DNA of 52,184 bases from a virus, in IMG/VR virus record IMGVR_UViG_3300036852_000533, positions 1 through 52,184 of that record; one strand, written 5' to 3'. Below, one piece after another: positions 1-52,184 of this stretch. A program made the position numbers and the translations under genes. Below the pieces are notes generated by a model that saw only the letters and a list, made by a program, of their open reading frames with translations, was not told where the DNA came from and did not search any database. How positions within the stretch are numbered: position 1 is the stretch's first letter; each line of letters starts with the position of its first letter.

Positions 1-127
1 GGGGGGGAGATTCCATCGAGGATTAAAAATGAAAACTGAAATTAAAGACGGCGGCCCAGCGTTCCCGCTTTGCACCCTCAATCCGTCGGACGGAACCAAG
101 TTTCTCTGGCAACAGGGAATGACCCTG
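1..127. repeat. Terminal direct repeat, left copy
   Basis: The first 127 bases, starting with seven G, are identical to 52058-52184. A perfect overlap of 127 bp is what a de Bruijn assembler run at k=127 leaves at the ends of a circular or circularly permuted molecule. The repeat contains the start of the first gene and no sign of a packaging site. It is therefore most likely a closure mark and not a biological terminal repeat. The unique genome length would be 52057 bp. Confidence 0.93.
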
Positions 128-283
128 CGCGATCACTTCGCAGGCCTGGCCATGCAGGCGATTTTCTCGCGCTCAGAATCAATTAGCTGTCCCCAATCGA
201 GACTCGACGATGTAGAAAAGTGGGCTGATTATTCATATCAAATCGCCGACGCCATGATAGCCGCACGGGAGAGGAAGCCATGA
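29..283 (+). CDS. Conserved phage small protein (GMTLRD family)
   Basis: This 84-residue protein has the pattern GGPAFP near the N-terminus, GMTLRDHFAG in the middle and a C-terminal ADAMIAAR segment. That combination is common in small proteins of tailed-phage early regions; the function is unknown. The last codons overlap the next gene in an ATGA junction at 280, so the two are probably translationally coupled. The gene sits across the circle junction: its first 99 bases are repeated at 52086-52184. It follows the chain of overlapping small genes at 50.9-52.08 kb. Confidence 0.8.
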   Translation: MKTEIKDGGPAFPLCTLNPSDGTKFLWQQGMTLRDHFAGLAMQAIFSRSESISCPQSRLDDVEKWADYSYQIADAMIAARERKP

Positions 284-477
284 GCGACTACGCCGAACTG
301 TGCAAAGACCTGCGCGAACAGCGAAAGCTCGACCGCGAGAGGTATGGCGTGCCGTGCCCTGAGTGCGTCAGGCTGCTGCCGAAGGCGAATCCATCCATCC
401 TTCTGCCCGGCCAACGATGCCGCATCCACCGATACCGCGACCCGCGCAAACCCGAGAACAAACCACCGACCCCATGA
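280..477 (+). CDS. Small CxxC protein of the early operon
   Basis: This 65-residue protein has a likely metal site: CPEC at residues 26-29 and a later C-R-I-H pair, followed by the motif YRDPR. The same arrangement, with a Pro-rich tail, is found in small early proteins of other phages whose function is not known. It overlaps its neighbours by four bases on both sides (ATGA at 280 and 474), placing it in one translation unit with the 29-283 gene and the ERF recombinase gene. Binding of zinc is inferred from the Cys/His spacing only. Confidence 0.75.
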   Translation: MSDYAELCKDLREQRKLDRERYGVPCPECVRLLPKANPSILLPGQRCRIHRYRDPRKPENKPPTP

Positions 478-1340
478 AAACCACCAAACCGGAAGAATCA
501 CAACAACTAGCCATGCTCGAACCGCCAGAATCGCAACTGCCCGCGCGCCAAGTCGCCTCGCTCACAGGCATCAACATCGCCGCGCTGATTGACAAGGCGG
601 TGGACGCCAAAGCCGCCATTGAAGTCTTGAAGGAACTCCGCGCGATGGAGCGCGACATTGCCGCCGAGCGTTCCAAGGCCGCGTTCGATGAGTCCATGTC
701 CGGGTTTCAGGTGGAGTGCGAACCCATCCTGAAAGAGAAGGGCGTGCCCACGTCGTCCGGTGCGATGGCTTACAAGTACGCTCCGATTGAGGCCATTGAG
801 ATTCAGATTCGCCCACTCTGCCGCAAGCACGGCTTCTCGCACACGTTCGACACCGACACGACCAGCGCGGAGGGCTGGGTGATCGCCAAGTGTCTGGTGA
901 CTCACAAGGATGGCCACTCGCGCGTCAGCACGGCGAAGTTTCCGCTCGGGACCAAGACGAACATCATGTCGAATACGCAACAGTACGCAGCCGCCCTGAC
1001 GTTCGCCAACCGCCGCGCACTCTGCAACGCCTACGGCTTGATTCTGGTAGGTGAGGATTTGGATGGTGACAGCGGCAGGCTTAAAGGCTCCAAAACCACC
1101 GTTCGCCCGCAAGCGCAACCCACCCACGACGACGCCACGAACAAGCGCAAGCTCGTGGACATGCTGCGGAATGTCATTGGCGTTGCCTCTGGTTACAATC
1201 TCGACTTGCGGGCAAAGGAACTGCTAGACGGTTATCTCCATGACGAAAACATCATTGGAGATCAGCAAGGACTGTCAGACCTGGCTGGTGCGGAACTGGC
1301 CAACGCCGTCGCGAAGGTTCAGGCGAAATTGAGCCTATGA
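474..1340 (+). CDS. erf: ERF-family single-strand annealing protein
   Basis: This protein (288 aa) belongs to the ERF superfamily of phage recombinases, which anneal complementary single strands during recombination and genome circularisation. The family core lies at about residues 60-200: a helix rich in Lys/Glu, the stretch YKYAPIEAIE near 101, and the closing motif NRRALCNAYGLILVGEDLDG at about 179-198. The start at 474 was chosen because it forms an ATGA overlap with the upstream gene; longer in-frame starts would overlap it fully. The RecE-like exonuclease that normally partners an annealing protein is the next phage gene (2020), but two integron-type cassette genes now lie between them. 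Confidence 0.92.
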   Translation: MKTTKPEESQQLAMLEPPESQLPARQVASLTGINIAALIDKAVDAKAAIEVLKELRAMERDIAAERSKAAFDESMSGFQVECEPILKEKGVPTSSGAMAYKYAPIEAIEIQIRPLCRKHGFSHTFDTDTTSAEGWVIAKCLVTHKDGHSRVSTAKFPLGTKTNIMSNTQQYAAALTFANRRALCNAYGLILVGEDLDGDSGRLKGSKTTVRPQAQPTHDDATNKRKLVDMLRNVIGVASGYNLDLRAKELLDGYLHDENIIGDQQGLSDLAGAELANAVAKVQAKLSL

Positions 1341-1382
1341 AGACTCCCGAACTCGCCCGCGACGAGGGCGGTCGCTCGTAAG

Positions 1383-1697
1383 ATGGACACTCAAAGTGCA
1401 AAGCCGATCGGAGCGCAGGACAATGGCGCGGTTCGCTGCACTGTCGGGTTAGGCGCACGGAGTGAGTCAGCAACGAGTAAATGGCGAAGAAACAACCCAG
1501 AGAGGGCACTGGCCAAACACCTGAAAGATGAAGCGAAGAAAAACGAACGAAAACACGAAGCGGGCGGGCGCGCAGAAACCCAAACGAAATGTGTCGAGTG
1601 CGGGATGGTCTTTGACCGCACGGAGGCACACGTCCGAGGCTTCCGAATCCTCAAAGGAAACCGGGGCTACAACTGCATCTGCGATGAGTGCGCCTAA
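1383..1697 (+). CDS. Cassette-borne zinc-ribbon protein, paralogue of 8685-8990
   Basis: This 104-residue protein has a basic central part and a C-terminal zinc ribbon: CVEC at about residues 75-78 and CICDECA at the end, with FDRTEAHVRG between. It shares its whole plan with the cassette gene at 8685-8990 (GLGAR, NPE, KK..E, FxRxxAHxRGxR, CDECA end). The stop codon TAA lies inside the attC core box GCCTAAC at 1692-1698. The N-terminal codons read through an attC right arm at 1430-1454. It is inserted, with the next gene, between ERF and the exonuclease. A 14-codon reading frame (1337-1381) fills the gap after ERF. Function unknown; DNA or RNA binding is possible. Confidence 0.7.
   Translation: MDTQSAKPIGAQDNGAVRCTVGLGARSESATSKWRRNNPERALAKHLKDEAKKNERKHEAGGRAETQTKCVECGMVFDRTEAHVRGFRILKGNRGYNCICDECA
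1430..1454 (-). other. attC half-site (arm with core box only)
   Basis: The plus-strand sequence ends in GGGTTAGGC and, on the other strand, reads as a core box GCCTAAC followed by an arm resembling those of complete attC sites at 8756-8762 and 9404-9410. No complementary second arm with its own core box could be found in the 100 bases to the left. I read this as an attC that has lost one half, marking the left edge of a captured segment next to ERF. Confidence 0.55.
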
Positions 1698-1797
1698 CGT
1701 CGCATTAAGCCACGCCGATGAAACCTGAACCGTCCAATCTCGCCGCGAACCCTGTGCCGCCAACGCCCCCGGCGCTGGCTTCAGTAAGTGGTTATGC
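1692..1797 (-). other. attC: attC recombination site (integron cassette site)
   Basis: Core boxes GCCTAAC (1692-1698) and GTTATGC (1791-1797) flank two arms. Read from the core boxes inward, the left arm is 8 nt, then AAGCCA, then CGCC. The right arm on the other strand is 8 nt, an extra G, AAGCCA, an extra G, then CGCC. Two extrahelical bases six pairs apart, eight nt from the core box, is the textbook attC geometry. They sit in the right-hand arm, so the site is oriented on the minus strand. The loop holds the ATG of the next gene. Confidence 0.85.
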
Positions 1798-2023
1798 GGT
1801 GGGTGACAAAGTGACGGCAACGAGAAACATCTGGAGTGCTGCCAACGAGGACTCGCCCATGTATCTCTGCGCTTATCGTGGCGACATCTTAGAAATCCGC
1901 CGACTTGGTTCGTGTGGGTGGGCCTGCTACGTCGCACATCCCGAAAAAGAATCCGGCCCAATGTTTGGTGTCGAGGCTGGTGAAATCAAACCGCATAACG
2001 CAAAATCACAAAAGGGCAAATGA
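1718..2023 (+). CDS. Cassette gene starting in an attC loop
   Basis: This 101-residue protein starts at ATG 1718, inside the loop of the attC at 1692-1797. Its first 27 residues are the Pro/Ala-rich translation of the attC arm. A GTG at 1799, just after the core box, is an alternative start giving a compact 74-residue protein that begins VGDKVTATRN. The body resembles a small beta-barrel: a 'VGDKV' strand, a 'GDILEIRRLG' turn and 'GWACYVAH'. A box GCATAAC at 1993-1999 near the 3' end looks like the next attC boundary. The stop overlaps the exonuclease start by four bases. Family not recognised. Confidence 0.6.
   Translation: MKPEPSNLAANPVPPTPPALASVSGYAVGDKVTATRNIWSAANEDSPMYLCAYRGDILEIRRLGSCGWACYVAHPEKESGPMFGVEAGEIKPHNAKSQKGK
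1993..2017 (-). other. Isolated attC core box and possible arm
   Basis: The heptamer GCATAAC at 1993-1999 is the complement of the GTTATGC boxes at 1791 and 6143 and sits just before the end of a cassette gene, where such boxes lie elsewhere. No complementary arm is visible downstream, where the exonuclease gene begins. It is best read as a remnant of the second cassette boundary. Confidence 0.35.
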
Positions 2024-3033
2024 GCTTTCAAAAGTGCCAAATCGTCGGGGTGAACATCTCACCGACGACGTACCATCAACCTCAGAAACACGAGCGCGGG
2101 TCGCCGGAGTTTGTCATGTCTCAATCCGCACTTAAATCCTTCGGAAAATGCCCAAGCAAATGGAAGGACGGCGCCGAGGAGGATGACACCGCTTCAATGG
2201 CGTGGGGCAACTTGGTTGACACGCTCGTTCTCACGCCACAGTTGTTCGCCGAACGCTATGCCATCCGACCCGAGACGTACAAGGATGAGAAGGGCAACGT
2301 GAAGGACTGGCATCCGAACTCCAACACCTGCAAGGCGTGGTTGGAAGCCTGTCACAAGTATGGTCGAGAGGCCATCAGCCGGGGCAAAGAATCCGAGGCG
2401 TCCAAGGCAGTTCTCAGATTGAAGCGCGACGTTCGCATTGCCGCGTTCTTGGCGGTCTGCAAGTTCCAAGTCGAGTTGCGCGGCTTCTGGAAGGACGACG
2501 TGACCGGACTGGAGATACCCGTGCGCTGCCTTTTGGACGCCGTGCCAGAAGGTGACAGTGAATTCGGGAATGACCTTGGCGATCTAAAAACCTCCAAGGA
2601 TGTTTCGCTTTACACCTTCCGCAGGCAGGCTGTCCGGCTCGGATACCACATTCAATCCGCTTTCAGCTTGGACTTCTTCAATGCTGCCAGTGGGCAGCAG
2701 CGCAACCAATGGCGATTTCTCTTGCAGGAGAGTGATCCGCCGTACCAGACGGGCCGGCGCATTTGCACGTCCTACGAGAACCCGCAGGATGCACCACCGC
2801 AGAACTTCATCCAGTTCGGGCGCGACGAATACAAGCGGATGATGCGGAACTACTGCATCTGCCTCAAGGCGGGCGTGTGGGGCGATTTCGATACGACCGA
2901 CGAAAGCGTAGAGGGCTGGAGCGTGCTTGAAGCCGACCCATGGGCCGTGAATGACGCCCTGTTCGCCCCCAAATTCCAGTTGCCCGAGAGTGCGGAGGAT
3001 TTACGGGTCAATGTGGAGGAGATCACACCATGA
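2020..3033 (+). CDS. RecE-like PD-(D/E)XK exonuclease
   Basis: This 337-residue protein matches the phage RecE-type exonuclease family, which resects double-strand ends to give the single strands used by the annealing protein (ERF, upstream). The N-terminal pattern is typical: TTYH near residue 16, MSQSALKSF near 33 and a MAWGNLVDTLVLTP stretch at 60-73. Nuclease motifs follow: E152, D173 in LLDAVP, and D188-L-K190 in GDLKTSKD. A helix with YHIQSAFSLDFF at 209-220 is the usual fourth motif. The ATG at 2020 keeps the complete N-terminus and overlaps the previous stop. It is followed in an ATGATG junction by a small coiled-coil gene. Confidence 0.85.
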   Translation: MSFQKCQIVGVNISPTTYHQPQKHERGSPEFVMSQSALKSFGKCPSKWKDGAEEDDTASMAWGNLVDTLVLTPQLFAERYAIRPETYKDEKGNVKDWHPNSNTCKAWLEACHKYGREAISRGKESEASKAVLRLKRDVRIAAFLAVCKFQVELRGFWKDDVTGLEIPVRCLLDAVPEGDSEFGNDLGDLKTSKDVSLYTFRRQAVRLGYHIQSAFSLDFFNAASGQQRNQWRFLLQESDPPYQTGRRICTSYENPQDAPPQNFIQFGRDEYKRMMRNYCICLKAGVWGDFDTTDESVEGWSVLEADPWAVNDALFAPKFQLPESAEDLRVNVEEITP

Positions 3034-3254
3034 TGACACCATTTACTCAGATAAAATCACAACAGTTTCGCATCTACGAATTAGAACAAGAACGCGACGC
3101 CCTCCGACAAAAACTTAGAACTTGCATGGAAGAAAAAGGCGGGGTCACAGCCAATTACCTTAAGTGCCAGAACGATTTCAATGTCCTGAAACAACAAGTC
3201 GCCGCAATGCGAAAGGATAAACCGTGGAAACAAGAATCATTTACAACTGGCTGA
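3030..3254 (+). CDS. Small coiled-coil protein
   Basis: This 74-residue protein contains a predicted coiled coil (YELEQERDALRQKLR at about 16-30 and a second helix around 45-60) with no recognisable catalytic motif. The ATG at 3030 overlaps the exonuclease stop; a second ATG at 3033 is in the same frame. It overlaps the next gene by 31 bases. Its position directly behind the exonuclease suggests an accessory early protein, but no function can be assigned. Confidence 0.65.
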   Translation: MMTPFTQIKSQQFRIYELEQERDALRQKLRTCMEEKGGVTANYLKCQNDFNVLKQQVAAMRKDKPWKQESFTTG

Positions 3255-3640
3255 TCGGAGGCTATTGGCCAGGCACCATTACGAAGCGCGGCCTCACAAT
3301 CTGGATGGGCTACTACTTCAACCACGATACGCTCCGCGGACGCTTCTCCTACTGGCTTCTCAACCTCGATTGCGCCATGCGTCGTTCTCCGCACGACCTG
3401 AAATTATGGCTGGCCGACCAGCTTTCACGCGCGGCCATGCGCTTGCGGGGCGAAAAGGTGAGTGTTTTTGGATTCTACGATTACGCCAAGGGCAATCGCG
3501 CTGCGCAACTGTGCGATGCCGTGGATTTTGACCATTGTCTCAACTGGTCGAATGACGAGGCTGACATGATCGAGGAAAACCGGGCCAGACTCCAGGAACT
3601 TGCGAGCCTTGCGGGAGCGACCTGGAGAAGCAACCCATGA
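3224..3640 (+). CDS. Hypothetical early protein, 138 aa
   Basis: The start codon is GTG at 3224. The N-terminal half is rich in aromatic residues (YNWLIGGYWPG, IWMGYYFNHD), followed by an Arg-rich middle and a C-terminal helix (DEADMIEENRARLQELAS). No family was recognised. It overlaps the coiled-coil gene upstream by 31 bases and ends in an ATGA overlap with the small membrane gene at 3637, so it is part of the same operon. Confidence 0.6.
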   Translation: METRIIYNWLIGGYWPGTITKRGLTIWMGYYFNHDTLRGRFSYWLLNLDCAMRRSPHDLKLWLADQLSRAAMRLRGEKVSVFGFYDYAKGNRAAQLCDAVDFDHCLNWSNDEADMIEENRARLQELASLAGATWRSNP

Positions 3641-3753
3641 AACCCATCGCCAGCTTCTGCCTCGTCATCTTCATCGCCTTATGTGTGGCAGCGTTCGCTG
3701 CCGTCACGCTGGCGGCCATTTACTTCTTGGCGACGATCTTCAGCCAGTCCTAA
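3637..3753 (+). CDS. Single-span membrane peptide, 38 aa
   Basis: The peptide begins MKPIASFCLVIFIALCV and is hydrophobic almost throughout: one transmembrane helix covers about residues 5-32, with FSQS at the C-terminus. The ATG overlaps the stop of the 3224-3640 gene. It is the last gene of this rightward block before a hairpin and a convergent gene. Small one-helix phage proteins can act as holin accessories or spanin parts, but nothing here proves that. Confidence 0.55.
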   Translation: MKPIASFCLVIFIALCVAAFAAVTLAAIYFLATIFSQS

Positions 3754-3762
3754 AAAGTAAAT

Positions 3763-3788
3763 CCCGCCAGCCCTTTCGGACTGACGGG
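3763..3788. terminator. Hairpin between convergent genes
   Basis: CCCGCCAG (3763-3770) and CTGACGGG (3781-3788) can form an eight-base stem with one mismatch and a ten-base loop. A-rich sequence precedes it (TAAAAAGTAAAT) but no strong T-run follows on the plus strand. It lies between the rightward membrane gene ending at 3753 and the leftward gene ending at 3810, which fits a bidirectional terminator. Confidence 0.45.
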
Positions 3789-3809
3789 AGCACTTGGAAA
3801 AATTCCCGG

Positions 3810-4457
3810 TTATGGCGTTCTAGGATTGATCGTCACCGTACCATCGGGAGACACAGAGACGGAATTGGTCTGTCCGCCCACGCGCACGAGCGAAGCATTG
3901 CCCCAAGGCGTGACCGCCTTGACCGCTACAATGGCGGGGTCATTCTTCAATTCGCGCGCCAGCTTGCCCAAGCCAGCCGTTGAGCAGCCGGTGAGCGTCA
4001 TTGAAGCAGTCCCGAGCGAGAGCGCGCCGACCAGAAACCACAGACCCACTTTTCCACTGCCTGAAATAACATCTTGATCAAGGAGCGGATTCTGTTTCAC
4101 GAGAGCTTGGTGTCCCCACGTCGCCAATCCGCCCATGACGGCGCCAACATCGCCGCTGCCAGTCCAATAACCGGCTTTTCCGCCAATGTAATCAAGCAGT
4201 GCGCCAATCACCGGGCCGCACCAAGGCAGCGCGGCATCGGGCACGAACTTCAACCATTTCTTTATGGCCATTACGAGCGCGCCGATAACTGGCACGAACA
4301 GGAACTTCCACGCGCTGAATCTGGCCACAAGGTCGTGAATCTTTTGATCGGTCGCGTTCAGTTCCGGTGGCGCATTGGAGACGGTCTGCGCCAGAACCGT
4401 AAACGCGAGTGCGAAAAGCGGGATGAGGACGAGAAACCAGCGGATGTGATTCTTCAT
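3810..4457 (-). CDS. Membrane protein with internal lipobox, holin-like
   Basis: This leftward gene (215 aa) lies alone among rightward genes. Residues 1-24 form a signal or membrane segment (LVLIPLFALAFTVLAQ). Two further hydrophobic segments follow at about 50-66 and 80-95 with small residues and Gly. A third, WFLVGALSLGTASMTLTGC, at about 142-160, looks exactly like a lipoprotein signal ending in the lipobox LTGC. It is unusual to find such a sequence inside a protein. The protein could be a holin-like protein fused to a small lipoprotein (spanin-type). The C-terminal 55 residues are soluble. The lysis role is an inference from topology only. Confidence 0.55.
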   Translation of the reverse strand: MKNHIRWFLVLIPLFALAFTVLAQTVSNAPPELNATDQKIHDLVARFSAWKFLFVPVIGALVMAIKKWLKFVPDAALPWCGPVIGALLDYIGGKAGYWTGSGDVGAVMGGLATWGHQALVKQNPLLDQDVISGSGKVGLWFLVGALSLGTASMTLTGCSTAGLGKLARELKNDPAIVAVKAVTPWGNASLVRVGGQTNSVSVSPDGTVTINPRTP

Positions 4458-4597
4458 GCCTTGGTTTTACGCCGATTGCAAAAATCGTGCAAGAAAAAGC
4501 TTGCGTGTTGTTTATTAACTGTTAAACATGCATAAGTGATCCGCAGCCGCAGCCGCAGCCACGGCGAAATTTGTCAGCCGTCAGCCATCATGTGTCT

Positions 4598-4882
4598 ATG
4601 AACGCGACAATCTATTTCATCTACGAACTGGAAGCCGCGAGAAGCTTCTCGTGCAAGAACACCGTCGAGGACATCGAGGGAGAAATCCGCTACTGGCTCG
4701 GCAAGAGTCCAGGAATGTTCAAAGACCAGCTCAGGGAAATCGTCGTCGTGCCGGATGACCAGAAGAAGGACTGGATGTATGTGCTCCAAAAGCTGGAGGA
4801 CGAACAATCCGAGGCTGAGGAACGCCATCGCCTCAAAGCCGAGAAACGCGAATATGACCGGCTGAAGGCGAAGTATGGCTAA
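4598..4882 (+). CDS. Hypothetical protein with charged C-terminal helix
   Basis: The ATG at 4598 gives 94 residues; a TTG further left would add nine. The N-terminal part reads as a small alpha/beta fold (ATIYFIYELEAA), the C-terminal 35 residues as a highly charged helix (LEDEQSEAEERHRLKAEK). A CCGCAG triplicate repeat lies just upstream (4542-4560). The end overlaps the next gene by eight bases. No family was recognised. Confidence 0.6.
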   Translation: MNATIYFIYELEAARSFSCKNTVEDIEGEIRYWLGKSPGMFKDQLREIVVVPDDQKKDWMYVLQKLEDEQSEAEERHRLKAEKREYDRLKAKYG

Positions 4883-5723
4883 TGACCAAGCTCAAGCAAT
4901 GACCACCGGACCCACAACGACCACTGAACTACCGGCGATCCCGCCGTTGGCTGGGCGGACTGATTCGACTGATTCTCGTCCGAATCATAAAACACTCGTC
5001 AGGAAATCCGCCGCATGGCTGCGCAACCGGAAAAATTGCAATGTGGTGTTCGCGGAACTGGCGACGCAAAATAACGAGACGCCGGATGTCATCGGCTTCC
5101 ACGGTGCCGGCGGATCAATACTCGTGGAATGTAAAACCAGCCGCGCCGATTTCCTCGCGGACAAAAACAAAATCTTCCGGCACCACGAGGAAATGGGAAT
5201 GGGCGATGCGCGATACTTCGCCGCACCCAAAGGACTGCTCAAGCCGGACGAACTCCCGGAAGGATGGGGGCTGCTGGAAATTACTGACGCTGATGGCAGA
5301 ACCTACGAAACCAAACAGGCGACTTACAAGGAGGCGAACAAGCGTGCCGAGGTCAAGATGCTCATGTCGGCAATTCGCCGTCTGGAAATCTCGACGGCAG
5401 TGTTCGTGCGCGCCGAGGAGGAGAACAGTGCGCGCCCAGACATGGTGGCGCGATGGGCGAAAATCTGCCACGAAGCACACGACCGCGATGAAGCATGGAT
5501 AGCCATGCTCCGCCGCGAAGGAATAAAAGCCGCGCACCCTGACGACGGCTGGGTGGACAGGGAGAATAACACCGTCCACTTCGCGTATCCGCAATTCAAT
5601 GATGGCGCTGGCATCGGTGACAAAATCGCTCTCGGCTGGGCATCCGACAAATGGCGCATCGTGACAATCACGGGCCGGGCCGATGGGCTGCTATTAGAAC
5701 GTTGGGCCTTTTCGTCGAACTGA
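4875..5723 (+). CDS. PD-(D/E)XK nuclease, MmcB-like
   Basis: This 282-residue protein carries a PD-(D/E)XK nuclease core: P70-D71 in TPDVIGF and E85-C-K87 in SILVECKTSRADF, followed by a GDARYFAAPKGLL strand and PEGWGLLEI. This pattern resembles MmcB-type DNA-repair nucleases. Residues 1-34 are a Thr/Pro-rich leader that begins ANDQAQ, the translation of a sequence close to the left arm of the attC at 8985, so the start may have been reshaped by a lost cassette junction. A separate C-terminal domain (about 205-282) is unassigned. It overlaps the gene before it by eight bases. Confidence 0.7.
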   Translation: MANDQAQAMTTGPTTTTELPAIPPLAGRTDSTDSRPNHKTLVRKSAAWLRNRKNCNVVFAELATQNNETPDVIGFHGAGGSILVECKTSRADFLADKNKIFRHHEEMGMGDARYFAAPKGLLKPDELPEGWGLLEITDADGRTYETKQATYKEANKRAEVKMLMSAIRRLEISTAVFVRAEEENSARPDMVARWAKICHEAHDRDEAWIAMLRREGIKAAHPDDGWVDRENNTVHFAYPQFNDGAGIGDKIALGWASDKWRIVTITGRADGLLLERWAFSSN

Positions 5724-5730
5724 TAACATC

Positions 5731-5826
5731 ATGGGAAAGATTGCAACAAAAGCTCTGAGCTTCCGTGAGCGCCGCGCCGAATTCTCGACGCGCATCATGG
5801 CGAATGGCCGGCAGAACGCGCGATAA
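5731..5826 (+). CDS. Short basic peptide, 31 aa
   Basis: An ATG at 5731, eight bases after the nuclease stop, opens 31 codons (MGKIATKALSFRERRAEF...). It ends four bases before the next ATG. Spacing and plus-strand orientation fit the operon, but the peptide is short, Arg/Ala-rich and without known relatives. Confidence 0.4.
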   Translation: MGKIATKALSFRERRAEFSTRIMANGRQNAR

Positions 5827-5829
5827 GTT

Positions 5830-6045
5830 ATGAAACTGGTAAACGCCGGCGACAGAGTGGCGGAAGCCTCATTCGCCCCAGCGTCCGAACTACCAACCAG
5901 CATGAATGGCCGATGCCCTCACTGCAACGACTGGACATGGGAACGGCTGTGGGGTGCTCTTGTCCAATGTCTTCAATGCGGGAGGCGCTACTACCACCGG
6001 GGCTGCGAACGGCGAATGCAGCACGACGACAAGCTGAGGCACTGA
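5830..6045 (+). CDS. Small zinc-finger protein
   Basis: This 71-residue protein has a four-Cys site: CPHC at about residues 29-32 and CLQC at 47-50, with a Trp-rich linker and a Cys/His tail (YYHRGCERRMQHDD). A shorter start at residue 25 (MNGRCPHC) would remove a leader of low complexity. Its 3' end overlaps the attC at 6021-6149. It is the last gene before the cassette array. Zinc binding is inferred from spacing; role unknown. Confidence 0.6.
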   Translation: MKLVNAGDRVAEASFAPASELPTSMNGRCPHCNDWTWERLWGALVQCLQCGRRYYHRGCERRMQHDDKLRH

Positions 6046-6149
6046 GGCGATGCAAACGAAAATTTTACTCTGCAAGAAATGCGGAAAATATCTGGACGTA
6101 TGCAAATGCGCAGGGGCAAAGCCTCAGTTGCATCCAACGGGTGTTATGC
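6021..6149 (-). other. attC: attC recombination site
   Basis: The right core box is GTTATGC (6143-6149); the left box is the weaker GCACGAC (6021-6027). The inner arms GCACTGAGGC (6039-6048) and GCCTCAGTTGC (6121-6131) are complementary except for one extra base in the right arm, the position used by the extrahelical base in the other sites. The left outer arm is only partly complementary. The loop of about 70 bases carries the start codon of the next gene. Confidence 0.65.
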
Positions 6150-6340
6150 GGCCACACCATAGAAAGAATATAGTACGCGAAGCAAAATCTGAGATCGAGT
6201 GGTGTAAGGATCAGATTGCGCTGACTCAACTCGGCGGTGAAACAAAGCCATACACGCGAGCCGAATGGATAGTCTGTATGAATCGAAGAATCGAGGCGAA
6301 TCAACAAATACTCAAAAAGCACAATGCTCTGGCCGCATAA
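6050..6340 (+). CDS. Cassette-borne small zinc-ribbon protein
   Basis: This 96-residue protein begins in the attC loop. Its N-terminus holds CKKC and a further C-x-C (KYLDVCKCAG), a rubredoxin-like or zinc-knuckle site. Translation then continues in frame through the attC right arm and into a helical C-terminal part (IVREAKSEIEWCKDQI, ANQQILKKHN). The stop TAA lies in the core box GCATAAC at 6335-6341, so the gene ends exactly at a cassette boundary. An alternative ATG at 6147 would give a 63-residue product without the zinc site. Function unknown. Confidence 0.6.
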   Translation: MQTKILLCKKCGKYLDVCKCAGAKPQLHPTGVMRPHHRKNIVREAKSEIEWCKDQIALTQLGGETKPYTRAEWIVCMNRRIEANQQILKKHNALAA

Positions 6341-6355
6341 CGAACCCATGACAAA
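6335..6355 (-). other. attC arm remnant
   Basis: GCATAAC (6335-6341) encodes the stop of the previous gene and is the complement of the GTTATGC boxes. The following 15 bases have the spacing of an arm, but no partner arm was found in the next 250 bases. A cassette boundary seems to survive here as half a site. Confidence 0.4.
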
Positions 6356-6929
6356 AAAAGAATGTATCATCAAAGCCTGTCAGGTAATCCGCAAGCGGGT
6401 GCGCTTCGATGGCGCGTCAATCTCGCTGCCGACGACTCCGTTTCCGGGTAATGACACGAAGGCAATCCGTGAGGCAACGCGCCTCTACGTGGAATCGTGG
6501 ATCGTGCCACTACTCGACTCCATCGAATCCGGCGACATGACCCGGATCCGACAATACTACGAATTTGAGAAGGGCCACAAAATGGAGTCGCCCAACGTAA
6601 AGGTGGGCGGTCAGAGTGGGCGCGAGAATATGAAAAATGAAACTCCGAGAAGCGATGCTGCCGAAGAACGAACACGGCTGAACTACGAGATGTCTCGCGA
6701 GTGCGGCGACCCGCCATATCCCGGTGCTGACATGGCAGACTTTGCTCGTGGGCTGGAACGCGAACTGAATGAGGTGCTGGCGGTGTTCCGCCACCGGCAT
6801 GTGAACAACGGCGAGAATGATGGCTGTAAAAAGTGCGGCCTCGATCTGCGCCACGAGATACATGAGCGCGTGGCCGCGCAGCCCAACGGCCCGGATGAGC
6901 GGCCCGGCGCTAACACCCCAAAACTCTGA
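6348..6929 (+). CDS. Apparent fusion of two cassette genes
   Basis: The reading frame codes for 193 residues. The first 80 or so (MTKKECIIKACQVIRKRV... to EFEKGHK) form one helical domain. Then comes a stretch translated from GTCGCCCAACGT at 6587-6598, which matches the attC core and arm at 9597-9608. A second unit starts at MKNETPRSDAAE (ATG 6630). It has the PR-S/T-DA and ADFARGLERELNEVL pattern of a widespread small phage protein, and ends in a CKKCGLDLRH metal site. I infer that loss of one attC half joined two cassette genes in frame. The internal ATG could also be used separately. Confidence 0.55.
   Translation: MTKKECIIKACQVIRKRVRFDGASISLPTTPFPGNDTKAIREATRLYVESWIVPLLDSIESGDMTRIRQYYEFEKGHKMESPNVKVGGQSGRENMKNETPRSDAAEERTRLNYEMSRECGDPPYPGADMADFARGLERELNEVLAVFRHRHVNNGENDGCKKCGLDLRHEIHERVAAQPNGPDERPGANTPKL
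6589..6611 (-). other. attC remnant inside a reading frame
   Basis: The core box GCCCAAC (6589-6595) with the preceding GT and following GT is shared with the intact site at 9599-9605. The downstream sequence can only form a short stem (GCCCAAC with GGTGGGC). No second full arm is present. It marks the seam of the fused gene at 6348-6929. Confidence 0.4.
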
Positions 6930-6991
6930 CATGCAAAACGACCTTCTAACTGCTGACGCTCCGCCGGGTTCACACCAGCGCATGGTTGTGC
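6908..6991 (-). other. attC: attC recombination site, diverged
   Basis: The right arm ends in CAGCGCATGGTTGTGCC, almost the same as the right arms of the sites at 9104 and 9404, with core GTTGTGC at 6985-6991. The left core is CGCTAAC (6908-6914). Arm pairing is weak: only a TCTGA/TGTGA block aligns at the expected distance, with the usual extra A in the right arm. It lies in the right place, between two small genes. Confidence 0.55.
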
Positions 6992-7004
6992 CCATACTAC
7001 CGAC

Positions 7005-7319
7005 ATGCACACAAACGAAAAACTAATCTTCGAGGAAATTACAAATCCGAATGTCCTGCCAAAACTCAAGCTGGATGTCGTGGAATGTCCCGACTGTCAC
7101 CACCGCATTGCAGTGCCGGTGAAATATACTGACTGGCAAGAAACCGCTGAACGCTATCGGCGCGCATACGAAGCAATGATGACCAAACTCGGCGTGCTGC
7201 TCAAAGAGGCCGGTGAACAATTCGACGTGCCGTTGGTGGAATACTTCGACACCGAACGGCAACTGATGATCCAAATGCTCAACGAAATAATCGCTGGACT
7301 CGATAAACGCGATGAATAG
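7005..7319 (+). CDS. Cassette-borne small protein with CxxC site
   Basis: This 104-residue protein has a CPDCHH motif at about residues 29-34 followed by a long helical region (ETAERYRRAYEAMMTKLG, TERQLMIQMLNEII). One CxxC pair plus two His could bind a metal as a monomer or dimer. The stop codon TAG sits directly before the core box GCACAAC (7320-7326), so the gene fills its cassette (boundaries about 6914 and 7325). Family not recognised. Confidence 0.6.
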   Translation: MHTNEKLIFEEITNPNVLPKLKLDVVECPDCHHRIAVPVKYTDWQETAERYRRAYEAMMTKLGVLLKEAGEQFDVPLVEYFDTERQLMIQMLNEIIAGLDKRDE

Positions 7320-7454
7320 GCACAACGCCCGAACTGAGCGACCGGAGGCGAAACATGAATAGCGATATACGCATGATGAATGTGGAGGATCAGCAAGACC
7401 TAAAAACTTTCGAGCAGGACGAGCCTCCAGTTCGCTCCAGTGAGCTTTTTAGAT
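7320..7454 (-). other. attC: attC recombination site
   Basis: The left core is GCACAAC (7320-7326); the right core is TTTAGAT (7448-7454), one base away from the standard GTTAGAT. Left arm GAGCGACCGGAGGC pairs with right arm GCCTCCAGTTCGCTC, with one extra A in the right arm. The left arm also supplies GGAGG, a strong ribosome-binding site eight bases before the ATG of the next gene at 7355. Confidence 0.65.
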
Positions 7455-7729
7455 GCGTCGAAGTATCAAGTCAACTAAAAGACAATCTGACCGTGATGAA
7501 ACGGCTAATCGGCGACAAATGGCAAGAGTCGTCGAAGGAATATCGGGTCATCCTGCTCGCAGTGATGGCCGCAAGCGGAGACACCAACCCGCTAGGCTGC
7601 GCGATACCGATGGCAAAGGAAATGTCCGAACGAGGACACAGCCCGCTCATGCTGCTGGCCGTCGCAACGGAAATGAGCGAAGCATCTGACGTAGAGCGCA
7701 GCGACGGCGCTCAGAAAGACTCACGATGA
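7355..7729 (+). CDS. Cassette gene translated through attC
   Basis: This 124-residue protein begins in the attC loop behind GGAGG and is read through the right arm (residues about 25-34) into its main domain. The domain looks helical: QLKDNLTVMKRLIGDKW, then EYRVILLAVMAASGDTNPLGCAIPMAKEM. The last codons run into the next attC (SDVERSDGAQ is the translation of its arm). No family was recognised, though a helical 'MAKEMSERG' style is common in phage accessory proteins. Confidence 0.5.
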   Translation: MNSDIRMMNVEDQQDLKTFEQDEPPVRSSELFRCVEVSSQLKDNLTVMKRLIGDKWQESSKEYRVILLAVMAASGDTNPLGCAIPMAKEMSERGHSPLMLLAVATEMSEASDVERSDGAQKDSR

Positions 7730-7774
7730 AAAAGAAAACACAACAGCGCCGTTCGCTGCCGCGACGGGCTATGA
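7684..7774 (-). other. attC: attC recombination site with decayed core boxes
   Basis: Arms CAGCGACGGCGCT (7699-7711) and AGCGCCGTTCGCTG (7745-7758) pair perfectly except for one extra A in the right arm. The left core ATCTGAC (7684-7690) differs from the expected by one transition (complement GTCAGAT instead of GTTAGAT). The right core TCATAGC complement lacks the AAC. The stem is kept while the recombination boxes have mutated, which suggests a site that no longer recombines. Confidence 0.6.
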
Positions 7775-7980
7775 CTCCGAAGGGTTGGCGGCGACTGCTC
7801 GTGGGAGAGATGACCAGAAAAGGCGACTGGCTGGAAAATGTCGGAGATGGTCCGTGGACACGTCTGCGCGTCCGTTACTGCCTTAAAGAAGTAGAAGGTG
7901 ATTGGCGTGCCATCATCCGCCGGACGACCTCTCGCAAAAGGAGTCCTAACGCAGACTTCAGACACCCCGCCACACCATGA
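7726..7980 (+). CDS. Cassette gene, small basic protein
   Basis: The ATG at 7726 lies in the loop of the attC at 7684-7774 and the first 16 residues (basic, MKKKTQQRRSLPRRAM) are encoded by its right half. The body is 84 residues with a WRRLLVGEM helix, a GDWLENVGDGPWTRLRVRY beta-rich stretch and an Arg-rich end. The stop lies in the loop of the next attC. Function unknown; the charge suggests nucleic-acid contact. Confidence 0.5.
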   Translation: MKKKTQQRRSLPRRAMTPKGWRRLLVGEMTRKGDWLENVGDGPWTRLRVRYCLKEVEGDWRAIIRRTTSRKRSPNADFRHPATP

Positions 7981-8031
7981 CTACCGAACTTAAAATGACG
8001 CGCGATGGCGGGGTTGTCTGGACTCTCTAAC
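7944..8031 (-). other. attC: attC recombination site
   Basis: The left core TCCTAAC (7944-7950) is followed by CAGACACCCCGCCA (7959-7972), which pairs with TGGCGGGGTTGTCTG (8006-8020) with one extra base in the right arm. The right core position (around 8022-8031) is decayed and contains CTCTAACATG. A 17-codon open frame runs from ATG 7978 through the right arm. Confidence 0.65.
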
Positions 8032-8322
8032 ATGAACGCAACATATCCAACCGTCGAAGAGCAGGAGAAACTAGAACCTGCCAGAACTGTGCCCCGCTGT
8101 CGTGAATCGCAACGCTGGCTGAAAGAAGCCGACAAAATCATCGCGGCATACCCGGAGAAACACCGCGAGTATCACGCAATGGTGCTGCGGCATACCTACG
8201 AGAACGGGCTGTATGACACGAACTGTGCAATCAAATCTCTCATGGCGATAAAGGAACTCATCATCAAGGGTGAATACTCTGACGAGCGCGTGCTGGAACT
8301 GATAAACGAAGGGCTGCAATGA
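8032..8322 (+). CDS. Cassette gene, helical protein, 96 aa
   Basis: The ATG at 8032 directly follows the attC right end; an upstream ATG at 8005 within the arm would add nine residues. The protein is almost wholly helical (REYHAMVLRHTYENGLYDTN, AIKSLMAIKELIIKG) with no motif I can place. It overlaps the next gene by four bases (ATGA at 8319), the first of three coupled genes sharing one cassette of about 720 bp (7950-8670). Confidence 0.55.
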   Translation: MNATYPTVEEQEKLEPARTVPRCRESQRWLKEADKIIAAYPEKHREYHAMVLRHTYENGLYDTNCAIKSLMAIKELIIKGEYSDERVLELINEGLQ

Positions 8323-8522
8323 ATCTCGTGATGCTCATAGAAGAAGGATGCCGGGAAGTCTATGTGAACCCGGAAAGCGTCGAGTCAGTCCAAAATGCCG
8401 CAGGCGGAAAAGACTCCATCTTGTATCTGAAAACCGGGCGAAAGCTGATAGTCACCGGGTCAAGTGGCGATGTAATGTGCAAACTCAAAGGCATACGCTC
8501 GTGGAGAGACGCCCTGAAATGA
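8319..8522 (+). CDS. Cassette gene, small beta-rich protein, 67 aa
   Basis: This 67-residue protein is predicted as alternating strands: NLVMLIEEG, REVYVNPESVESV, DSILYLKTGRKLIVTG. That pattern fits a small LytTR- or DUF-like beta fold, but the match is too short to name. It is coupled to both neighbours by ATGA-type overlaps at 8319 and 8519. Confidence 0.55.
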   Translation: MNLVMLIEEGCREVYVNPESVESVQNAAGGKDSILYLKTGRKLIVTGSSGDVMCKLKGIRSWRDALK

Positions 8523-8692
8523 AAACCTACACTGCCGAAGATTTCAAACGCTGGGGCGCGAAGGGCGGTGCAAAGTCCAAGCGTGTGCTGACCAAAGCAC
8601 AGGCCAAGGCGATGGTCGCCGCACGGGAAAAGAAACTTCGGAAAACCAAGCGCGTGGCCCGGCGTGCTAACGCAGAGGTCAGCCATGAGTGA
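8519..8692 (+). CDS. Small KGG-type basic protein, 57 aa
   Basis: The protein starts MKTYTAEDFKRWGAKGGAKS and continues with Lys/Arg-rich helices (KAQAKAMVAAREKKLRK). The W/I-GAKGGKA pattern recurs at 10458-10613 (IGSKGGKATG) and in many small phage and plasmid proteins, probably a small nucleic-acid binding helix. The start overlaps the previous stop by four bases. The 3' end runs into the attC at 8665-8762. Confidence 0.55.
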   Translation: MKTYTAEDFKRWGAKGGAKSKRVLTKAQAKAMVAAREKKLRKTKRVARRANAEVSHE

Positions 8693-8762
8693 CGCGCCCG
8701 CGACATCCGAATCCACGCAAACCGTCAACGCGGCACTCATTGGCTGCACCGACGGGTTAGGC
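8665..8762 (-). other. attC: attC recombination site with two extrahelical bases
   Basis: Core boxes TGCTAAC (8665-8671) and GTTAGGC (8756-8762). Left arm after the core: 8 nt, CAGCCA, TGAGTG. Right arm on the other strand: 8 nt, extra G, CAGCCA, extra A, TGAGTG. This is the exact 8 + extra + 6 + extra layout of classical attC sites. The left arm carries GAGG and the ATG (8685) of the following gene. Confidence 0.85.
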
Positions 8763-8990
8763 GCACGGGATTGGAAGGCATACCGGCGCATCTGGAACAA
8801 GACGCACCCTGAAAGCATCAAGTCAGCACAGAAAAAACTGAGAACCAAAAAACATGAACAAGGCGAAATCGTCAACCAAGCCGAGTGCAAATGCACCGTA
8901 TGCAAAAGCGTCTTCAACCGCGATGACGCGCACCTGCGGGGATACCGATTCCTGTCGCGCTTCGTATGCGTGTGCGACGAGTGCGCCTAA
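8685..8990 (+). CDS. Cassette-borne zinc-ribbon protein (CDECA family)
   Basis: This protein (101 aa from ATG 8685; GAGG lies about seven bases upstream) starts in the attC arm and reads through it (residues about 1-30). Next come GLGARDWKAYRRIW, a Lys-rich helix and a zinc ribbon: CKCTVC, FNRDDAHLRGYRFL, CVCDECA. The stop TAA is part of the core box GCCTAAC (8985-8991), so the gene exactly fills the cassette 8671-8990. Its paralogue lies at 1383-1697 in the recombination operon and ends in the same way. Function unknown; the fold suggests nucleic-acid or protein binding. Confidence 0.7.
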   Translation: MSDAPATSESTQTVNAALIGCTDGLGARDWKAYRRIWNKTHPESIKSAQKKLRTKKHEQGEIVNQAECKCTVCKSVFNRDDAHLRGYRFLSRFVCVCDECA

Positions 8991-9110
8991 CGACCAAGCT
9001 CAGCGACCTGTGCCGGAGACAGGCGTTGAGCGGAAAGGAAACGATGAATGAACCAACAGCGGTCGTGCGTGAAAAGCGCGGCACAGGTTCTCTGGAGCGC
9101 ATGGTTAGGT
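8985..9110 (-). other. attC: attC recombination site
   Basis: Core boxes GCCTAAC (8985-8991) and GTTAGGT (9104-9110). The left arm CAGCGACCTGTGCC pairs with the right arm GGCACAGGTTCTCTG, with one extra base in the right arm and a mismatch. The loop contains a purine-rich ribosome site (GGAAAGGA) and the ATG at 9045. The right core box overlaps a second possible start (ATGGTTAGG at 9101). Confidence 0.82.
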
Positions 9111-9373
9111 GTGCGTCGTGCAAATACTGGGGAACTAAACCCGGTGAACGCGGCAATCCTCGCCTGCGGTCCTGCAACCATCCAAAGCATGTGATGGGAT
9201 ACCAGTCCGCCGCCGCCGTGCCAGATGACGGAATGATAATCGAATCGGATGAGGGATGGGGCATCGAAGTTGGGCCTCTCTTTGGGTGCGTGAATGGTGA
9301 GGCGAGCACACCTAACGGTGCGCTATGCGACGGGGATGAGCCGCCGCAGACGTTGAAATCGAAACAATCGTGA
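9045..9373 (+). CDS. Cassette-borne zinc-ribbon protein (phage C-x2-C family)
   Basis: From ATG 9045, which has AAGGA five bases upstream, the protein has 109 residues; from ATG 9101, next to the core box, 90. The domain is CASCKYWGTKPGERGN, then CNHPKH and later EVGPLFGCVNGE. This spacing of Cys, aromatic and final FGC is typical of a large family of small phage and mobile-element zinc proteins. The C-terminal 20 residues are encoded by the next attC (stop in its loop). Zinc binding likely, role unknown. Confidence 0.7.
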
Positions 9374-9410
9374 ACGGCTCATCCCCGTTCGCTGCAGCGC
9401 ATGGTTAGGC
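9310..9410 (-). other. attC: attC recombination site, best-paired copy
   Basis: Core boxes ACCTAAC (9310-9316) and GTTAGGC (9404-9410). Left arm: GCGCTATGCGACGGGG; right arm on the other strand: GCGCTGCAGCGAACGGGG. The arms continue to pair through GATGAGCC, more than 20 pairs in all. Two extra bases (G and A, six apart) lie in the right arm. The loop is about 33 bases. Both core boxes fit the consensus, so this site looks fully competent. Confidence 0.88.
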
Positions 9411-9436
9411 GACTGGAATAATTTTTGGAATAATTT

Positions 9437-9649
9437 ATGAACGAGAAAGAGCAAACCGATCACTTCGCCAACGATGTGGACAACCTGGTAGAACGTTACC
9501 GGAGCGAATACGAGATGAGCTACGCCGCCGTCGTGGGCGTGCTCCAAATGAAAATCCATCTACTGTGCGACGAAGCATCGGAGCGTGGTGATGAAGTCGC
9601 CCAACGTCCGCATAAGCGATGGCGGACACGAGACGTGAAAATTAACTGA
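9437..9649 (+). CDS. Cassette gene, conserved phage-type helical protein
   Basis: This 70-residue protein contains VDNLVERYRSEYEMSYAAVV and GVLQMKIHLLCDEASERGDE, a helical pair seen in small proteins of phage and host accessory regions. The end (VAQRPHKRWR) is the translation of the next attC, and the stop is in its loop. A tandem GGAATAATTT repeat (9415-9436) lies just upstream of the ATG and may carry a regulatory signal. Function unknown. Confidence 0.6.
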   Translation: MNEKEQTDHFANDVDNLVERYRSEYEMSYAAVVGVLQMKIHLLCDEASERGDEVAQRPHKRWRTRDVKIN

Positions 9650-9687
9650 CGGCATCGCCCGCCATTCGCTTCATGCGGTGGTTAGGC
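9599..9687 (-). other. attC: attC recombination site with two extrahelical bases
   Basis: Core boxes GCCCAAC (9599-9605) and GTTAGGC (9681-9687), 89 bp overall. Left arm: CCGCATAAGCGATGGCGG; right arm on the other strand: CCGCATGAAGCGAATGGCGG. The two extra bases (G, A) are separated by AAGCGA and lie eight bases from the core box, the canonical layout. They lie in the right arm, which places the site on the minus strand. Confidence 0.88.
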
Positions 9688-9708
9688 ATCCGTCGAACCA
9701 ACAAAAAC

Positions 9709-9924
9709 ATGATACATATAATCGAATCCTTCGCCTGCGGACTCGCGTTCGCAATGGGAATAACCTCGTGGTTCTTCATCCGCGACTTGGCGACCGTGAA
9801 AGGTCGCGAAGAACTGAAAAAAGAAATGCACGAACACGCCAAGCGCGTCGAGGACAGGCTGGCTGTCCAAGTCTCGACGATGCTTGTCTGTCTCGACGAA
9901 ATCAAGAAGCGCAAGGATGCCTAA
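9709..9924 (+). CDS. Cassette gene, small membrane-anchored coiled-coil protein
   Basis: The ATG at 9709 gives 71 residues; an in-frame ATG at 9673 within the attC arm is an alternative. One N-terminal transmembrane helix (FACGLAFAMGITSWFFIRD) is followed by a charged helix (KKEMHEHAKRVEDRL) and a DEIKKRKDA end. The stop TAA is part of the core box GCCTAAC at 9919-9925, so the gene ends exactly at a cassette boundary. It resembles small phage membrane proteins of unknown role. Confidence 0.6.
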   Translation: MIHIIESFACGLAFAMGITSWFFIRDLATVKGREELKKEMHEHAKRVEDRLAVQVSTMLVCLDEIKKRKDA

Positions 9925-10023
9925 CGAAAAAGCTGACCGATGAGAGGGAGCGCGCCAACGACGTTCGATTCGAGAGTGAGCCAAACGCGCTCCCTCTCAT
10001 TCGTGTCCAGCGCATTGTTCCCC
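9919..10023 (-). other. attC: attC recombination site nearest the integrase
   Basis: The left core is GCCTAAC (9919-9925). The right core reads GTTCCCC (10017-10023), where GTTRRRY would be expected. Arms pair over TGAGAGGGAGCGCG (left, 9940-9953) and its complement, 14 bases, then continue with extra bases in the right arm. On the minus-strand reading the well-kept GCCTAAC complement (GTTAGGC) is the cleaved box and the variable one is R'', which tolerates change. An open frame runs from ATG 9940 through the right arm into the 10084 gene. Confidence 0.8.
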
Positions 10024-10044
10024 GACTGGTCGAAAAAGAAAAGC

Positions 10045-10073
10045 TTGACACCACAAGCGGCTTGTGATACAAT
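10045..10073 (+). promoter_or_regulatory. Sigma70-type promoter with palindromic operator
   Basis: TTGACA (10045-10050), a 17-base spacer and TACAAT (10068-10073) make a near-consensus promoter pointing at the 10084 gene and the integrase. The spacer contains the perfect inverted repeat CACAAG-CGG-CTTGTG (10052-10066), well placed for a repressor that would block RNA polymerase. The expected start of transcription (about 10080) is four bases from the ATG at 10084, so the message would be leaderless or nearly so. It lies directly between the last attC and the integrase operon. Confidence 0.75.
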
Positions 10074-10083
10074 GCCAGTGAAG

Positions 10084-10461
10084 ATGAAAACTGAACTCAT
10101 CCAAATCGGGCTGACCGCCGCACAGGTGGACTCAGCGGACTGGCTACTCGGCTGCCCTCTCTTTTACGATGCCGCCGAATCACTCGCCCACAACTGGGAC
10201 GAGACACCGGAGCGCGCCGCCGCAATCGTGGCCGCTGCAAAACAAGTGAAGCGTGACGGGCGGACTCTGACGCTGCCAAACGACCATGAGGTAATCGAAT
10301 ACCTGCACCAATACGCCGAGCAACTGGCGGACATGAGCGCAAAGGAATACCTCGATGAACTCGTGGGCAAAGGCATCCCGCACCGTGAAGCTCAATGCAA
10401 GGTCAACGCCGCCGTGCGGTCTGCGGAATCGCTCGCGGAGAAAATCGCCTGCCACCTATGA
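10084..10461 (+). CDS. Hypothetical protein of the integrase operon
   Basis: The start at 10084 was chosen because the ATG at 10072 lies in the -10 element; 125 residues result. The protein is helical and acidic (YDAAESLAHNWDETPERAAAI, AAKQVKRDGR, EYLHQYAEQLADMSAKEYLDEL) with no recognised family. It overlaps the KGG-type gene by four bases (ATGA at 10458) and so forms an operon with it and the integrase. The open frame continues upstream to ATG 9940 in the attC, which would give 173 residues. Confidence 0.6.
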   Translation: MKTELIQIGLTAAQVDSADWLLGCPLFYDAAESLAHNWDETPERAAAIVAAAKQVKRDGRTLTLPNDHEVIEYLHQYAEQLADMSAKEYLDELVGKGIPHREAQCKVNAAVRSAESLAEKIACHL

Positions 10462-10613
10462 ATCCCGAAGCTCGCAAATACCTCGCCAGCATCGGAAGCA
10501 AAGGCGGGAAGGCAACCGGGACAAGCAAGCGGCGTGGGTCTGCCGCCTACTACAAACGAATCTCAAAGCTCGCCGCGAAAGCACGAAAGGCGAAGTCGGG
10601 GAACTCTTATTAA
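10458..10613 (+). CDS. Small KGG-type basic protein, 51 aa
   Basis: The protein reads MNPEARKYLASIGSKGGKAT followed by a basic tail (KRRGSAAYYKRISKLAAKARKAKSG). It shares the I/W-G-x-K-G-G-K motif with 8519-8692. Its ATG overlaps the stop of the previous gene. Thirteen bases separate its stop from the integrase ATG. Role unknown; the charge suggests DNA binding. Confidence 0.6.
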   Translation: MNPEARKYLASIGSKGGKATGTSKRRGSAAYYKRISKLAAKARKAKSGNSY

Positions 10614-10626
10614 GCATCATCCACGC

Positions 10627-11601
10627 ATGTTTAAGGATAATTTCATAACGGTTGCCAGAGCACACGGGTTGCGACTCCAGACCGAACGCGCTTATTACGG
10701 CGCGGCAGCCAAGCATATTAAGTGGCTTGGAGCGAGGTCTGCAAAGGATTTGGAGCGTGATCCGACGAAACAATTCCGGGATTACCTCACCATGCTGGCC
10801 AATGTGAATGGCGATAGAAGCGAAGGCGACGAAGGCATTTCAGCTTCCAGCCAGAATTTGGCATTTCACGCATTGAGATTTCTCTACGAAAAAGTAATCG
10901 GCATCCAGCTTGGAGACCTTTCAAACATTCCGCGCGCAAGCGGGCACGAAAGAATTGTGGATGTGCCCCCTGACGATGTGGCGATAAAACTCGTGCAATC
11001 AGTGCCGGGCGTTAACGGAGTCGCGCTGCGCTTGATCTATGGCACTGCCGGACGGCTCAATGACATTCTGAGATTGCGAGTTAAGGATTTGGACTTCCGC
11101 AGGAAACTCGTGAGCGTGCAGGAGAGCAAGGGTGGTAAATCACGCCTCGTCCCAATGCCGCCTAGTCTGATTCCAGAACTTTCCGCGCTGGTAAAGGAGC
11201 GGGAAAGGATTCACGAGGCAGACTTGGCGGACGGATTTGGGTGGGTTCACATGCCGGGGATGCTGGCCAAAAAATATCCTGGAGAGGAAAACTCGCCCGG
11301 CTGGCAGTACCTGTTCGCATCAGCAACACTTTCCAAAGACCCCATCAGCGGAAAAACGGGGAGGCATCATATCTTTGACGTGACATTGCAACGTGCCTTC
11401 GCCAATGCGCGGCGGAAGTTGCGAATCAAACGGCACTACACTATTCACGGACTCCGCCACGCTGCGGCTCAATGGATGGAGCGCAACGGGGTGACGCGCT
11501 CAACGATTCAGGAAATTCTCGGGCACGAAAATTCGAGTACGACCGACCGTTATCTCCTATCTGGGAAACGCAGCGTGGCGAACGTGCCGACGCCAATCTA
11601 G
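10627..11601 (+). CDS. intI: Integron integrase (IntI-type tyrosine recombinase)
   Basis: This recombinase (324 aa) has every catalytic residue of the family: R143 in TAGRLND, K171 in SKGGKSR, H274 and R277 in HGLRH, H300 in LGHE, and Y309 in TTDRY. Between the catalytic Lys and HxxR lies the segment unique to integron integrases, about residues 195-230: HEADLADGFG, the pair AKKYP, and GWQYLF. That insert recognises attC hairpins. The N-terminal core-binding domain has the usual TERAYYG and SSQNLAFHALRFLYEKV patterns. Length and residue positions are within a few residues of classical IntI proteins. ATG 10627 was chosen; a start at 10534 would overlap the previous gene. It would catalyse attC x attC and attI x attC exchange. 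Confidence 0.93.
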   Translation: MFKDNFITVARAHGLRLQTERAYYGAAAKHIKWLGARSAKDLERDPTKQFRDYLTMLANVNGDRSEGDEGISASSQNLAFHALRFLYEKVIGIQLGDLSNIPRASGHERIVDVPPDDVAIKLVQSVPGVNGVALRLIYGTAGRLNDILRLRVKDLDFRRKLVSVQESKGGKSRLVPMPPSLIPELSALVKERERIHEADLADGFGWVHMPGMLAKKYPGEENSPGWQYLFASATLSKDPISGKTGRHHIFDVTLQRAFANARRKLRIKRHYTIHGLRHAAAQWMERNGVTRSTIQEILGHENSSTTDRYLLSGKRSVANVPTPI

Positions 11602-11864
11602 GGATGGTTTGTCGCCGACGGATGAAAGTGAGCGACCTCCATGCGAACGGCATCAAGTTTGTTCTCCAAATCCATCATGTGCCGCCATTGCGCCGCACGG
11701 GCGTCCTTTTCATCCTGCCGATGCTGGTTGAAGTGGTCACTGGTTACGAATAACTGATAAGCTAAAACGAGGGATAACCCACCGCCGGCAGCCGTGGACA
11801 CTTTCCCCTTGTGCTTATCAGCAATGTTGCGCGTCCGCTGAAGCAATGTGGTGTCGCCGCTCAT
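11598..11864 (-). CDS. Small membrane protein, 88 aa
   Basis: One transmembrane helix (AAGGGLSLVLAYQLFVTSD, about 25-43) is preceded by a basic helix and followed by a charged helix with His (HRQDEKDARAAQWRHMMDLEN). The 3' end overlaps the integrase stop by four bases, tail to tail. Together with the next gene it closes the late operon, a place where lysis genes often sit, but neither is a clear holin. Confidence 0.55.
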   Translation of the reverse strand: MSGDTTLLQRTRNIADKHKGKVSTAAGGGLSLVLAYQLFVTSDHFNQHRQDEKDARAAQWRHMMDLENKLDAVRMEVAHFHPSATNHP

Positions 11865-11866
11865 AT

Positions 11867-12259
11867 TTAATTTATTAGTGGTTTATGACGCTTGATTGTA
11901 GGTGGATTCATCAATTTGTGATTCGCTATGGCTGACAACCAAGCAGCAAGTGTTCGTGTGTCTTTTTGTAAACTCTTATCTTCTTCGATTTTTTCGCACT
12001 GAGAAAGCAGCGCTCCCCAATCCTCAAAAGTCAATTCATAGTTCCTGTCAAGATATTTGTCCAGTAACGCATCTATGTTAAGGTGGTCATCAGGACTATG
12101 TAACAACTTCGCAGCTTTTTGTCCAAACAACGCCATCACTGCTTCAAGACGTGTAACTCGCTCACTCATTTTCCCGTGTGCGTTAATAGCACTGACTGCA
12201 AAGACAAGAAAAACACTCGCAAAACCACCAAGCAACCACAATGTAATTGATTCAGTCAT
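11867..12259 (-). CDS. Membrane-anchored protein, 130 aa
   Basis: An N-terminal transmembrane segment (LWLLGGFASVFLVFAVSAI, about 7-25) is followed by a soluble helical domain containing LDKYLDRNYELTFEDWGALL. There is no enzymatic motif. The gap to the next gene is two bases, and 43 bases separate it from the 12302-14152 gene. It may be a virion-membrane or lysis accessory protein; unproven. Confidence 0.55.
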   Translation of the reverse strand: MTESITLWLLGGFASVFLVFAVSAINAHGKMSERVTRLEAVMALFGQKAAKLLHSPDDHLNIDALLDKYLDRNYELTFEDWGALLSQCEKIEEDKSLQKDTRTLAAWLSAIANHKLMNPPTIKRHKPLIN

Positions 12260-12301
12260 TTAGTAAACGGATGTTCTGGGTGACTTGGTTCGTGCTCAGT
12301 T

Positions 12302-14152
12302 TCATTTCGAGTGTTGCACCACGAACGGCGCGCTCAAAGCTGTCGTCGTGGCTGAACCGCCGTTGGCGTGATCCAGGTCATCAAAATAGATGGTGTTTCG
12401 GAATCCACCCACGCTTGCCACATGCCCCGCCGAATCCACGGCGATTGCACTGCCACTGGTGGGGGCCGCGCCGCCTGCCCGCTTCACCCATCGGCTTGCG
12501 CCCGTGCTGTTGGCGCTGGCGATGAAATAGGTGGCATTTCCGCTTAGAAATGTGTTTGGAGCGAAGGAAACAAATGACGTAAGCTGGCCGGTGTAGAAGA
12601 TATTTCCGCTGCTGTCCACCGTCACGGAAACACCCAAGTCCCCTGCTCCATAGCCGTAACCGGGAATGTTTGGAGTTCTGGCCCACAAGTAATTTCCACT
12701 CACATCGTACGCCGCAAGAAACAGGCCGCCATCGTTGTTGGCTGTGCCGTCATAATATGCCACCACCGGGCCTCCCACGGATGAGGAAGCACGATAATTC
12801 CCCGTGGCGATGATATTTCCGGTGATCGGGTCAGCGGCAACAGCCTTGATGCCGTCGTCTGAAGGACTACCTCTTGGCTTGAACCATTTGCACAGCCCGT
12901 CCGATCCTGAAAATTTTACCAGAAACACGTCGTAACCCGCACTGACCACACTCTGGCCACACAGATTGACCGTGCCATTGTATCCTCCACACAGGACTGC
13001 ATCTCCGAACTTGTCAATGGCCAGAGCACTCGGGCTGTTTAGAATCAAGGACGATGAGGAAAACCCTTTGGCCCAGAGCGCCGTGCCGTTATTACTGGAT
13101 AGCTTGGCGACAGCGATGGCATTACCGGGACCGGTGTTGGCGACGGTAAAGCTGTCAAACACCATTCCAGTGCCGACAAACTGACAGGCAACAAACACGT
13201 TGCCGCTTCCATCCAATGACACGCCTTTGCCTCCTGAACTGGATGACGAACCAAAGCGTCTCGCCCAGATGAGAGTGCCCGGAACACCGGAAGTGCCGGG
13301 AGAATATTTGGCGACATACGTATCGGTGGAGGCCACTGCCGTCAGCGGTGTGCCGCCGAAGTCCACCGTGCCTGAAAAGAATCCACAGACGATAATGTTC
13401 CCGGTTGAGTCCGTGGCCACACCCGTCACATCTTCATTGTAGATGCCGCCGAGGCGCTTCGCCCAAAGCAGACCGCCCTGGGAGTTGTATTTGACAACGA
13501 AAATGTCCGTTCCGCCCGCTGATTCCAGATGAGTGTTTCCGAAATCAACGTAGGGAGCGAACGCACCGGAGGAGATGACGTTTCCATTGGCATCAGCGGC
13601 CACGGCAGTTGGGCTGGCGTTCGCGTTAAGCACGCCGATACCAACCCATCTGAACGTTCCCGGAACGGGCGCATTGGTCGGCCTGGCCACGACGCGATAA
13701 ACCATCATACTGTTCGTGCGTGGGAGTTGCAGGACGTTTGTGCTGTTGGTCGGTGGATACACTGATGAAGCTTGTAACCATGTTGCGCCGCTGGGAACCA
13801 CTGTCGGTTTGCTCTCGATGAAACTCTCGTAACTATTGGTCGCCGTCCATTTCAGGACGACGGTGTTCGAGCTTTTCGTGATGAAAATGGCGGCGGGATA
13901 TGAACCGAGCGGTGTTGTCGGAACTGGTGGAGGTTGTGCGGCGACCATTGCAGCAATCTGATTCGTGGTCGGCACATAATAGTTCTTCGTCGGATCAATT
14001 GCGGCCGTGCTCACCATCGGCTTGTTGAGCGTGTCGGCGCTGGCCGCGTCCTTCGGGCTGCGGACTTTGGCGTTCAATGGCAGCACAAGCATCATCACGC
14101 ACGCCGCAAGCAGCGTGAGGGCCAGAATCTTTTCCTCGGTGCGCCAGTTCAT
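12302..14152 (-). CDS. Secreted SBBP-type beta-propeller protein
   Basis: From ATG 14152 the protein has 616 residues. Residues 12-28 form a signal or membrane anchor (LALTLLAACVMMLVLPL). After a Pro/Thr-rich linker the rest is a series of about 50-residue repeats of the SBBP type, for example AVAADANGNVISSG, VDFGNTHLESAGGTDIFVVK, and LLWAKRLGG, recurring six or seven times. This is a beta-propeller as found in bacterial surface proteins. In phage context it may be a receptor-binding or fibre tip protein. A secretory N-terminus is unusual for a virion protein. ATGA overlap with the next gene. Confidence 0.7.
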   Translation of the reverse strand: MNWRTEEKILALTLLAACVMMLVLPLNAKVRSPKDAASADTLNKPMVSTAAIDPTKNYYVPTTNQIAAMVAAQPPPVPTTPLGSYPAAIFITKSSNTVVLKWTATNSYESFIESKPTVVPSGATWLQASSVYPPTNSTNVLQLPRTNSMMVYRVVARPTNAPVPGTFRWVGIGVLNANASPTAVAADANGNVISSGAFAPYVDFGNTHLESAGGTDIFVVKYNSQGGLLWAKRLGGIYNEDVTGVATDSTGNIIVCGFFSGTVDFGGTPLTAVASTDTYVAKYSPGTSGVPGTLIWARRFGSSSSSGGKGVSLDGSGNVFVACQFVGTGMVFDSFTVANTGPGNAIAVAKLSSNNGTALWAKGFSSSSLILNSPSALAIDKFGDAVLCGGYNGTVNLCGQSVVSAGYDVFLVKFSGSDGLCKWFKPRGSPSDDGIKAVAADPITGNIIATGNYRASSSVGGPVVAYYDGTANNDGGLFLAAYDVSGNYLWARTPNIPGYGYGAGDLGVSVTVDSSGNIFYTGQLTSFVSFAPNTFLSGNATYFIASANSTGASRWVKRAGGAAPTSGSAIAVDSAGHVASVGGFRNTIYFDDLDHANGGSATTTALSAPFVVQHSK

Positions 14153-15402
14153 TGCGGATGCCAGACCATGATTGGAGTTGCCACGCTGTAAGTGATCGTT
14201 GTCCATTCTCCCGGTTGGAGCGGAATCGTGTGATCGCCAGAAACCAGCGTTCCGAAAATGGCCGCGCCGTTCAGATTTACCGCCGTGGTCGCGCCGTTGG
14301 CGTCGAGAAATACATTCACGTTTTTGGTGAGCGTGTTCGTCCAATTAAATGGAGATGCGGTAACACTGATACTCGTTGAGGCCAGTTGGTTGGAGGCGTA
14401 GGAAGCGACACCATTCGTTACATAAATCTGTTGTTGCAAATGAAGGTTGCTAAGGAGCAACGAACACGTCACTTCGCCGGAGTTCACAATCCTGCCGATA
14501 TTCACCGCACTTGGCTCAAGACCGATTTGGGTTGACCCACTTCGCGGCACGAAGAATCCATTGCCGGTGTAGGAGTAACCCTGAACATTCAAGTCTCCAG
14601 TCGCCACATAGGCAGTGGGGACTTGGAGATTGCCGCTGAGATTGGTCTGCCCGCCGTTCGTCAGGCAGAGGGTGATTTTCGTGACGGTATTTGTTCCGGC
14701 GGTGAAGGTATGAGTGTTGGTGTTGATTGCGACCCACTCGAACGGCGCTACGGGATTGCTAGACAAAAGGAATGAGAAAGAGTTGGCGTTCGTGAGAAGC
14801 GGCCCAGGCGGGAGTGCGTTCACCTGAGCGAAAGTGGTGGCCGTGCCATCGGCGTCAATCGGGACTGCGCCGCTGGCGGTGGCATTGGCGATACCACGAG
14901 CACCGTCTCCAACTTGCACACGGCCACTAGTGAGCGTGGCGTTGTTGGTGGTCAGCGTCGCGCCGGTGACGTTGCCGACGGGGATGCTGGGCGACACTCC
15001 GTTGGTGGAAACCGTCCGTCCGTCCGCACTGACGGTAATGCCGCTGCCAGCCGTGACGGTGTTGGACATTCCCGCGCCGTTGCCGGTGAAGCTGCCGGAC
15101 CAACTGTTGCTCGGGTTGATGCGGGCGGTGGGGACGGTGCCGCTGGCGAGGGCGGAGGCGTTTAGATCGGTCAGGCCCGCTCCGTTGCCGATGAAGTTGG
15201 TGGCCACAACGCTGTCTGCGGACAGCGTTCCCAACACAACAAGATTAGTGGTCAACGCGTCAGACTTGATTCCCAGCTTGGAAGTTCCGGTCGTTCCGTA
15301 AAATTGATTGGTGTCAAATGACTGGAAAGAAGGATTGGCCCCAAAGGCTGAAAGGGAAAGTAATAGCGCGCCGAGTATCGAGAATTGAATGAATGATTTC
15401 AT
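14149..15402 (-). CDS. Tail-fibre-like protein with signal peptide
   Basis: The first 22 residues (MKSFIQFSILGALLLSLSAF) are a classical Sec signal peptide. The rest (417 aa) consists of fibre-like repeats: FIGNGAGLTDLNASALASGT, then GNGAGM, SVSADGRTV, and a beta-rich C-terminus with an Asn/Thr bias. GNGAGLT-N-A repeats are common in phage fibres and in secreted proteins of Verrucomicrobiota. It overlaps the SBBP gene by four bases, so the two are made together. Whether they are virion parts or exported to the envelope is unclear. Confidence 0.65.
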   Translation of the reverse strand: MKSFIQFSILGALLLSLSAFGANPSFQSFDTNQFYGTTGTSKLGIKSDALTTNLVVLGTLSADSVVATNFIGNGAGLTDLNASALASGTVPTARINPSNSWSGSFTGNGAGMSNTVTAGSGITVSADGRTVSTNGVSPSIPVGNVTGATLTTNNATLTSGRVQVGDGARGIANATASGAVPIDADGTATTFAQVNALPPGPLLTNANSFSFLLSSNPVAPFEWVAINTNTHTFTAGTNTVTKITLCLTNGGQTNLSGNLQVPTAYVATGDLNVQGYSYTGNGFFVPRSGSTQIGLEPSAVNIGRIVNSGEVTCSLLLSNLHLQQQIYVTNGVASYASNQLASTSISVTASPFNWTNTLTKNVNVFLDANGATTAVNLNGAAIFGTLVSGDHTIPLQPGEWTTITYSVATPIMVWHPQ

Positions 15403-15405
15403 GGT

Positions 15406-15666
15406 TTATATCCAGTTTTGGGCACCTGCATCCCAGGTCCACTGCACGGAGTCGTTCAGATTGGTGTACTGCGCCGGCTTGGTTGGGTCATCCGGTATCA
15501 AAGCCCCGGGGTCGCCGGAGCCTTCATAAAGTTCCTGCGATCCACCCGTGCCACCGCTGGCAATCTGGCATGATAAATAGGCGATGATGGCGAGAATTTG
15601 TTTCTCCGACAGGCATGCGAAGCATTTGGTGGAAGCGATTAAATCAGTTGGAGTGCAGGGTGTCAT
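15406..15666 (-). CDS. Small CxxC-module protein (copy 1)
   Basis: The 86-residue protein contains one copy of a module shared by three neighbouring genes: STKCFACLSEKQILAIIAYL. The pattern is AKCF-x-CLS-x-KQ-x-LAI. The C-terminal part (ELYEGSGDPGALIPDDPTKP to QWTWDAGAQNWI) is a short structural tail. It lies between the fibre-like and the other module genes, all leftward and a few bases apart. The role is presumably virion related; the module's function is unknown. Confidence 0.6.
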   Translation of the reverse strand: MTPCTPTDLIASTKCFACLSEKQILAIIAYLSCQIASGGTGGSQELYEGSGDPGALIPDDPTKPAQYTNLNDSVQWTWDAGAQNWI

Positions 15667-15670
15667 AAGC

Positions 15671-16120
15671 TCAAGGATAAACACGGATTTCCACCCATAC
15701 GCGCTCCGGCTCGCCCGCTACGGGGGTGAAGTTCCAATCTTGAAATTCCTGTCCATTGGTGAACTCCATAAACACTATATTCTCTCCCGAAACGTAAGTG
15801 TTGTAGATGGTGCCTTGCCCTGAATCGTTCACCCCCATCGTTGAAAGCACAAAAGTTTTTCCAGTTGGAAAAGCGCCCGCCAACGTGCCGATGATACGCC
15901 CAAGAGGCTGGTTGTACGTCCAGACAATAGGTCCGACACTGTTTTCCAGCACGGTCACGTCGGGCGTGGGCGCTGGTACAATGCTTGCCCGATACACCTT
16001 TTGCGTGTCCTGTCCCGCAATGCTGCACGACAGGTTTGCAATAATGGCCAGCAATTGCTTCTCGGATAAACAGAGGAAGCACTTGGCAGATTCGATCAGT
16101 TCGGCGGATGTGCATGACAT
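15671..16120 (-). CDS. CxxC-module protein with beta-rich domain (copy 2)
   Basis: The first 40 residues hold the module (SAKCFLCLSEKQLLAIIANL) followed by C-S-I-A-G. Residues 60-149 form a separate beta domain (WTYNQPLGRIIGTLAGAF, FVLSTMGVNDSGQGTIYNTY, VWVEIRVYP). The reading frame ends in a strand like those of phage decoration or fibre-tip proteins. It is one of four adjacent genes sharing the module. Confidence 0.6.
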   Translation of the reverse strand: MSCTSAELIESAKCFLCLSEKQLLAIIANLSCSIAGQDTQKVYRASIVPAPTPDVTVLENSVGPIVWTYNQPLGRIIGTLAGAFPTGKTFVLSTMGVNDSGQGTIYNTYVSGENIVFMEFTNGQEFQDWNFTPVAGEPERVWVEIRVYP

Positions 16121-16123
16121 CTG

Positions 16124-16633
16124 TTAAACAAAGTTTACGGTTTTGGTGTCGGACCAGCCGGAATCTTCGCAGGAGCATCCAACCCATCTCGCCTGCGCTT
16201 CCACGACATCTCCGGGAGAGAACCCGCTGCTGGTCGTGGAAGTATCCACGTTTTCTGACACAACCTCAGTCCACTCGCTTGCGGGAAGCAGACGATAACG
16301 AATCTGCCATTGCGGACAGGGGGCGCTGGCGGGCGTAACAACTTCGGCGGCGATGCTTTCAGCCCCCGACTGGAACACATCCCATTCCCCGCTGGCGGGT
16401 ATGGCTGGCGGCGTGCAACCCACCAGCCCGCAGAGCGCCGCGGCCCAGATCGCCAGCAGTTGTTTCTTGGAAAGACAGAGGAAGCACTTGGCGGAATCCA
16501 ACAAGCTCTCCGGTTCGGTGCTCCCACCAGCAGCAACCGCCAATGAATAAGCGGTCGCGGCCAGCAGTTGCTTGAAGCTCTCGTCTTGGAACTCCTTCGC
16601 ACTGTCAGACAATGCTTCGGGGGTGCAATCCAC
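16124..16633 (-). CDS. CxxC-module protein with fibronectin-like domain (copies 3, 4)
   Basis: This protein (169 aa) has two modules in tandem: a degenerate one (SDSAKEFQDESFKQLLAATA, residues 9-28) and a full one (LDSAKCFLCLSKKQLLAIWA, 45-64). The C-terminal 90 residues resemble a fibronectin type III domain: WQIRYRLLPASEWTEV, a turn, then DVVEAQARWVG. FN3-like domains are frequent on phage virion surfaces. Gene spacing is three bases on each side. Confidence 0.6.
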   Translation of the reverse strand: MDCTPEALSDSAKEFQDESFKQLLAATAYSLAVAAGGSTEPESLLDSAKCFLCLSKKQLLAIWAAALCGLVGCTPPAIPASGEWDVFQSGAESIAAEVVTPASAPCPQWQIRYRLLPASEWTEVVSENVDTSTTSSGFSPGDVVEAQARWVGCSCEDSGWSDTKTVNFV

Positions 16634-16636
16634 GGT

Positions 16637-17020
16637 TCAGGTTCCGGTATGCTTGCCTAATTTGCAGGCCAGCAGGATGAGAATGGCGTCCAAATCACTG
16701 AAATTCTGGAAACAGCAGCCTGTGGCCGCGTTCAATTCCTGGATGCTGGTAGGCACGGTCGCCCCGGCAGCCACCGCATTGTTGTAGGCGATGTTGAGCA
16801 ACGCAATGCGCCTTTGATTCGGATTCATCGTGGACACCAGCGCCGTGGCATCTGCAATCAGGGTCGTGGTCATGGCCGCGCTGTAATCGGTCCCGCCGAC
16901 CGCAGCCAGTTCCAGCACGTTCAGATAGATCATCAGCGCCTTTTGCTGAACCTCGTTCAGCCCGTCCAATCCGAACACGACGTTCGTTTCCGCAAGAGCG
17001 GATTTGGTGCAAGTCGGCAT
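16637..17020 (-). CDS. Related small helical protein, 127 aa
   Basis: The protein starts MPTCTKSALAETNVVFGLDG and is helical, with two segments (NEVQQKALMIYLNVLELAAV and DLDAILILLACKLGKHTG) like those of the CxxC modules but without the Cys pair. It is the fourth of the adjacent set and probably of common origin. It contains CCFQNF near residue 106. No function is known. Confidence 0.55.
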   Translation of the reverse strand: MPTCTKSALAETNVVFGLDGLNEVQQKALMIYLNVLELAAVGGTDYSAAMTTTLIADATALVSTMNPNQRRIALLNIAYNNAVAAGATVPTSIQELNAATGCCFQNFSDLDAILILLACKLGKHTGT

Positions 17021-17023
17021 AGG

Positions 17024-17278
17024 TTACATTTCCTCTTTTGGTTCAAATTCTCCAGCCATCGCATCACTGCCCCCGGATTCTTCCGCCGGATGGTCGTAGG
17101 CCACGGTGATGCCGTTTTCGTCGCTGCTGACGACCTTCAGGCGGATAACGTCGCCAGGCTTCACCCGTTGGTCGCCAATGAGCGATGTCGGAATTACGGC
17201 TGTCTCGCCTTCGTCCGAGTCGTCCATTGCCTCGCCCGGATTACGATTTACCTCGTAGTCATCATCGCCTTTGGACAT
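17024..17278 (-). CDS. Small acidic protein next to the capsid gene
   Basis: From ATG 17278 the protein has 84 residues, strongly acidic (DDDYEVN, DDSDEGE) with a central small beta-barrel pattern (RVKPGDVIRLKVVSSDENGITVAY). It lies between the major virion protein and the CxxC genes. A decoration or capsid accessory role would fit the position and charge, but nothing proves it. Confidence 0.5.
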   Translation of the reverse strand: MSKGDDDYEVNRNPGEAMDDSDEGETAVIPTSLIGDQRVKPGDVIRLKVVSSDENGITVAYDHPAEESGGSDAMAGEFEPKEEM

Positions 17279-17362
17279 CGCGTTTGGGCCGCGTTCAATC
17301 ATGCGAATCTTGGAAGCGTGTTTGATGGCTGCGCCGAACAGCGGCGCAGCCACCAGACAGTT

Positions 17363-18694
17363 TTACGTTTCAACACACATCTCAGGATTCGACGTGTAAT
17401 ACTGAGCCGCATACTGCGGAACATCGCCGCAAACCGGCTGGTCAACCGTGCAGGCACGGCCCGAACCGTCAATCAGGTGCAGAATCGGCATCACCAGATC
17501 GCGTTGTTCGTACTTGAAACCTGCTTCGAGGTAGCAGAGCCAGTAGAACCACCATTGCAACGCATTGTCCTTCGTGCAGGTCGAACCGTCCGGGTTGGGC
17601 CAGCTAATGACGCCATCCGGGTTGTGGAACTTCCAATTGCCCCACATGGCGCTGTTGATCGTGGGGATCATCTCGTGAATCTTCTTCGGACTCGCCGTGA
17701 GCATCGTCGCCGCCTTGGGATGTAGGATGTAGGTAATCGCGTACCGGGCGTTGAGCCACGCCGAATTTACGGTCGGCTTCTGGCCGGTCGTCGCTGCCGC
17801 GTTTGTGTACGGCAACAGCCGTTGCAACAAACCGTTGCCTGCGTGCTGGAACCGCAACTGTTGCGTGTCGAACGTGGGGGCAAACGGGCCGAACGGGTCG
17901 GCATTGATGCCCTTGCCAGGCATGTAGAGCGGGGAAAGCTCCTTGATGCCTTCGACTTTGAGAAGCGAGCGCAGTTCCGGGTTCAGTCCGACAAGCTTCT
18001 GGTAGGTGCGCGAGTGTGTCACCATGTTGAACATGCTCGCTGGCAGGCCGCTGGACTCGGAATAGCCCTTCATTTCGAGTTCCTGGCCGTAGGCGGTCAG
18101 GATGTTCCAGGTAAGCTCGCTGGTGGGCAGCAATGCCGTGCTGCCGAGGTTGATCGTCTCCAGGTTCTTGCCCGTGTTGGCGCTCGTGATGGCGAACGTG
18201 TCGTAATCCGATCCGGCGATTTGCAGCAGGTCGTGGTACGCCGTGAACCGGGTGCGGAGGTAGTCGGCGAAGAAGCCCAGCGGAATCTTCCGCAACACGC
18301 GATAGATTCCGCGAATCTGGTCAGACAGGTTCGGAATCTGCCGCAGTTCATCGAGGCACATGACGCGCGAGTACAGCGTCTTGTTCTCCATCTTGTAGCT
18401 GTCCCGGGTCGTGCCCCAATCCACGAACGTCTTGGGCGGGTTGCAGGCGTTCGCGCAATCCCCGGTCAGGCCGGAATCACGGTCGGCCCACGGCGACGTG
18501 TAATCCGGCTGGGCCACATGCACCTTGTCGAACACGCGCACTGCCGCGCCATCTTTCCAGACGGCAGTCATGTGGCGACCGAGGAACGGCGCGTTGGGCA
18601 TGTCGGAGATGAAGTCGTTCAGGAACGTCTCGTCGTATATCGGAGTTTGTCTCGCAAAATCGTCTCGAAGTTGGTCGCACGATGTAGTTGGCAT
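17363..18694 (-). CDS. Probable major capsid protein
   Basis: From ATG 18694 the protein has 443 residues with no signal or enzyme motif. It has the acidic N-terminal segment, long central helix pair (DLLQIAGSDYDTFAITSANT) and mixed C-terminal strands of a coat protein, and many Trp/Tyr. It is the largest protein without repeats near scaffold (22347) and portal (24211), and is followed by a small acidic gene. The start at 18694 (MPTTSCDQLRDD) was chosen; a frame to 18817 would overlap the regulatory region of the opposite genes. The HK97 fold cannot be seen by eye. Confidence 0.6.
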   Translation of the reverse strand: MPTTSCDQLRDDFARQTPIYDETFLNDFISDMPNAPFLGRHMTAVWKDGAAVRVFDKVHVAQPDYTSPWADRDSGLTGDCANACNPPKTFVDWGTTRDSYKMENKTLYSRVMCLDELRQIPNLSDQIRGIYRVLRKIPLGFFADYLRTRFTAYHDLLQIAGSDYDTFAITSANTGKNLETINLGSTALLPTSELTWNILTAYGQELEMKGYSESSGLPASMFNMVTHSRTYQKLVGLNPELRSLLKVEGIKELSPLYMPGKGINADPFGPFAPTFDTQQLRFQHAGNGLLQRLLPYTNAAATTGQKPTVNSAWLNARYAITYILHPKAATMLTASPKKIHEMIPTINSAMWGNWKFHNPDGVISWPNPDGSTCTKDNALQWWFYWLCYLEAGFKYEQRDLVMPILHLIDGSGRACTVDQPVCGDVPQYAAQYYTSNPEMCVET

Positions 18695-18852
18695 ACAATC
18701 ACTTAAATCTTTTTTGCTTCCGCATAAAATTGCGCGGCGGCAATGGTTTTCGTTTCGTTTGGGAGTTCTCGCGATTACGTGGAGCGCGGGCACGTGCCAA
18801 CGAGGAGGCGGATACACTCGTTACCAACGCGCAACCGTTAAGCCCAAAGTCC

Positions 18853-18880
18853 TTGACCGGCAACTTGTAAAATTATTACA
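18853..18880 (+). promoter_or_regulatory. Promoter and palindromic operator before a Cro-like gene
   Basis: TTGACC (18853-18858) is followed by an AT-rich stretch that can serve as -10 (TTATTA region). Within it is the perfect palindrome TGTAA-AATTA-TTACA (18866-18880), nine bases before the regulator ATG. A site of this form upstream of a helix-turn-helix gene suggests autoregulation. The same interval (18695-18888) also holds the upstream region of the leftward capsid gene. Confidence 0.5.
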
Positions 18881-18888
18881 CTGTAAGT

Positions 18889-19056
18889 ATGAGCTTCAAA
18901 AAAGAACTCAGAAAATGGCGCGGCAAAAGACTTCAAAAGCAAGCCGCCGACCTTCTAAAAGTAAAAGCTCAAACGTACTCGACATGGGAGCAGGGACGGC
19001 GGACCCCAAGCGATTTGGCGCGTCTGGAATTGCGAAGAAGAATGTATGGATGCTGA
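18889..19056 (+). CDS. Cro/XRE-like helix-turn-helix regulator, 55 aa
   Basis: The frame is short: 55 residues, MSFKKELRKWRGKRLQKQAA then LKVKAQTYSTWEQGRRTP. It matches the HTH_3 fold: a helix with QKQAADLLKV, a turn, the recognition helix around TYSTWEQGRRTPS, and a following helix. WEQGRRTP is a hallmark of XRE-type regulators. It is transcribed against the flanking late genes and probably controls a switch. Its stop overlaps the next gene by 11 bases. Confidence 0.75.
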   Translation: MSFKKELRKWRGKRLQKQAADLLKVKAQTYSTWEQGRRTPSDLARLELRRRMYGC

Positions 19057-19444
19057 ATCCCAGAGAGCCTACAGAGTCGCAAACCACGAAAAGCTTCTGG
19101 AAATCGAGAGGCTATCTCGCGCCAAGCGCGTGGACAAAAATCGTGAGTATGCAAAACAAAGGAGGGCTAAAGAGCCGGAGAGAATGATGGCTTTCGTAAA
19201 AGCGTCGTACTGGAGGCACAAGGAAAAACGCTCGGCATATTGGAAGGAGTATTACCTTAAAAACCGGGAGCGGCTGATTTCCGACCGGGTGCGATGGTCA
19301 AAAAACAACCCGGAAAAAGACAAAGCCACAAACTCCCGATACCGAAAGCGCAATTCAGAAAAACTTTCCGCCAGCAACAAGAAGTGGAGAGTTGAGAAAT
19401 TTCCAAGTCCGACAATCTTCCGGGGCCGCATCAGCCGTTGCTGA
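19046..19444 (+). CDS. Basic repeat protein behind the Cro-like gene
   Basis: This 132-residue protein is highly charged and helical. Short units such as KNREYAKQRRAKEPER, YWKEYYLKNRERL and NPEKDKATNSRYRKRN recur. Such Y-R/K-x-x-N repeats are common in the N-terminal part of HNH endonucleases, but here no HNH or zinc motif follows and the protein ends in IFRGRISRC, so it may be a truncated relative. ATG 19046 overlaps the regulator's stop. Confidence 0.5.
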   Translation: MDAESQRAYRVANHEKLLEIERLSRAKRVDKNREYAKQRRAKEPERMMAFVKASYWRHKEKRSAYWKEYYLKNRERLISDRVRWSKNNPEKDKATNSRYRKRNSEKLSASNKKWRVEKFPSPTIFRGRISRC

Positions 19445-19452
19445 TTTAGATT
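19430..19452 (+). terminator. Hairpin terminator between convergent genes
   Basis: ATCAGC-CGTT-GCTGAT (19430-19445) is a perfect six-base stem with a four-base loop, followed by TTAGATT. It lies at the very end of the 19046-19444 gene and just before the leftward glycosyltransferase gene. The T-tract is short, so efficiency may be modest. Confidence 0.55.
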
Positions 19453-21841
19453 ACTTCACCCCATCCGACAACCCCGTCAGCCCCGCCTTTTCCGCCAGCA
19501 CAGGAATCTTTTTTGGACAGGCTTCGTCGTATTCACGTTTGAGCCGGATGTAATTCGGATCCGTGATCGTATCCGCCAGCTTTTCCATCGCCCGCTTCAA
19601 ACTGGCGTCCGCAGCCGCGTAATTGCTGCTGTGCCGGAAAAAGGTGACGCAGTTGCTTTGGTCGCCACGCCGGTAAATGTTGGGCGGTTTTCGCCATTCC
19701 GGCCACTCATATTCACCATCCCAAGTGGCGAGCATGACCTTGCAGCCCTTCTTGTAAGCGAGCTTCCAGAGAGCATTTCGCCCATGTTCAAAATCGTAAC
19801 GTTGCAGTTTGGTGTTCACCTTGATCGGATAATTGGCCAGCAGGCTGGGGGAACACCAGAAACCGGACGTGTTCAAATGCGGGCTAACCTCGTAAGTGGC
19901 CTGACTGCCGTACAATCCCGGGCCGTGCTTTTGCCAGACACTCACCATGCGTTGCAACCATCCCTGCCGTTGTACGAAAGCGGTGCCCCCAAGACAAACC
20001 ATCATGTCCTCTGGAATCGTTTTGGACACGGCGATGAAAGCGCCGATGTCCCACCCGGAATCGTCATGCTGATAAAAACTGACATTGGGCAGCGTCAACA
20101 GGAGCTTGCGCATCTCCTGAGTCGGAGGCCTGCCTTGACAAACCACGATGATCCGATGCCCGACTCCACCTGGATTTTTCAGGCAGGAGAATACAAACCG
20201 CCGCGTCAATTCAATGTGCTCCTGATCGTGTGGGACGTGGACGTACACGACCACCACGGAAGGCGCCAGCACCGTCGGAAGTTCACCATTGAAACAGTCA
20301 AAATTGCCGGGAATCCGGGTGGCATTGTGGTCAAGATATGCGCCCCACTTGCGCTCGAAAATTGCAGTGGATTGCCTCACAAAATCCATCAGCGGATGGC
20401 CAAGTGTTTTCGTGCTCCGCCCTTCATCGTGCAAACCGCGGGCGAGCGGCGTGTACATGACGCGATAACCTGCACGCCGGATTGCCAGACATAGCGAATT
20501 GTCCTCGCAGTACAAAAAGAAGTCCCTGTCCCATTGCCCAGCTTTGTAAAACGCTTGCCTGCGGGTGAGCATAACAGCCCCGCGCACGTCCTCCAATTCC
20601 AATGGTTCCTTGAAAGTCGGCTCCCGTTTCCCCCAATCAATGTTTTCCCATCCGCGCGCATTGGGTTTTCTTAGACAACCTCCGGTTTGAATCCTGCCAT
20701 CTTGAAATCTCAACTGGCATCCCACAATCCCCACATTCGGCGCTGCCACTTTGAGCATCTTTTGTACGGCATCCACACCAAGCTCCACATCGTCATTGCA
20801 GAATAGAATCCACCGACCATTTGTGTGCTTGGCTCCAAAATTACAGTTCCGGCCAAAGCCGGTGTTTGATTCCGAGGAGCACACGTAATTCACCTTGGGA
20901 TGTTTCAATGCCTGCTGCGGCAGGATGCCAGTCTGGTCCCGGCAGACCACGATTTCACCGACCTGCGGAATCAACGCAGTCAGACATCGGTTTAGAATCG
21001 CCGCCTCGGGACGATAAATCGGCACCACGGCGGATACATCCTCAGCCACGGATGTATTGAAGTCGGTCGGAGGACTTCCATTCAATGCCTCTTGGGCCGA
21101 TTGAAGCAACTGGCCTTTGCGATTCGGGAATTCCCCGTATGTGCAATAAAACCTGAAATGGTTGGACGGCGCGCTTCCATGCCATCGCGTTGGAACATCC
21201 GACAGCAACGCAATGGCCGGCGTCGTGGACGCCTTGCAGAGATGCAGGTGTATGGTGTCAATCGTGACGATCAACTTTGCGGCATCGTAGAGCGCCAGCA
21301 AATCCAACGGATGCGGCAACCGAATTTCAGAGAGACGAAGGATGCGATGTGTTGTTCCGAATGTTTCACGAATCAGGGAGACCAGCTCATCCATAAACCT
21401 GAACGGGCTGCTTTGGGAATAATCGCCTATCAGAATCGCAGGCTTTTCACCAAGATGTTGCTTCGCCAGCGCGCCGGCGTTTGCCGGTCTTGGCAACACC
21501 AAGGGCAGCGTGTCCCACAGATGCAAACAGCCTGCACGATCCCATTGGTCAAGCTGGAAAGATGACCGCCTTTTTTGAATTGGAAAATCCCGACCGAAGG
21601 TGGACAGGACAACCACGCTTGGGAATCTGGCCCTGGCGAATTTTACGGCGCCGGCCAGATCGCTCCAATGGCCATCGAAAATAACCGGAGTGAGATAGGG
21701 AATGTCGCTCACGAGCGGAGCAAATTCCTGAGCCGAGATCAGTGCTGGTTTCTGGCCGGTGCGGTTGAATTCAAACAGCAGAATCGGAAGCACCCCGAGA
21801 ATGTCGCCGTGCTTTCCAAGCTGGAGATAGGTCTTGGGCAT
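19451..21841 (-). CDS. Three-domain glycosyltransferase
   Basis: This protein (796 aa) is built from three parts. Residues 1-255 resemble a GT-B heptosyltransferase-type domain (LGKHGDILGVLPIL at the start, AKLIVTIDTIHLHLCKAS near 205). Residues about 270-530 form a GT2 domain: AVVPIYRPEAAILNRC, the nucleotide-sugar motif FCNDDVELG, and the distal FFLYCEDNSLCLAIRRAGY. Residues 540-730 look like another GT-A-like domain (VVYVHVPHDQEH, MVCLGGTAFVQRQGWL). It sits in the head gene operon between capsid and GroES-like genes. It could glycosylate virion proteins or modify the host surface. Confidence 0.75.
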   Translation of the reverse strand: MPKTYLQLGKHGDILGVLPILLFEFNRTGQKPALISAQEFAPLVSDIPYLTPVIFDGHWSDLAGAVKFARARFPSVVVLSTFGRDFPIQKRRSSFQLDQWDRAGCLHLWDTLPLVLPRPANAGALAKQHLGEKPAILIGDYSQSSPFRFMDELVSLIRETFGTTHRILRLSEIRLPHPLDLLALYDAAKLIVTIDTIHLHLCKASTTPAIALLSDVPTRWHGSAPSNHFRFYCTYGEFPNRKGQLLQSAQEALNGSPPTDFNTSVAEDVSAVVPIYRPEAAILNRCLTALIPQVGEIVVCRDQTGILPQQALKHPKVNYVCSSESNTGFGRNCNFGAKHTNGRWILFCNDDVELGVDAVQKMLKVAAPNVGIVGCQLRFQDGRIQTGGCLRKPNARGWENIDWGKREPTFKEPLELEDVRGAVMLTRRQAFYKAGQWDRDFFLYCEDNSLCLAIRRAGYRVMYTPLARGLHDEGRSTKTLGHPLMDFVRQSTAIFERKWGAYLDHNATRIPGNFDCFNGELPTVLAPSVVVVYVHVPHDQEHIELTRRFVFSCLKNPGGVGHRIIVVCQGRPPTQEMRKLLLTLPNVSFYQHDDSGWDIGAFIAVSKTIPEDMMVCLGGTAFVQRQGWLQRMVSVWQKHGPGLYGSQATYEVSPHLNTSGFWCSPSLLANYPIKVNTKLQRYDFEHGRNALWKLAYKKGCKVMLATWDGEYEWPEWRKPPNIYRRGDQSNCVTFFRHSSNYAAADASLKRAMEKLADTITDPNYIRLKREYDEACPKKIPVLAEKAGLTGLSDGVK

Positions 21842-21850
21842 GTCACAAAA

Positions 21851-22066
21851 TTAGATGCTTTCGTGTTCAGCACACCATTTTCTCAAACACGCCAAATCAC
21901 AGAAATCATAGATAAACAACGTGCAAGGTTCTTCTGTTATTGGCATTGAAGCGTTACGCTCGATTTGAGGCGTGTAAATTGAAACGACCTTTCTCAATTC
22001 CAAAATTTCCCCAGAGACATCGTGCTCTTTGCCGCATTGGTCGCATTTATTTTTAGATATTTTCAC
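21851..22066 (-). CDS. Small zinc-finger protein, 71 aa
   Basis: The protein has two Cys pairs: CDQC at residues 8-11 and CDLAC at about 56-60, with His nearby, so one zinc site can be built from both ends. The middle is beta-rich (ILELRKVVSIYTPQI). It overlaps the GroES-like gene by four bases (ATGA). It could be a regulator or a head-assembly accessory; unknown. Confidence 0.6.
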   Translation of the reverse strand: MKISKNKCDQCGKEHDVSGEILELRKVVSIYTPQIERNASMPITEEPCTLFIYDFCDLACLRKWCAEHESI

Positions 22067-22350
22067 GTCAACACCGCCTGAACTTCATCCTGTCTCAGCA
22101 TTATCACACGACCGTCGCCTAGCGGCACCCATTGGCCGTACTGCTTCTTCCACCGCACCCGGTCGCCCACGGAGAACTCGGGTTCGATGACTGCGCCTTT
22201 CTTGGTCTTGTGGCCTCTGCCGATGGCCAGCACCACGCCTTCCTCCGGCATCGTGTACCACTGATATTTGTGCGGGATTTCCAGAAACGTCCTTGGCGCC
22301 GGTGACTCCGGCTGAATGAACACCCGGCCTTGAGTGGGTTTTACATTCAT
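22063..22350 (-). CDS. GroES-like co-chaperonin
   Basis: The 95-residue protein follows the GroES plan: an N-terminal strand VKPTQGRVFIQPES, the block GVVLAIGRGHKTKKGAVIEP (where GroES has GxVxAVGxG), FSVGDRVRWKKQYG and a terminal strand RQDEVQAVL. The mobile loop is replaced by FLEIPHKYQWYTM. GroES-type proteins cap GroEL; some phages carry their own (T4 gp31 is the known functional case) to help fold capsid protein. Location between scaffold and capsid genes fits this role. Overlaps on both sides are ATGA type. Confidence 0.8.
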   Translation of the reverse strand: MNVKPTQGRVFIQPESPAPRTFLEIPHKYQWYTMPEEGVVLAIGRGHKTKKGAVIEPEFSVGDRVRWKKQYGQWVPLGDGRVIMLRQDEVQAVLT

Positions 22351-23570
22351 GCAGTTTTCCCAAAGCCTTCGGCCAGATCGTCACTGCCCATCGGTTTCTT
22401 TTCAAGAGCACCACCACCCCCGCCGCCTTCAATCTCGCCAGGATCGGTCTTGCGGTACCTGGCCAGTTCGGCGTCTTTGGCCGCAATGATGTCGTCTTTC
22501 TTTTTGAGCATGACGAGAGCGCGCGGAAAAGACGCGGCATAGCGGCGAATCAGGGCCGCTTGCTTGGCAGCGAGCTTCCCGCGTTCCTCCGGTGACAGCT
22601 TGGCCCGCTCCTGTGCAAATCCATCCAGCATCGTAAGCGCCTTATTCATGGCGTCCACCGCCTCGGGATTTTCAGGGTCGTCTCCAAAGTTCTGCGGGTA
22701 CTTTTGGACAAGTAACTGCTCAAATTCGGAGTGCGTGGCGTCAAATGTCTTGGCAAAGCCCTGTTCCTTTTCCTGAAACTGACGGCGCTTTTGGTCGTAG
22801 GTATTGCGCTTCTCGGAAATCTCCTGTTGGCCGGATTCTTCGATGGAATAGAGCTTCTGCGTGTATTCCAACACGGCGGCGGCGTCCTCGCCAAACAACT
22901 GCTTGGCCAGCGTGCGCTGTTCGGCTCGGGAATTGCGCAGGGCGAACACACGCTCGAAATCGCGTTGCGTGGCAGCCCGGGTCTTTTCCTCGGAAATCAA
23001 TTCGCCGTCGCGCTGAATCTGCTCTGAATACTTGACCTGCATCCCTTTTACGTCCTCGACGGCATCCTTCCACTGCTTGTTCCACTTCTCCTGATACTTT
23101 GTCTTGAACTCGGGACTTTCCTGAAAGTCGCGGGCGTACAGTTCAGCCTCCAAATCCTGCTGGCGCTTTTCGAGCGCATCATAGCGCGCCTGTTGTTCCG
23201 GGGTCAGAAACGGTTTCTTCTCCAATTCGGCCAGTTTTGAGGCGAGGGATTGGCGTTCGGTAGCCTGCGACTGCTTGAACGTCTCGTATTCTTCTTTGAG
23301 CTTCTTGTGCGCGATACGCAACTTCACCGGGTCTTTTTCTTCCTTCTCGGGCGCTGGCGACGGCGCGGGCTTGCCCGGCGATTCTTTGCCCGCTTCCGGC
23401 TTTGACTTCTCTGGAGATGGCGCGGGCTTCGGCGCAATCAGCGACTCCATTCCGCTGATAAGCGACTCACTACCGGCATCAGGAGCGGGTGACGGGCTTG
23501 GTGCCGGACTTGGACTTGGTGCCGGTGATGGCGATGGGCTTGGAGCGGGTGGCGCGATTGTTTCTGGCAT
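22347..23570 (-). CDS. Scaffolding protein
   Basis: The protein (407 aa) begins with a low-complexity tail of (SPAP)n repeats, then Pro/Lys/Glu-rich sequence to about 80. The rest is coiled coil (KKLKEEYETFKQSQ, LEKRQQDLEAELYARD) and ends in a Gly run (EGGGGGG) and a basic/acidic tail. This build, with position directly after portal and before capsid, is typical of head scaffolds. Pro/Ser repeats are unusual and may regulate assembly. Enzyme motifs are absent. Confidence 0.75.
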   Translation of the reverse strand: MPETIAPPAPSPSPSPAPSPSPAPSPSPAPDAGSESLISGMESLIAPKPAPSPEKSKPEAGKESPGKPAPSPAPEKEEKDPVKLRIAHKKLKEEYETFKQSQATERQSLASKLAELEKKPFLTPEQQARYDALEKRQQDLEAELYARDFQESPEFKTKYQEKWNKQWKDAVEDVKGMQVKYSEQIQRDGELISEEKTRAATQRDFERVFALRNSRAEQRTLAKQLFGEDAAAVLEYTQKLYSIEESGQQEISEKRNTYDQKRRQFQEKEQGFAKTFDATHSEFEQLLVQKYPQNFGDDPENPEAVDAMNKALTMLDGFAQERAKLSPEERGKLAAKQAALIRRYAASFPRALVMLKKKDDIIAAKDAELARYRKTDPGEIEGGGGGGALEKKPMGSDDLAEGFGKTA

Positions 23571-23572
23571 GG

Positions 23573-23854
23573 TTATTCCTTCTCGGGTTCGGGGAGTGGT
23601 GACGTTTGATCGGCGTGCAGGGTGTGAACGGGATACTTGGCCGTCCTTTCCAGCTTTTCATGCAGATTGATGAACACGCCGATGAAACGGCGCACACCAG
23701 CCAGTTCGGATTCGGTCGCGCCATTGGCGGCGAACTGCGCCATCGAATAGGCGAGCGAGACGGTCATCCATCGCTGTGATGCCTGTTTACCAAGCTCGTC
23801 GGCGCTGTCCTTTTGGAACAACTGGTATTGCTGGCGAGGGTTGAAGTCGGTCAT
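23573..23854 (-). CDS. Small virion-module protein, 93 aa
   Basis: From ATG 23854 the protein has 93 residues, helical (YQLFQKDSADELGKQASQRW and VRRFIGVFINLHEKLER). It lies in a chain of tight overlaps between the portal and scaffold genes. Similar short helical proteins are found there in podovirus-like genomes, without a defined role. Confidence 0.6.
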   Translation of the reverse strand: MTDFNPRQQYQLFQKDSADELGKQASQRWMTVSLAYSMAQFAANGATESELAGVRRFIGVFINLHEKLERTAKYPVHTLHADQTSPLPEPEKE

Positions 23855-24027
23855 GGAAACATTATCCCCTCTTTGACACAAATGCGCCAATGACCAAACC
23901 GCTTGTGAAGCTTGCGCAAAGCGGATTCGTCAGAGCGTGCGATGATGTTTCCAACCCATTGCAGGTTGTGTGAAGATCGCGGTGTCCTGCCTGACCATGT
24001 TGCAAACACAAAATGTTTTTTTGTCAT
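23851..24027 (-). CDS. Short protein in the portal-scaffold operon, 58 aa
   Basis: The ATG at 24027 and the stop at 23851 each overlap neighbours by four bases, evidence that the frame is real. The sequence begins MTKKHFVFATWSGRTPRSSH and is basic, with a central hydrophobic strand (WVGNIIARS) and helix (LRKLHKRF). No family recognised. Confidence 0.55.
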   Translation of the reverse strand: MTKKHFVFATWSGRTPRSSHNLQWVGNIIARSDESALRKLHKRFGHWRICVKEGIMFP

Positions 24028-24230
24028 TTGGAATCCTCTTTCTCAAAATCGGAAAGCTGCGCATCCAGCCGCAACCGCACCATGACATTGACTTGCTTGT
24101 TAATGCTCATGTCCACATCAGGATAGAGCCTGCTTTGGTGGCGACGCAGCCGCTTGAGCTTTTTCAGGTTTTCAGGTGTCAGTCGGATTTGCAACGTGTG
24201 GACGATGCAATCATTCTGTGGCTGTGTCAA
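24024..24230 (-). CDS. Short ribbon-helix-helix-like protein, 68 aa
   Basis: The protein contains HTLQIRLTPENLKKLKRLRR then SINKQVNVMVRLRL. A beta strand with alternating polar residues, followed by helix and turn, resembles a ribbon-helix-helix DNA-binding fold (Arc/MetJ type). It overlaps the portal gene's 3' end by 20 bases and the next gene by four. A regulator inside the head operon is plausible; the fold is not certain. Confidence 0.5.
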   Translation of the reverse strand: MTQPQNDCIVHTLQIRLTPENLKKLKRLRRHQSRLYPDVDMSINKQVNVMVRLRLDAQLSDFEKEDSK

Positions 24231-26550
24231 GGGTATTTTCCATACGCCGTTGTTCCAGCCGGTTTGACCGTGCAGAGTGCATCAAATTCAGGCTGTTCTC
24301 CGCCGATTGATTGAGCAAATCACGGTGCGCCTTCAAATCCTCGCGTTTGATGGTGGAGAGGGTTTCCAGATTGCGCCGTTGCTGTTCCAACTCGAAATCC
24401 AGTTGCTTCTGCTGCCGTTTCAAGGCGGCGTTCTGCGCATTGATCTGCGCCTTGACCTGCGCCATCATCACCGTGCTCTGCGCCTTGGCCTGTGCCGCCG
24501 GGTCGCCGCCTTGTTGCTGGCCTTGCTGCTTCTGGCTTTCCATGAACCGTTGTGCGAACGCCTTGACCTCATTCATCAGCCGGCCCAGAACATCCGCCAG
24601 TTGCTTCACGAGTTGTTTCTGTTGTTCGTCCTGAGCCAGCACGGCCAGATGTTGCCCGATGTTTTGCGCCGTGACCTGCAAGCCAATCAGTTCGTCGAGC
24701 GTACCAACACCGCCGGTCTGTTGAATCTTTTGAATCACCGATTGCATCATGCGGAGCAGCGTCGTGATGTAACCCTGCTGGTCAATTCCCTGCCGCATCG
24801 CGCATTGGACGCCTTGCATGAGCGTGCCGAACACGTTCTCGGCGGCATAAGTACCGTCGGTAGCTTGAACAGGGGCCGATGGCACCAGCAAATTGGCTTT
24901 CGCTGGATCGTCCAACATCGTTGACCAAACAATACGCTTGGCTTTTATTTGAGATTCCGGGTCCAGTTGTTGAAGATTTTCGTTTATCCACTGAGATTGC
25001 GCCTGTGCCAGCGTCCGGTCGCCTCCGCCCAAGACGCGCTCGGGCATCACGCGCCACACGGAATGGTCATGCAACAGGTTTTTCGGGATGCCATCCTCCA
25101 AACATTGTTTCTGGAATTTCTGAACCGCCGGGTCGGTCGCGTCCTCGTGGCAAAAACGGCGCACCAGTTCCTCGTAATAAAACGCCTCCTGCACGTACAT
25201 GCTTTGCAGCATGGCGGAAATCATCATGTTGGCCATGTTCAGCCGCGCCTGAGCCTCAAACTTCGTCATCTCCTTGTTCGTGCCGTCGTTGGCGTCCTGC
25301 ACGAACGCGGCGGCGCTTTCCTGCATGATCTGCCGCATCTGTGCCATGCCCGCCTGAACCAGATTCGGGTCAATCTGGTTGCGTTCCTCGCGCTTCACGA
25401 TTTCAAACCCTTCCTCGATGAACCCGTATTGCTGGAGCACCTGTTTCTTGGCGCGGTCGCGGTCGGCGGGGTCTTTGATTTTGAAATACATCTTCAGGTG
25501 CTCGAAGATGCTTTGCACGAACTCGCAGCGCAGCCGGTTGAGCGTGTCCACCGGGGCGTACAGGTCAACTCCCAGCCCGCGCACGGAATGATACTTGAGC
25601 GGCGCCACGAGACTGCCGTCGCCGTACTGGATGTTCAGGATGTGGTCAATATGGTCGCTGAACACCTTCCCGCTGCCGTTGTAAAGAAACTGGTTGATGT
25701 CCACGTTGTCGTAGGCTTCGCGCAAAACGATGTGGCGATACCATCGGTTCGGTTCGTCCACTTCCTGATAGTAAAAGGCGCGCAGCTTGATCTTCGGGAT
25801 GGCGTCATTCCAGTACCAGCCCTGATTCTGTTTCCATACTTCGGCCATTTCCTCGGGCTGGTTGCGCCACGTCGAGGGGGTTGTGTCGTTGTATTTCCCC
25901 TTCTGAGAATCCAGAATCTTCCTCGCCATCTCGACGTTCCATCCCTTGTCCGTCTTGTCGCCCTGGGTGATGGACATAAACTCGCCCGGCGTCAGGTAAA
26001 GGTTGATGGCGAAATAACGGTCGTTGCTGAAATCACAATAGGTGTCGGTCGGAACCAAAAAATCCTCCAGCGGTACGAATCGCCCCAGCCAGCGCCATTG
26101 ACTCGGCCACATAATCACACCGGGACCGTGCATACACACGGAGGCATTACGCGATTTGATAAGGTAGTGATGCCGCTTGCCGGTGCGTCCGCGCTGCAAT
26201 GGGATGTGCAGGTTCTTGGTGAACGCCAGCGACCATTCATCGCGTTTCTCTACCTTGCCAGATTCAAGCGCACAGTTGAAAAGCAGACCGGGATGCAGCA
26301 GCGCGTTGTCCAACTGGCGGTTCGCATCCTGCATGATGCGCTTGCCCTCCCCCCAGTTGACTGCTATCTGGATGTTGAACTTCTTTATCTCCTCGTTCGT
26401 GTATGGCTGTTGACCGTTGAAAAGCGTGTTGATCTTGGCCCGGTCGTGGGCGTGAATATCTTCGATGTCCTGCATGGCACTGCAAACGGCCAAAATCTTT
26501 TCAGGGGTTCCAAACTCAGGCCCGGCAATGTCACCGTTGGTCGCGCTCAT
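24211..26550 (-). CDS. Portal protein
   Basis: This 779-residue protein has the size of a podovirus-type portal. It has an N-terminal helical region (AKINTLFNGQQPYTNEEIKK, AVNWGEGKRIMQDANRQ), a central core with FQSIFEHLKMYF-like helix and MAQMRQIMQESAAAFVQDAN, and a long C-terminal coiled coil with Gln-rich stretches (SQKQQGQQQGGDPAAQAKAQ, ALKRQQKQLDFELEQQRRNL). The Gln-rich barrel is typical of long portals that contact DNA. It starts the head block together with the 26547 gene (ATGA overlap). Confidence 0.8.
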   Translation of the reverse strand: MSATNGDIAGPEFGTPEKILAVCSAMQDIEDIHAHDRAKINTLFNGQQPYTNEEIKKFNIQIAVNWGEGKRIMQDANRQLDNALLHPGLLFNCALESGKVEKRDEWSLAFTKNLHIPLQRGRTGKRHHYLIKSRNASVCMHGPGVIMWPSQWRWLGRFVPLEDFLVPTDTYCDFSNDRYFAINLYLTPGEFMSITQGDKTDKGWNVEMARKILDSQKGKYNDTTPSTWRNQPEEMAEVWKQNQGWYWNDAIPKIKLRAFYYQEVDEPNRWYRHIVLREAYDNVDINQFLYNGSGKVFSDHIDHILNIQYGDGSLVAPLKYHSVRGLGVDLYAPVDTLNRLRCEFVQSIFEHLKMYFKIKDPADRDRAKKQVLQQYGFIEEGFEIVKREERNQIDPNLVQAGMAQMRQIMQESAAAFVQDANDGTNKEMTKFEAQARLNMANMMISAMLQSMYVQEAFYYEELVRRFCHEDATDPAVQKFQKQCLEDGIPKNLLHDHSVWRVMPERVLGGGDRTLAQAQSQWINENLQQLDPESQIKAKRIVWSTMLDDPAKANLLVPSAPVQATDGTYAAENVFGTLMQGVQCAMRQGIDQQGYITTLLRMMQSVIQKIQQTGGVGTLDELIGLQVTAQNIGQHLAVLAQDEQQKQLVKQLADVLGRLMNEVKAFAQRFMESQKQQGQQQGGDPAAQAKAQSTVMMAQVKAQINAQNAALKRQQKQLDFELEQQRRNLETLSTIKREDLKAHRDLLNQSAENSLNLMHSARSNRLEQRRMENTLDTATE

Positions 26551-27332
26551 GTTTTCACCTGTTGCGCTTTCAGCATCCGTCCCGCCTTCGTCCGCATGTC
26601 CAACTTGGGAGATTCAAACGTGACGGGGATGTGCGTGCCATTGGAACTTGGCCCGGGCGCTTCCGAAATCAGCCGAATCAATCGCCCGCTCTTGTCTCCA
26701 TTGAACACTACGGCATCGGTTCTGATCGCCGACAACTCGGATTCTTCACCGAACTTGCCAAACTGAATCAGCCTCGACTTGGTGGACCTCACCACGGACA
26801 TTTCTGCGGCGAGGATTTCAAACGTCACAAGGCTGTCGCAGTAGGATGTCAAATCAGCAGCGGCGTCCGGTGGATAAACAGAAGTCCGAGCGAGGCACAA
26901 TCGTTCCTTTCCTTCCTCTGCCGGAAACTTCAGGTGCGGGCCGATGAACCGTCTGGGCTGGTTGTGGTAGGCGGTCAACAAGTCCCGCTGCCAGCCTTTC
27001 TTGAGCGGCACGCAATCCGCCTCCATGTAGAACCACGGGCAGCGATAATGCCGCTGCACATGGGCGGCGGCATGTTTGAACAGGTGGTTGCAGCCTTCGA
27101 CTTTGCCGGTGTCTGGCCGCGCTGTCACCGCGCAGATGTCCACCGTGGCAAACGCGACTTCGGCGGACAGCTTCACCTTCATTATCATCTCCCCATGCAC
27201 GTCAGGCGACGGCACGAGCAGACAATGGCCTTCCGGCTGCCGACCATTCAGGTGGAAAATAAAGTCGCAGAGCCTTTCGGCCAATGGCGCATCCCCGACC
27301 GAGAATGGAATGACGATCAAAAGGAGGTTCAT
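26547..27332 (-). CDS. GT-A-like glycosyltransferase
   Basis: The protein (261 aa) contains a GT-A nucleotide-sugar site: PWFYMEADCVPLKKGWQRDL, where E-A-D replaces DxD, preceded by a helix in place of the N-terminal Rossmann strand (LLLIVIPFSVGDAPLAERL). The C-terminal third has no recognised domain. It is the second glycosyltransferase in the head block; the other is at 19451. It overlaps the portal and the signal-peptide gene in ATGA junctions. Substrate unknown; virion protein modification is plausible. Confidence 0.65.
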   Translation of the reverse strand: MNLLLIVIPFSVGDAPLAERLCDFIFHLNGRQPEGHCLLVPSPDVHGEMIMKVKLSAEVAFATVDICAVTARPDTGKVEGCNHLFKHAAAHVQRHYRCPWFYMEADCVPLKKGWQRDLLTAYHNQPRRFIGPHLKFPAEEGKERLCLARTSVYPPDAAADLTSYCDSLVTFEILAAEMSVVRSTKSRLIQFGKFGEESELSAIRTDAVVFNGDKSGRLIRLISEAPGPSSNGTHIPVTFESPKLDMRTKAGRMLKAQQVKT

Positions 27333-27604
27333 GCTTTTTTGAAAGGGTAAACCCGGTTTAATATGCCGGTTGAAATATCGAGTTTGTACCGAATCGTTGA
27401 TGGCGGAGAATCATTGGAACATTTCAAAAGCAATCCCGTGCCGTCCGGTCGAAACCATAATTCAAAATCGGCATTGATCCAATCTGGATTTTTAATGGCC
27501 CGTGGCACTTCCTCCGACTTTGACATTGACGCACCTCCGGCTGGAGATGCGGCTAGAGCAATCGCAGCCAGAGCGGATCGTTTCAGGAATGTGCGCTTGT
27601 TCAT
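27329..27604 (-). CDS. Small exported protein with Tat-like signal
   Basis: From ATG 27604 the protein has 91 residues. The N-terminus MNKRTFLKRSALAAIALAAS has a K-R-T-F-L-K core and hydrophobic helix, resembling a Tat signal (one Arg of the usual RR is Lys), and an A-x-A-like end. The mature part is beta-rich (NADFELWFRPDGTGLLLKC). Exported phage proteins in the head block are rare. Function unknown. Confidence 0.55.
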   Translation of the reverse strand: MNKRTFLKRSALAAIALAASPAGGASMSKSEEVPRAIKNPDWINADFELWFRPDGTGLLLKCSNDSPPSTIRYKLDISTGILNRVYPFKKA

Positions 27605-27972
27605 ATTTTCGATTCGGATAAAATCCAGCATGACGGGTGATACTTGTCACGCTCATTGGCTTCTGGCAAACATAAACGCAGGGGAACGTGAACTTTGAGA
27701 CGCATCACGCAACCGCACGCGGAGCAAATGTGAAGCGATTTTTCCCCGTCCACCCTGAGATTCAGGTGGTTTTTCAATTCAACCTGCTTTTTTATGGCGT
27801 CCGCAATGGATTCGATCATGTCCCAATCCTTCACGTTCATCGGGCATTTCAAGCACACATCCGCCCGCGACTGGGCAAGTTCATTGCCCACCGGCATACC
27901 ACCGGCGCCGAGCCAGTCGGTCAGCGTCTTTGCTCCGCTGATAAGTTGTGAAGCGCGCTCGAAAAAGTTCAT
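27601..27972 (-). CDS. Small protein with C-terminal zinc finger
   Basis: From ATG 27972 the protein has 123 residues. A helical N-terminus (FFERASQLISGAKTLTDWLG) is followed by Cys pairs: CLKC, CSACGC, later C and HPSCW, building one or two zinc sites. The start at 27972 was preferred to a long frame to 28158 because the latter overlaps the next gene fully. It overlaps both neighbours by four bases. Role unknown. Confidence 0.55.
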   Translation of the reverse strand: MNFFERASQLISGAKTLTDWLGAGGMPVGNELAQSRADVCLKCPMNVKDWDMIESIADAIKKQVELKNHLNLRVDGEKSLHICSACGCVMRLKVHVPLRLCLPEANERDKYHPSCWILSESKI

Positions 27973-28373
27973 CGGTCCAAAGTTTTTCCGCACTTGGGGC
28001 ACCCCCAGCCAATCCATTTCTGGCTGGGGCACGTCGCGCAGAATCGCGCGTTCATCAGCGTGCCGCAGGCGGGACACGGATTGTTCGTGGCGGGACCGGA
28101 TTTGACTTGAATCGTGCCGTCGGTGCAGAAACTTGGATTGTTGCCCAGCCGGTTGCACTGGTACACGTCTAGTTCAGCAGCGACGTGATCTAACGAAAGA
28201 AACTGCGGCTGGTTGCGCGGATACAGATTCTCGTTGGCCAGCCGGTGACGGATGATGGCCCGCACTTGGCCGTAAAATGTGTCCTCCATGCCGGGAAATT
28301 TGAATCCTGTGCGTCCGTCCGTAAAGGGGTAGCCACCCGGGGGATAAGGACCGTCTCGACGGATGAGTTTCAT
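27969..28373 (-). CDS. Small zinc-ribbon virion-module protein
   Basis: The protein (134 aa) has a first half with aromatic and Pro residues (GPYPPGGYPFTDGRTGFKFP) and a second half with a zinc ribbon: CPACGTLMNARFCATCPSQ and CPKCGKTL. N-terminal PPGGYPF motifs with C-terminal Cys pairs occur in phage tail or baseplate accessory proteins. Overlap of four bases with the 1,438-residue gene links them in expression. Confidence 0.6.
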   Translation of the reverse strand: MKLIRRDGPYPPGGYPFTDGRTGFKFPGMEDTFYGQVRAIIRHRLANENLYPRNQPQFLSLDHVAAELDVYQCNRLGNNPSFCTDGTIQVKSGPATNNPCPACGTLMNARFCATCPSQKWIGWGCPKCGKTLDR

Positions 28374-31300
28374 GGAGTTTTTGCAGCTTCTTCCACTGGC
28401 GTTTGCTGCTTCAAGAATTGACGATACTGACTCAGGGCCACTTGCGCGTTGCCGTGCATCTTTTTACGTTCTTCCAGCGCGTCGGCGTAAATCTTTTTCT
28501 GATCGGCGGTCAGCGTGGCGTAGAACTTACGGTCGCTTTCCTGAGTCCCGGTAAAGGAGCGGTTGCCATAGTTTCGAGCAAACCGCTCCAGCTTTTCCAC
28601 ATCTGTCTTTCCTTCACGGATGGCCACGGCCATTTCTTGTGCTGCTTCCTTCGGGGATTGATATCGCAACGCGAGTTTGACCCCACGATACGGGTCTTTG
28701 TCCGGGTCGTAGATGAATTCCCCCGGCTCCACCTTGCCGCGCGCCTTGTTGAAATCCTGCGCCAACTTTCCGATGGTATCGGTGGAAGCGGAACGCCGCT
28801 CGGTGATACCGATGGAATTAAGGAAGGATTCCCATAAATTTTGCTCGCGCGGATTCAGGACGCCGCGAAGGGAAATTGGCACAATCGTTTTGCCTAAATC
28901 CTTTACCTGTTCCAATCTGGAACGAGTGCGTCCAAACGCATCACGCCCGGTCAATCCTTCCATTGCTGTTCGCCCATAAATCGGATTCAGGCGCGTGTAA
29001 AGAAACTGGCCCGGGTTCGTCGCCAGATGAAGCAGGTCGCCCTGAACGGTTCGCAGCGAGTACGCCTTTCCGTTGTGAACGATGTTGAAGGCGTTCTTGC
29101 GTTCCATGTGCCATTCGTCGTCCAGCACCTTGTTCATTATCCTAGCGGTGAAATAAAGCGTGGCCGCGCCCAATGCCAGCGCCTTGAATTGTTCCCGGCC
29201 ATACTGGGTACCCGCCTGAGCAACAAAGCGACTGCGTGCCTCCAGAAAGTCGGGCGCGAGTAATGCCAACCTAAGAACGTCCTGTGTGGTTTTGCTCCGT
29301 CCCAGCATTTCGTAGTTCAACTCACCAAAAGCCGAATTCATCTGGTTGGCCGTCAGATGATACAGTTCATTCTCGCCCAGTTTGGGATAGCTGGCGCGAT
29401 TGCGCTCCAGTGCGTGCAATCCTGTGGCTACTTTCAGGCGCGGAATGTAGCTATTGAACAACCAGTCGTTGTAGGCCTGAAGTTTCGGGCCAAGGCTGGG
29501 GATATGGCGCGTCAGCGATGATCCAGTGAGTCCTTCGCTGAACAACTCATAGCCCCGAGAATCACCCACAACCAGTCCGCCCCGAACCAATCCGCTCACA
29601 TCTGGATTCTGAAAATCAATCTCTTTGACGGGCTTGAAATTGCGGTGTTCCCATCCGTGAACCGTGATTTGAACCGGGTGGAAGCCGGACAAATCCAGCA
29701 TGGTCTGTTTGACCGTGCTGCCCAACGCCAATGCCCCGCGTCCGATTGGGTTTTGGCGCACCGATGAACGCTCGAATAATGTTTTTACCTGCTTGATAGC
29801 GTCGGGATGAATCAGCACGTCGCCCTGTACGAAGATCGGTTTTCCATTCTCGTCTGCCGTGGCCCACTTCCACTTACGCAGCGCCGGATGATCGAACGGT
29901 TTGAAGTCGCCCCGGTTGTTGGCCGGTGTCTCGGTGTCGGTGGGCTTGAACGACCGCTTGATAAGCGTGGCCTCCGTCTCGCCTGACTCGCCCTCAATCT
30001 TTTTGCCCATACCGCCCACGTCAATCATGGGCCTGCCGTCGGGCATCTTAATCTGCATCATCGCCTTGACCGCCTGTCGGTCGGCAATGGCCTTGTTCAA
30101 GGAAAGGTCGTAGGCGGCGACCCGCTTGATGAAGCTCTTGATGGGTTTCAAACCGGCGCGTTCGGCCTCAAAGTCGTATTGAAACACGCGCTGTTTCGCC
30201 AGCGCGGGACGCCCGGTGAAAATGCCACTCCGTAGTTCAGCGAGCACCTTCTGTTTCCACGGCGAATCGGCCTCATAGGTGCGATGAATGTAATCCTCAA
30301 TACCGTCCTCCAGTACCCCGGCGTCAATGGCATCCTGCAAACGCGACGCAAAGTAATTCTTCACGTTCTGAGCCAGCGTCTTTTGCTCGGGAGAAAGACT
30401 CTGTGCTTTTTCATATCCTGCTTTGTAACGAGGCTTTGTCTCTGCGGCACCAAGCGCAAGCAAATCGGGATTGCCGCCCGTGTCAATCCAGTTGGAAATT
30501 GCCTCTTGGTCTGTGGAGTTTGGAACGGCCTTTTCCGCGCTCTTGACCCACTTGCGGGCGGTCTGAGCCGACTCGGACAATGCCAGATGGCGGTCGCCAA
30601 GAGCGGCCTTCCACGAATCCCACACTGGATAATTCACCAGTTTGGCCTTGAGATATTGTGCGGCGGCTTTCAGACCCATCAGCCCTTGACTGACACCATC
30701 CTTCGCCTTCTCAACCTGTGCGCCCAAGTCAAATGCTGCCGATGCCTTGTCCGTGGCCGGAGAGGATTCCGCCAGCGTTTTGACTGCATCGGTAAGTTGC
30801 GCCAGTTCGGGCTTCAAAGGCTCTCCCGGCGTCGCCGCGCCCATGCCAACGACCTCTTTTACAAGTGGCGACCCGGTTGCAGGATCAAGCGGAGTGGTTT
30901 CGATTTCTCCCGGCGGCAGCGGGGAAGATGTATCAGTCCCCGCCTCCAACTCAGCCAGACGTGACTTCTGTGCCTCAGTCATTTCCCGGCCTTGTTCACG
31001 CTTCAAACGCAACCTGCCAAGCTGAGACGCATCGAAATCAGATAGCGGCTTGGCGAGCGACTCCGCTCCTTTGTTTGTCACGCTTGCGCGTTCAGCCTCG
31101 CCCAAAGTCAAAATTCCTTCACCGTGCTCGTTGACCTCAAGTTTACCGAGCGATTCGAGCAATGCGCGCCCTTGTTCTGTAGGCAAAAACACCTTTATCT
31201 GGTTGCTGCCCTGAACCTCCGCCAATTCACGAACGACTTTTGAAGCGATGCCGCGCCTTTGGAATTCCGGTTTGACTTCAATCGCTTCCAATACGCCGTC

Positions 31301-32686
31301 ATCGCTGACGTGCATCCAACCAGCGGGCTTGCCATCGGCAAGAATAATGTCGCCACCGTCTTGCGCTGATTCTTTGAGTTGCGACACCACACCGGCCTTG
31401 CGTAATTGCGATGGAGTTTTGTCGTTGGCGTAAGTTATCTTCTGTTCCGTCGCGGACGGGACAGGTTCCCCACTAACGGGTGTTAATGGCTGCCCGTCCG
31501 CGGCGGGTTCCTTGGGTTTTACTGGAGGAATTATTTCATCGCCGACTTGACCTGCGACCTCACCCGGTCGTGTGGGTTCTGGTAGCCTTGGCTCGGCTTG
31601 TGGCTGAATTCCTGCGCCACTTTCTTGGATGGGCACTTGCCTTTCGCCTTCCCCGGCGAGTGGGCGCACATCGCCATGAACTTCTGCTGTCGGCTCGATA
31701 CGGCTGGCATTGGGTTCTCCTTTGGTTTTTTCTCGCAGCTTCGCGAGGTCAGTCTTGAAATCTTTTACCAGCCCCGGACTTGCTCCATGCTTGGCCAGCA
31801 ATCCACCCAGCACCAATCCGCCAGCGCCGCTCAACCAGAGTTCTGTCGCCTTTCCGGTGTCGCCTTTTTCAAACGCATCCGCCCCGGCGATGAGTTGTTC
31901 AGGTGAATTCTTGAGCATGTCGTAGGCAAAGAAAGAGGCAATGGCGCGTTGTGCGGTCAATCCAAGTTTGGCCGTTCCCGCCGTGGCCGCGCCTTGTGGT
32001 GACAAAAAGAAATTCACAAACCCGGCAATGGCGTTGTGCGCTCCCGCAAGCAGGCGTTTGGGCGTGCCGTCGGGCAGCGCAGAAATGGCCAGCGTGAACG
32101 GGCCAACGACGCCAATTCCTGGATGGTCACTTTCCTCGCCGGATGGCGTGATGAATCGAAGATGCGGCGAGCCATCGTCGTAAAACTCGAACTTGGCCAG
32201 TCCGATTGGCGCTTTGGCCGTTTCGTGGACGAACCGCGTGAAGGCTGATGGCGGCTCCGGTTCCTCAATCGGCATCCCAGCCCCGGCCAAAATGTTCGCC
32301 AGCGTCGGTTCGATCTTCTTTTCCGGCGCGATGGTTTCGCGCGCGGGCGGCTCGAACTTCATTCCAATGGCGGCAGGAAGTTTTGGCTTCGGTGGTGGTG
32401 CAACGGGAAATTCGGCGGCAATCGGCTTCAAGGATGAATCGTCCAACGGCTGAAACAGCGTCGGGAATTGTTGGCGCGCGAATGGATTGGCCGCTGACAA
32501 TTCTCGCTGTTGTATTTCTTGCTCTGGCGCTTCCACTTCGCGGCGAAAATTTCCAAAACCGGCGTGTGGGGATTGCGCTACACTGGTTCCGAAAATCTCT
32601 GACAGTTCTTCCTCGGTCGGCGGTGAATCGCCATCCAAGGTGAAGCTTCTGCCTGTTTCGGGATCGCTAACATCGTAGGTTGGCAT
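28370..32686 (-). CDS. Large internal virion protein with GNAT domain
   Basis: This protein (1,438 aa) starts MPTYDVSDPETGRSFTLDGD-S, an N-terminus recurring in large phage internal or ejection proteins. A hydrophobic helix pair lies near 213-300 (LLAGAHNAIAGFVNFFLSPQ, GAGGLVLGGLLAKHG). At about 418-528 is a GNAT acetyltransferase domain with the acetyl-CoA motif VKPEFQRRGIASKVVREL (QRRGIA at 476-481). The second half is long helices typical of injected proteins. No transglycosylase motif could be found by eye. It is the largest gene of the tail block. Ejection function is inferred from size and place. Confidence 0.7.
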   Translation of the reverse strand: MPTYDVSDPETGRSFTLDGDSPPTEEELSEIFGTSVAQSPHAGFGNFRREVEAPEQEIQQRELSAANPFARQQFPTLFQPLDDSSLKPIAAEFPVAPPPKPKLPAAIGMKFEPPARETIAPEKKIEPTLANILAGAGMPIEEPEPPSAFTRFVHETAKAPIGLAKFEFYDDGSPHLRFITPSGEESDHPGIGVVGPFTLAISALPDGTPKRLLAGAHNAIAGFVNFFLSPQGAATAGTAKLGLTAQRAIASFFAYDMLKNSPEQLIAGADAFEKGDTGKATELWLSGAGGLVLGGLLAKHGASPGLVKDFKTDLAKLREKTKGEPNASRIEPTAEVHGDVRPLAGEGERQVPIQESGAGIQPQAEPRLPEPTRPGEVAGQVGDEIIPPVKPKEPAADGQPLTPVSGEPVPSATEQKITYANDKTPSQLRKAGVVSQLKESAQDGGDIILADGKPAGWMHVSDDGVLEAIEVKPEFQRRGIASKVVRELAEVQGSNQIKVFLPTEQGRALLESLGKLEVNEHGEGILTLGEAERASVTNKGAESLAKPLSDFDASQLGRLRLKREQGREMTEAQKSRLAELEAGTDTSSPLPPGEIETTPLDPATGSPLVKEVVGMGAATPGEPLKPELAQLTDAVKTLAESSPATDKASAAFDLGAQVEKAKDGVSQGLMGLKAAAQYLKAKLVNYPVWDSWKAALGDRHLALSESAQTARKWVKSAEKAVPNSTDQEAISNWIDTGGNPDLLALGAAETKPRYKAGYEKAQSLSPEQKTLAQNVKNYFASRLQDAIDAGVLEDGIEDYIHRTYEADSPWKQKVLAELRSGIFTGRPALAKQRVFQYDFEAERAGLKPIKSFIKRVAAYDLSLNKAIADRQAVKAMMQIKMPDGRPMIDVGGMGKKIEGESGETEATLIKRSFKPTDTETPANNRGDFKPFDHPALRKWKWATADENGKPIFVQGDVLIHPDAIKQVKTLFERSSVRQNPIGRGALALGSTVKQTMLDLSGFHPVQITVHGWEHRNFKPVKEIDFQNPDVSGLVRGGLVVGDSRGYELFSEGLTGSSLTRHIPSLGPKLQAYNDWLFNSYIPRLKVATGLHALERNRASYPKLGENELYHLTANQMNSAFGELNYEMLGRSKTTQDVLRLALLAPDFLEARSRFVAQAGTQYGREQFKALALGAATLYFTARIMNKVLDDEWHMERKNAFNIVHNGKAYSLRTVQGDLLHLATNPGQFLYTRLNPIYGRTAMEGLTGRDAFGRTRSRLEQVKDLGKTIVPISLRGVLNPREQNLWESFLNSIGITERRSASTDTIGKLAQDFNKARGKVEPGEFIYDPDKDPYRGVKLALRYQSPKEAAQEMAVAIREGKTDVEKLERFARNYGNRSFTGTQESDRKFYATLTADQKKIYADALEERKKMHGNAQVALSQYRQFLKQQTPVEEAAKTP

Positions 32687-32687
32687 G

Positions 32688-33446
32688 TCATCGCGGAGTT
32701 ACAAGGAAACGGCCTACCCGCATCGCATTGGTGGACGAAGCCGGCCCTGTGACCCTACTCGTCCGGTTGGTCATGGAAAGAAACGGCGGCACGTTGGTCC
32801 CTTCGACGACAAAACGAGGATTTATCGTCTGCCGTACAGTTTCAGACTGCGATGCCGTTGGCGGCTTTGGTGGCGCAAATTTCCCCTGCTTTTCCAGCCA
32901 TGCTTTTGTAAGATCAGCCTGCTGTTTTAGCAGGTCGGCTTCTTCCTCCGTCTCAGCGAGTTTCACGGCCTCCATCTGGGCCTTCCAGAGCGCCGTGTTG
33001 CGCTCAAGGGTGGTCAGATTGGGCGGGCGTGCTTCCTTGGTGGTCGCGGCGACCGGCTGGGGATTCCAGCGTTGGTTGTAAGCCGACCACGCCTCATTCC
33101 CCGCTTCCGGGGTGTAAGTGTCAACCAACTGACTTCCGACAACGGGCTTGCCTTCGCTGTCAAATTGGTCCGGGACGTTGAAGAATTCGCGGCGGAATCG
33201 GTTCCTTTTCAAACCGGCGTCGGTTTCGTAAGCCTGCGCGTAGTCATCCGCCTTTTCCGCCGCCAAACGTCCCGCCTGTTCAACGGCGTTAGCGTCCACC
33301 GGGCCGTACTTGTCAAAAGCTCTCCCGGCGTAGTCGGGCCGGTCCCACGCATTGTAATCCATCGAGGAATAATCCTCGGGCGGTTGCGCTTCTTCCTCGG
33401 GAACGAACAGCCCGCGATGGCCGCGTATGGTGACTTGAAATGGCAT
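32688..33446 (-). CDS. Internal or injection protein, 252 aa
   Basis: The protein is helical and charged in the middle (AERLAAEKADDYAQAYETDA-like, LAETEEEADLLKQQADLTKA), with Asn/Pro-rich ends. Tight spacing to the large virion gene (two bases) and to the next gene suggests co-packaging with them. It resembles the minor internal proteins that accompany the portal in podovirus-type phages, but no family was recognised. Confidence 0.55.
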   Translation of the reverse strand: MPFQVTIRGHRGLFVPEEEAQPPEDYSSMDYNAWDRPDYAGRAFDKYGPVDANAVEQAGRLAAEKADDYAQAYETDAGLKRNRFRREFFNVPDQFDSEGKPVVGSQLVDTYTPEAGNEAWSAYNQRWNPQPVAATTKEARPPNLTTLERNTALWKAQMEAVKLAETEEEADLLKQQADLTKAWLEKQGKFAPPKPPTASQSETVRQTINPRFVVEGTNVPPFLSMTNRTSRVTGPASSTNAMRVGRFLVTPR

Positions 33447-33449
33447 GGG

Positions 33450-34181
33450 TTAAATATTCCCGTAAGTGGTCCAGCGCGGGACTGCACTGTTTGGATACGG
33501 ATCGTAAGCAGTCGGGCCATAACCGAATCTGGGTGCCGGGCTATCGCTTTTTCCGCCCGAACCACCGCCAGTAAAAGCCGCCCCGTAAATGGTGCGGCGC
33601 GGTTCGGAGGTTCCAGGCATCTCATAACCCGCCTGTAAAAAGGCCAGAACGTCGCGCATCTTTTGCTCCCGTTTTTGTTGCTCCAGTTGTTCGCGTTGCA
33701 GGCTGAGATTCTGTCCGAACTGGCTGCCGCGCTGGGCCAGTTCATCCCGGTTCAAGCCAAGCTGTCCGGTTTGCAACGCCAGATTGCCGCGCGAGATTTC
33801 AAGGTTGCCAAGACCCAATTCCCGGCGCAAAGCGTTCTCCGCGTCAAACTGGCGACGGCCCTCCGCCGTCGTGGTGTCGAACTCGCGGGCGCGTTCCTGA
33901 CTGGCGATGTCGAACTGGCGTCGGCCTTCCGCCGTGCTTACGTCAAATTGACGCCCGCCCTCGGTCAATGCGCGGTTGCGATAGTTCAAATCTCCCATGC
34001 CCAGATCGCGGCGCAACGACAGATCACCCTGTCCAAGCTCCCGCTGCAAACCTGTGCTCTCGTTGAACTCGCGCGCTTGCTCCAGATTTTGAATCGGCAG
34101 CGCCCACCGCTTGTAGGCGATTTCGTCGGAGTTGTTCCGGGCGTTGAGCACCGGGCCAAGGATGGAAAGCAGGTCAATCAT
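33450..34181 (-). CDS. Virion protein with heptad-like repeats
   Basis: The protein (243 aa) carries repeats of the type AEGRRQFD (three copies at about 84-121) and related RELGxGDL/RNLALxxG units, each about ten residues. A helix-rich N-terminus (LLSILGPVLNARNNSDEIAY) precedes them, a Gly/Ser-rich tail follows (GGGSGGKSDSPAP). Such repetitive helical proteins are found next to internal proteins in tailed phages. The repeats are encoded by matching DNA repeats at about 33860-34000. Confidence 0.55.
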   Translation of the reverse strand: MIDLLSILGPVLNARNNSDEIAYKRWALPIQNLEQAREFNESTGLQRELGQGDLSLRRDLGMGDLNYRNRALTEGGRQFDVSTAEGRRQFDIASQERAREFDTTTAEGRRQFDAENALRRELGLGNLEISRGNLALQTGQLGLNRDELAQRGSQFGQNLSLQREQLEQQKREQKMRDVLAFLQAGYEMPGTSEPRRTIYGAAFTGGGSGGKSDSPAPRFGYGPTAYDPYPNSAVPRWTTYGNI

Positions 34182-34183
34182 AA

Positions 34184-34888
34184 TCAGTAACCTCCCATGC
34201 TGCGACCTTGCGGCCTCGCTGGAAGCCGGCTCGTATCAACCGCCGGCAAGCCGGAGAATCCGGAGCCGTAATTGTTGTACCGGCTGGTGTAAAACGCATC
34301 GCTGGGCGACCATGCGTTTGTGTACCGGCTGTAATCGTTAAGACTGAAAGTTGAGGGATCAACACCATAAACTCCGCCATCATCTCCGGTGAATCCTCCC
34401 CCGCTTCCCCCCACACCACCCAGCAATCGGTTGAGCAATTCCTTCTGTGTGTTCCATTGTTCTCGGTCGAAGCCGAGCGTCTGGCCAAATTCCGAACCGC
34501 GTTCCGCCCGGTCTGCGGCGGATTCCTGCTGGCTGATGTCCTGCCCGCGATAGCTCGTCATCGGGCCACTCACGCCGCCTATCAAGGCGAGCAACCCTTC
34601 CAAGCCCTGCCGCTTGCGCTGTTCCGCCTTCTGGCCGTACAGGTCATATCCCCGGTTGCGGACGAACTCGCTGCCGGGCATCCCGCTACCGACGCCGAAA
34701 TAGGCGTTCTCCGTGCGGGTCGCATCGGCGGAAGGCAGACCGTTCAAAAGCTGGCCGACATTGCTGCTGGCCGAACTTGTCAGATCGGCAAAGCCGGGAA
34801 TCAGTTGGGAGAAGTCCGCTCCAAGATTGCCCGCGCTGCCCAGACCGGGAATCGCGGGACTCAGGTTGACACCTTTGAGTTTCGCCAT
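34184..34888 (-). CDS. Virion protein, Gly/Ser-rich, 234 aa
   Basis: The protein begins MAKLKGVNLSPAIPGLGSAG and is rich in Gly, Ser and aromatic residues (NGLPSADATRTENAYFGVGS, GVGGSGGGFTGDDGGVYGVD, YTNAWSPSDAFYTSRYNNYG). It contains a central helix (AEQRKRQGLEGLLALIGG). Composition and position fit a minor head-tail or tail tip protein. Three bases separate it from each neighbour. Confidence 0.5.
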   Translation of the reverse strand: MAKLKGVNLSPAIPGLGSAGNLGADFSQLIPGFADLTSSASSNVGQLLNGLPSADATRTENAYFGVGSGMPGSEFVRNRGYDLYGQKAEQRKRQGLEGLLALIGGVSGPMTSYRGQDISQQESAADRAERGSEFGQTLGFDREQWNTQKELLNRLLGGVGGSGGGFTGDDGGVYGVDPSTFSLNDYSRYTNAWSPSDAFYTSRYNNYGSGFSGLPAVDTSRLPARPQGRSMGGY

Positions 34889-34891
34889 AAA

Positions 34892-35911
34892 TCAAATCGG
34901 GTTTCCGATGCGCCCCCCCATCACACAATCCACCAGCACGGGCGTCTGCTGAGTGGGCAGCTTGTCGCGTAACTGGAAGTTCAGTTCGCGCACGGCCTTG
35001 AGCCATTTGATTTCCGCCGCATCATCCTGATTCGCGTTCTCGAAACGAATCGCCTGCATCCCGAACTTCAACGCCGACCAGTTGTCCAGCAGCAGAAAAT
35101 CATTCTCGTTTCGCAGCGGCAGAAATTCCAGCTTCACCAGCGCGTCGAGATAAAACCGTTTCACTCCGTTGCTGTCCCGGCAATCGTCCGGCAGACAGAA
35201 GTTAAGCAACCGCGAGCGGCGGCGCCGCGGGTTCGTCTCGTTCGGCTCGAACACTGCCAGATCGTGCAGCAAATCGGTGGTCGCGTCATATTCATAGAGA
35301 TACGCCATGCCCTGAGTGGCTTCCCGAATGATGCTGGTGATTTCCGTCACCCGGATGGATGTGGACACAAATGGCGCGGCGGCGGTCAAAGTCAGACCAT
35401 CGCGCCACTGGCCATTCACCTTTTCCTGCAAGGGCTGCCCGCCAAACTGTTTGCCGTAAAGCGTGATGGTCTTGCCCACGTCGTTGCGCTTGACGACGTA
35501 GTAACGGATGAGCTTGCCTTCGCTGCCGGTGATGTCGTTGTGAGCCGGCCCGGGATTCGCGTCCTCCGCCACCAGTTCGGACCCGAACGAGAAATTTCCA
35601 TTGGGACCGTAACGATAACCCGCCTCATGCACTCCCATGATTTGATACCACTTGTTCTGCATCCAAGCTTGTCCAGTGCGGCAGGACCGCAGGCCCAATA
35701 CGGTGCCCACGCAGCGCGGCCAGGTGATGTAACAGCCCGTGAGACAGAAGCGAACCAGTTGCTCGGTGTCGTACCAACCTCCCCGGCGCAGGAGCCGTTC
35801 CTGAACCTCGTTGAGCAGCCCGACAAACTGGGCCGAGTCCGCGCACACCCCGGCCACGTCTTGCAGCGAACCGTTGACGCGGGCTTCGGCGAGTGTAAAT
35901 CGGTACGACAC
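34892..35911 (-). CDS. Tail tube or head-tail connector protein
   Basis: This 339-residue protein contains ARVNGSLQDVAGVCADSAQF and LLNEVQERLLRRGGWYDTEQ near the N-terminus, a helical pattern found in podovirus-type head-tail adaptors and tail tubular A proteins. The middle is beta-rich (ITLYGKQFGGQPLQEKVNGQ). The C-terminal helix (IKWLKAVRELNFQLRDKL) is also typical. It lies between fibre-type and internal-protein genes. Assignment as adaptor is based on pattern and place. Confidence 0.6.
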   Translation of the reverse strand: MSYRFTLAEARVNGSLQDVAGVCADSAQFVGLLNEVQERLLRRGGWYDTEQLVRFCLTGCYITWPRCVGTVLGLRSCRTGQAWMQNKWYQIMGVHEAGYRYGPNGNFSFGSELVAEDANPGPAHNDITGSEGKLIRYYVVKRNDVGKTITLYGKQFGGQPLQEKVNGQWRDGLTLTAAAPFVSTSIRVTEITSIIREATQGMAYLYEYDATTDLLHDLAVFEPNETNPRRRRSRLLNFCLPDDCRDSNGVKRFYLDALVKLEFLPLRNENDFLLLDNWSALKFGMQAIRFENANQDDAAEIKWLKAVRELNFQLRDKLPTQQTPVLVDCVMGGRIGNPI

Positions 35912-35955
35912 GACAGTTGTTTCAGTCCAGTTAGCGTTAAAGTCAATTCATTTCC

Positions 35956-37263
35956 TCATGTGAGAACGTGGATGCCGGTGTCGAACACGAAATAAACCCG
36001 GCTGTTGGCCGTGCAATACGCCGCCATGTTGGAGTTCAATCCGTTCGGCATTGCGATGGTCGTTTCCAATGTTGCCGGGTTGGTGGGGGTGTACACCTTG
36101 ACCGCCCGAGGGTTGTTGGAAGCGATACCGAGATACCATCGGGACCGGCAAAGATGATCAGCCGCTCCGATCAAATTTTCCGGCACACCCAAGCCAATGC
36201 TGCCCACCACCGTATCGGTCAACGGATTGATGATGTGGGCGGTGTTGGCATTTCCCCGATGATTGGACACCAACAATCCGGCGATGGCTGAATAAAAGGT
36301 AAAACTAACCCCCTGGGTGAAATCCAGTACCGGAATAGTCACCGAGCCGCTCGCAGTAAGACTGGCGGGATTGATGACCTGCATGTTGCTGAAACTGGTG
36401 GCCAGATAAATCCGGTCGCTGTTGGATGCGTAAGCCAAAAAGCCATCGGTGGCCGTGCCTGAATTGTAAATGGTGCCGTCAAAAGTTCCGCTGGCGCAGT
36501 TAAACGCGCACACATGTCCGCTGCCAGGGATGGCGTCAGAAATGTAAAGCCGGTCCCGCAGCGCATCATAAGCCAGTCCAAACCAGACCTTTTCCTCCGG
36601 GAAGTTTATCGTGCTGACCGCCAGGGTTGCTGGATCAATGATGTGCAGCAGCGCGGTCGTTCCCTCGCTCACGGCGTAAATCTTGTTCTGGCCGGAACCG
36701 TAGGAGATTTGATTGATACCTTCCTGCCCGGCGAAAACCAATGTGTTGACGACCGTGTTGGTCGCGCAATCCACGACAAACAGGCTTGGATTGGTCGTCA
36801 TGCGCTGACCGACAAACATGCGATTGTCCTGTGGCGCGTAGGCTATGCCAAACAGGGCGGCGCCACCCGTGGCAATGACGGTTTCAATCGCGGGGGTGCC
36901 GGAACAATCTCCGCAGTGCAGGGCGCCATCCATCAAGACACTGTTCACAAATTCATCCAGCGCTGCCTGCGCCAGCGCGTTCGCCGCCGCCTTGGTTGCC
37001 GCCCGGAATGTGTTTGCCGCTCCGATCAGGCAATTCAATTCCGCATCGAGGGTGATCCACCCGGGCAACGTGCCGTCAAAATTGAGGCTCTGTTCATCGC
37101 CGCAGTCCACACAGAACTGCACCGGGTCGTTTCCGAAACGCGCGGGAGGTTCGGGTGGAAGTGCGGGCGGCAATGGCGCGGGCGGCAAGCCTTGAAGATT
37201 GTAACTTCTGAGATCGTCCGGCGGGACGCAGATCAATGTGTTGCAACGGCGGCAAGCACTCAT
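35956..37263 (-). CDS. Beta-propeller tail protein with shared CxxC/GTLPGWITLD module
   Basis: From ATG 37263 the protein has 435 residues. Residues 1-45 contain CRRCNT and a Pro-rich linker. Residues about 50-120 hold a module also found in the next gene: FCVDCGDEQ, GTLPGWITLDAELNCLIGAA and AANALAQAALDEFV. The rest (about 130-435) is a YncE-like beta propeller: LFGIAYAPQDNRMFVGQRM, TNTVVNTLVFAGQEGINQIS, AVSTINFPEEKVWFGLAYDA. Propeller proteins at this place are usually tail or fibre parts. The start follows the neighbour's stop by two bases. Confidence 0.65.
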   Translation of the reverse strand: MSACRRCNTLICVPPDDLRSYNLQGLPPAPLPPALPPEPPARFGNDPVQFCVDCGDEQSLNFDGTLPGWITLDAELNCLIGAANTFRAATKAAANALAQAALDEFVNSVLMDGALHCGDCSGTPAIETVIATGGAALFGIAYAPQDNRMFVGQRMTTNPSLFVVDCATNTVVNTLVFAGQEGINQISYGSGQNKIYAVSEGTTALLHIIDPATLAVSTINFPEEKVWFGLAYDALRDRLYISDAIPGSGHVCAFNCASGTFDGTIYNSGTATDGFLAYASNSDRIYLATSFSNMQVINPASLTASGSVTIPVLDFTQGVSFTFYSAIAGLLVSNHRGNANTAHIINPLTDTVVGSIGLGVPENLIGAADHLCRSRWYLGIASNNPRAVKVYTPTNPATLETTIAMPNGLNSNMAAYCTANSRVYFVFDTGIHVLT

Positions 37264-37265
37264 AA

Positions 37266-40200
37266 TCAAGCTGGAATGATTTCCACCAAAATGTCGCACT
37301 GCCCGATGGCCGCAAAAGTATCATCAATGAATTGAAAAAAAGCTGGTGAAGAAATTTGCAGGCCGATGACCTCCCCGGCCAGATACGGCCCGATTACCAC
37401 GACCGCTGTGGAACCAATCGTATCACCGCTGAAAAAGGCGGAGGTGCCTGCGCCATAAACCGGCGGATCGGCGCTGGGCTGGCTGGTTACAGAAATTCCT
37501 TCCCCGGTGGCCCCGGGCACTTCGGCGGTCAAGGTGGCTGTGACGCGCACGCGATAATCCGCATCACAGTCGTAGCAGACATCTTCATTGGTGCGAAACA
37601 CGGCATAGTTGAGGATTCCCACCCCATCCTCAGTGTATTCACTGGTGACGTTGTAATGGCCGTTGGCTCCAGCCATCGCCGTGTCGAACGTGACGAGATA
37701 GCCTTCCGTCTCACCGCTGTATTCAAAATTGGTCGTGGTATTCCACGTCATGTCCCCGATGGGCGTCTCGGTGCAATCCGGCGCGCAGACCAGATCACCC
37801 GCGATCACGGCGACGACGACGAATTCATTCAAGGCGATTTGCGCCAGTGCCGTCGCCAATTCCTGAGTGCTGGCATGATGGCTGTTGGCGGCACCGACGA
37901 GACAGTTCAACCCGGTGTCGAGCGTAATCCAACCCGGAAGCGTGCCCGAGTAGGTCAGCGTGTTTCCTTCCTCGCACTCCACGCAGTAGGTCACGGCGGC
38001 ATTGCCAAACTGAGGAGCGGGTCCGGCTTCATCCGGCAACGGCAGATCCTCACAGACCGGCGCGCAAACCGGCGGGGCGAATTGCAGGACCGGCTCGGGA
38101 CTGGCGGCAATCCGCGCGCCCATGAACCGGCAATGGCCGGTGAACTCGAAGCGCAACTGGAAGAAATGACCCGTGCGCAGGGGGCGGTTGTTGCCGCTCT
38201 CACACGGAATCGAGGATGGCTCGCCCAACCCCAGCCGCGTGAGATAGCCAGGTTGTGCGTTCGTCGGCACAGTGTCGGCGCATACATCGAACTCGCGCCA
38301 GTCCACCCAGCAGGGATAAAAGTCGGGGCGATATTGCACCTTCACATGCACGGTGCCCACCATGTCCTGCACCATGAATTCTCCATCCATCAGCCGCGCC
38401 AGTTCCGTCGGTGGCTTGGCCTGCGGGCCGAACACCAGTGGCGTCTCAAAACCCCACTTGATGCGCGTGCTGCCATTGTCGAATTTTTGAGGGCTGGACG
38501 AGGGCAGCAGTTCGTAAAGTTCCAGCCGGTTGGTGTCCAGATTGAACGTGATGGCGAATCCGCGGCTGGTGCCGTCAAACAGGCCCGACACATTTTGCAG
38601 GATGTTGAGTCCCGTCCACAGTCCATCATAAGCCGGCGGAGCTTTGCCGCGCAGATTGGAGAGCAGGTCGAAATTGAGGGCGACCACGCCTTGATGAAAC
38701 ACGCCCTGTCCTGACACGGCAGGAGCGGCACTGGCAAGCAGGCGGTTGTCGAACACGACTGAGCTTCCGTAAGAAAGCAGTGAACGATTGTCGTTCTGAA
38801 ACACCCGCGCCATCTCGCGGCTGATAGGGGTATTGCCCCACTCGCCGAAATCGCGCCGGGCAATCACGAGCGATCCCAAACCCTCAATCGAACGGAAAAT
38901 CGTGTCGCTGTTGGCCAGTACGGTCGAGTTTTGCGCCAATGGTCCGAAGCCGATGAGCGCGGCGGTCAGAATCGGCCCGTTGATGTTGGGCAGGCTTGAA
39001 AAATCCACCGGGGCGAGACAGGAATACATTCCCTGATCGGTGCCGATGATGAGCGCGCCCTGGCCCAGCGACACATCGAGCGTCGCCGTGAAATTCATGG
39101 ACGAAATGATCGTGCCGCTGGTGGGGATGCGGAAATTTCCGCCCCGGAAAGTCAGTTCGGTGTATTTCAACACCGCATCGCGGTACTGATTGGCCGGCGT
39201 GCCCGAGGCTCCACCCACCGGGTCGCTGACGATGAAACTTAAACCATCGGTCAGACACATCCAGTTTTGCCCCAGCCCATACGCGCCCATGCGCCCGGCG
39301 GGAAGTTCGGGCACGGAAAGAATATCCTGCGGCAATGGCGTTACAGCCACAACAGAAACATCGGTGAGGTTTATTAGATAGAGCGTGGTGCTTGGAGCGG
39401 GTGGTGTGGCGTAGGAAACGGAGTACTGGTCCAATCCAATCCATGCTGTTTGGTTGTTTGGCCCCGAATACTCCAAGTCAATCGTCACGTTAACCATGCC
39501 ATTGGTGGCTGGATTGATAAAACTGGCCGTGATATTTCCCAACAACACATTGGGCGAAGTCACATTGGCTCTTTGAATCAAAACAGGCGCTGGGACAAAA
39601 TAAAGCGTGGATGGCAATGGCGACACAACATAAGTCACAATGGCTGCGTGGCCATTGGGTGCAGGCGGCCCAATGGAATAAACCCGGCAGATCCTCCCGT
39701 CTATCAGAAGGTCCAAGCCAATCGAATAATCGCCGGGGCGACGGCTCACGAATTCAAACGCCCAACCTGTCGGATTTTCGGCGCTGGCAGTGGTTGGAAA
39801 GAAGGGGCGGCTTATATCGTCACGCTCCATATAATCAGATCGAATCATCAAGGAACTGCCGCTTGGAACCGTCGCACCAACTGTAGCGTGCGCGTTGGTG
39901 AGAATAATCGAATAGGATGGTGTCGGTGAAGAACTTTGCACCGGCTGATAGTACGCATTGTTGAACAGCACGGGCACGTTGAACGGACCGGCGTAGGCAG
40001 CCGCCGTCGTCACGGTCATTATTTCTCCAATCGCAGGAGGAATTCCAGTGGCGGGGTCCACTATCGCGGTGACGCTGGCAAGCACCGTGGAAGGCCCATA
40101 ACTTCTTCGCGCGGAAACTCCATCGTAAAAAATCGGCAGCTTCGCCGTGCCATCCGTGATGATGAGCCATTTTTCCGCCTGCCACATCCAGACCTGATTG

Positions 40201-40571
40201 GTGGTCGCGTCGTTCGGATCGCCCGGAATCGTGACTTCGCTGGCGGTGCAGGTGCCGCCGACGATGACAAAACGAAAGAGCCGCCCGGAGATTTGTGCCA
40301 GCACGGAGGATGGCCCGAAGTCTGGCCGGTAGAAACCCGCGCCTTGAAAGAAGCCCGTCTCAATCGCGGTCTGCAACACCGTGTCGCCGTTGTAATTGAT
40401 GGGACACTTCTGTACCGGAGGACGCGGTTGGATGAAACCGCCACGCATCGTGGCATTGAACGCGAAGGCGAGTTGGTTTTTGGCGAGGAGGATTGGCTCC
40501 ACGCCCGAATTCATGCCCGCGTCAAACGCACCGAGCAGGTCGTAGAAAATCTTTGGAGCAATGGCAGCCAC
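37266..40571 (-). CDS. Tail nozzle or hub protein (large)
   Basis: The protein (1,101 aa) opens with a pattern common to nozzle proteins: LLGAFDAGMNSGVEPILLAK, NQLAFAFNATMRGGFIQPRP. Large beta domains follow throughout. At about 860-935 is the module shared with the neighbour (YCVECEEGNTL, GTLPGWITLDTGLNCLVGAA, ATALAQIALNEFV). The C-terminal 150 residues form an additional domain (DADYRVRVTATLTAEVPG). Length and location next to fibre genes fit a tail hub/nozzle. Catalysis is not evident. Confidence 0.65.
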   Translation of the reverse strand: MAAIAPKIFYDLLGAFDAGMNSGVEPILLAKNQLAFAFNATMRGGFIQPRPPVQKCPINYNGDTVLQTAIETGFFQGAGFYRPDFGPSSVLAQISGRLFRFVIVGGTCTASEVTIPGDPNDATTNQVWMWQAEKWLIITDGTAKLPIFYDGVSARRSYGPSTVLASVTAIVDPATGIPPAIGEIMTVTTAAAYAGPFNVPVLFNNAYYQPVQSSSPTPSYSIILTNAHATVGATVPSGSSLMIRSDYMERDDISRPFFPTTASAENPTGWAFEFVSRRPGDYSIGLDLLIDGRICRVYSIGPPAPNGHAAIVTYVVSPLPSTLYFVPAPVLIQRANVTSPNVLLGNITASFINPATNGMVNVTIDLEYSGPNNQTAWIGLDQYSVSYATPPAPSTTLYLINLTDVSVVAVTPLPQDILSVPELPAGRMGAYGLGQNWMCLTDGLSFIVSDPVGGASGTPANQYRDAVLKYTELTFRGGNFRIPTSGTIISSMNFTATLDVSLGQGALIIGTDQGMYSCLAPVDFSSLPNINGPILTAALIGFGPLAQNSTVLANSDTIFRSIEGLGSLVIARRDFGEWGNTPISREMARVFQNDNRSLLSYGSSVVFDNRLLASAAPAVSGQGVFHQGVVALNFDLLSNLRGKAPPAYDGLWTGLNILQNVSGLFDGTSRGFAITFNLDTNRLELYELLPSSSPQKFDNGSTRIKWGFETPLVFGPQAKPPTELARLMDGEFMVQDMVGTVHVKVQYRPDFYPCWVDWREFDVCADTVPTNAQPGYLTRLGLGEPSSIPCESGNNRPLRTGHFFQLRFEFTGHCRFMGARIAASPEPVLQFAPPVCAPVCEDLPLPDEAGPAPQFGNAAVTYCVECEEGNTLTYSGTLPGWITLDTGLNCLVGAANSHHASTQELATALAQIALNEFVVVAVIAGDLVCAPDCTETPIGDMTWNTTTNFEYSGETEGYLVTFDTAMAGANGHYNVTSEYTEDGVGILNYAVFRTNEDVCYDCDADYRVRVTATLTAEVPGATGEGISVTSQPSADPPVYGAGTSAFFSGDTIGSTAVVVIGPYLAGEVIGLQISSPAFFQFIDDTFAAIGQCDILVEIIPA

Positions 40572-40572
40572 A

Positions 40573-41439
40573 TCATGTCAGCGCGATTATCAAATCTTTC
40601 ACATGATCGGCCAGCGAGGCAATGGCGTTGGCCTCGTCCATGTTTTGCACGCGAATCAGCAACACGCCGTCACCGGCGCTGAACACCGTTCCGCCCGCCG
40701 CCACTTCCACCGACAGCGTGTCCGTGGCCGAGCCGGTGTTGGCCGCAGTCACGGCGGTGCCGGCGGTCAGTTCGCCCAGCGTATCCGTGCCGGCCAGCGT
40801 GATGGTGACAACACCTCCTGTGACATTGGTGGTGCCGATTTCCAGATTCAGCACCTGACTGGCGGCGGCGCCAGCGCCAATGGTGGTGGTCACAAAGGAC
40901 ACCGAAAGAATCTTGAAGGCAAACCCGACCACGTAATTGGTCATCAAATCCGCCGCCGCATTGGTCATGGAGGCCAGCGTGATGGGAAAGGACAACGTGA
41001 ACACGCCCGCGCCAGCCGCAATCGTGTCGCTTGCGGTGCCGGTGGAATTGTCGGTGATGGCGGTCGGAAGTCCCGCCGACAAATCCGGCTGCGTGCCCGC
41101 CGGGGATACCTGTGCGCCGGCGGTGATCGTGTTGCCCGAAGCCGTGTTGCCGTCGTAATCGAGGTATTGAAGCACCAACGACCCGCTGCCCGGCTTGGAC
41201 ACGACCGAAAACACGCCCGCGCCCTCGACAAACACATTCTGTCCGACCGAAGCCCAGGTGGAATCTCCAACGAGCACGGTGACATTGGAGCCAATGGCGG
41301 GCACCGTGAAATCCGCCGTCGTCACCGTGAACGCATTTACACCGTCGCTGCCGGCATCGCCTTGGGAACCTTCGACGCCCGGAATTTCCACCACCGCTGG
41401 CGTGGGGCATTTACAGTCACAAGGATTCGCGGCACTCAT
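40573..41439 (-). CDS. Collagen-like tail fibre protein
   Basis: From ATG 41439 the protein has 288 residues. It starts MSAANPCDCKCPTP, then has a short collagen-type stretch (GVEGSQGDAGSDG), then the module AFTVTTADFTVPAIGSNVTV with WASVGQNVFVEGAG that caps many phage fibres. The C-terminus is beta-rich with Thr/Ala/Gly repeats and an end helix (ANAIASLADHVKDLIIAL). The N-terminal Cys-rich start resembles that of the 35956 gene. It is the first gene of the tail block, divergent from the terminase gene. Confidence 0.7.
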   Translation of the reverse strand: MSAANPCDCKCPTPAVVEIPGVEGSQGDAGSDGVNAFTVTTADFTVPAIGSNVTVLVGDSTWASVGQNVFVEGAGVFSVVSKPGSGSLVLQYLDYDGNTASGNTITAGAQVSPAGTQPDLSAGLPTAITDNSTGTASDTIAAGAGVFTLSFPITLASMTNAAADLMTNYVVGFAFKILSVSFVTTTIGAGAAASQVLNLEIGTTNVTGGVVTITLAGTDTLGELTAGTAVTAANTGSATDTLSVEVAAGGTVFSAGDGVLLIRVQNMDEANAIASLADHVKDLIIALT

Positions 41440-41495
41440 AAAATGGAGGTTGAATTGTTCCGGCTCATGGCTCATTACTACCGCAGACACGCAGC

Positions 41496-43289
41496 ATGTC
41501 AACTGTTTCCAAATACGGTCTAAATTTCCCCGAGGGCACGGACGACTCCCAAATCGAGCAAAGCATGATCCGCGAAGGCGGACAGTGGAAAGGTCCCGGC
41601 GGCATCGTTCGCGGGCACGGCCTGTTTTTCCACTACAAACGGATGTTCCGGCTGTTCTGGCCCGAGGATGACGACCACCGATGGGAGGATGCCGAGCTTC
41701 AAGCCATACTCGACAACCAGTTCACGACGTTAATGGGGTCATCGGGGAGCGTTAAAACGACGACCGCCGCAAAATTCATCCTCTGCTTCTGGTCAACATG
41801 GCCGGATGAAACTACAGTACTCGTTTCCTCAACCGATTTGCGCGGTTTGGAACTTCGCGTGTTTGGCCGATTGAAGGAACTGCACGAACGAGCCAAGAAT
41901 CGCTACGATTGGTTTCCGGGCTTCGTGCTGGACTCAAAAAAGGTCATCGCCACGGACAATATCGAGGAAACTCAGGCGCGCGATCTGCGTCAGGGCATCA
42001 TTTGCATCCCGTGTATCTCCCCTGGTGGCAGCTTTGTCGGACTCGGCAAGTACATCGGTATCCACAACACGCGATTGCTGTTCGTGGGTGATGAGTTCCA
42101 ACTCATGCGCGAGTCAATTCTCGACGCCATCCCAAATCTGCTCAACAACCCCATCGCCAAGTTCATTTTTCTCGGCAACCCGCTTGCTCAAAACGACCCG
42201 CTCGACCGGGTGAGCGAACCACGCGAAGGCTGGTCGTCCATCGGTGTGCCGACCAAAACAATCCGCTGGCGCACCAAGTTCATGGATGGCCTCTGTTTGA
42301 ATCTTCCGGGTCTGGACAGCCCGAATTTTGATTTTCCAGAAGACAAACCAGACCGGTTTCCGTACATGGTTGGCCGACGCAAGGCAACACTCGTGGCGGA
42401 AACCTACGGCAAAGACTCGCAACAGTATTGCTCCCAGATTCTCGGGGTGCGTGTCACCGGATTGACCGCGCGCAAGGTCGTAACGCGAGAACTCTGCGAC
42501 CAGTTCCATGCGTTCGACAAACCCATCTGGCGCGGCGATCCCCGGACGAAAATTTACGCCGTGGACGCCGCTTACGGCACCATCGGCGGCGACCGTTGCA
42601 TTGGCGGCTGGATTGAATTCGGAGTGGACACGGACGGCCATCAACTTTTGAACATCGGCCTGTGGAAATTGATTCCGGTATCGGCGCTGTCAAAGATTCC
42701 TCCTGACGACCAGATTGCGGAGTTTGTGAAACAGGATTGCGAGTCGGAAGGCATCGAACCGGAGAACGTGTTTTTCGACGGACGCACTTTGCTGGCAACA
42801 GCCTTTGCCCGCATCTGGTCGGCCAAGGTCAATCCGGTGGACTTTGGCGGACGCACGACCAATCGCCCCGTCTCAAACGACATCCACATCTTTGACGACA
42901 AGACGGGTCACAAGCGGTTGAAACTTTGTGCCGAACACTACTCAAAATTCGTGACTGAACTCTGGTTCTCCGTCCGTTATTGCATTGAAAGCTCGCAGTT
43001 GCGCGGCATGACGGAGGAGGTCCTGAACGACGGGTTCCCGCGCGAGTGGAAAACTGTGCGCGGCAACCTGATTGAGATTGAAACCAAACGGGAGATGAAG
43101 AATCGCACTGGAAAAAGCCCGGACTTGTTCGATCAACTGGCAACTGCCGTGGAAGGAGCGCGACGACGGGGATTTCAGATTGCCAAGCTCGGCGCGGCCC
43201 ACGCCAAATCGAAAGAACCCGACTGGCTGGAAAAACAGCGCAAGGATTACGAGAAGCTGTTAAGTGACCGAAGGCTTCAAGCGGCCTGA
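41496..43289 (+). CDS. terL: Terminase large subunit
   Basis: This protein (597 aa) has the ATPase motor and nuclease of large terminases. Walker A is GSSGSVKT at 81-88 (Val where Gly is usual before Lys), Walker B LLFVGDE at 194-200, coupling motif LGNPL at 226-230. The nuclease has D357 in VDAAYG, D428 in FFDGR and a late Asp in SPDLFDQLATAVEG. The packaging ATPase pumps DNA into the head and cuts it. It stands alone, facing right, between leftward blocks, divergent from the fibre gene. Its 3' end overlaps the leftward zinc protein gene by 30 bases. Confidence 0.9.
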   Translation: MSTVSKYGLNFPEGTDDSQIEQSMIREGGQWKGPGGIVRGHGLFFHYKRMFRLFWPEDDDHRWEDAELQAILDNQFTTLMGSSGSVKTTTAAKFILCFWSTWPDETTVLVSSTDLRGLELRVFGRLKELHERAKNRYDWFPGFVLDSKKVIATDNIEETQARDLRQGIICIPCISPGGSFVGLGKYIGIHNTRLLFVGDEFQLMRESILDAIPNLLNNPIAKFIFLGNPLAQNDPLDRVSEPREGWSSIGVPTKTIRWRTKFMDGLCLNLPGLDSPNFDFPEDKPDRFPYMVGRRKATLVAETYGKDSQQYCSQILGVRVTGLTARKVVTRELCDQFHAFDKPIWRGDPRTKIYAVDAAYGTIGGDRCIGGWIEFGVDTDGHQLLNIGLWKLIPVSALSKIPPDDQIAEFVKQDCESEGIEPENVFFDGRTLLATAFARIWSAKVNPVDFGGRTTNRPVSNDIHIFDDKTGHKRLKLCAEHYSKFVTELWFSVRYCIESSQLRGMTEEVLNDGFPREWKTVRGNLIEIETKREMKNRTGKSPDLFDQLATAVEGARRRGFQIAKLGAAHAKSKEPDWLEKQRKDYEKLLSDRRLQAA

Positions 43290-43472
43290 AATGATTGATT
43301 TCCGCCGTTTCCACCGCTGGCGCGCGATATTCGCCGCATCGGTATAGTTCGACCCGTAACCCGGAGGCCCCTGCGCGTTGCAGGACAGACAAACGACGCG
43401 CACGACGACATGTTCCGAGGTTGAGGTCACATCGCAATTGGTGCTGCCGCAGAATGGGCAGGCGCCGGTCAT
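43260..43472 (-). CDS. Lar-like small zinc protein
   Basis: From ATG 43472 the protein has 70 residues: ACPFCGSTNCDV at the N-terminus, then VVCLSCNAQGPPGY, and a helix NIARQRWKRRK. C-P-F-C-G with a second Cys pair and GP is the pattern of Lar-type (restriction alleviation) and related small phage proteins. The role is not proven. Overlaps the terminase end and, by four bases, the next gene. Confidence 0.7.
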   Translation of the reverse strand: MTGACPFCGSTNCDVTSTSEHVVVRVVCLSCNAQGPPGYGSNYTDAANIARQRWKRRKSIISGRLKPSVT

Positions 43473-43855
43473 TTCCTCCGGTTCTTTCTCCACGCCTTCG
43501 CCAGCGCGGGCAGTGCGGGCGTCGCGAATTGCGCCACGTCCTCGCATATTTGGACGAACTTCGAGTGGTCGAAGCTGAACAGGTAGCTGGCGGTGTCGCC
43601 CACGTAGCCGTCCTGCTCGTAGCGTACTCGAGCGCGTGTCATTGCCATTTCAAACGTCTCATGCAGCAGAATTGAAACGCAATGATCCCAGTGGTTCACC
43701 GAGATGCTTACCTTGATTCGGGCGGGCGATTTGTCGTCGGGCCGCGTGTAGAAGTAACCGCCACGCTCATTGGTAATCGCGTAAAGCTCGACGTTTTCGT
43801 GGCCCAGCGAAAACGTGCCGATGAAGATTTGGCTGTCATGCTTCTTGGGATTCAC
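43469..43855 (-). CDS. Conserved phage protein with HETFE motif
   Basis: The protein (128 aa) has a conserved core: VSILLHETFEMAMTRARVRY then LFSFDHSKFVQICEDVA. A His-Glu pair in a helix with a second Glu and a later His resembles metal-dependent hydrolases, but the HExxH signature is lacking. Proteins of this kind are found beside replication genes in tailed phages. Position in the RuvC/DHH operon suggests a DNA-related accessory role. Confidence 0.55.
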   Translation of the reverse strand: MNPKKHDSQIFIGTFSLGHENVELYAITNERGGYFYTRPDDKSPARIKVSISVNHWDHCVSILLHETFEMAMTRARVRYEQDGYVGDTASYLFSFDHSKFVQICEDVAQFATPALPALAKAWRKNRRK

Positions 43856-44355
43856 AAAACTTCCTCCGCGATTCGTACGAGCGCGCCCGGTTTGTTGACT
43901 TTGGTTTCAAGTGCGGTCACGGCGATGGCCAAAGCTGACCAAAGATGGGAACTTATCCCGTACAGCGGGCCTTGATTTTTCTTCGTGCCCACGATGCCGA
44001 ATCGGTCAATTATAGCCTGCCGGATGTTCGGGTCTTTGGCTCTCATGTTTCCGCACAGGTGAAGCTTCACGTCGCGCCGAAACACGAGAATCGCGTCTTG
44101 GCCTGTGATGATTTTCCATTGCTGGTAGAATCTTCCAGTCCAAAGGCATGTTTCAAATACTTCCCTGCCAACACTCATGCCGTAACTTGCCACCATTTCA
44201 ATCGCGAGCGCGTTTTTGGTGTCCGAAGGCTCGTTTGAGATGCGTTGTATGATGACTTCGTTCGTGGCGATCATTCGTTCTGTAACGCAAGACCCGCTCC
44301 ACAGTATCAGCGCGCTTTCGGTTGTCCCCGGGTCAATTGCAATGATGGTGTTCAT
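43852..44355 (-). CDS. RuvC-like Holliday junction resolvase
   Basis: The protein (167 aa) has the RuvC fold: the first acidic motif IIAIDPGTTESALILW (D8), then AIEMVASYGMSVGREVFETC (E at about 53), and the last motif SSHLWSALAIAV (His then Ser). Between them is LHLCGNMRAKDPNIRQAIID-RFG, typical of phage resolvases. It would cut branched recombination or replication intermediates before packaging. It overlaps both neighbours by four bases. Confidence 0.85.
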   Translation of the reverse strand: MNTIIAIDPGTTESALILWSGSCVTERMIATNEVIIQRISNEPSDTKNALAIEMVASYGMSVGREVFETCLWTGRFYQQWKIITGQDAILVFRRDVKLHLCGNMRAKDPNIRQAIIDRFGIVGTKKNQGPLYGISSHLWSALAIAVTALETKVNKPGALVRIAEEVL

Positions 44356-45302
44356 GCTGGGATTGTGAGCTTACCGTCGCCAAAGAAGATTGAAGCCGCC
44401 GGAAAACCACATGCGCCCTTGTGACCCCCACCACCGTACTTGGTCGCGATGGCTGACAAGTCCAAGTCCTTGCGATGCTGCGCGTGGTAGAGGCTGAACG
44501 TCCAGCCGCGCCCGTTGAAGAAGAACGCCATCAGCGCATCGTGCCCCGTTTCGGGAACATCGCACGCGGCGAAGGTCTGCGAGTTGCATCGAGCCGTCGT
44601 AAGCGCGAGGAACTTTAATCCCTCAAACTCCACGACAAAGCTCCGCGCCTTGACCATCGCGGCGTCGCGCGTCTTGTAGCACTGCATGGCCGAGCGACCT
44701 TCTTCAACGATTCGACCGGCTTCGTCGTAATCACGCACGCCATCACCCGATAAAAGTCGCGGCCAGTCAATTTCAGACTGGCTATCCAGTCCGAATTGGA
44801 AAGCGAGGCACGCCTGCCAATCCTCCAACCCATTCGATTGATCCCAAACATCGTACGTCCCGGCAAGCCGCACGGCGAGAGGTTCGGAAACTTTTCGGTC
44901 AACGAAGTCTTGCCTGGTTGGCAACTCGCTCAAGGGATGGCCGACTTTGTTCGCATGACACCAAACCCACATGAGCCGGCACGCGGCCACGCCGTCAATG
45001 CGGTAGCCTGGAATGTTGGCAGGATGTGATTCGATTGCGGTTTTGTGATGATCCAGCCAGTACCAGTCCGTCCAGTCAATCCAGTCGAATGGTTGTGGCA
45101 GCGTCTCCGGTTTTTTGAAATCTAATCCAAACACGCGATCAACCGGCAGGTCGAGCACGTAGATTTTACCGTCTGGAATGGTGAGCGGTTTGTCTGAGAA
45201 ATCCCAACCGATTAGTTCGGCGTCGGGCAGGAATTTGCGCGCGATTTCCGCACAGAATCGTCCGTCCCAATCCGCGTCATGATAGAACACTGTTGTTTGC
45301 AT
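44352..45302 (-). CDS. DHH-family phosphoesterase
   Basis: From ATG 45302 (AAAGGA upstream) the protein has 316 residues: HDADWDGRFCAEI at the N-terminus (DxD-type motif), YWLDHHKTA (DHH), and GGGGHKGACGF in the DHHA1 domain. Such proteins (RecJ or NrnA relatives) remove nucleotides from short RNA/DNA ends or hydrolyse cyclic dinucleotides. In a phage replication block a nucleotide-salvage or anti-signalling role is possible. A longer start at 45329 is less likely because the SD fits 45302. Confidence 0.8.
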   Translation of the reverse strand: MQTTVFYHDADWDGRFCAEIARKFLPDAELIGWDFSDKPLTIPDGKIYVLDLPVDRVFGLDFKKPETLPQPFDWIDWTDWYWLDHHKTAIESHPANIPGYRIDGVAACRLMWVWCHANKVGHPLSELPTRQDFVDRKVSEPLAVRLAGTYDVWDQSNGLEDWQACLAFQFGLDSQSEIDWPRLLSGDGVRDYDEAGRIVEEGRSAMQCYKTRDAAMVKARSFVVEFEGLKFLALTTARCNSQTFAACDVPETGHDALMAFFFNGRGWTFSLYHAQHRKDLDLSAIATKYGGGGHKGACGFPAASIFFGDGKLTIPA

Positions 45303-45325
45303 GGAATCCTTTCCTGGTTTGTTTT

Positions 45326-45526
45326 TCATGCCATGTATTTCGCGCCTTTCGTGGTCAGGTTCAGTCTCCGCGATCTCGAACGCAGGTTTCGCCGATACGC
45401 CAGACCTGCTTTTCCCAGTTCTTGAACGACGGCCTCGCTCGGAGAACAAATGAGGCCGGCAAGCAATTCTTTCATTGCCTGCAACGCCTCGGGAGACAGG
45501 GAATTTAAGCTCGTTTTCATTTTCAT
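45326..45526 (-). CDS. Small basic protein, 66 aa
   Basis: From ATG 45526 the protein has 66 residues: MKMKTSLNSLSPEALQAMKE-LLA, then SPSEAVVQELGKAGLAYRR and an Arg-rich end (RSRSRRLNLTTKGAKYM). The order helix, turn, helix, basic wing resembles a small winged helix or plasmid-type DNA-binding protein. It lies between the DHH and helicase genes. Unproven. Confidence 0.5.
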   Translation of the reverse strand: MKMKTSLNSLSPEALQAMKELLAGLICSPSEAVVQELGKAGLAYRRNLRSRSRRLNLTTKGAKYMA

Positions 45527-45732
45527 GTTGGTGGTGTTTGGTTGCTTTGCTGGCCGGCGGGAAAGGCGTGCCATGCCACGGTTTCAATCGCCAAAAGTTC
45601 TTGTGGCGTCTTTGCCCCAAGCGCAATGACGTGCTGCCACAATTCGAGATTCCAAAGCTGCGCGAAGTCTCTGCGCGCCGCTTGCAACTGTTCCGCGCGA
45701 TGGGCTAGTTGTGATTCAGTCACGGGGCACAT
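45523..45732 (-). CDS. Small helical protein, 69 aa
   Basis: The frame begins MCPVTESQLAHRAEQLQAAR, continues with a helix (FAQLWNLELWQHVIALG) and ends in a Pro/Gln tail. The start overlaps the DnaB helicase stop by 17 bases, and the end overlaps the next gene by four, so it is translated in the same message. It could be a helicase-loader type partner, but only position supports this. Confidence 0.5.
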   Translation of the reverse strand: MCPVTESQLAHRAEQLQAARRDFAQLWNLELWQHVIALGAKTPQELLAIETVAWHAFPAGQQSNQTPPT

Positions 45733-47005
45733 CCTCTCTGCTTATCTTCGAGCCGCCGAAAGCCAGTTCCTCGAACCTGCAGTACGATCGGTGGAACCCA
45801 ATTTCTTTCGAGTCGGTCGGCCCTTCGCGTTGTTTGGCGATAATAAGCTTCACGGTTGAAACCTCGTCCTTCGCGCCTTTGTCCGGGTGAAGGAAGCAAA
45901 CCACGTCGGCATCCTGTTCGATTTGTCCCGAGTCGCGCAGGTCGGACAGCGTTGGAATACGGTCCTCCTTCTCGACGGCGCGCGAGATTTGAGCCAGCGC
46001 GATAATCGGGATGCGATACCTGAGCGCCGCGAGTTGCAGTGCGCGGCTGACCTTGCCCACGTTCAGGAAATAATTTTCCTCGGAATCTTTCACGCCAACT
46101 TTTTGAAGATAGTCCACGACGGCGAGCACGGCCCCGGCCCGCACTTGCGCCCCAAGGTCGGCCAGAATTTCCGAAAGGTCGTAAAGTGTGTCCTGAATCA
46201 CAAGCTGGTGGGTTTTCAGGCGGTTGGTTTCTCGCCGGATGGAAAAAATCTGATCCTGAGTCAGTTCTTGGTTCTGGATGTCCTGACGCGACACTCTTGA
46301 TCGTCCCAGCACGAGCCGGCGAAGAAGTGATTTGCGCGGCATTTCTAGCGAGTAATAAACCACGCGCCCCTTCTCCGATACGACATCGGAAAGCTGGATT
46401 GCCAGCGCCGATTTACCATTAGACGGGCGTGCGGCAATGACGACCAGCGTGCCAGGGTGAAGTCCCAACGTCGCATTGTCAAACGTGGCCAGCCCGGTTC
46501 TCAACCCCCATGCGCTTTCAGGATTTTCGTATTCACTCTCGATGCTCGTGTACACCGCCTCGGCGTGGTCGTGCTGAGATGCGGTTGAGGTTTCTCCAAT
46601 GGCGTTGAGTTTGCCCGTCACTTCACTGACCTTGTGAGCCGTGGCGCCGGACTCCACAAGTTCTCGCAGTTCAGCCGCCAACCGGACGGCCCGGCGCTTG
46701 CGCTCCAATGCTTCCAAGTCTTTCAACCACTCCGGCCATTGATGAACGGAAGTCTGAGCGTTGAGAGCGAGATTCAGCGCCAGACCCCACTCAGGATGCG
46801 CGCGGTAGAGCCGATGCAGCCCAACCGTTTCAAGGTCGCACACGCCTTGGGCTATCTGGTCGCGCAGGAAATCGAACACCGACCGCGTGACGCCATCGTA
46901 AAACACGTCTGGCTGGATGGCGTTTGAAATGTCGGGCTTTTCGCACACGCAGGCCAGCAACGACCATTCGGTGCGCTCGTCATTGTCCGGTAGAGAATCG
47001 TTCAT
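45716..47005 (-). CDS. dnaB: DnaB-type replicative helicase
   Basis: The protein (429 aa) contains the N-terminal helical domain and the RecA-like motor: Walker A IAARPSNGKSALAIQL (about 190-205), the motif YYSLEMPRKSLLRRLV, Walker B VLAVVDYLQKVG, and the motif ISRAVEKEDRIPTLSDLRDS-GQIEQDADVV with Arg finger region. This is a standard DnaB order. It would unwind the phage replication fork. It is coupled by four bases to the replication initiator upstream. Confidence 0.9.
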   Translation of the reverse strand: MNDSLPDNDERTEWSLLACVCEKPDISNAIQPDVFYDGVTRSVFDFLRDQIAQGVCDLETVGLHRLYRAHPEWGLALNLALNAQTSVHQWPEWLKDLEALERKRRAVRLAAELRELVESGATAHKVSEVTGKLNAIGETSTASQHDHAEAVYTSIESEYENPESAWGLRTGLATFDNATLGLHPGTLVVIAARPSNGKSALAIQLSDVVSEKGRVVYYSLEMPRKSLLRRLVLGRSRVSRQDIQNQELTQDQIFSIRRETNRLKTHQLVIQDTLYDLSEILADLGAQVRAGAVLAVVDYLQKVGVKDSEENYFLNVGKVSRALQLAALRYRIPIIALAQISRAVEKEDRIPTLSDLRDSGQIEQDADVVCFLHPDKGAKDEVSTVKLIIAKQREGPTDSKEIGFHRSYCRFEELAFGGSKISREDVPRD

Positions 47006-47826
47006 GTGGCCTCCAATGCTCTGATTTTGCGCTGCAACTCGGCGCGGGTATCCGGCGCTGAAATCATGTCGTGTTCCTGTCGCAGCAGCGCCAACTGTTT
47101 CTCCTTGTTGGACGGCTCCGGCCTGCCGTTCTTTGAAAGTCTAAATTCCGGGTGTCCCCGATGCGTCTTGGCCTTCCACTGGTGTTGTTCGTTCTTCCAT
47201 CGGTTGCAGACGTGTTTAACCCAATCCACCCGAACCCCGGCCCCGTCAGCCCCGGAACGCTCATCCCACTTGTCGTACACCATGCGGCAGAAGTCCTCGG
47301 GGATGGCAGCGTTCATCGTCATGGCAAAAGCCTTCTTGAAATCAAAAATCTCGCGCCCTTCGCCCCCACCCCCATCCCCAGAAGCATGTACAAAAGCAGA
47401 AGCAGAAGCAGAGACAGCCGATGTAACGCTTGATGTGTTACGTAACGCTTTGTAACGCTGCTCATGCTTTTCCCTGTGTTTCCTAACCCTTTCCCTTGTG
47501 GCCGTTGCCTTTGGGTCATTGGATAGCCTTTCTCGGAACGACATGTAGTTGAGTATCAGCCATCCGTCGTCGAGTTGTTCGATTCTCCGGCCATCGTTGT
47601 CTGGGGTTCGTGATCGAGCATCCGGTTGTTGGAACTTGCTAACAGACTGCTCGCAATGTTCGAGGCTGACGCGGCTCTTTCCAGCCAGCCAGCCGACCGA
47701 ACCTCGAACGAATCCATCCGCATCCGCCAAAGCCAGGAGCGTGACCCACACCTTGCAGGTTTCCGGGGATTCCTCCCAAATGGAACTGTCAACGATGTCG
47801 CTGAAAAGTTTTACGTAGCCAGCCAT
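47002..47826 (-). CDS. Phage replication initiator (DnaD/O-like)
   Basis: From ATG 47826 the protein has 274 residues. The first 110 read as a winged helix (AGYVKLFSDIVDSSIWEES, CKVWVTLLALADADGFVRGS, RVSLEHCEQSVSKFQ), typical of phage replication proteins of the O/DnaD type. A Ser/Ala-rich linker follows (codons AGC/GCA repeated around 47390-47410), then a helical C-terminus (VDWVKHVCNRWKNEQHQWKA). It precedes DnaB directly, the usual order initiator then helicase. The linker is low-complexity. Confidence 0.7.
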   Translation of the reverse strand: MAGYVKLFSDIVDSSIWEESPETCKVWVTLLALADADGFVRGSVGWLAGKSRVSLEHCEQSVSKFQQPDARSRTPDNDGRRIEQLDDGWLILNYMSFRERLSNDPKATATRERVRKHREKHEQRYKALRNTSSVTSAVSASASAFVHASGDGGGGEGREIFDFKKAFAMTMNAAIPEDFCRMVYDKWDERSGADGAGVRVDWVKHVCNRWKNEQHQWKAKTHRGHPEFRLSKNGRPEPSNKEKQLALLRQEHDMISAPDTRAELQRKIRALEAT

Positions 47827-47836
47827 CGCGTTATCC

Positions 47837-48010
47837 TTAAGCGCATAGGGATTCAACTCTCTGATACGCCTCGACGTAAATCGCATTGGCGAGCACCAAT
47901 TCTGATTCAGCTTTCGCCAATTCAGATTTCAAACGGTCAATCTTCTCGGTGAGTTCCACGCAGGCAATATCCGCATCAGTATGTTTGTCAAACAGGTCAT
48001 TCGGTTTCAT
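47837..48010 (-). CDS. Small coiled-coil protein, 57 aa
   Basis: The protein (MKPNDLFDKHTDADIACVEL, then EKIDRLKSELAKAESEL) is one coiled coil. It starts 11 bases upstream of the replication gene and overlaps the previous frame by 14 bases. A small coiled-coil protein is often found here in phages, function unknown. Confidence 0.55.
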   Translation of the reverse strand: MKPNDLFDKHTDADIACVELTEKIDRLKSELAKAESELVLANAIYVEAYQRVESLCA

Positions 48011-48194
48011 GGTTCAAACGCTCAAAACCACCGTCGCTGCGTTGAGATGTCGCAGTGGCCGGCTCGCGCAGGCTCTTTGGCAAGGTCACAACGACGGCGG
48101 TTTTGAATTTTCGGAAGTTCACGATCACGCACTGCTTACGGCCAAATCTCAAAATGGCCTGTCGGACTTCCGCCCGACGCCCGCGACTTTCCAA
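47997..48194 (-). CDS. Possible small protein, TTG start
   Basis: The 65-codon frame starts at TTG 48194. Its open frame continues upstream for about 15 codons without a standard start (reading ALSHKNFIDTPSAV), so a rare start or a missing part is possible. The sequence (RFGRKQCVIVNFRKFKTAVV) has a plausible beta-strand pattern. It may be a gene of its own or a frameshifted remnant behind the P63C fragment. Confidence 0.35.
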   Translation of the reverse strand: MESRGRRAEVRQAILRFGRKQCVIVNFRKFKTAVVVTLPKSLREPATATSQRSDGGFERLNHETE

Positions 48195-48222
48195 TACGGC
48201 GGAGGGGGTGTCAATGAAATTC

Positions 48223-48825
48223 TTATGGGAGAGTGCTTTTTCTGTAAGCCCTCAGTTCTTTCAGAACACCCGGCGCAAGCCGCTTGTACACGAAGTTATT
48301 CGTGTAGTGGCCAATCACGGACGGCCTTTGCGTCACTGGGTCGAACGGCCAACGGTTCAACCTGAAAATCTGTTCGTAAAATTCCAGCGGGAAGGTTCGT
48401 GTCCATGCTTGTAGCTCTTGGGCGATGAACTTCTCAAGAATCTCTGCCAGCGCAAGCTTTGCCCGTTCCCGCTGGTAGCCAGTCGCCTCATCAATTAACG
48501 CGATAATGCCGATGCGAGCCAAACCGCGAACGAGGATTTCACAAGACTTGGCGAACTTGATTTGGTTAGCTCGCAGAATGTCTTGTTCGCGGGCTTTCAG
48601 ATAGATTTCGCAGACTTGTGGCAAAATCTCAGCGTTGTACCCCCATGCGCGTTGTCCGGTTGGAAGCCGGAATTGGATAGGCTTTGTCGAAGCGGCCAAC
48701 TCATTGCTAACAAGAGGTTTAAGGTTCTCAGAGTCGAAAAGAGGGCTACCTTTTTCGAGCGGGTCAAAATCAGCGGAACCACGACCGGCAGCGGGCTTTC
48801 CAGAACGTCCGATGGCTTCCAACAC
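48223..48825 (-). pseudogene. P63C-domain protein, truncated
   Basis: From GTG 48825 the frame encodes 200 residues of a P63C-domain protein: MLEAIGRSGKPAAG, STKPIQFRLPTGQRAWGYNA, AKSCEILVRGLARIGIIALI-DEATGY, TRTFPLEFYEQIFRLNRWPF and YKRLAPGVLKELR. This domain is found in phage and mobile-element proteins. The usual first 40-60 residues and the C-terminal HQWLTED-type part are missing; the frame ends AYRKSTLP. A stop lies directly upstream of the start in the same frame. It may be a decayed gene or a functional short form. Confidence 0.65.
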
Positions 48826-48969
48826 ATTCAGCCCTCACAAGACCCGATGGGTGCATTGCTGTTTGCATTGACGTTGACCAAATGGGGAAGGATTGGGCAG
48901 AAAGAGTTGTCACCAAGTTCTTCCTGCCACAATCCGGCGTGGACGCAATCAAACGGAACCCAGAAGGGT

Positions 48970-49128
48970 CTAAGTTTGAGTTTTCCTGTTTCGCCTCACC
49001 CTGAAACCCTCACCCTTGCGGAACTGTCGGGCTTTCCCTGTGAATGGGTCAACGACATGCTCTTGACCGCTTTTGATGAACGCTCTTGCCGTTCTGGTTT
49101 CGCTTCGGACCTTTGCCTTATCTTCCAT
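48970..49128 (-). CDS. Short basic protein, 52 aa
   Basis: An ATG at 49128 opens 52 codons: MEDKAKVRSETRTARAFIKS, then GQEHVVDPFTGKARQF and a basic tail. It is the first recognisable gene of the leftward replication block, downstream of the promoter at 49345-49373. No family is known; amino-acid composition is protein-like and the opposite-strand frame is not. Confidence 0.45.
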   Translation of the reverse strand: MEDKAKVRSETRTARAFIKSGQEHVVDPFTGKARQFRKGEGFRVRRNRKTQT

Positions 49129-49770
49129 AACCGCTATCTCCACTGTCCACTGGTTTCAGCGCGTCCTTCATGGACACACCGCGCCTTAAAAAGGCGACCA
49201 GCGCGGTTATCGTGGGGTTTGAATTCCTGCCTCTTGCAACTTTATGAAATCAAATTAGGACACTGCCGCGCTGTGAAAAGCTGGATGCACCTCTTCCTTT
49301 CCGCCGGAATTGACACCTCAAGGTCGTGCAAAATCATCACTGGTTTTGTATCCAATCGGTCAATGTATGTCAAACTCCAATCTACACGTTCCTACATTTG
49401 TTACTTTTCGTGTATAACTCAGAGGCAGAGGCAGAAAGAGGAGCGTTACCAGATTCTCATGACACGACCGAACCGATCTTTTCGCTTACATCGAAAACTT
49501 TCCAAAAATCCAGCGCGGTCAAAGTAGGGGTGTCACGTACAACCATCCTCGCGCGCAGCGGGGGTATGGGTGGGCACCGTGGGGACGGGTCGGGAGAAAA
49601 AGAATGCTTTAGCTAGCTGGAATTAGTACATGCACAATATCAATTATGTTTAGTTGCGTCGCAACGCAGACTTCAGAGAGCCGGCCCAATGAACGCACCG
49701 ATTGCCAACCCTGACGCGATGCCCGATTTTGCGATGACCGTCAACGCGGTGGTCATTCGCACACACAAGT
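49129..49770. other. Leader and non-coding interval of the replication block
   Basis: About 640 bases hold no convincing gene. The interval contains the leftward promoter at 49345-49373, AT-rich and purine-rich stretches (a GAGGCAGA repeat near 49420-49435), a TTTTTCTCCC pyrimidine run near 49598 on the minus strand, and a perfect small palindrome GTTGCG-T-CGCAAC (49653-49665). A plus-strand frame of 52 codons (49689-49847) reads like chance. An origin or packaging site could lie here; no iterons were seen. Confidence 0.5.
49345..49373 (-). promoter_or_regulatory. Sigma70-type promoter, leftward
   Basis: On the minus strand TTGACA (49373-49368), a 17-base spacer and TACAAA (49350-49345) match the sigma70 consensus at the -35 perfectly and at four of six positions at the -10. 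It points at the leftward replication block beginning with the 49128 gene, leaving a leader of about 210 bases. Confidence 0.65.
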
Positions 49771-50202
49771 TCAAACTGCCGGCTCTGGCATGGATGCAGA
49801 CTGGCTCTGCGCTGGGCTGGCTACAGGTTGTGGCTCTGCCGGCCTGATCGTGCCTTGGACTTGCTTCACTGGCTTCGCTGGCTTCGCTGGCGTTGGACGG
49901 TGAGAGCCTGGCAAGGGACGGCCAGCGAGGATTCGCTCTTGTTCGCTCAGGCGTGTTTGTGCGTCCGTCAAGTCTCTGAGCTTGCGCGAGTCCAGCCTCG
50001 GCCGTTCAAGCTCGTCTGTGATCGCCTTGGCAACAAGGTCTAATTGACCGCGCGTGCGTGCAAGACATTTGTCCTGGTAGTCGGTTGACGGGTCTTGAAC
50101 GAGTGTTTCAATCGTTTGGCGAGCTTGCTCCTCCCGTTCAAATCTCAGGCGAGCGGATTTACGCCCCATTTCGGCGGCATTTTCAACGGTGAATTTGGCC
50201 AT
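49771..50202 (-). CDS. Hypothetical protein with Pro/Ala tail, 143 aa
   Basis: From ATG 50202 the protein has 143 residues. The N-terminus MAKFTVENAAEMGRKSARLR resembles the helix of KGG-type small proteins and some small terminase subunits. The middle is helical (RTRGQLDLVAKAITDELERP, KLRDLTDAQTRLSEQERIL) and the C-terminal 45 residues are Pro/Ala/Gln-rich. On the minus strand TTGACT-17-TATCAA (50241-50213) is a fair promoter that would start transcription a few bases before the ATG. A small terminase role is possible but not shown. Confidence 0.5.
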   Translation of the reverse strand: MAKFTVENAAEMGRKSARLRFEREEQARQTIETLVQDPSTDYQDKCLARTRGQLDLVAKAITDELERPRLDSRKLRDLTDAQTRLSEQERILAGRPLPGSHRPTPAKPAKPVKQVQGTIRPAEPQPVASPAQSQSASMPEPAV

Positions 50203-50241
50203 GCGTAAAGCGTTGATAAGCTCGCAACTGTGCAAAGTCAA

Positions 50242-50535
50242 CCGCGTTTGCTATAGCAGAACGAGATTTTGCTGGGTTTGTGCGGAAAACATTGGAGTTT
50301 TAGCGGAAGAATAGACCCGGGGCGTACCAGTGGAAACCCCGGGTGTTGCGTTGGTAGTTCCCCCGGTGCTCTGATTCGGGTTTGCCCCGGGTTGTGTGCT
50401 CAGTTCATTGATGTATTGTGGGCATGTGAGCAGAGACAGACATTTAGATCCCATCAGGCGATGCAACCCTTGGACTCTGCTCACACTTAGCCCGGATGCG
50501 CGCTTGGTGGGGTCTTTCAACAACAAAAGAAAAAA
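50242..50535. promoter_or_regulatory. Divergent control region
   Basis: The 294 bases lie between leftward and rightward early genes. The octamer CCCCGGGT occurs three times: inverted at 50315-50322 (ACCCGGGG), at 50337-50344, forming a perfect eight-base hairpin with the first, and again at 50385-50392. An 11-base inverted repeat TGTGAGCAGAG (50425-50435) / CTCTGCTCACA (50475-50485) follows. Such paired and repeated sites suggest operators or an origin. No clear rightward -35/-10 pair could be found. Confidence 0.5.
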
Positions 50536-50859
50536 ATGACAACTGAAACACTCACGGACCTCGCCAACGAAGGAACTAGCCAGCGGAACATGGGCTGGCT
50601 GCAACTGACCATCTCGACCGGCGATTCAACGCGCCAACTGACCAACGCTCTCAAGGAGCAGGGCTGGATGAAGATGCAACCACGGTTGTGGATACGCCCG
50701 TGCGTCCGGTTTGGAACACAGTCTGAGCACCTCGCCCGGCTGAAAGACCATGTGCCCTACGCTGCCAATCTCCGAGTCATATTCATAACGGACAAGCAGT
50801 GGACCGACTCCGTGACGCTCGTGGGGCCAAATTTTGTACTGCCCTCGAAGGGCCAGTAA
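50536..50859 (+). CDS. Stand-alone Cas2-like protein
   Basis: The frame codes for 107 residues; ATG 50590 would give 89, the usual Cas2 size. From MGWLQLTISTGDSTRQLTNA onward it follows type II Cas2: helix TRQLTNALKEQGWMKMQ, strand PRLWIRPCVRF, helix SEHLARLKDHVPY, then LRVIFITDKQWTDSVTLVG, where Cas2 has VTEKQ and xLG. The Asp at the end of strand 1, which is conserved in Cas2, appears to be Ile/Ser, so a nuclease role is doubtful. No cas1 or array is present. Its first position in the early operon suggests early use, perhaps as an anti-CRISPR decoy or regulator. Confidence 0.55.
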   Translation: MTTETLTDLANEGTSQRNMGWLQLTISTGDSTRQLTNALKEQGWMKMQPRLWIRPCVRFGTQSEHLARLKDHVPYAANLRVIFITDKQWTDSVTLVGPNFVLPSKGQ

Positions 50860-50876
50860 CCCAACGAACAAATAAT

Positions 50877-51062
50877 ATGAAACGCACCGAACTCCAATCC
50901 AAAATCGAAGCCACCGACCGCGAAGTGAGCAAGCTGCGCGAAGAGCGCGCCGCGCTGCCAAAGAATGATGACAGTCTCGCTGCGCGCCGGCTTGACACCG
51001 AGATCGAAGAAGGTCTGAGATGCATCGCTGAACTCAACGATCGAAAGGAAGCGACCTCATGA
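50877..51062 (+). CDS. Small coiled-coil protein, 61 aa
   Basis: The protein begins MKRTELQSKIEATDREVSKL and is one long charged helix. It starts 17 bases after the Cas2-like stop and overlaps the next gene by four bases (ATGA). No family was recognised. Confidence 0.6.
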   Translation: MKRTELQSKIEATDREVSKLREERAALPKNDDSLAARRLDTEIEEGLRCIAELNDRKEATS

Positions 51063-51469
51063 AAACCACCATAACCCCCCGCGCCGACGCGGTTAAGCCG
51101 ATTGCGCCCGTCATGCCCGACAACGAAGACGCGCAGGAGCTTTTGCGCGATCATCCGGCGTTTCGGAAGGATGAACCTTACACGCTCAGTCAAATCATGG
51201 CGAACTTCGAGCTAATGAAGCGCACCACGGATGCGGAATGGTGCCGATGGTTCGCTGAATCGGTGATCGAACGAGGCATTGAGGAGAGTCCAACGCTTTT
51301 AGCGGCGCTGGAGCTAGATATGGCCTTTCACCGCCGGCTATTTGCCATCACCAGCCTTCCCGACTTCAAGGCGGCTGGCTATATCGGGAGCGGGGACGCC
51401 AACGACATGCGCGACTTTCTGTTCGGGCTCAAGCGATCCGCCATCGCCAAAGCGAAAGGCCAGCCATGA
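51059..51469 (+). CDS. Hypothetical early protein, 136 aa
   Basis: After a Pro-rich leader the protein is helical (TLSQIMANFELMKRTTDAEW, AESVIERGIEESPTLLAALE, NDMRDFLFGLKRSAIAKAKG). The central part with CRWF and helices could be a small regulatory domain. It is linked by ATGA overlaps to the coiled-coil gene and to a membrane gene at 51466. Confidence 0.55.
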   Translation: MKTTITPRADAVKPIAPVMPDNEDAQELLRDHPAFRKDEPYTLSQIMANFELMKRTTDAEWCRWFAESVIERGIEESPTLLAALELDMAFHRRLFAITSLPDFKAAGYIGSGDANDMRDFLFGLKRSAIAKAKGQP

Positions 51470-51663
51470 CCGTCTGCATACATTGGGCACTCCTCGCCAT
51501 CCTGCTGATCGGTTACTCAGGTTCGATTCTGGCGGCTTTGCTGATTGTAGCCGGTCAAGACGGGGTTGGACCGGTAAAAATGACTGGAATCAAGCGCAGC
51601 GCACGGCGCGGGGCATTTCCTCAACTGTCGAGACTCAATCCAAACATCATAATTCACGCATGA
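51466..51663 (+). CDS. Small membrane protein, 65 aa
   Basis: The N-terminus MTVCIHWALLAILLIGYSGS-ILAALLIV is one long transmembrane helix (residues 5-28), followed by a basic tail with Lys/Arg (KMTGIKRSARRG). It overlaps neighbours by four bases on each side. Single-span basic proteins occur in many phage early operons; function unknown. Confidence 0.55.
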   Translation: MTVCIHWALLAILLIGYSGSILAALLIVAGQDGVGPVKMTGIKRSARRGAFPQLSRLNPNIIIHA

Positions 51664-51932
51664 ACAAATCCGCTTCACTACTCGGGCGAATCGTCCGTAG
51701 AGTCTTTGGGCCTGACGCTCCACCACCGGGCTACACTATCGAGACTGACGGCAATCATTTTCGCTGGCGCGATAAAAATTACACAAGCTCGATTGACCGT
51801 CCTAGCTATCGAGCGGCGTGCAAAGCGGCATGGCGCTCTGAAATAGACAAACAATGGGCGCGCGAACGAGAGGCAAGGGTTTGGCGCATCGTGAAAGAGC
51901 ATGAACAAACGCGCACACAACTACTACGTTAG
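51660..51932 (+). CDS. Hypothetical early protein, 90 aa
   Basis: From ATG 51660 the protein has 90 residues: LLGRIVRRVFGPDAPPPGYT followed by FRWRDKNYTSSIDRPSYRAA and a charged helix (EIDKQWAREREARVWRI). It has many Arg and aromatic residues. It overlaps the previous stop by four bases and the next gene by 32. Confidence 0.55.
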   Translation: MNKSASLLGRIVRRVFGPDAPPPGYTIETDGNHFRWRDKNYTSSIDRPSYRAACKAAWRSEIDKQWAREREARVWRIVKEHEQTRTQLLR

Positions 51933-52083
51933 CTTCTCCGCGACCACCGTTCAGGTGGAGGCTGGAAGTTACGACATGGCCGAATTCAAGGCGCGCTTGG
52001 AATTGAAGGACTCGGCGCGCTGCACCGGCGTTGTTGACCAGGGGGAAGCTGATGACAGGGGGGGAGATTCCATCGAGGATTAA
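51901..52083 (+). CDS. Small beta-rich protein, 60 aa
   Basis: The protein reads HNYYVSFSATTVQVEAGSYD, then MAEFKARLELKDSARCTG and an acidic end. Its 3' end lies in the terminal repeat. A strand-strand-helix pattern is visible. It closes the chain of coupled genes before the circle junction; the next gene starts at 52086, identical to 29. Confidence 0.5.
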   Translation: MNKRAHNYYVSFSATTVQVEAGSYDMAEFKARLELKDSARCTGVVDQGEADDRGGDSIED

Positions 52084-52184
52084 AAATGAAAACTGAAATT
52101 AAAGACGGCGGCCCAGCGTTCCCGCTTTGCACCCTCAATCCGTCGGACGGAACCAAGTTTCTCTGGCAACAGGGAATGACCCTG
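52058..52184. repeat. Terminal direct repeat, right copy
   Basis: These 127 bases are identical to 1-127 and show that the contig is circular or circularly permuted. See the left copy for the reason why this is probably an assembly overlap. Confidence 0.93.
52086..52184 (+). CDS. Partial copy of the first gene (GMTLRD family)
   Basis: The first 33 codons of the gene at 29-283 are repeated here by the terminal overlap and run off the end of the window. On the closed circle this and the left copy are one gene. Confidence 0.9.
   Translation, partial: MKTEIKDGGPAFPLCTLNPSDGTKFLWQQGMTL

Follow-up and report, generated by a model that had tools for sequence, protein, structure and literature searches.

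Integrons are gene-capture platforms of bacteria, and the asymmetry of their attC sites orients inserted genes for one promoter. A recombinase gene beside a row of small genes in a virus record (IMG/VR IMGVR_UViG_3300036852_000533, analysed over its full 52,184 nucleotides and called the window here) raises the question of whether a phage can carry an integron of its own and, if so, in which direction its cassettes are read. A reading made from the letters alone (the sequence-only reading) had claimed that this phage genome carries an integron, composed of an IntI-type integrase and an attC array. Our analysis bears this out, and we consider it quite probable that the locus as a whole is best explained as a genuine integron forming part of the phage early operon.

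A circular phage genome with an IntI-type recombinase

The first and last 127 bases of the record are identical; hence the genome is a circle of 52,057 bp, the size given by the sequence-only reading. A terminase and phage replication genes lie on the same circular molecule as the integron, which marks it as a tailed phage, and the integron is flanked by phage genes on either side. The early genes, at 0.3-5.7 kb on the plus strand, run in the same direction as the cassette genes and intI. A single-protein scan of IMG/VR returned no close relatives; a distant cousin, G001, has modules homologous to those of this phage, with no intI and, within its scanned part, no attC. That assembly joined a bacterial integron to phage sequence is extremely improbable: repetitive attC arrays can break assemblies, but the molecule closes into a circle with phage genes on both flanks, a second mini-array sits within the phage recombination module, and the same arrangement recurs in many independent contigs.

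The intI ORF is full length, from an ATG at 10627 to a stop ending at 11601, and its product is of the IntI type, as claimed. The integron integrase profile TIGR02249 gives it 231 bits, short of the curated cut-off of 265, and Xer profiles score it far lower (XerC 60, XerD 52 bits). Its top PDB sequence match is VchIntIA of Vibrio cholerae (2a3v, E = 6e-35), and a Foldseek search with its AlphaFold model (pLDDT 90) likewise returned 2a3v first (TM 0.78-0.83), followed by XerA/Xer structures (TM 0.42-0.52). The residues singled out from the letters (R143, K171, H274, R277, H300 and Y309) all occur in the protein and are conserved without exception when it is aligned with four other IntI, and the IntI-specific segment aligns with theirs. 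The C-terminal motifs are changed, and identity to any IntI found reaches at most about 39%. In the IntI tree, which includes the best matches from about 800 Pseudomonadota genomes, the window protein groups with five other viral IntI (support 86) on a very long branch, which makes its placement weak. The protein presumably still recombines cassettes today; given the length of its branch, that activity could have changed or disappeared.

The attC array, the proposed attI site and the cassettes

We scored attC sites with two covariance models, R1, built from 15 attC (bacterial, plasmid and one from a Shewanella phage), and R2, built from 113 R1 matches, nearly all from loci of bacterial integrons, plus a few from plasmids and known phages; the window sequence was absent from the training of both. 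R2 finds five matches with E < 0.004 in the window, all on the minus strand, and its best match outside the arrays reaches 11 bits (Table 1). The sequence-only reading had placed ten attC on the plus strand. Four of its positions (8665, 8985, 9310 and 9599) coincide with the strong main-array sites, which span 8665-9687, and four (6908, 7320, 7684 and 9919) with weak ones, while those at 6021 and 7944 receive no support from the covariance models. Its strand was wrong throughout: every array match lies on the minus strand, and a plus-strand reading is ruled out by the extrahelical-base pattern as well as by both models. The weak sites (6881-6991, 7320-7454, 7690-7768 and 9919-10023, 9-11 bits) share the strand and the register of the rest, and the low score of the last is due to its odd R'' box. 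Near 6021 there is a mirrored R-box pair, GTTATGC at 6143 and GCATAAC at 6335. A strict RYYYAAC/GTTRRRY regular-expression scan was dropped, having given too few matches even in bacterial loci; an Rfam search of the window gave no match and is uninformative for attC. An exact attC-motif scan of IMG/VR matched 40 contigs.

With the top strand of attC on minus, the layout is canonical: intI comes first, then a putative attI near 10600 and then the array, which extends leftward; attC and intI are on opposite strands, an arrangement shared by nearly all bacterial loci that R1 scored. The proposed attI box at 10598-10604 is the exact mirror of the R'' box of the first attC (GGGGAAC on the minus strand, 10017-10023). 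This pairing, of a non-consensus box in both places, would place the junction between cassette and attI near 10603, shortly ahead of the intI start codon. Eight pairs of cassette ends are mirrored exactly and one more with a single mismatch, which fits units that are excised as circles. The sequence-only reading had overlooked the second mini-array (1692-1797), the putative attI site and the fact that the genes are reversed, besides misplacing the attC strand.

Table 1. Features of the integron and of the second mini-array (positions in the window)
Feature	Coordinates	Strand	Mirrored boxes	Evidence and remarks
Second mini-array, two cassette-type genes (1383-1697, 1718-2023)	1383-2023	+		between erf-like and exonuclease genes
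attC of second mini-array	1692-1797	-	1448/1692, 1791/1993	R2 29.1 bits, E 6e-5
Older, degenerate array part, about nine ORFs	6144-8670	+	6143/6335, 6985/7320	
Degenerate attC	6881-6991	-		R1 15.1 bits, R2 11.1 bits
Degenerate attC	7320-7454	-		R1 9.7 bits, R2 11.4 bits
Degenerate attC	7684-7774	-		R1 8.2 bits; R2 11.0 bits as 7690-7768
attC	8665-8762	-		R2 32.7 bits, E 8e-6
Cassette, ORF 8685-8990	8671-8990	+	8756/8985	paralogue in mini-array
attC	8985-9110	-		R2 41.3 bits, E 6e-8
Cassette, ORF 9101-9373	8991-9315	+	9104/9310	Cys-rich
attC	9310-9410	-		R2 21.8 bits, E 0.0035; dG -34
Cassette, ORF 9437-9649	9316-9604	+	9404/9599	one mismatch
attC	9599-9687	-		R2 27.6 bits, E 1.4e-4
Cassette, ORF 9709-9924	9605-9924	+	9681/9919	small protein; membrane helix predicted by eye
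attC closest to attI, weak	9919-10023	-		R2 9.3 bits; long stem, dG -23
Cassette adjoining attI, ORFs 10072-10461, 10458-10613	9925-10603	+	10017/10598	coding score favours +
Promoter-like site in first cassette, toward intI	10045-10073	+		TTGACA-17-TACAAT, 11 of 12, extended -10
Putative attI crossover box, GTTCCCC	10598-10604	-	10017/10598	23 bases before intI start codon
intI, integron-type tyrosine recombinase, 324 aa	10627-11601	+		TIGR02249; 2a3v by sequence and fold; catalytic residues

The two arrays share gene content: the mini-array gene at 1383-1697 and the cassette gene at 8685-8990 are paralogues (40% over 89 residues). In some cassettes the R box holds the stop codon TAA (GCC TAA C). 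Promoter-like sites are no more numerous across the region than in shuffled sequence, and a Pfam search with the window's cassette proteins gave nothing above cut-off and no recognised domain. The strongest attC lie in the attI-proximal half of the array and the most degenerate ones farthest away, the gradient that entry of new cassettes at attI would produce. The degenerate left-hand attC, together with the long-branch IntI and its changed C-terminal motifs, would also fit an array that is real but whose integrase has ceased to recombine, the genes simply being kept. We regard such decay as unlikely, since the six catalytic residues and the fold are intact, the ORF is full length, the right-hand attC are intact and their boxes remain mirrored.

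Direction of the cassette genes, and gain and loss of cassettes among relatives

The window's cassette genes are plus-strand genes, reversed relative to their attC and pointing toward attI and intI. They are not oriented for a Pc in attI, an orientation that is typical of integrons, if not strictly defining. We scored polarity with a codon model trained on the long genes of each contig itself. Relative to attC, this model called 67 phage cassettes reversed and 6 co-oriented, versus 5 and 22 for bacterial cassettes; in the window it called 5 reversed, none co-oriented and 3 undecided. After removal of duplicates and bacterial-like contigs, 68 of the 72 phage cassettes with a decided polarity run in the direction of intI versus 7 of 23 bacterial ones (Fisher, 1.5e-9), and counted by contig 29/31 versus 6/16 (7e-5). 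These p-values are indicative only, because cassettes of the same contig are non-independent, polarity stayed undecided for many bacterial cassettes, and the choice of excluded contigs and of thresholds followed the first tallies. Pfam matches point the same way: among phage-cassette ORFs, the 78 reversed ones match 15 families and the 58 co-oriented ones match one. A simpler test, based on the longest ORF, was rejected as confounded by GC content; it gave 62 co-oriented versus 7 reversed in bacteria and a mixed outcome in phages (28 versus 43), which we attribute to long shadow ORFs in contigs of high GC.

Searches of IMG/VR with profiles for IntI relatives yielded 178 and 99 confirmed stretches, in overlapping sets. 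Over the loci of the first scan the attC model gave 191 matches, on the strand opposite to intI except in L068 and at one site of L056; in L068 it is the array that is turned, so that the genes are again co-directional with intI. The phage-dominated IntI clade comprises about 50 IMG/VR contigs, and a terminase was found on 28 of 50 tested (phrog_2 on 9, phrog_15 on 20, one shared; the two sets of 50 contigs are the same but for one entry); wider phage modules were examined in four IntI contigs. One group of the tree holds 51 viral IntI and one contig from a Burkholderiales genome (SH-aLRT 94) and lies beside bacterial IntI, and a second, of 9 members, is viral only (support 99). From such separate viral groups, more than one uptake of IntI by phages seems probable.

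In three contig pairs with near-identical flanks, the members differ in entire cassettes, and the breakpoints fall at G|TT. Firstly, L046 and L053 differ in a single cassette of about 521 bp that lies between attI and the cassette after it, and whose R'' box GCCCAAC mirrors its own start GTTGGGC. Secondly, L056 and L060, both with a terminase on the contig, carry different cassettes between attI and a common cassette. Thirdly, L023 and L024 differ by one cassette between an attC and the following cassette. No terminase was found on the L046/L053 and L023/L024 contigs, which IMG/VR classes as viral. Hence the integrons of the relatives are active, and the proposal of the sequence-only reading that the phage can collect and shuffle cassettes is supported for them, while in this genome no such exchange is seen: insertion and excision are visible as natural variation in the relatives only. 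The Pfam families of the reversed phage-cassette ORFs include C5, Dam, N6_N4 and D12 methyltransferases, Mom, Lar restriction alleviation and PAPS reductase, which suggests that the relatives' cargo is swappable counter-defence.

This traffic bears on two other explanations. The genome encodes no tyrosine recombinase besides IntI, which might serve mainly as a lysogeny integrase that inserts the phage circle into a host integron attI or attC, the cassettes being by-products; Vibrio phage Va_90-11-286_p16 has attC flanking its excision site (Qi et al. 2023; PMC9892861). We found no prophage form with attC at its junctions, and gene polarity and turnover in relatives point instead to cassette traffic, so we think this role distinctly unlikely. 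A passenger fragment of a bacterial chromosomal integron, captured as in Vibrio and Shewanella phages, is very unlikely. Capture is how the known complete phage integrons of that paper are explained, and the position of the phage IntI clade next to bacterial IntI implies that it did happen at some time; against it for the window stand an IntI so distant from any found, genes reversed relative to attC, unlike in bacterial arrays, and cassettes at two places of the genome with paralogues between them.

We therefore return to a genuine integron within the phage early operon. By analogy with the known integron reaction, IntI would bind and cut the folded bottom strands of attC and join them at attI beside its own start codon. 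As attI adjoins that codon, new cassettes would enter next to intI, and older ones would decay leftward. Because the genes are reversed relative to attC, insertion would land them on the strand of intI and the early genes, in the phage transcript, and they would be expressed by read-through of that transcript or from cassette promoters rather than from a Pc in attI. Cassette gain and loss, together with the anti-restriction and DNA-modification genes of tailed-phage relatives, make a swappable counter-defence store the likely role, in which the window's own cassettes would share. Counting against this explanation are the missed TIGR02249 cut-off, the long-branch IntI, the degenerate left half of the array, the non-consensus GTTCCCC box and the lack of a recognised domain in the window's cassette proteins; moreover, no near-identical phage showing turnover in this genome is known.

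Comparison with known integrons

The sequence-only reading knew of no standard description of such a phage, which is only half right. Complete integrons in temperate phages, three in number, were reported by Qi et al. in 2023 (PMC9892861), along with an intI lacking cassettes and 17 CALINs in phages, and the same study showed recombination of phage attC with IntI1. The phage integrons described here resemble them in having attC clusters or an integron in a phage genome and methyltransferase cassettes. In contrast, the complete integrons of that study are host-like or host-derived (Vibrio, Shewanella, class 1 on P1), others being CALINs without intI; a phage IntI lineage, reversed polarity and natural turnover are not described in the parts consulted. 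These three features appear to be new within open-access PMC articles, preprints aside, priority being uncertain.

We lean slightly toward the view that phages own a separate class of integrons, with several IntI lineages, cassettes of mirror polarity and an inter-phage pool of counter-defence genes, expression-incompatible with bacterial cassettes. If so, a cassette from a bacterium would be inserted antisense in a phage, and a phage cassette likewise in a bacterium; reversed polarity would then define a phage cassette pool apart from the bacterial one, and phage integrons would be a mechanism for swapping anti-restriction genes. A phage class with reversed genes further suggests that the orientation rule depends on the transcript of the carrier.

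Like bacterial chromosomal and class 1 integrons, the window has the IntI fold and catalytic residues, attC with two extrahelical bases and an array on the strand opposite to intI, and its phage relatives share insertion at G|TT. It differs from them in its genes, reversed relative to attC and running with intI, in being phage-borne, in having no Pc-driven array and in its very divergent IntI. The virus Rctr41k (KX853513), which Qi et al. do not name, likewise combines an intI-like gene, annotated xerD, with an attC-like array in a phage, in which R2 gives no match at E 0.05. In our own scan its attC, annotated genes and intI all lie on one strand; unlike in the window, it is intI, not the genes, that is turned relative to the array. 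Taken with the turned array of L068, this makes a single direction of transcription seem to be what stays constant.

Second mini-array and other genes of the window

One of the cassettes carried by the second mini-array, which lies apart from the main array, is a paralogue of a main-array cassette. The two small basic proteins share a motif, and for the one encoded at 10458-10613 the Pfam KGG match is marginal only (E 0.04). Within 11598-48000, most large proteins had no PHROG match, terminase and replication genes excepted; the virion genes are presumably among those without a match.

Features of the window and of compared intI-bearing loci
Feature	Position or length	Remarks
Second mini-array	window 1383-2023	flanked by phage recombination genes
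Small basic protein	window 8519-8692	GAKGG / GSKGG motif
Small basic protein	window 10458-10613	GAKGG / GSKGG motif
ORF with glycosyltransferase domain	window 19451-21841	minus strand
L322	contig, 73,687 bases	from Burkholderiales genome
L005, Virus Rctr41k (KX853513)	4680-9434	intI-like gene and attC-like array

Relatives of the phage IntI

Dozens of viral contigs carry intI with attC arrays (IMG/VR loci L010-L089 and L190-L257). Their IntI proteins include one clade of roughly 50 members, mostly from phages, and a second clade (n = 9) with viral members only. The sole non-viral entry in the phage-dominated clade is L322, whose IntI shares 92% identity with one from a phage; this contig may itself be phage or prophage.

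Comparison with a named phage

Rctr41k, a named phage, came from a methane-oxidising enrichment, and its intI-like gene is annotated as xerD.
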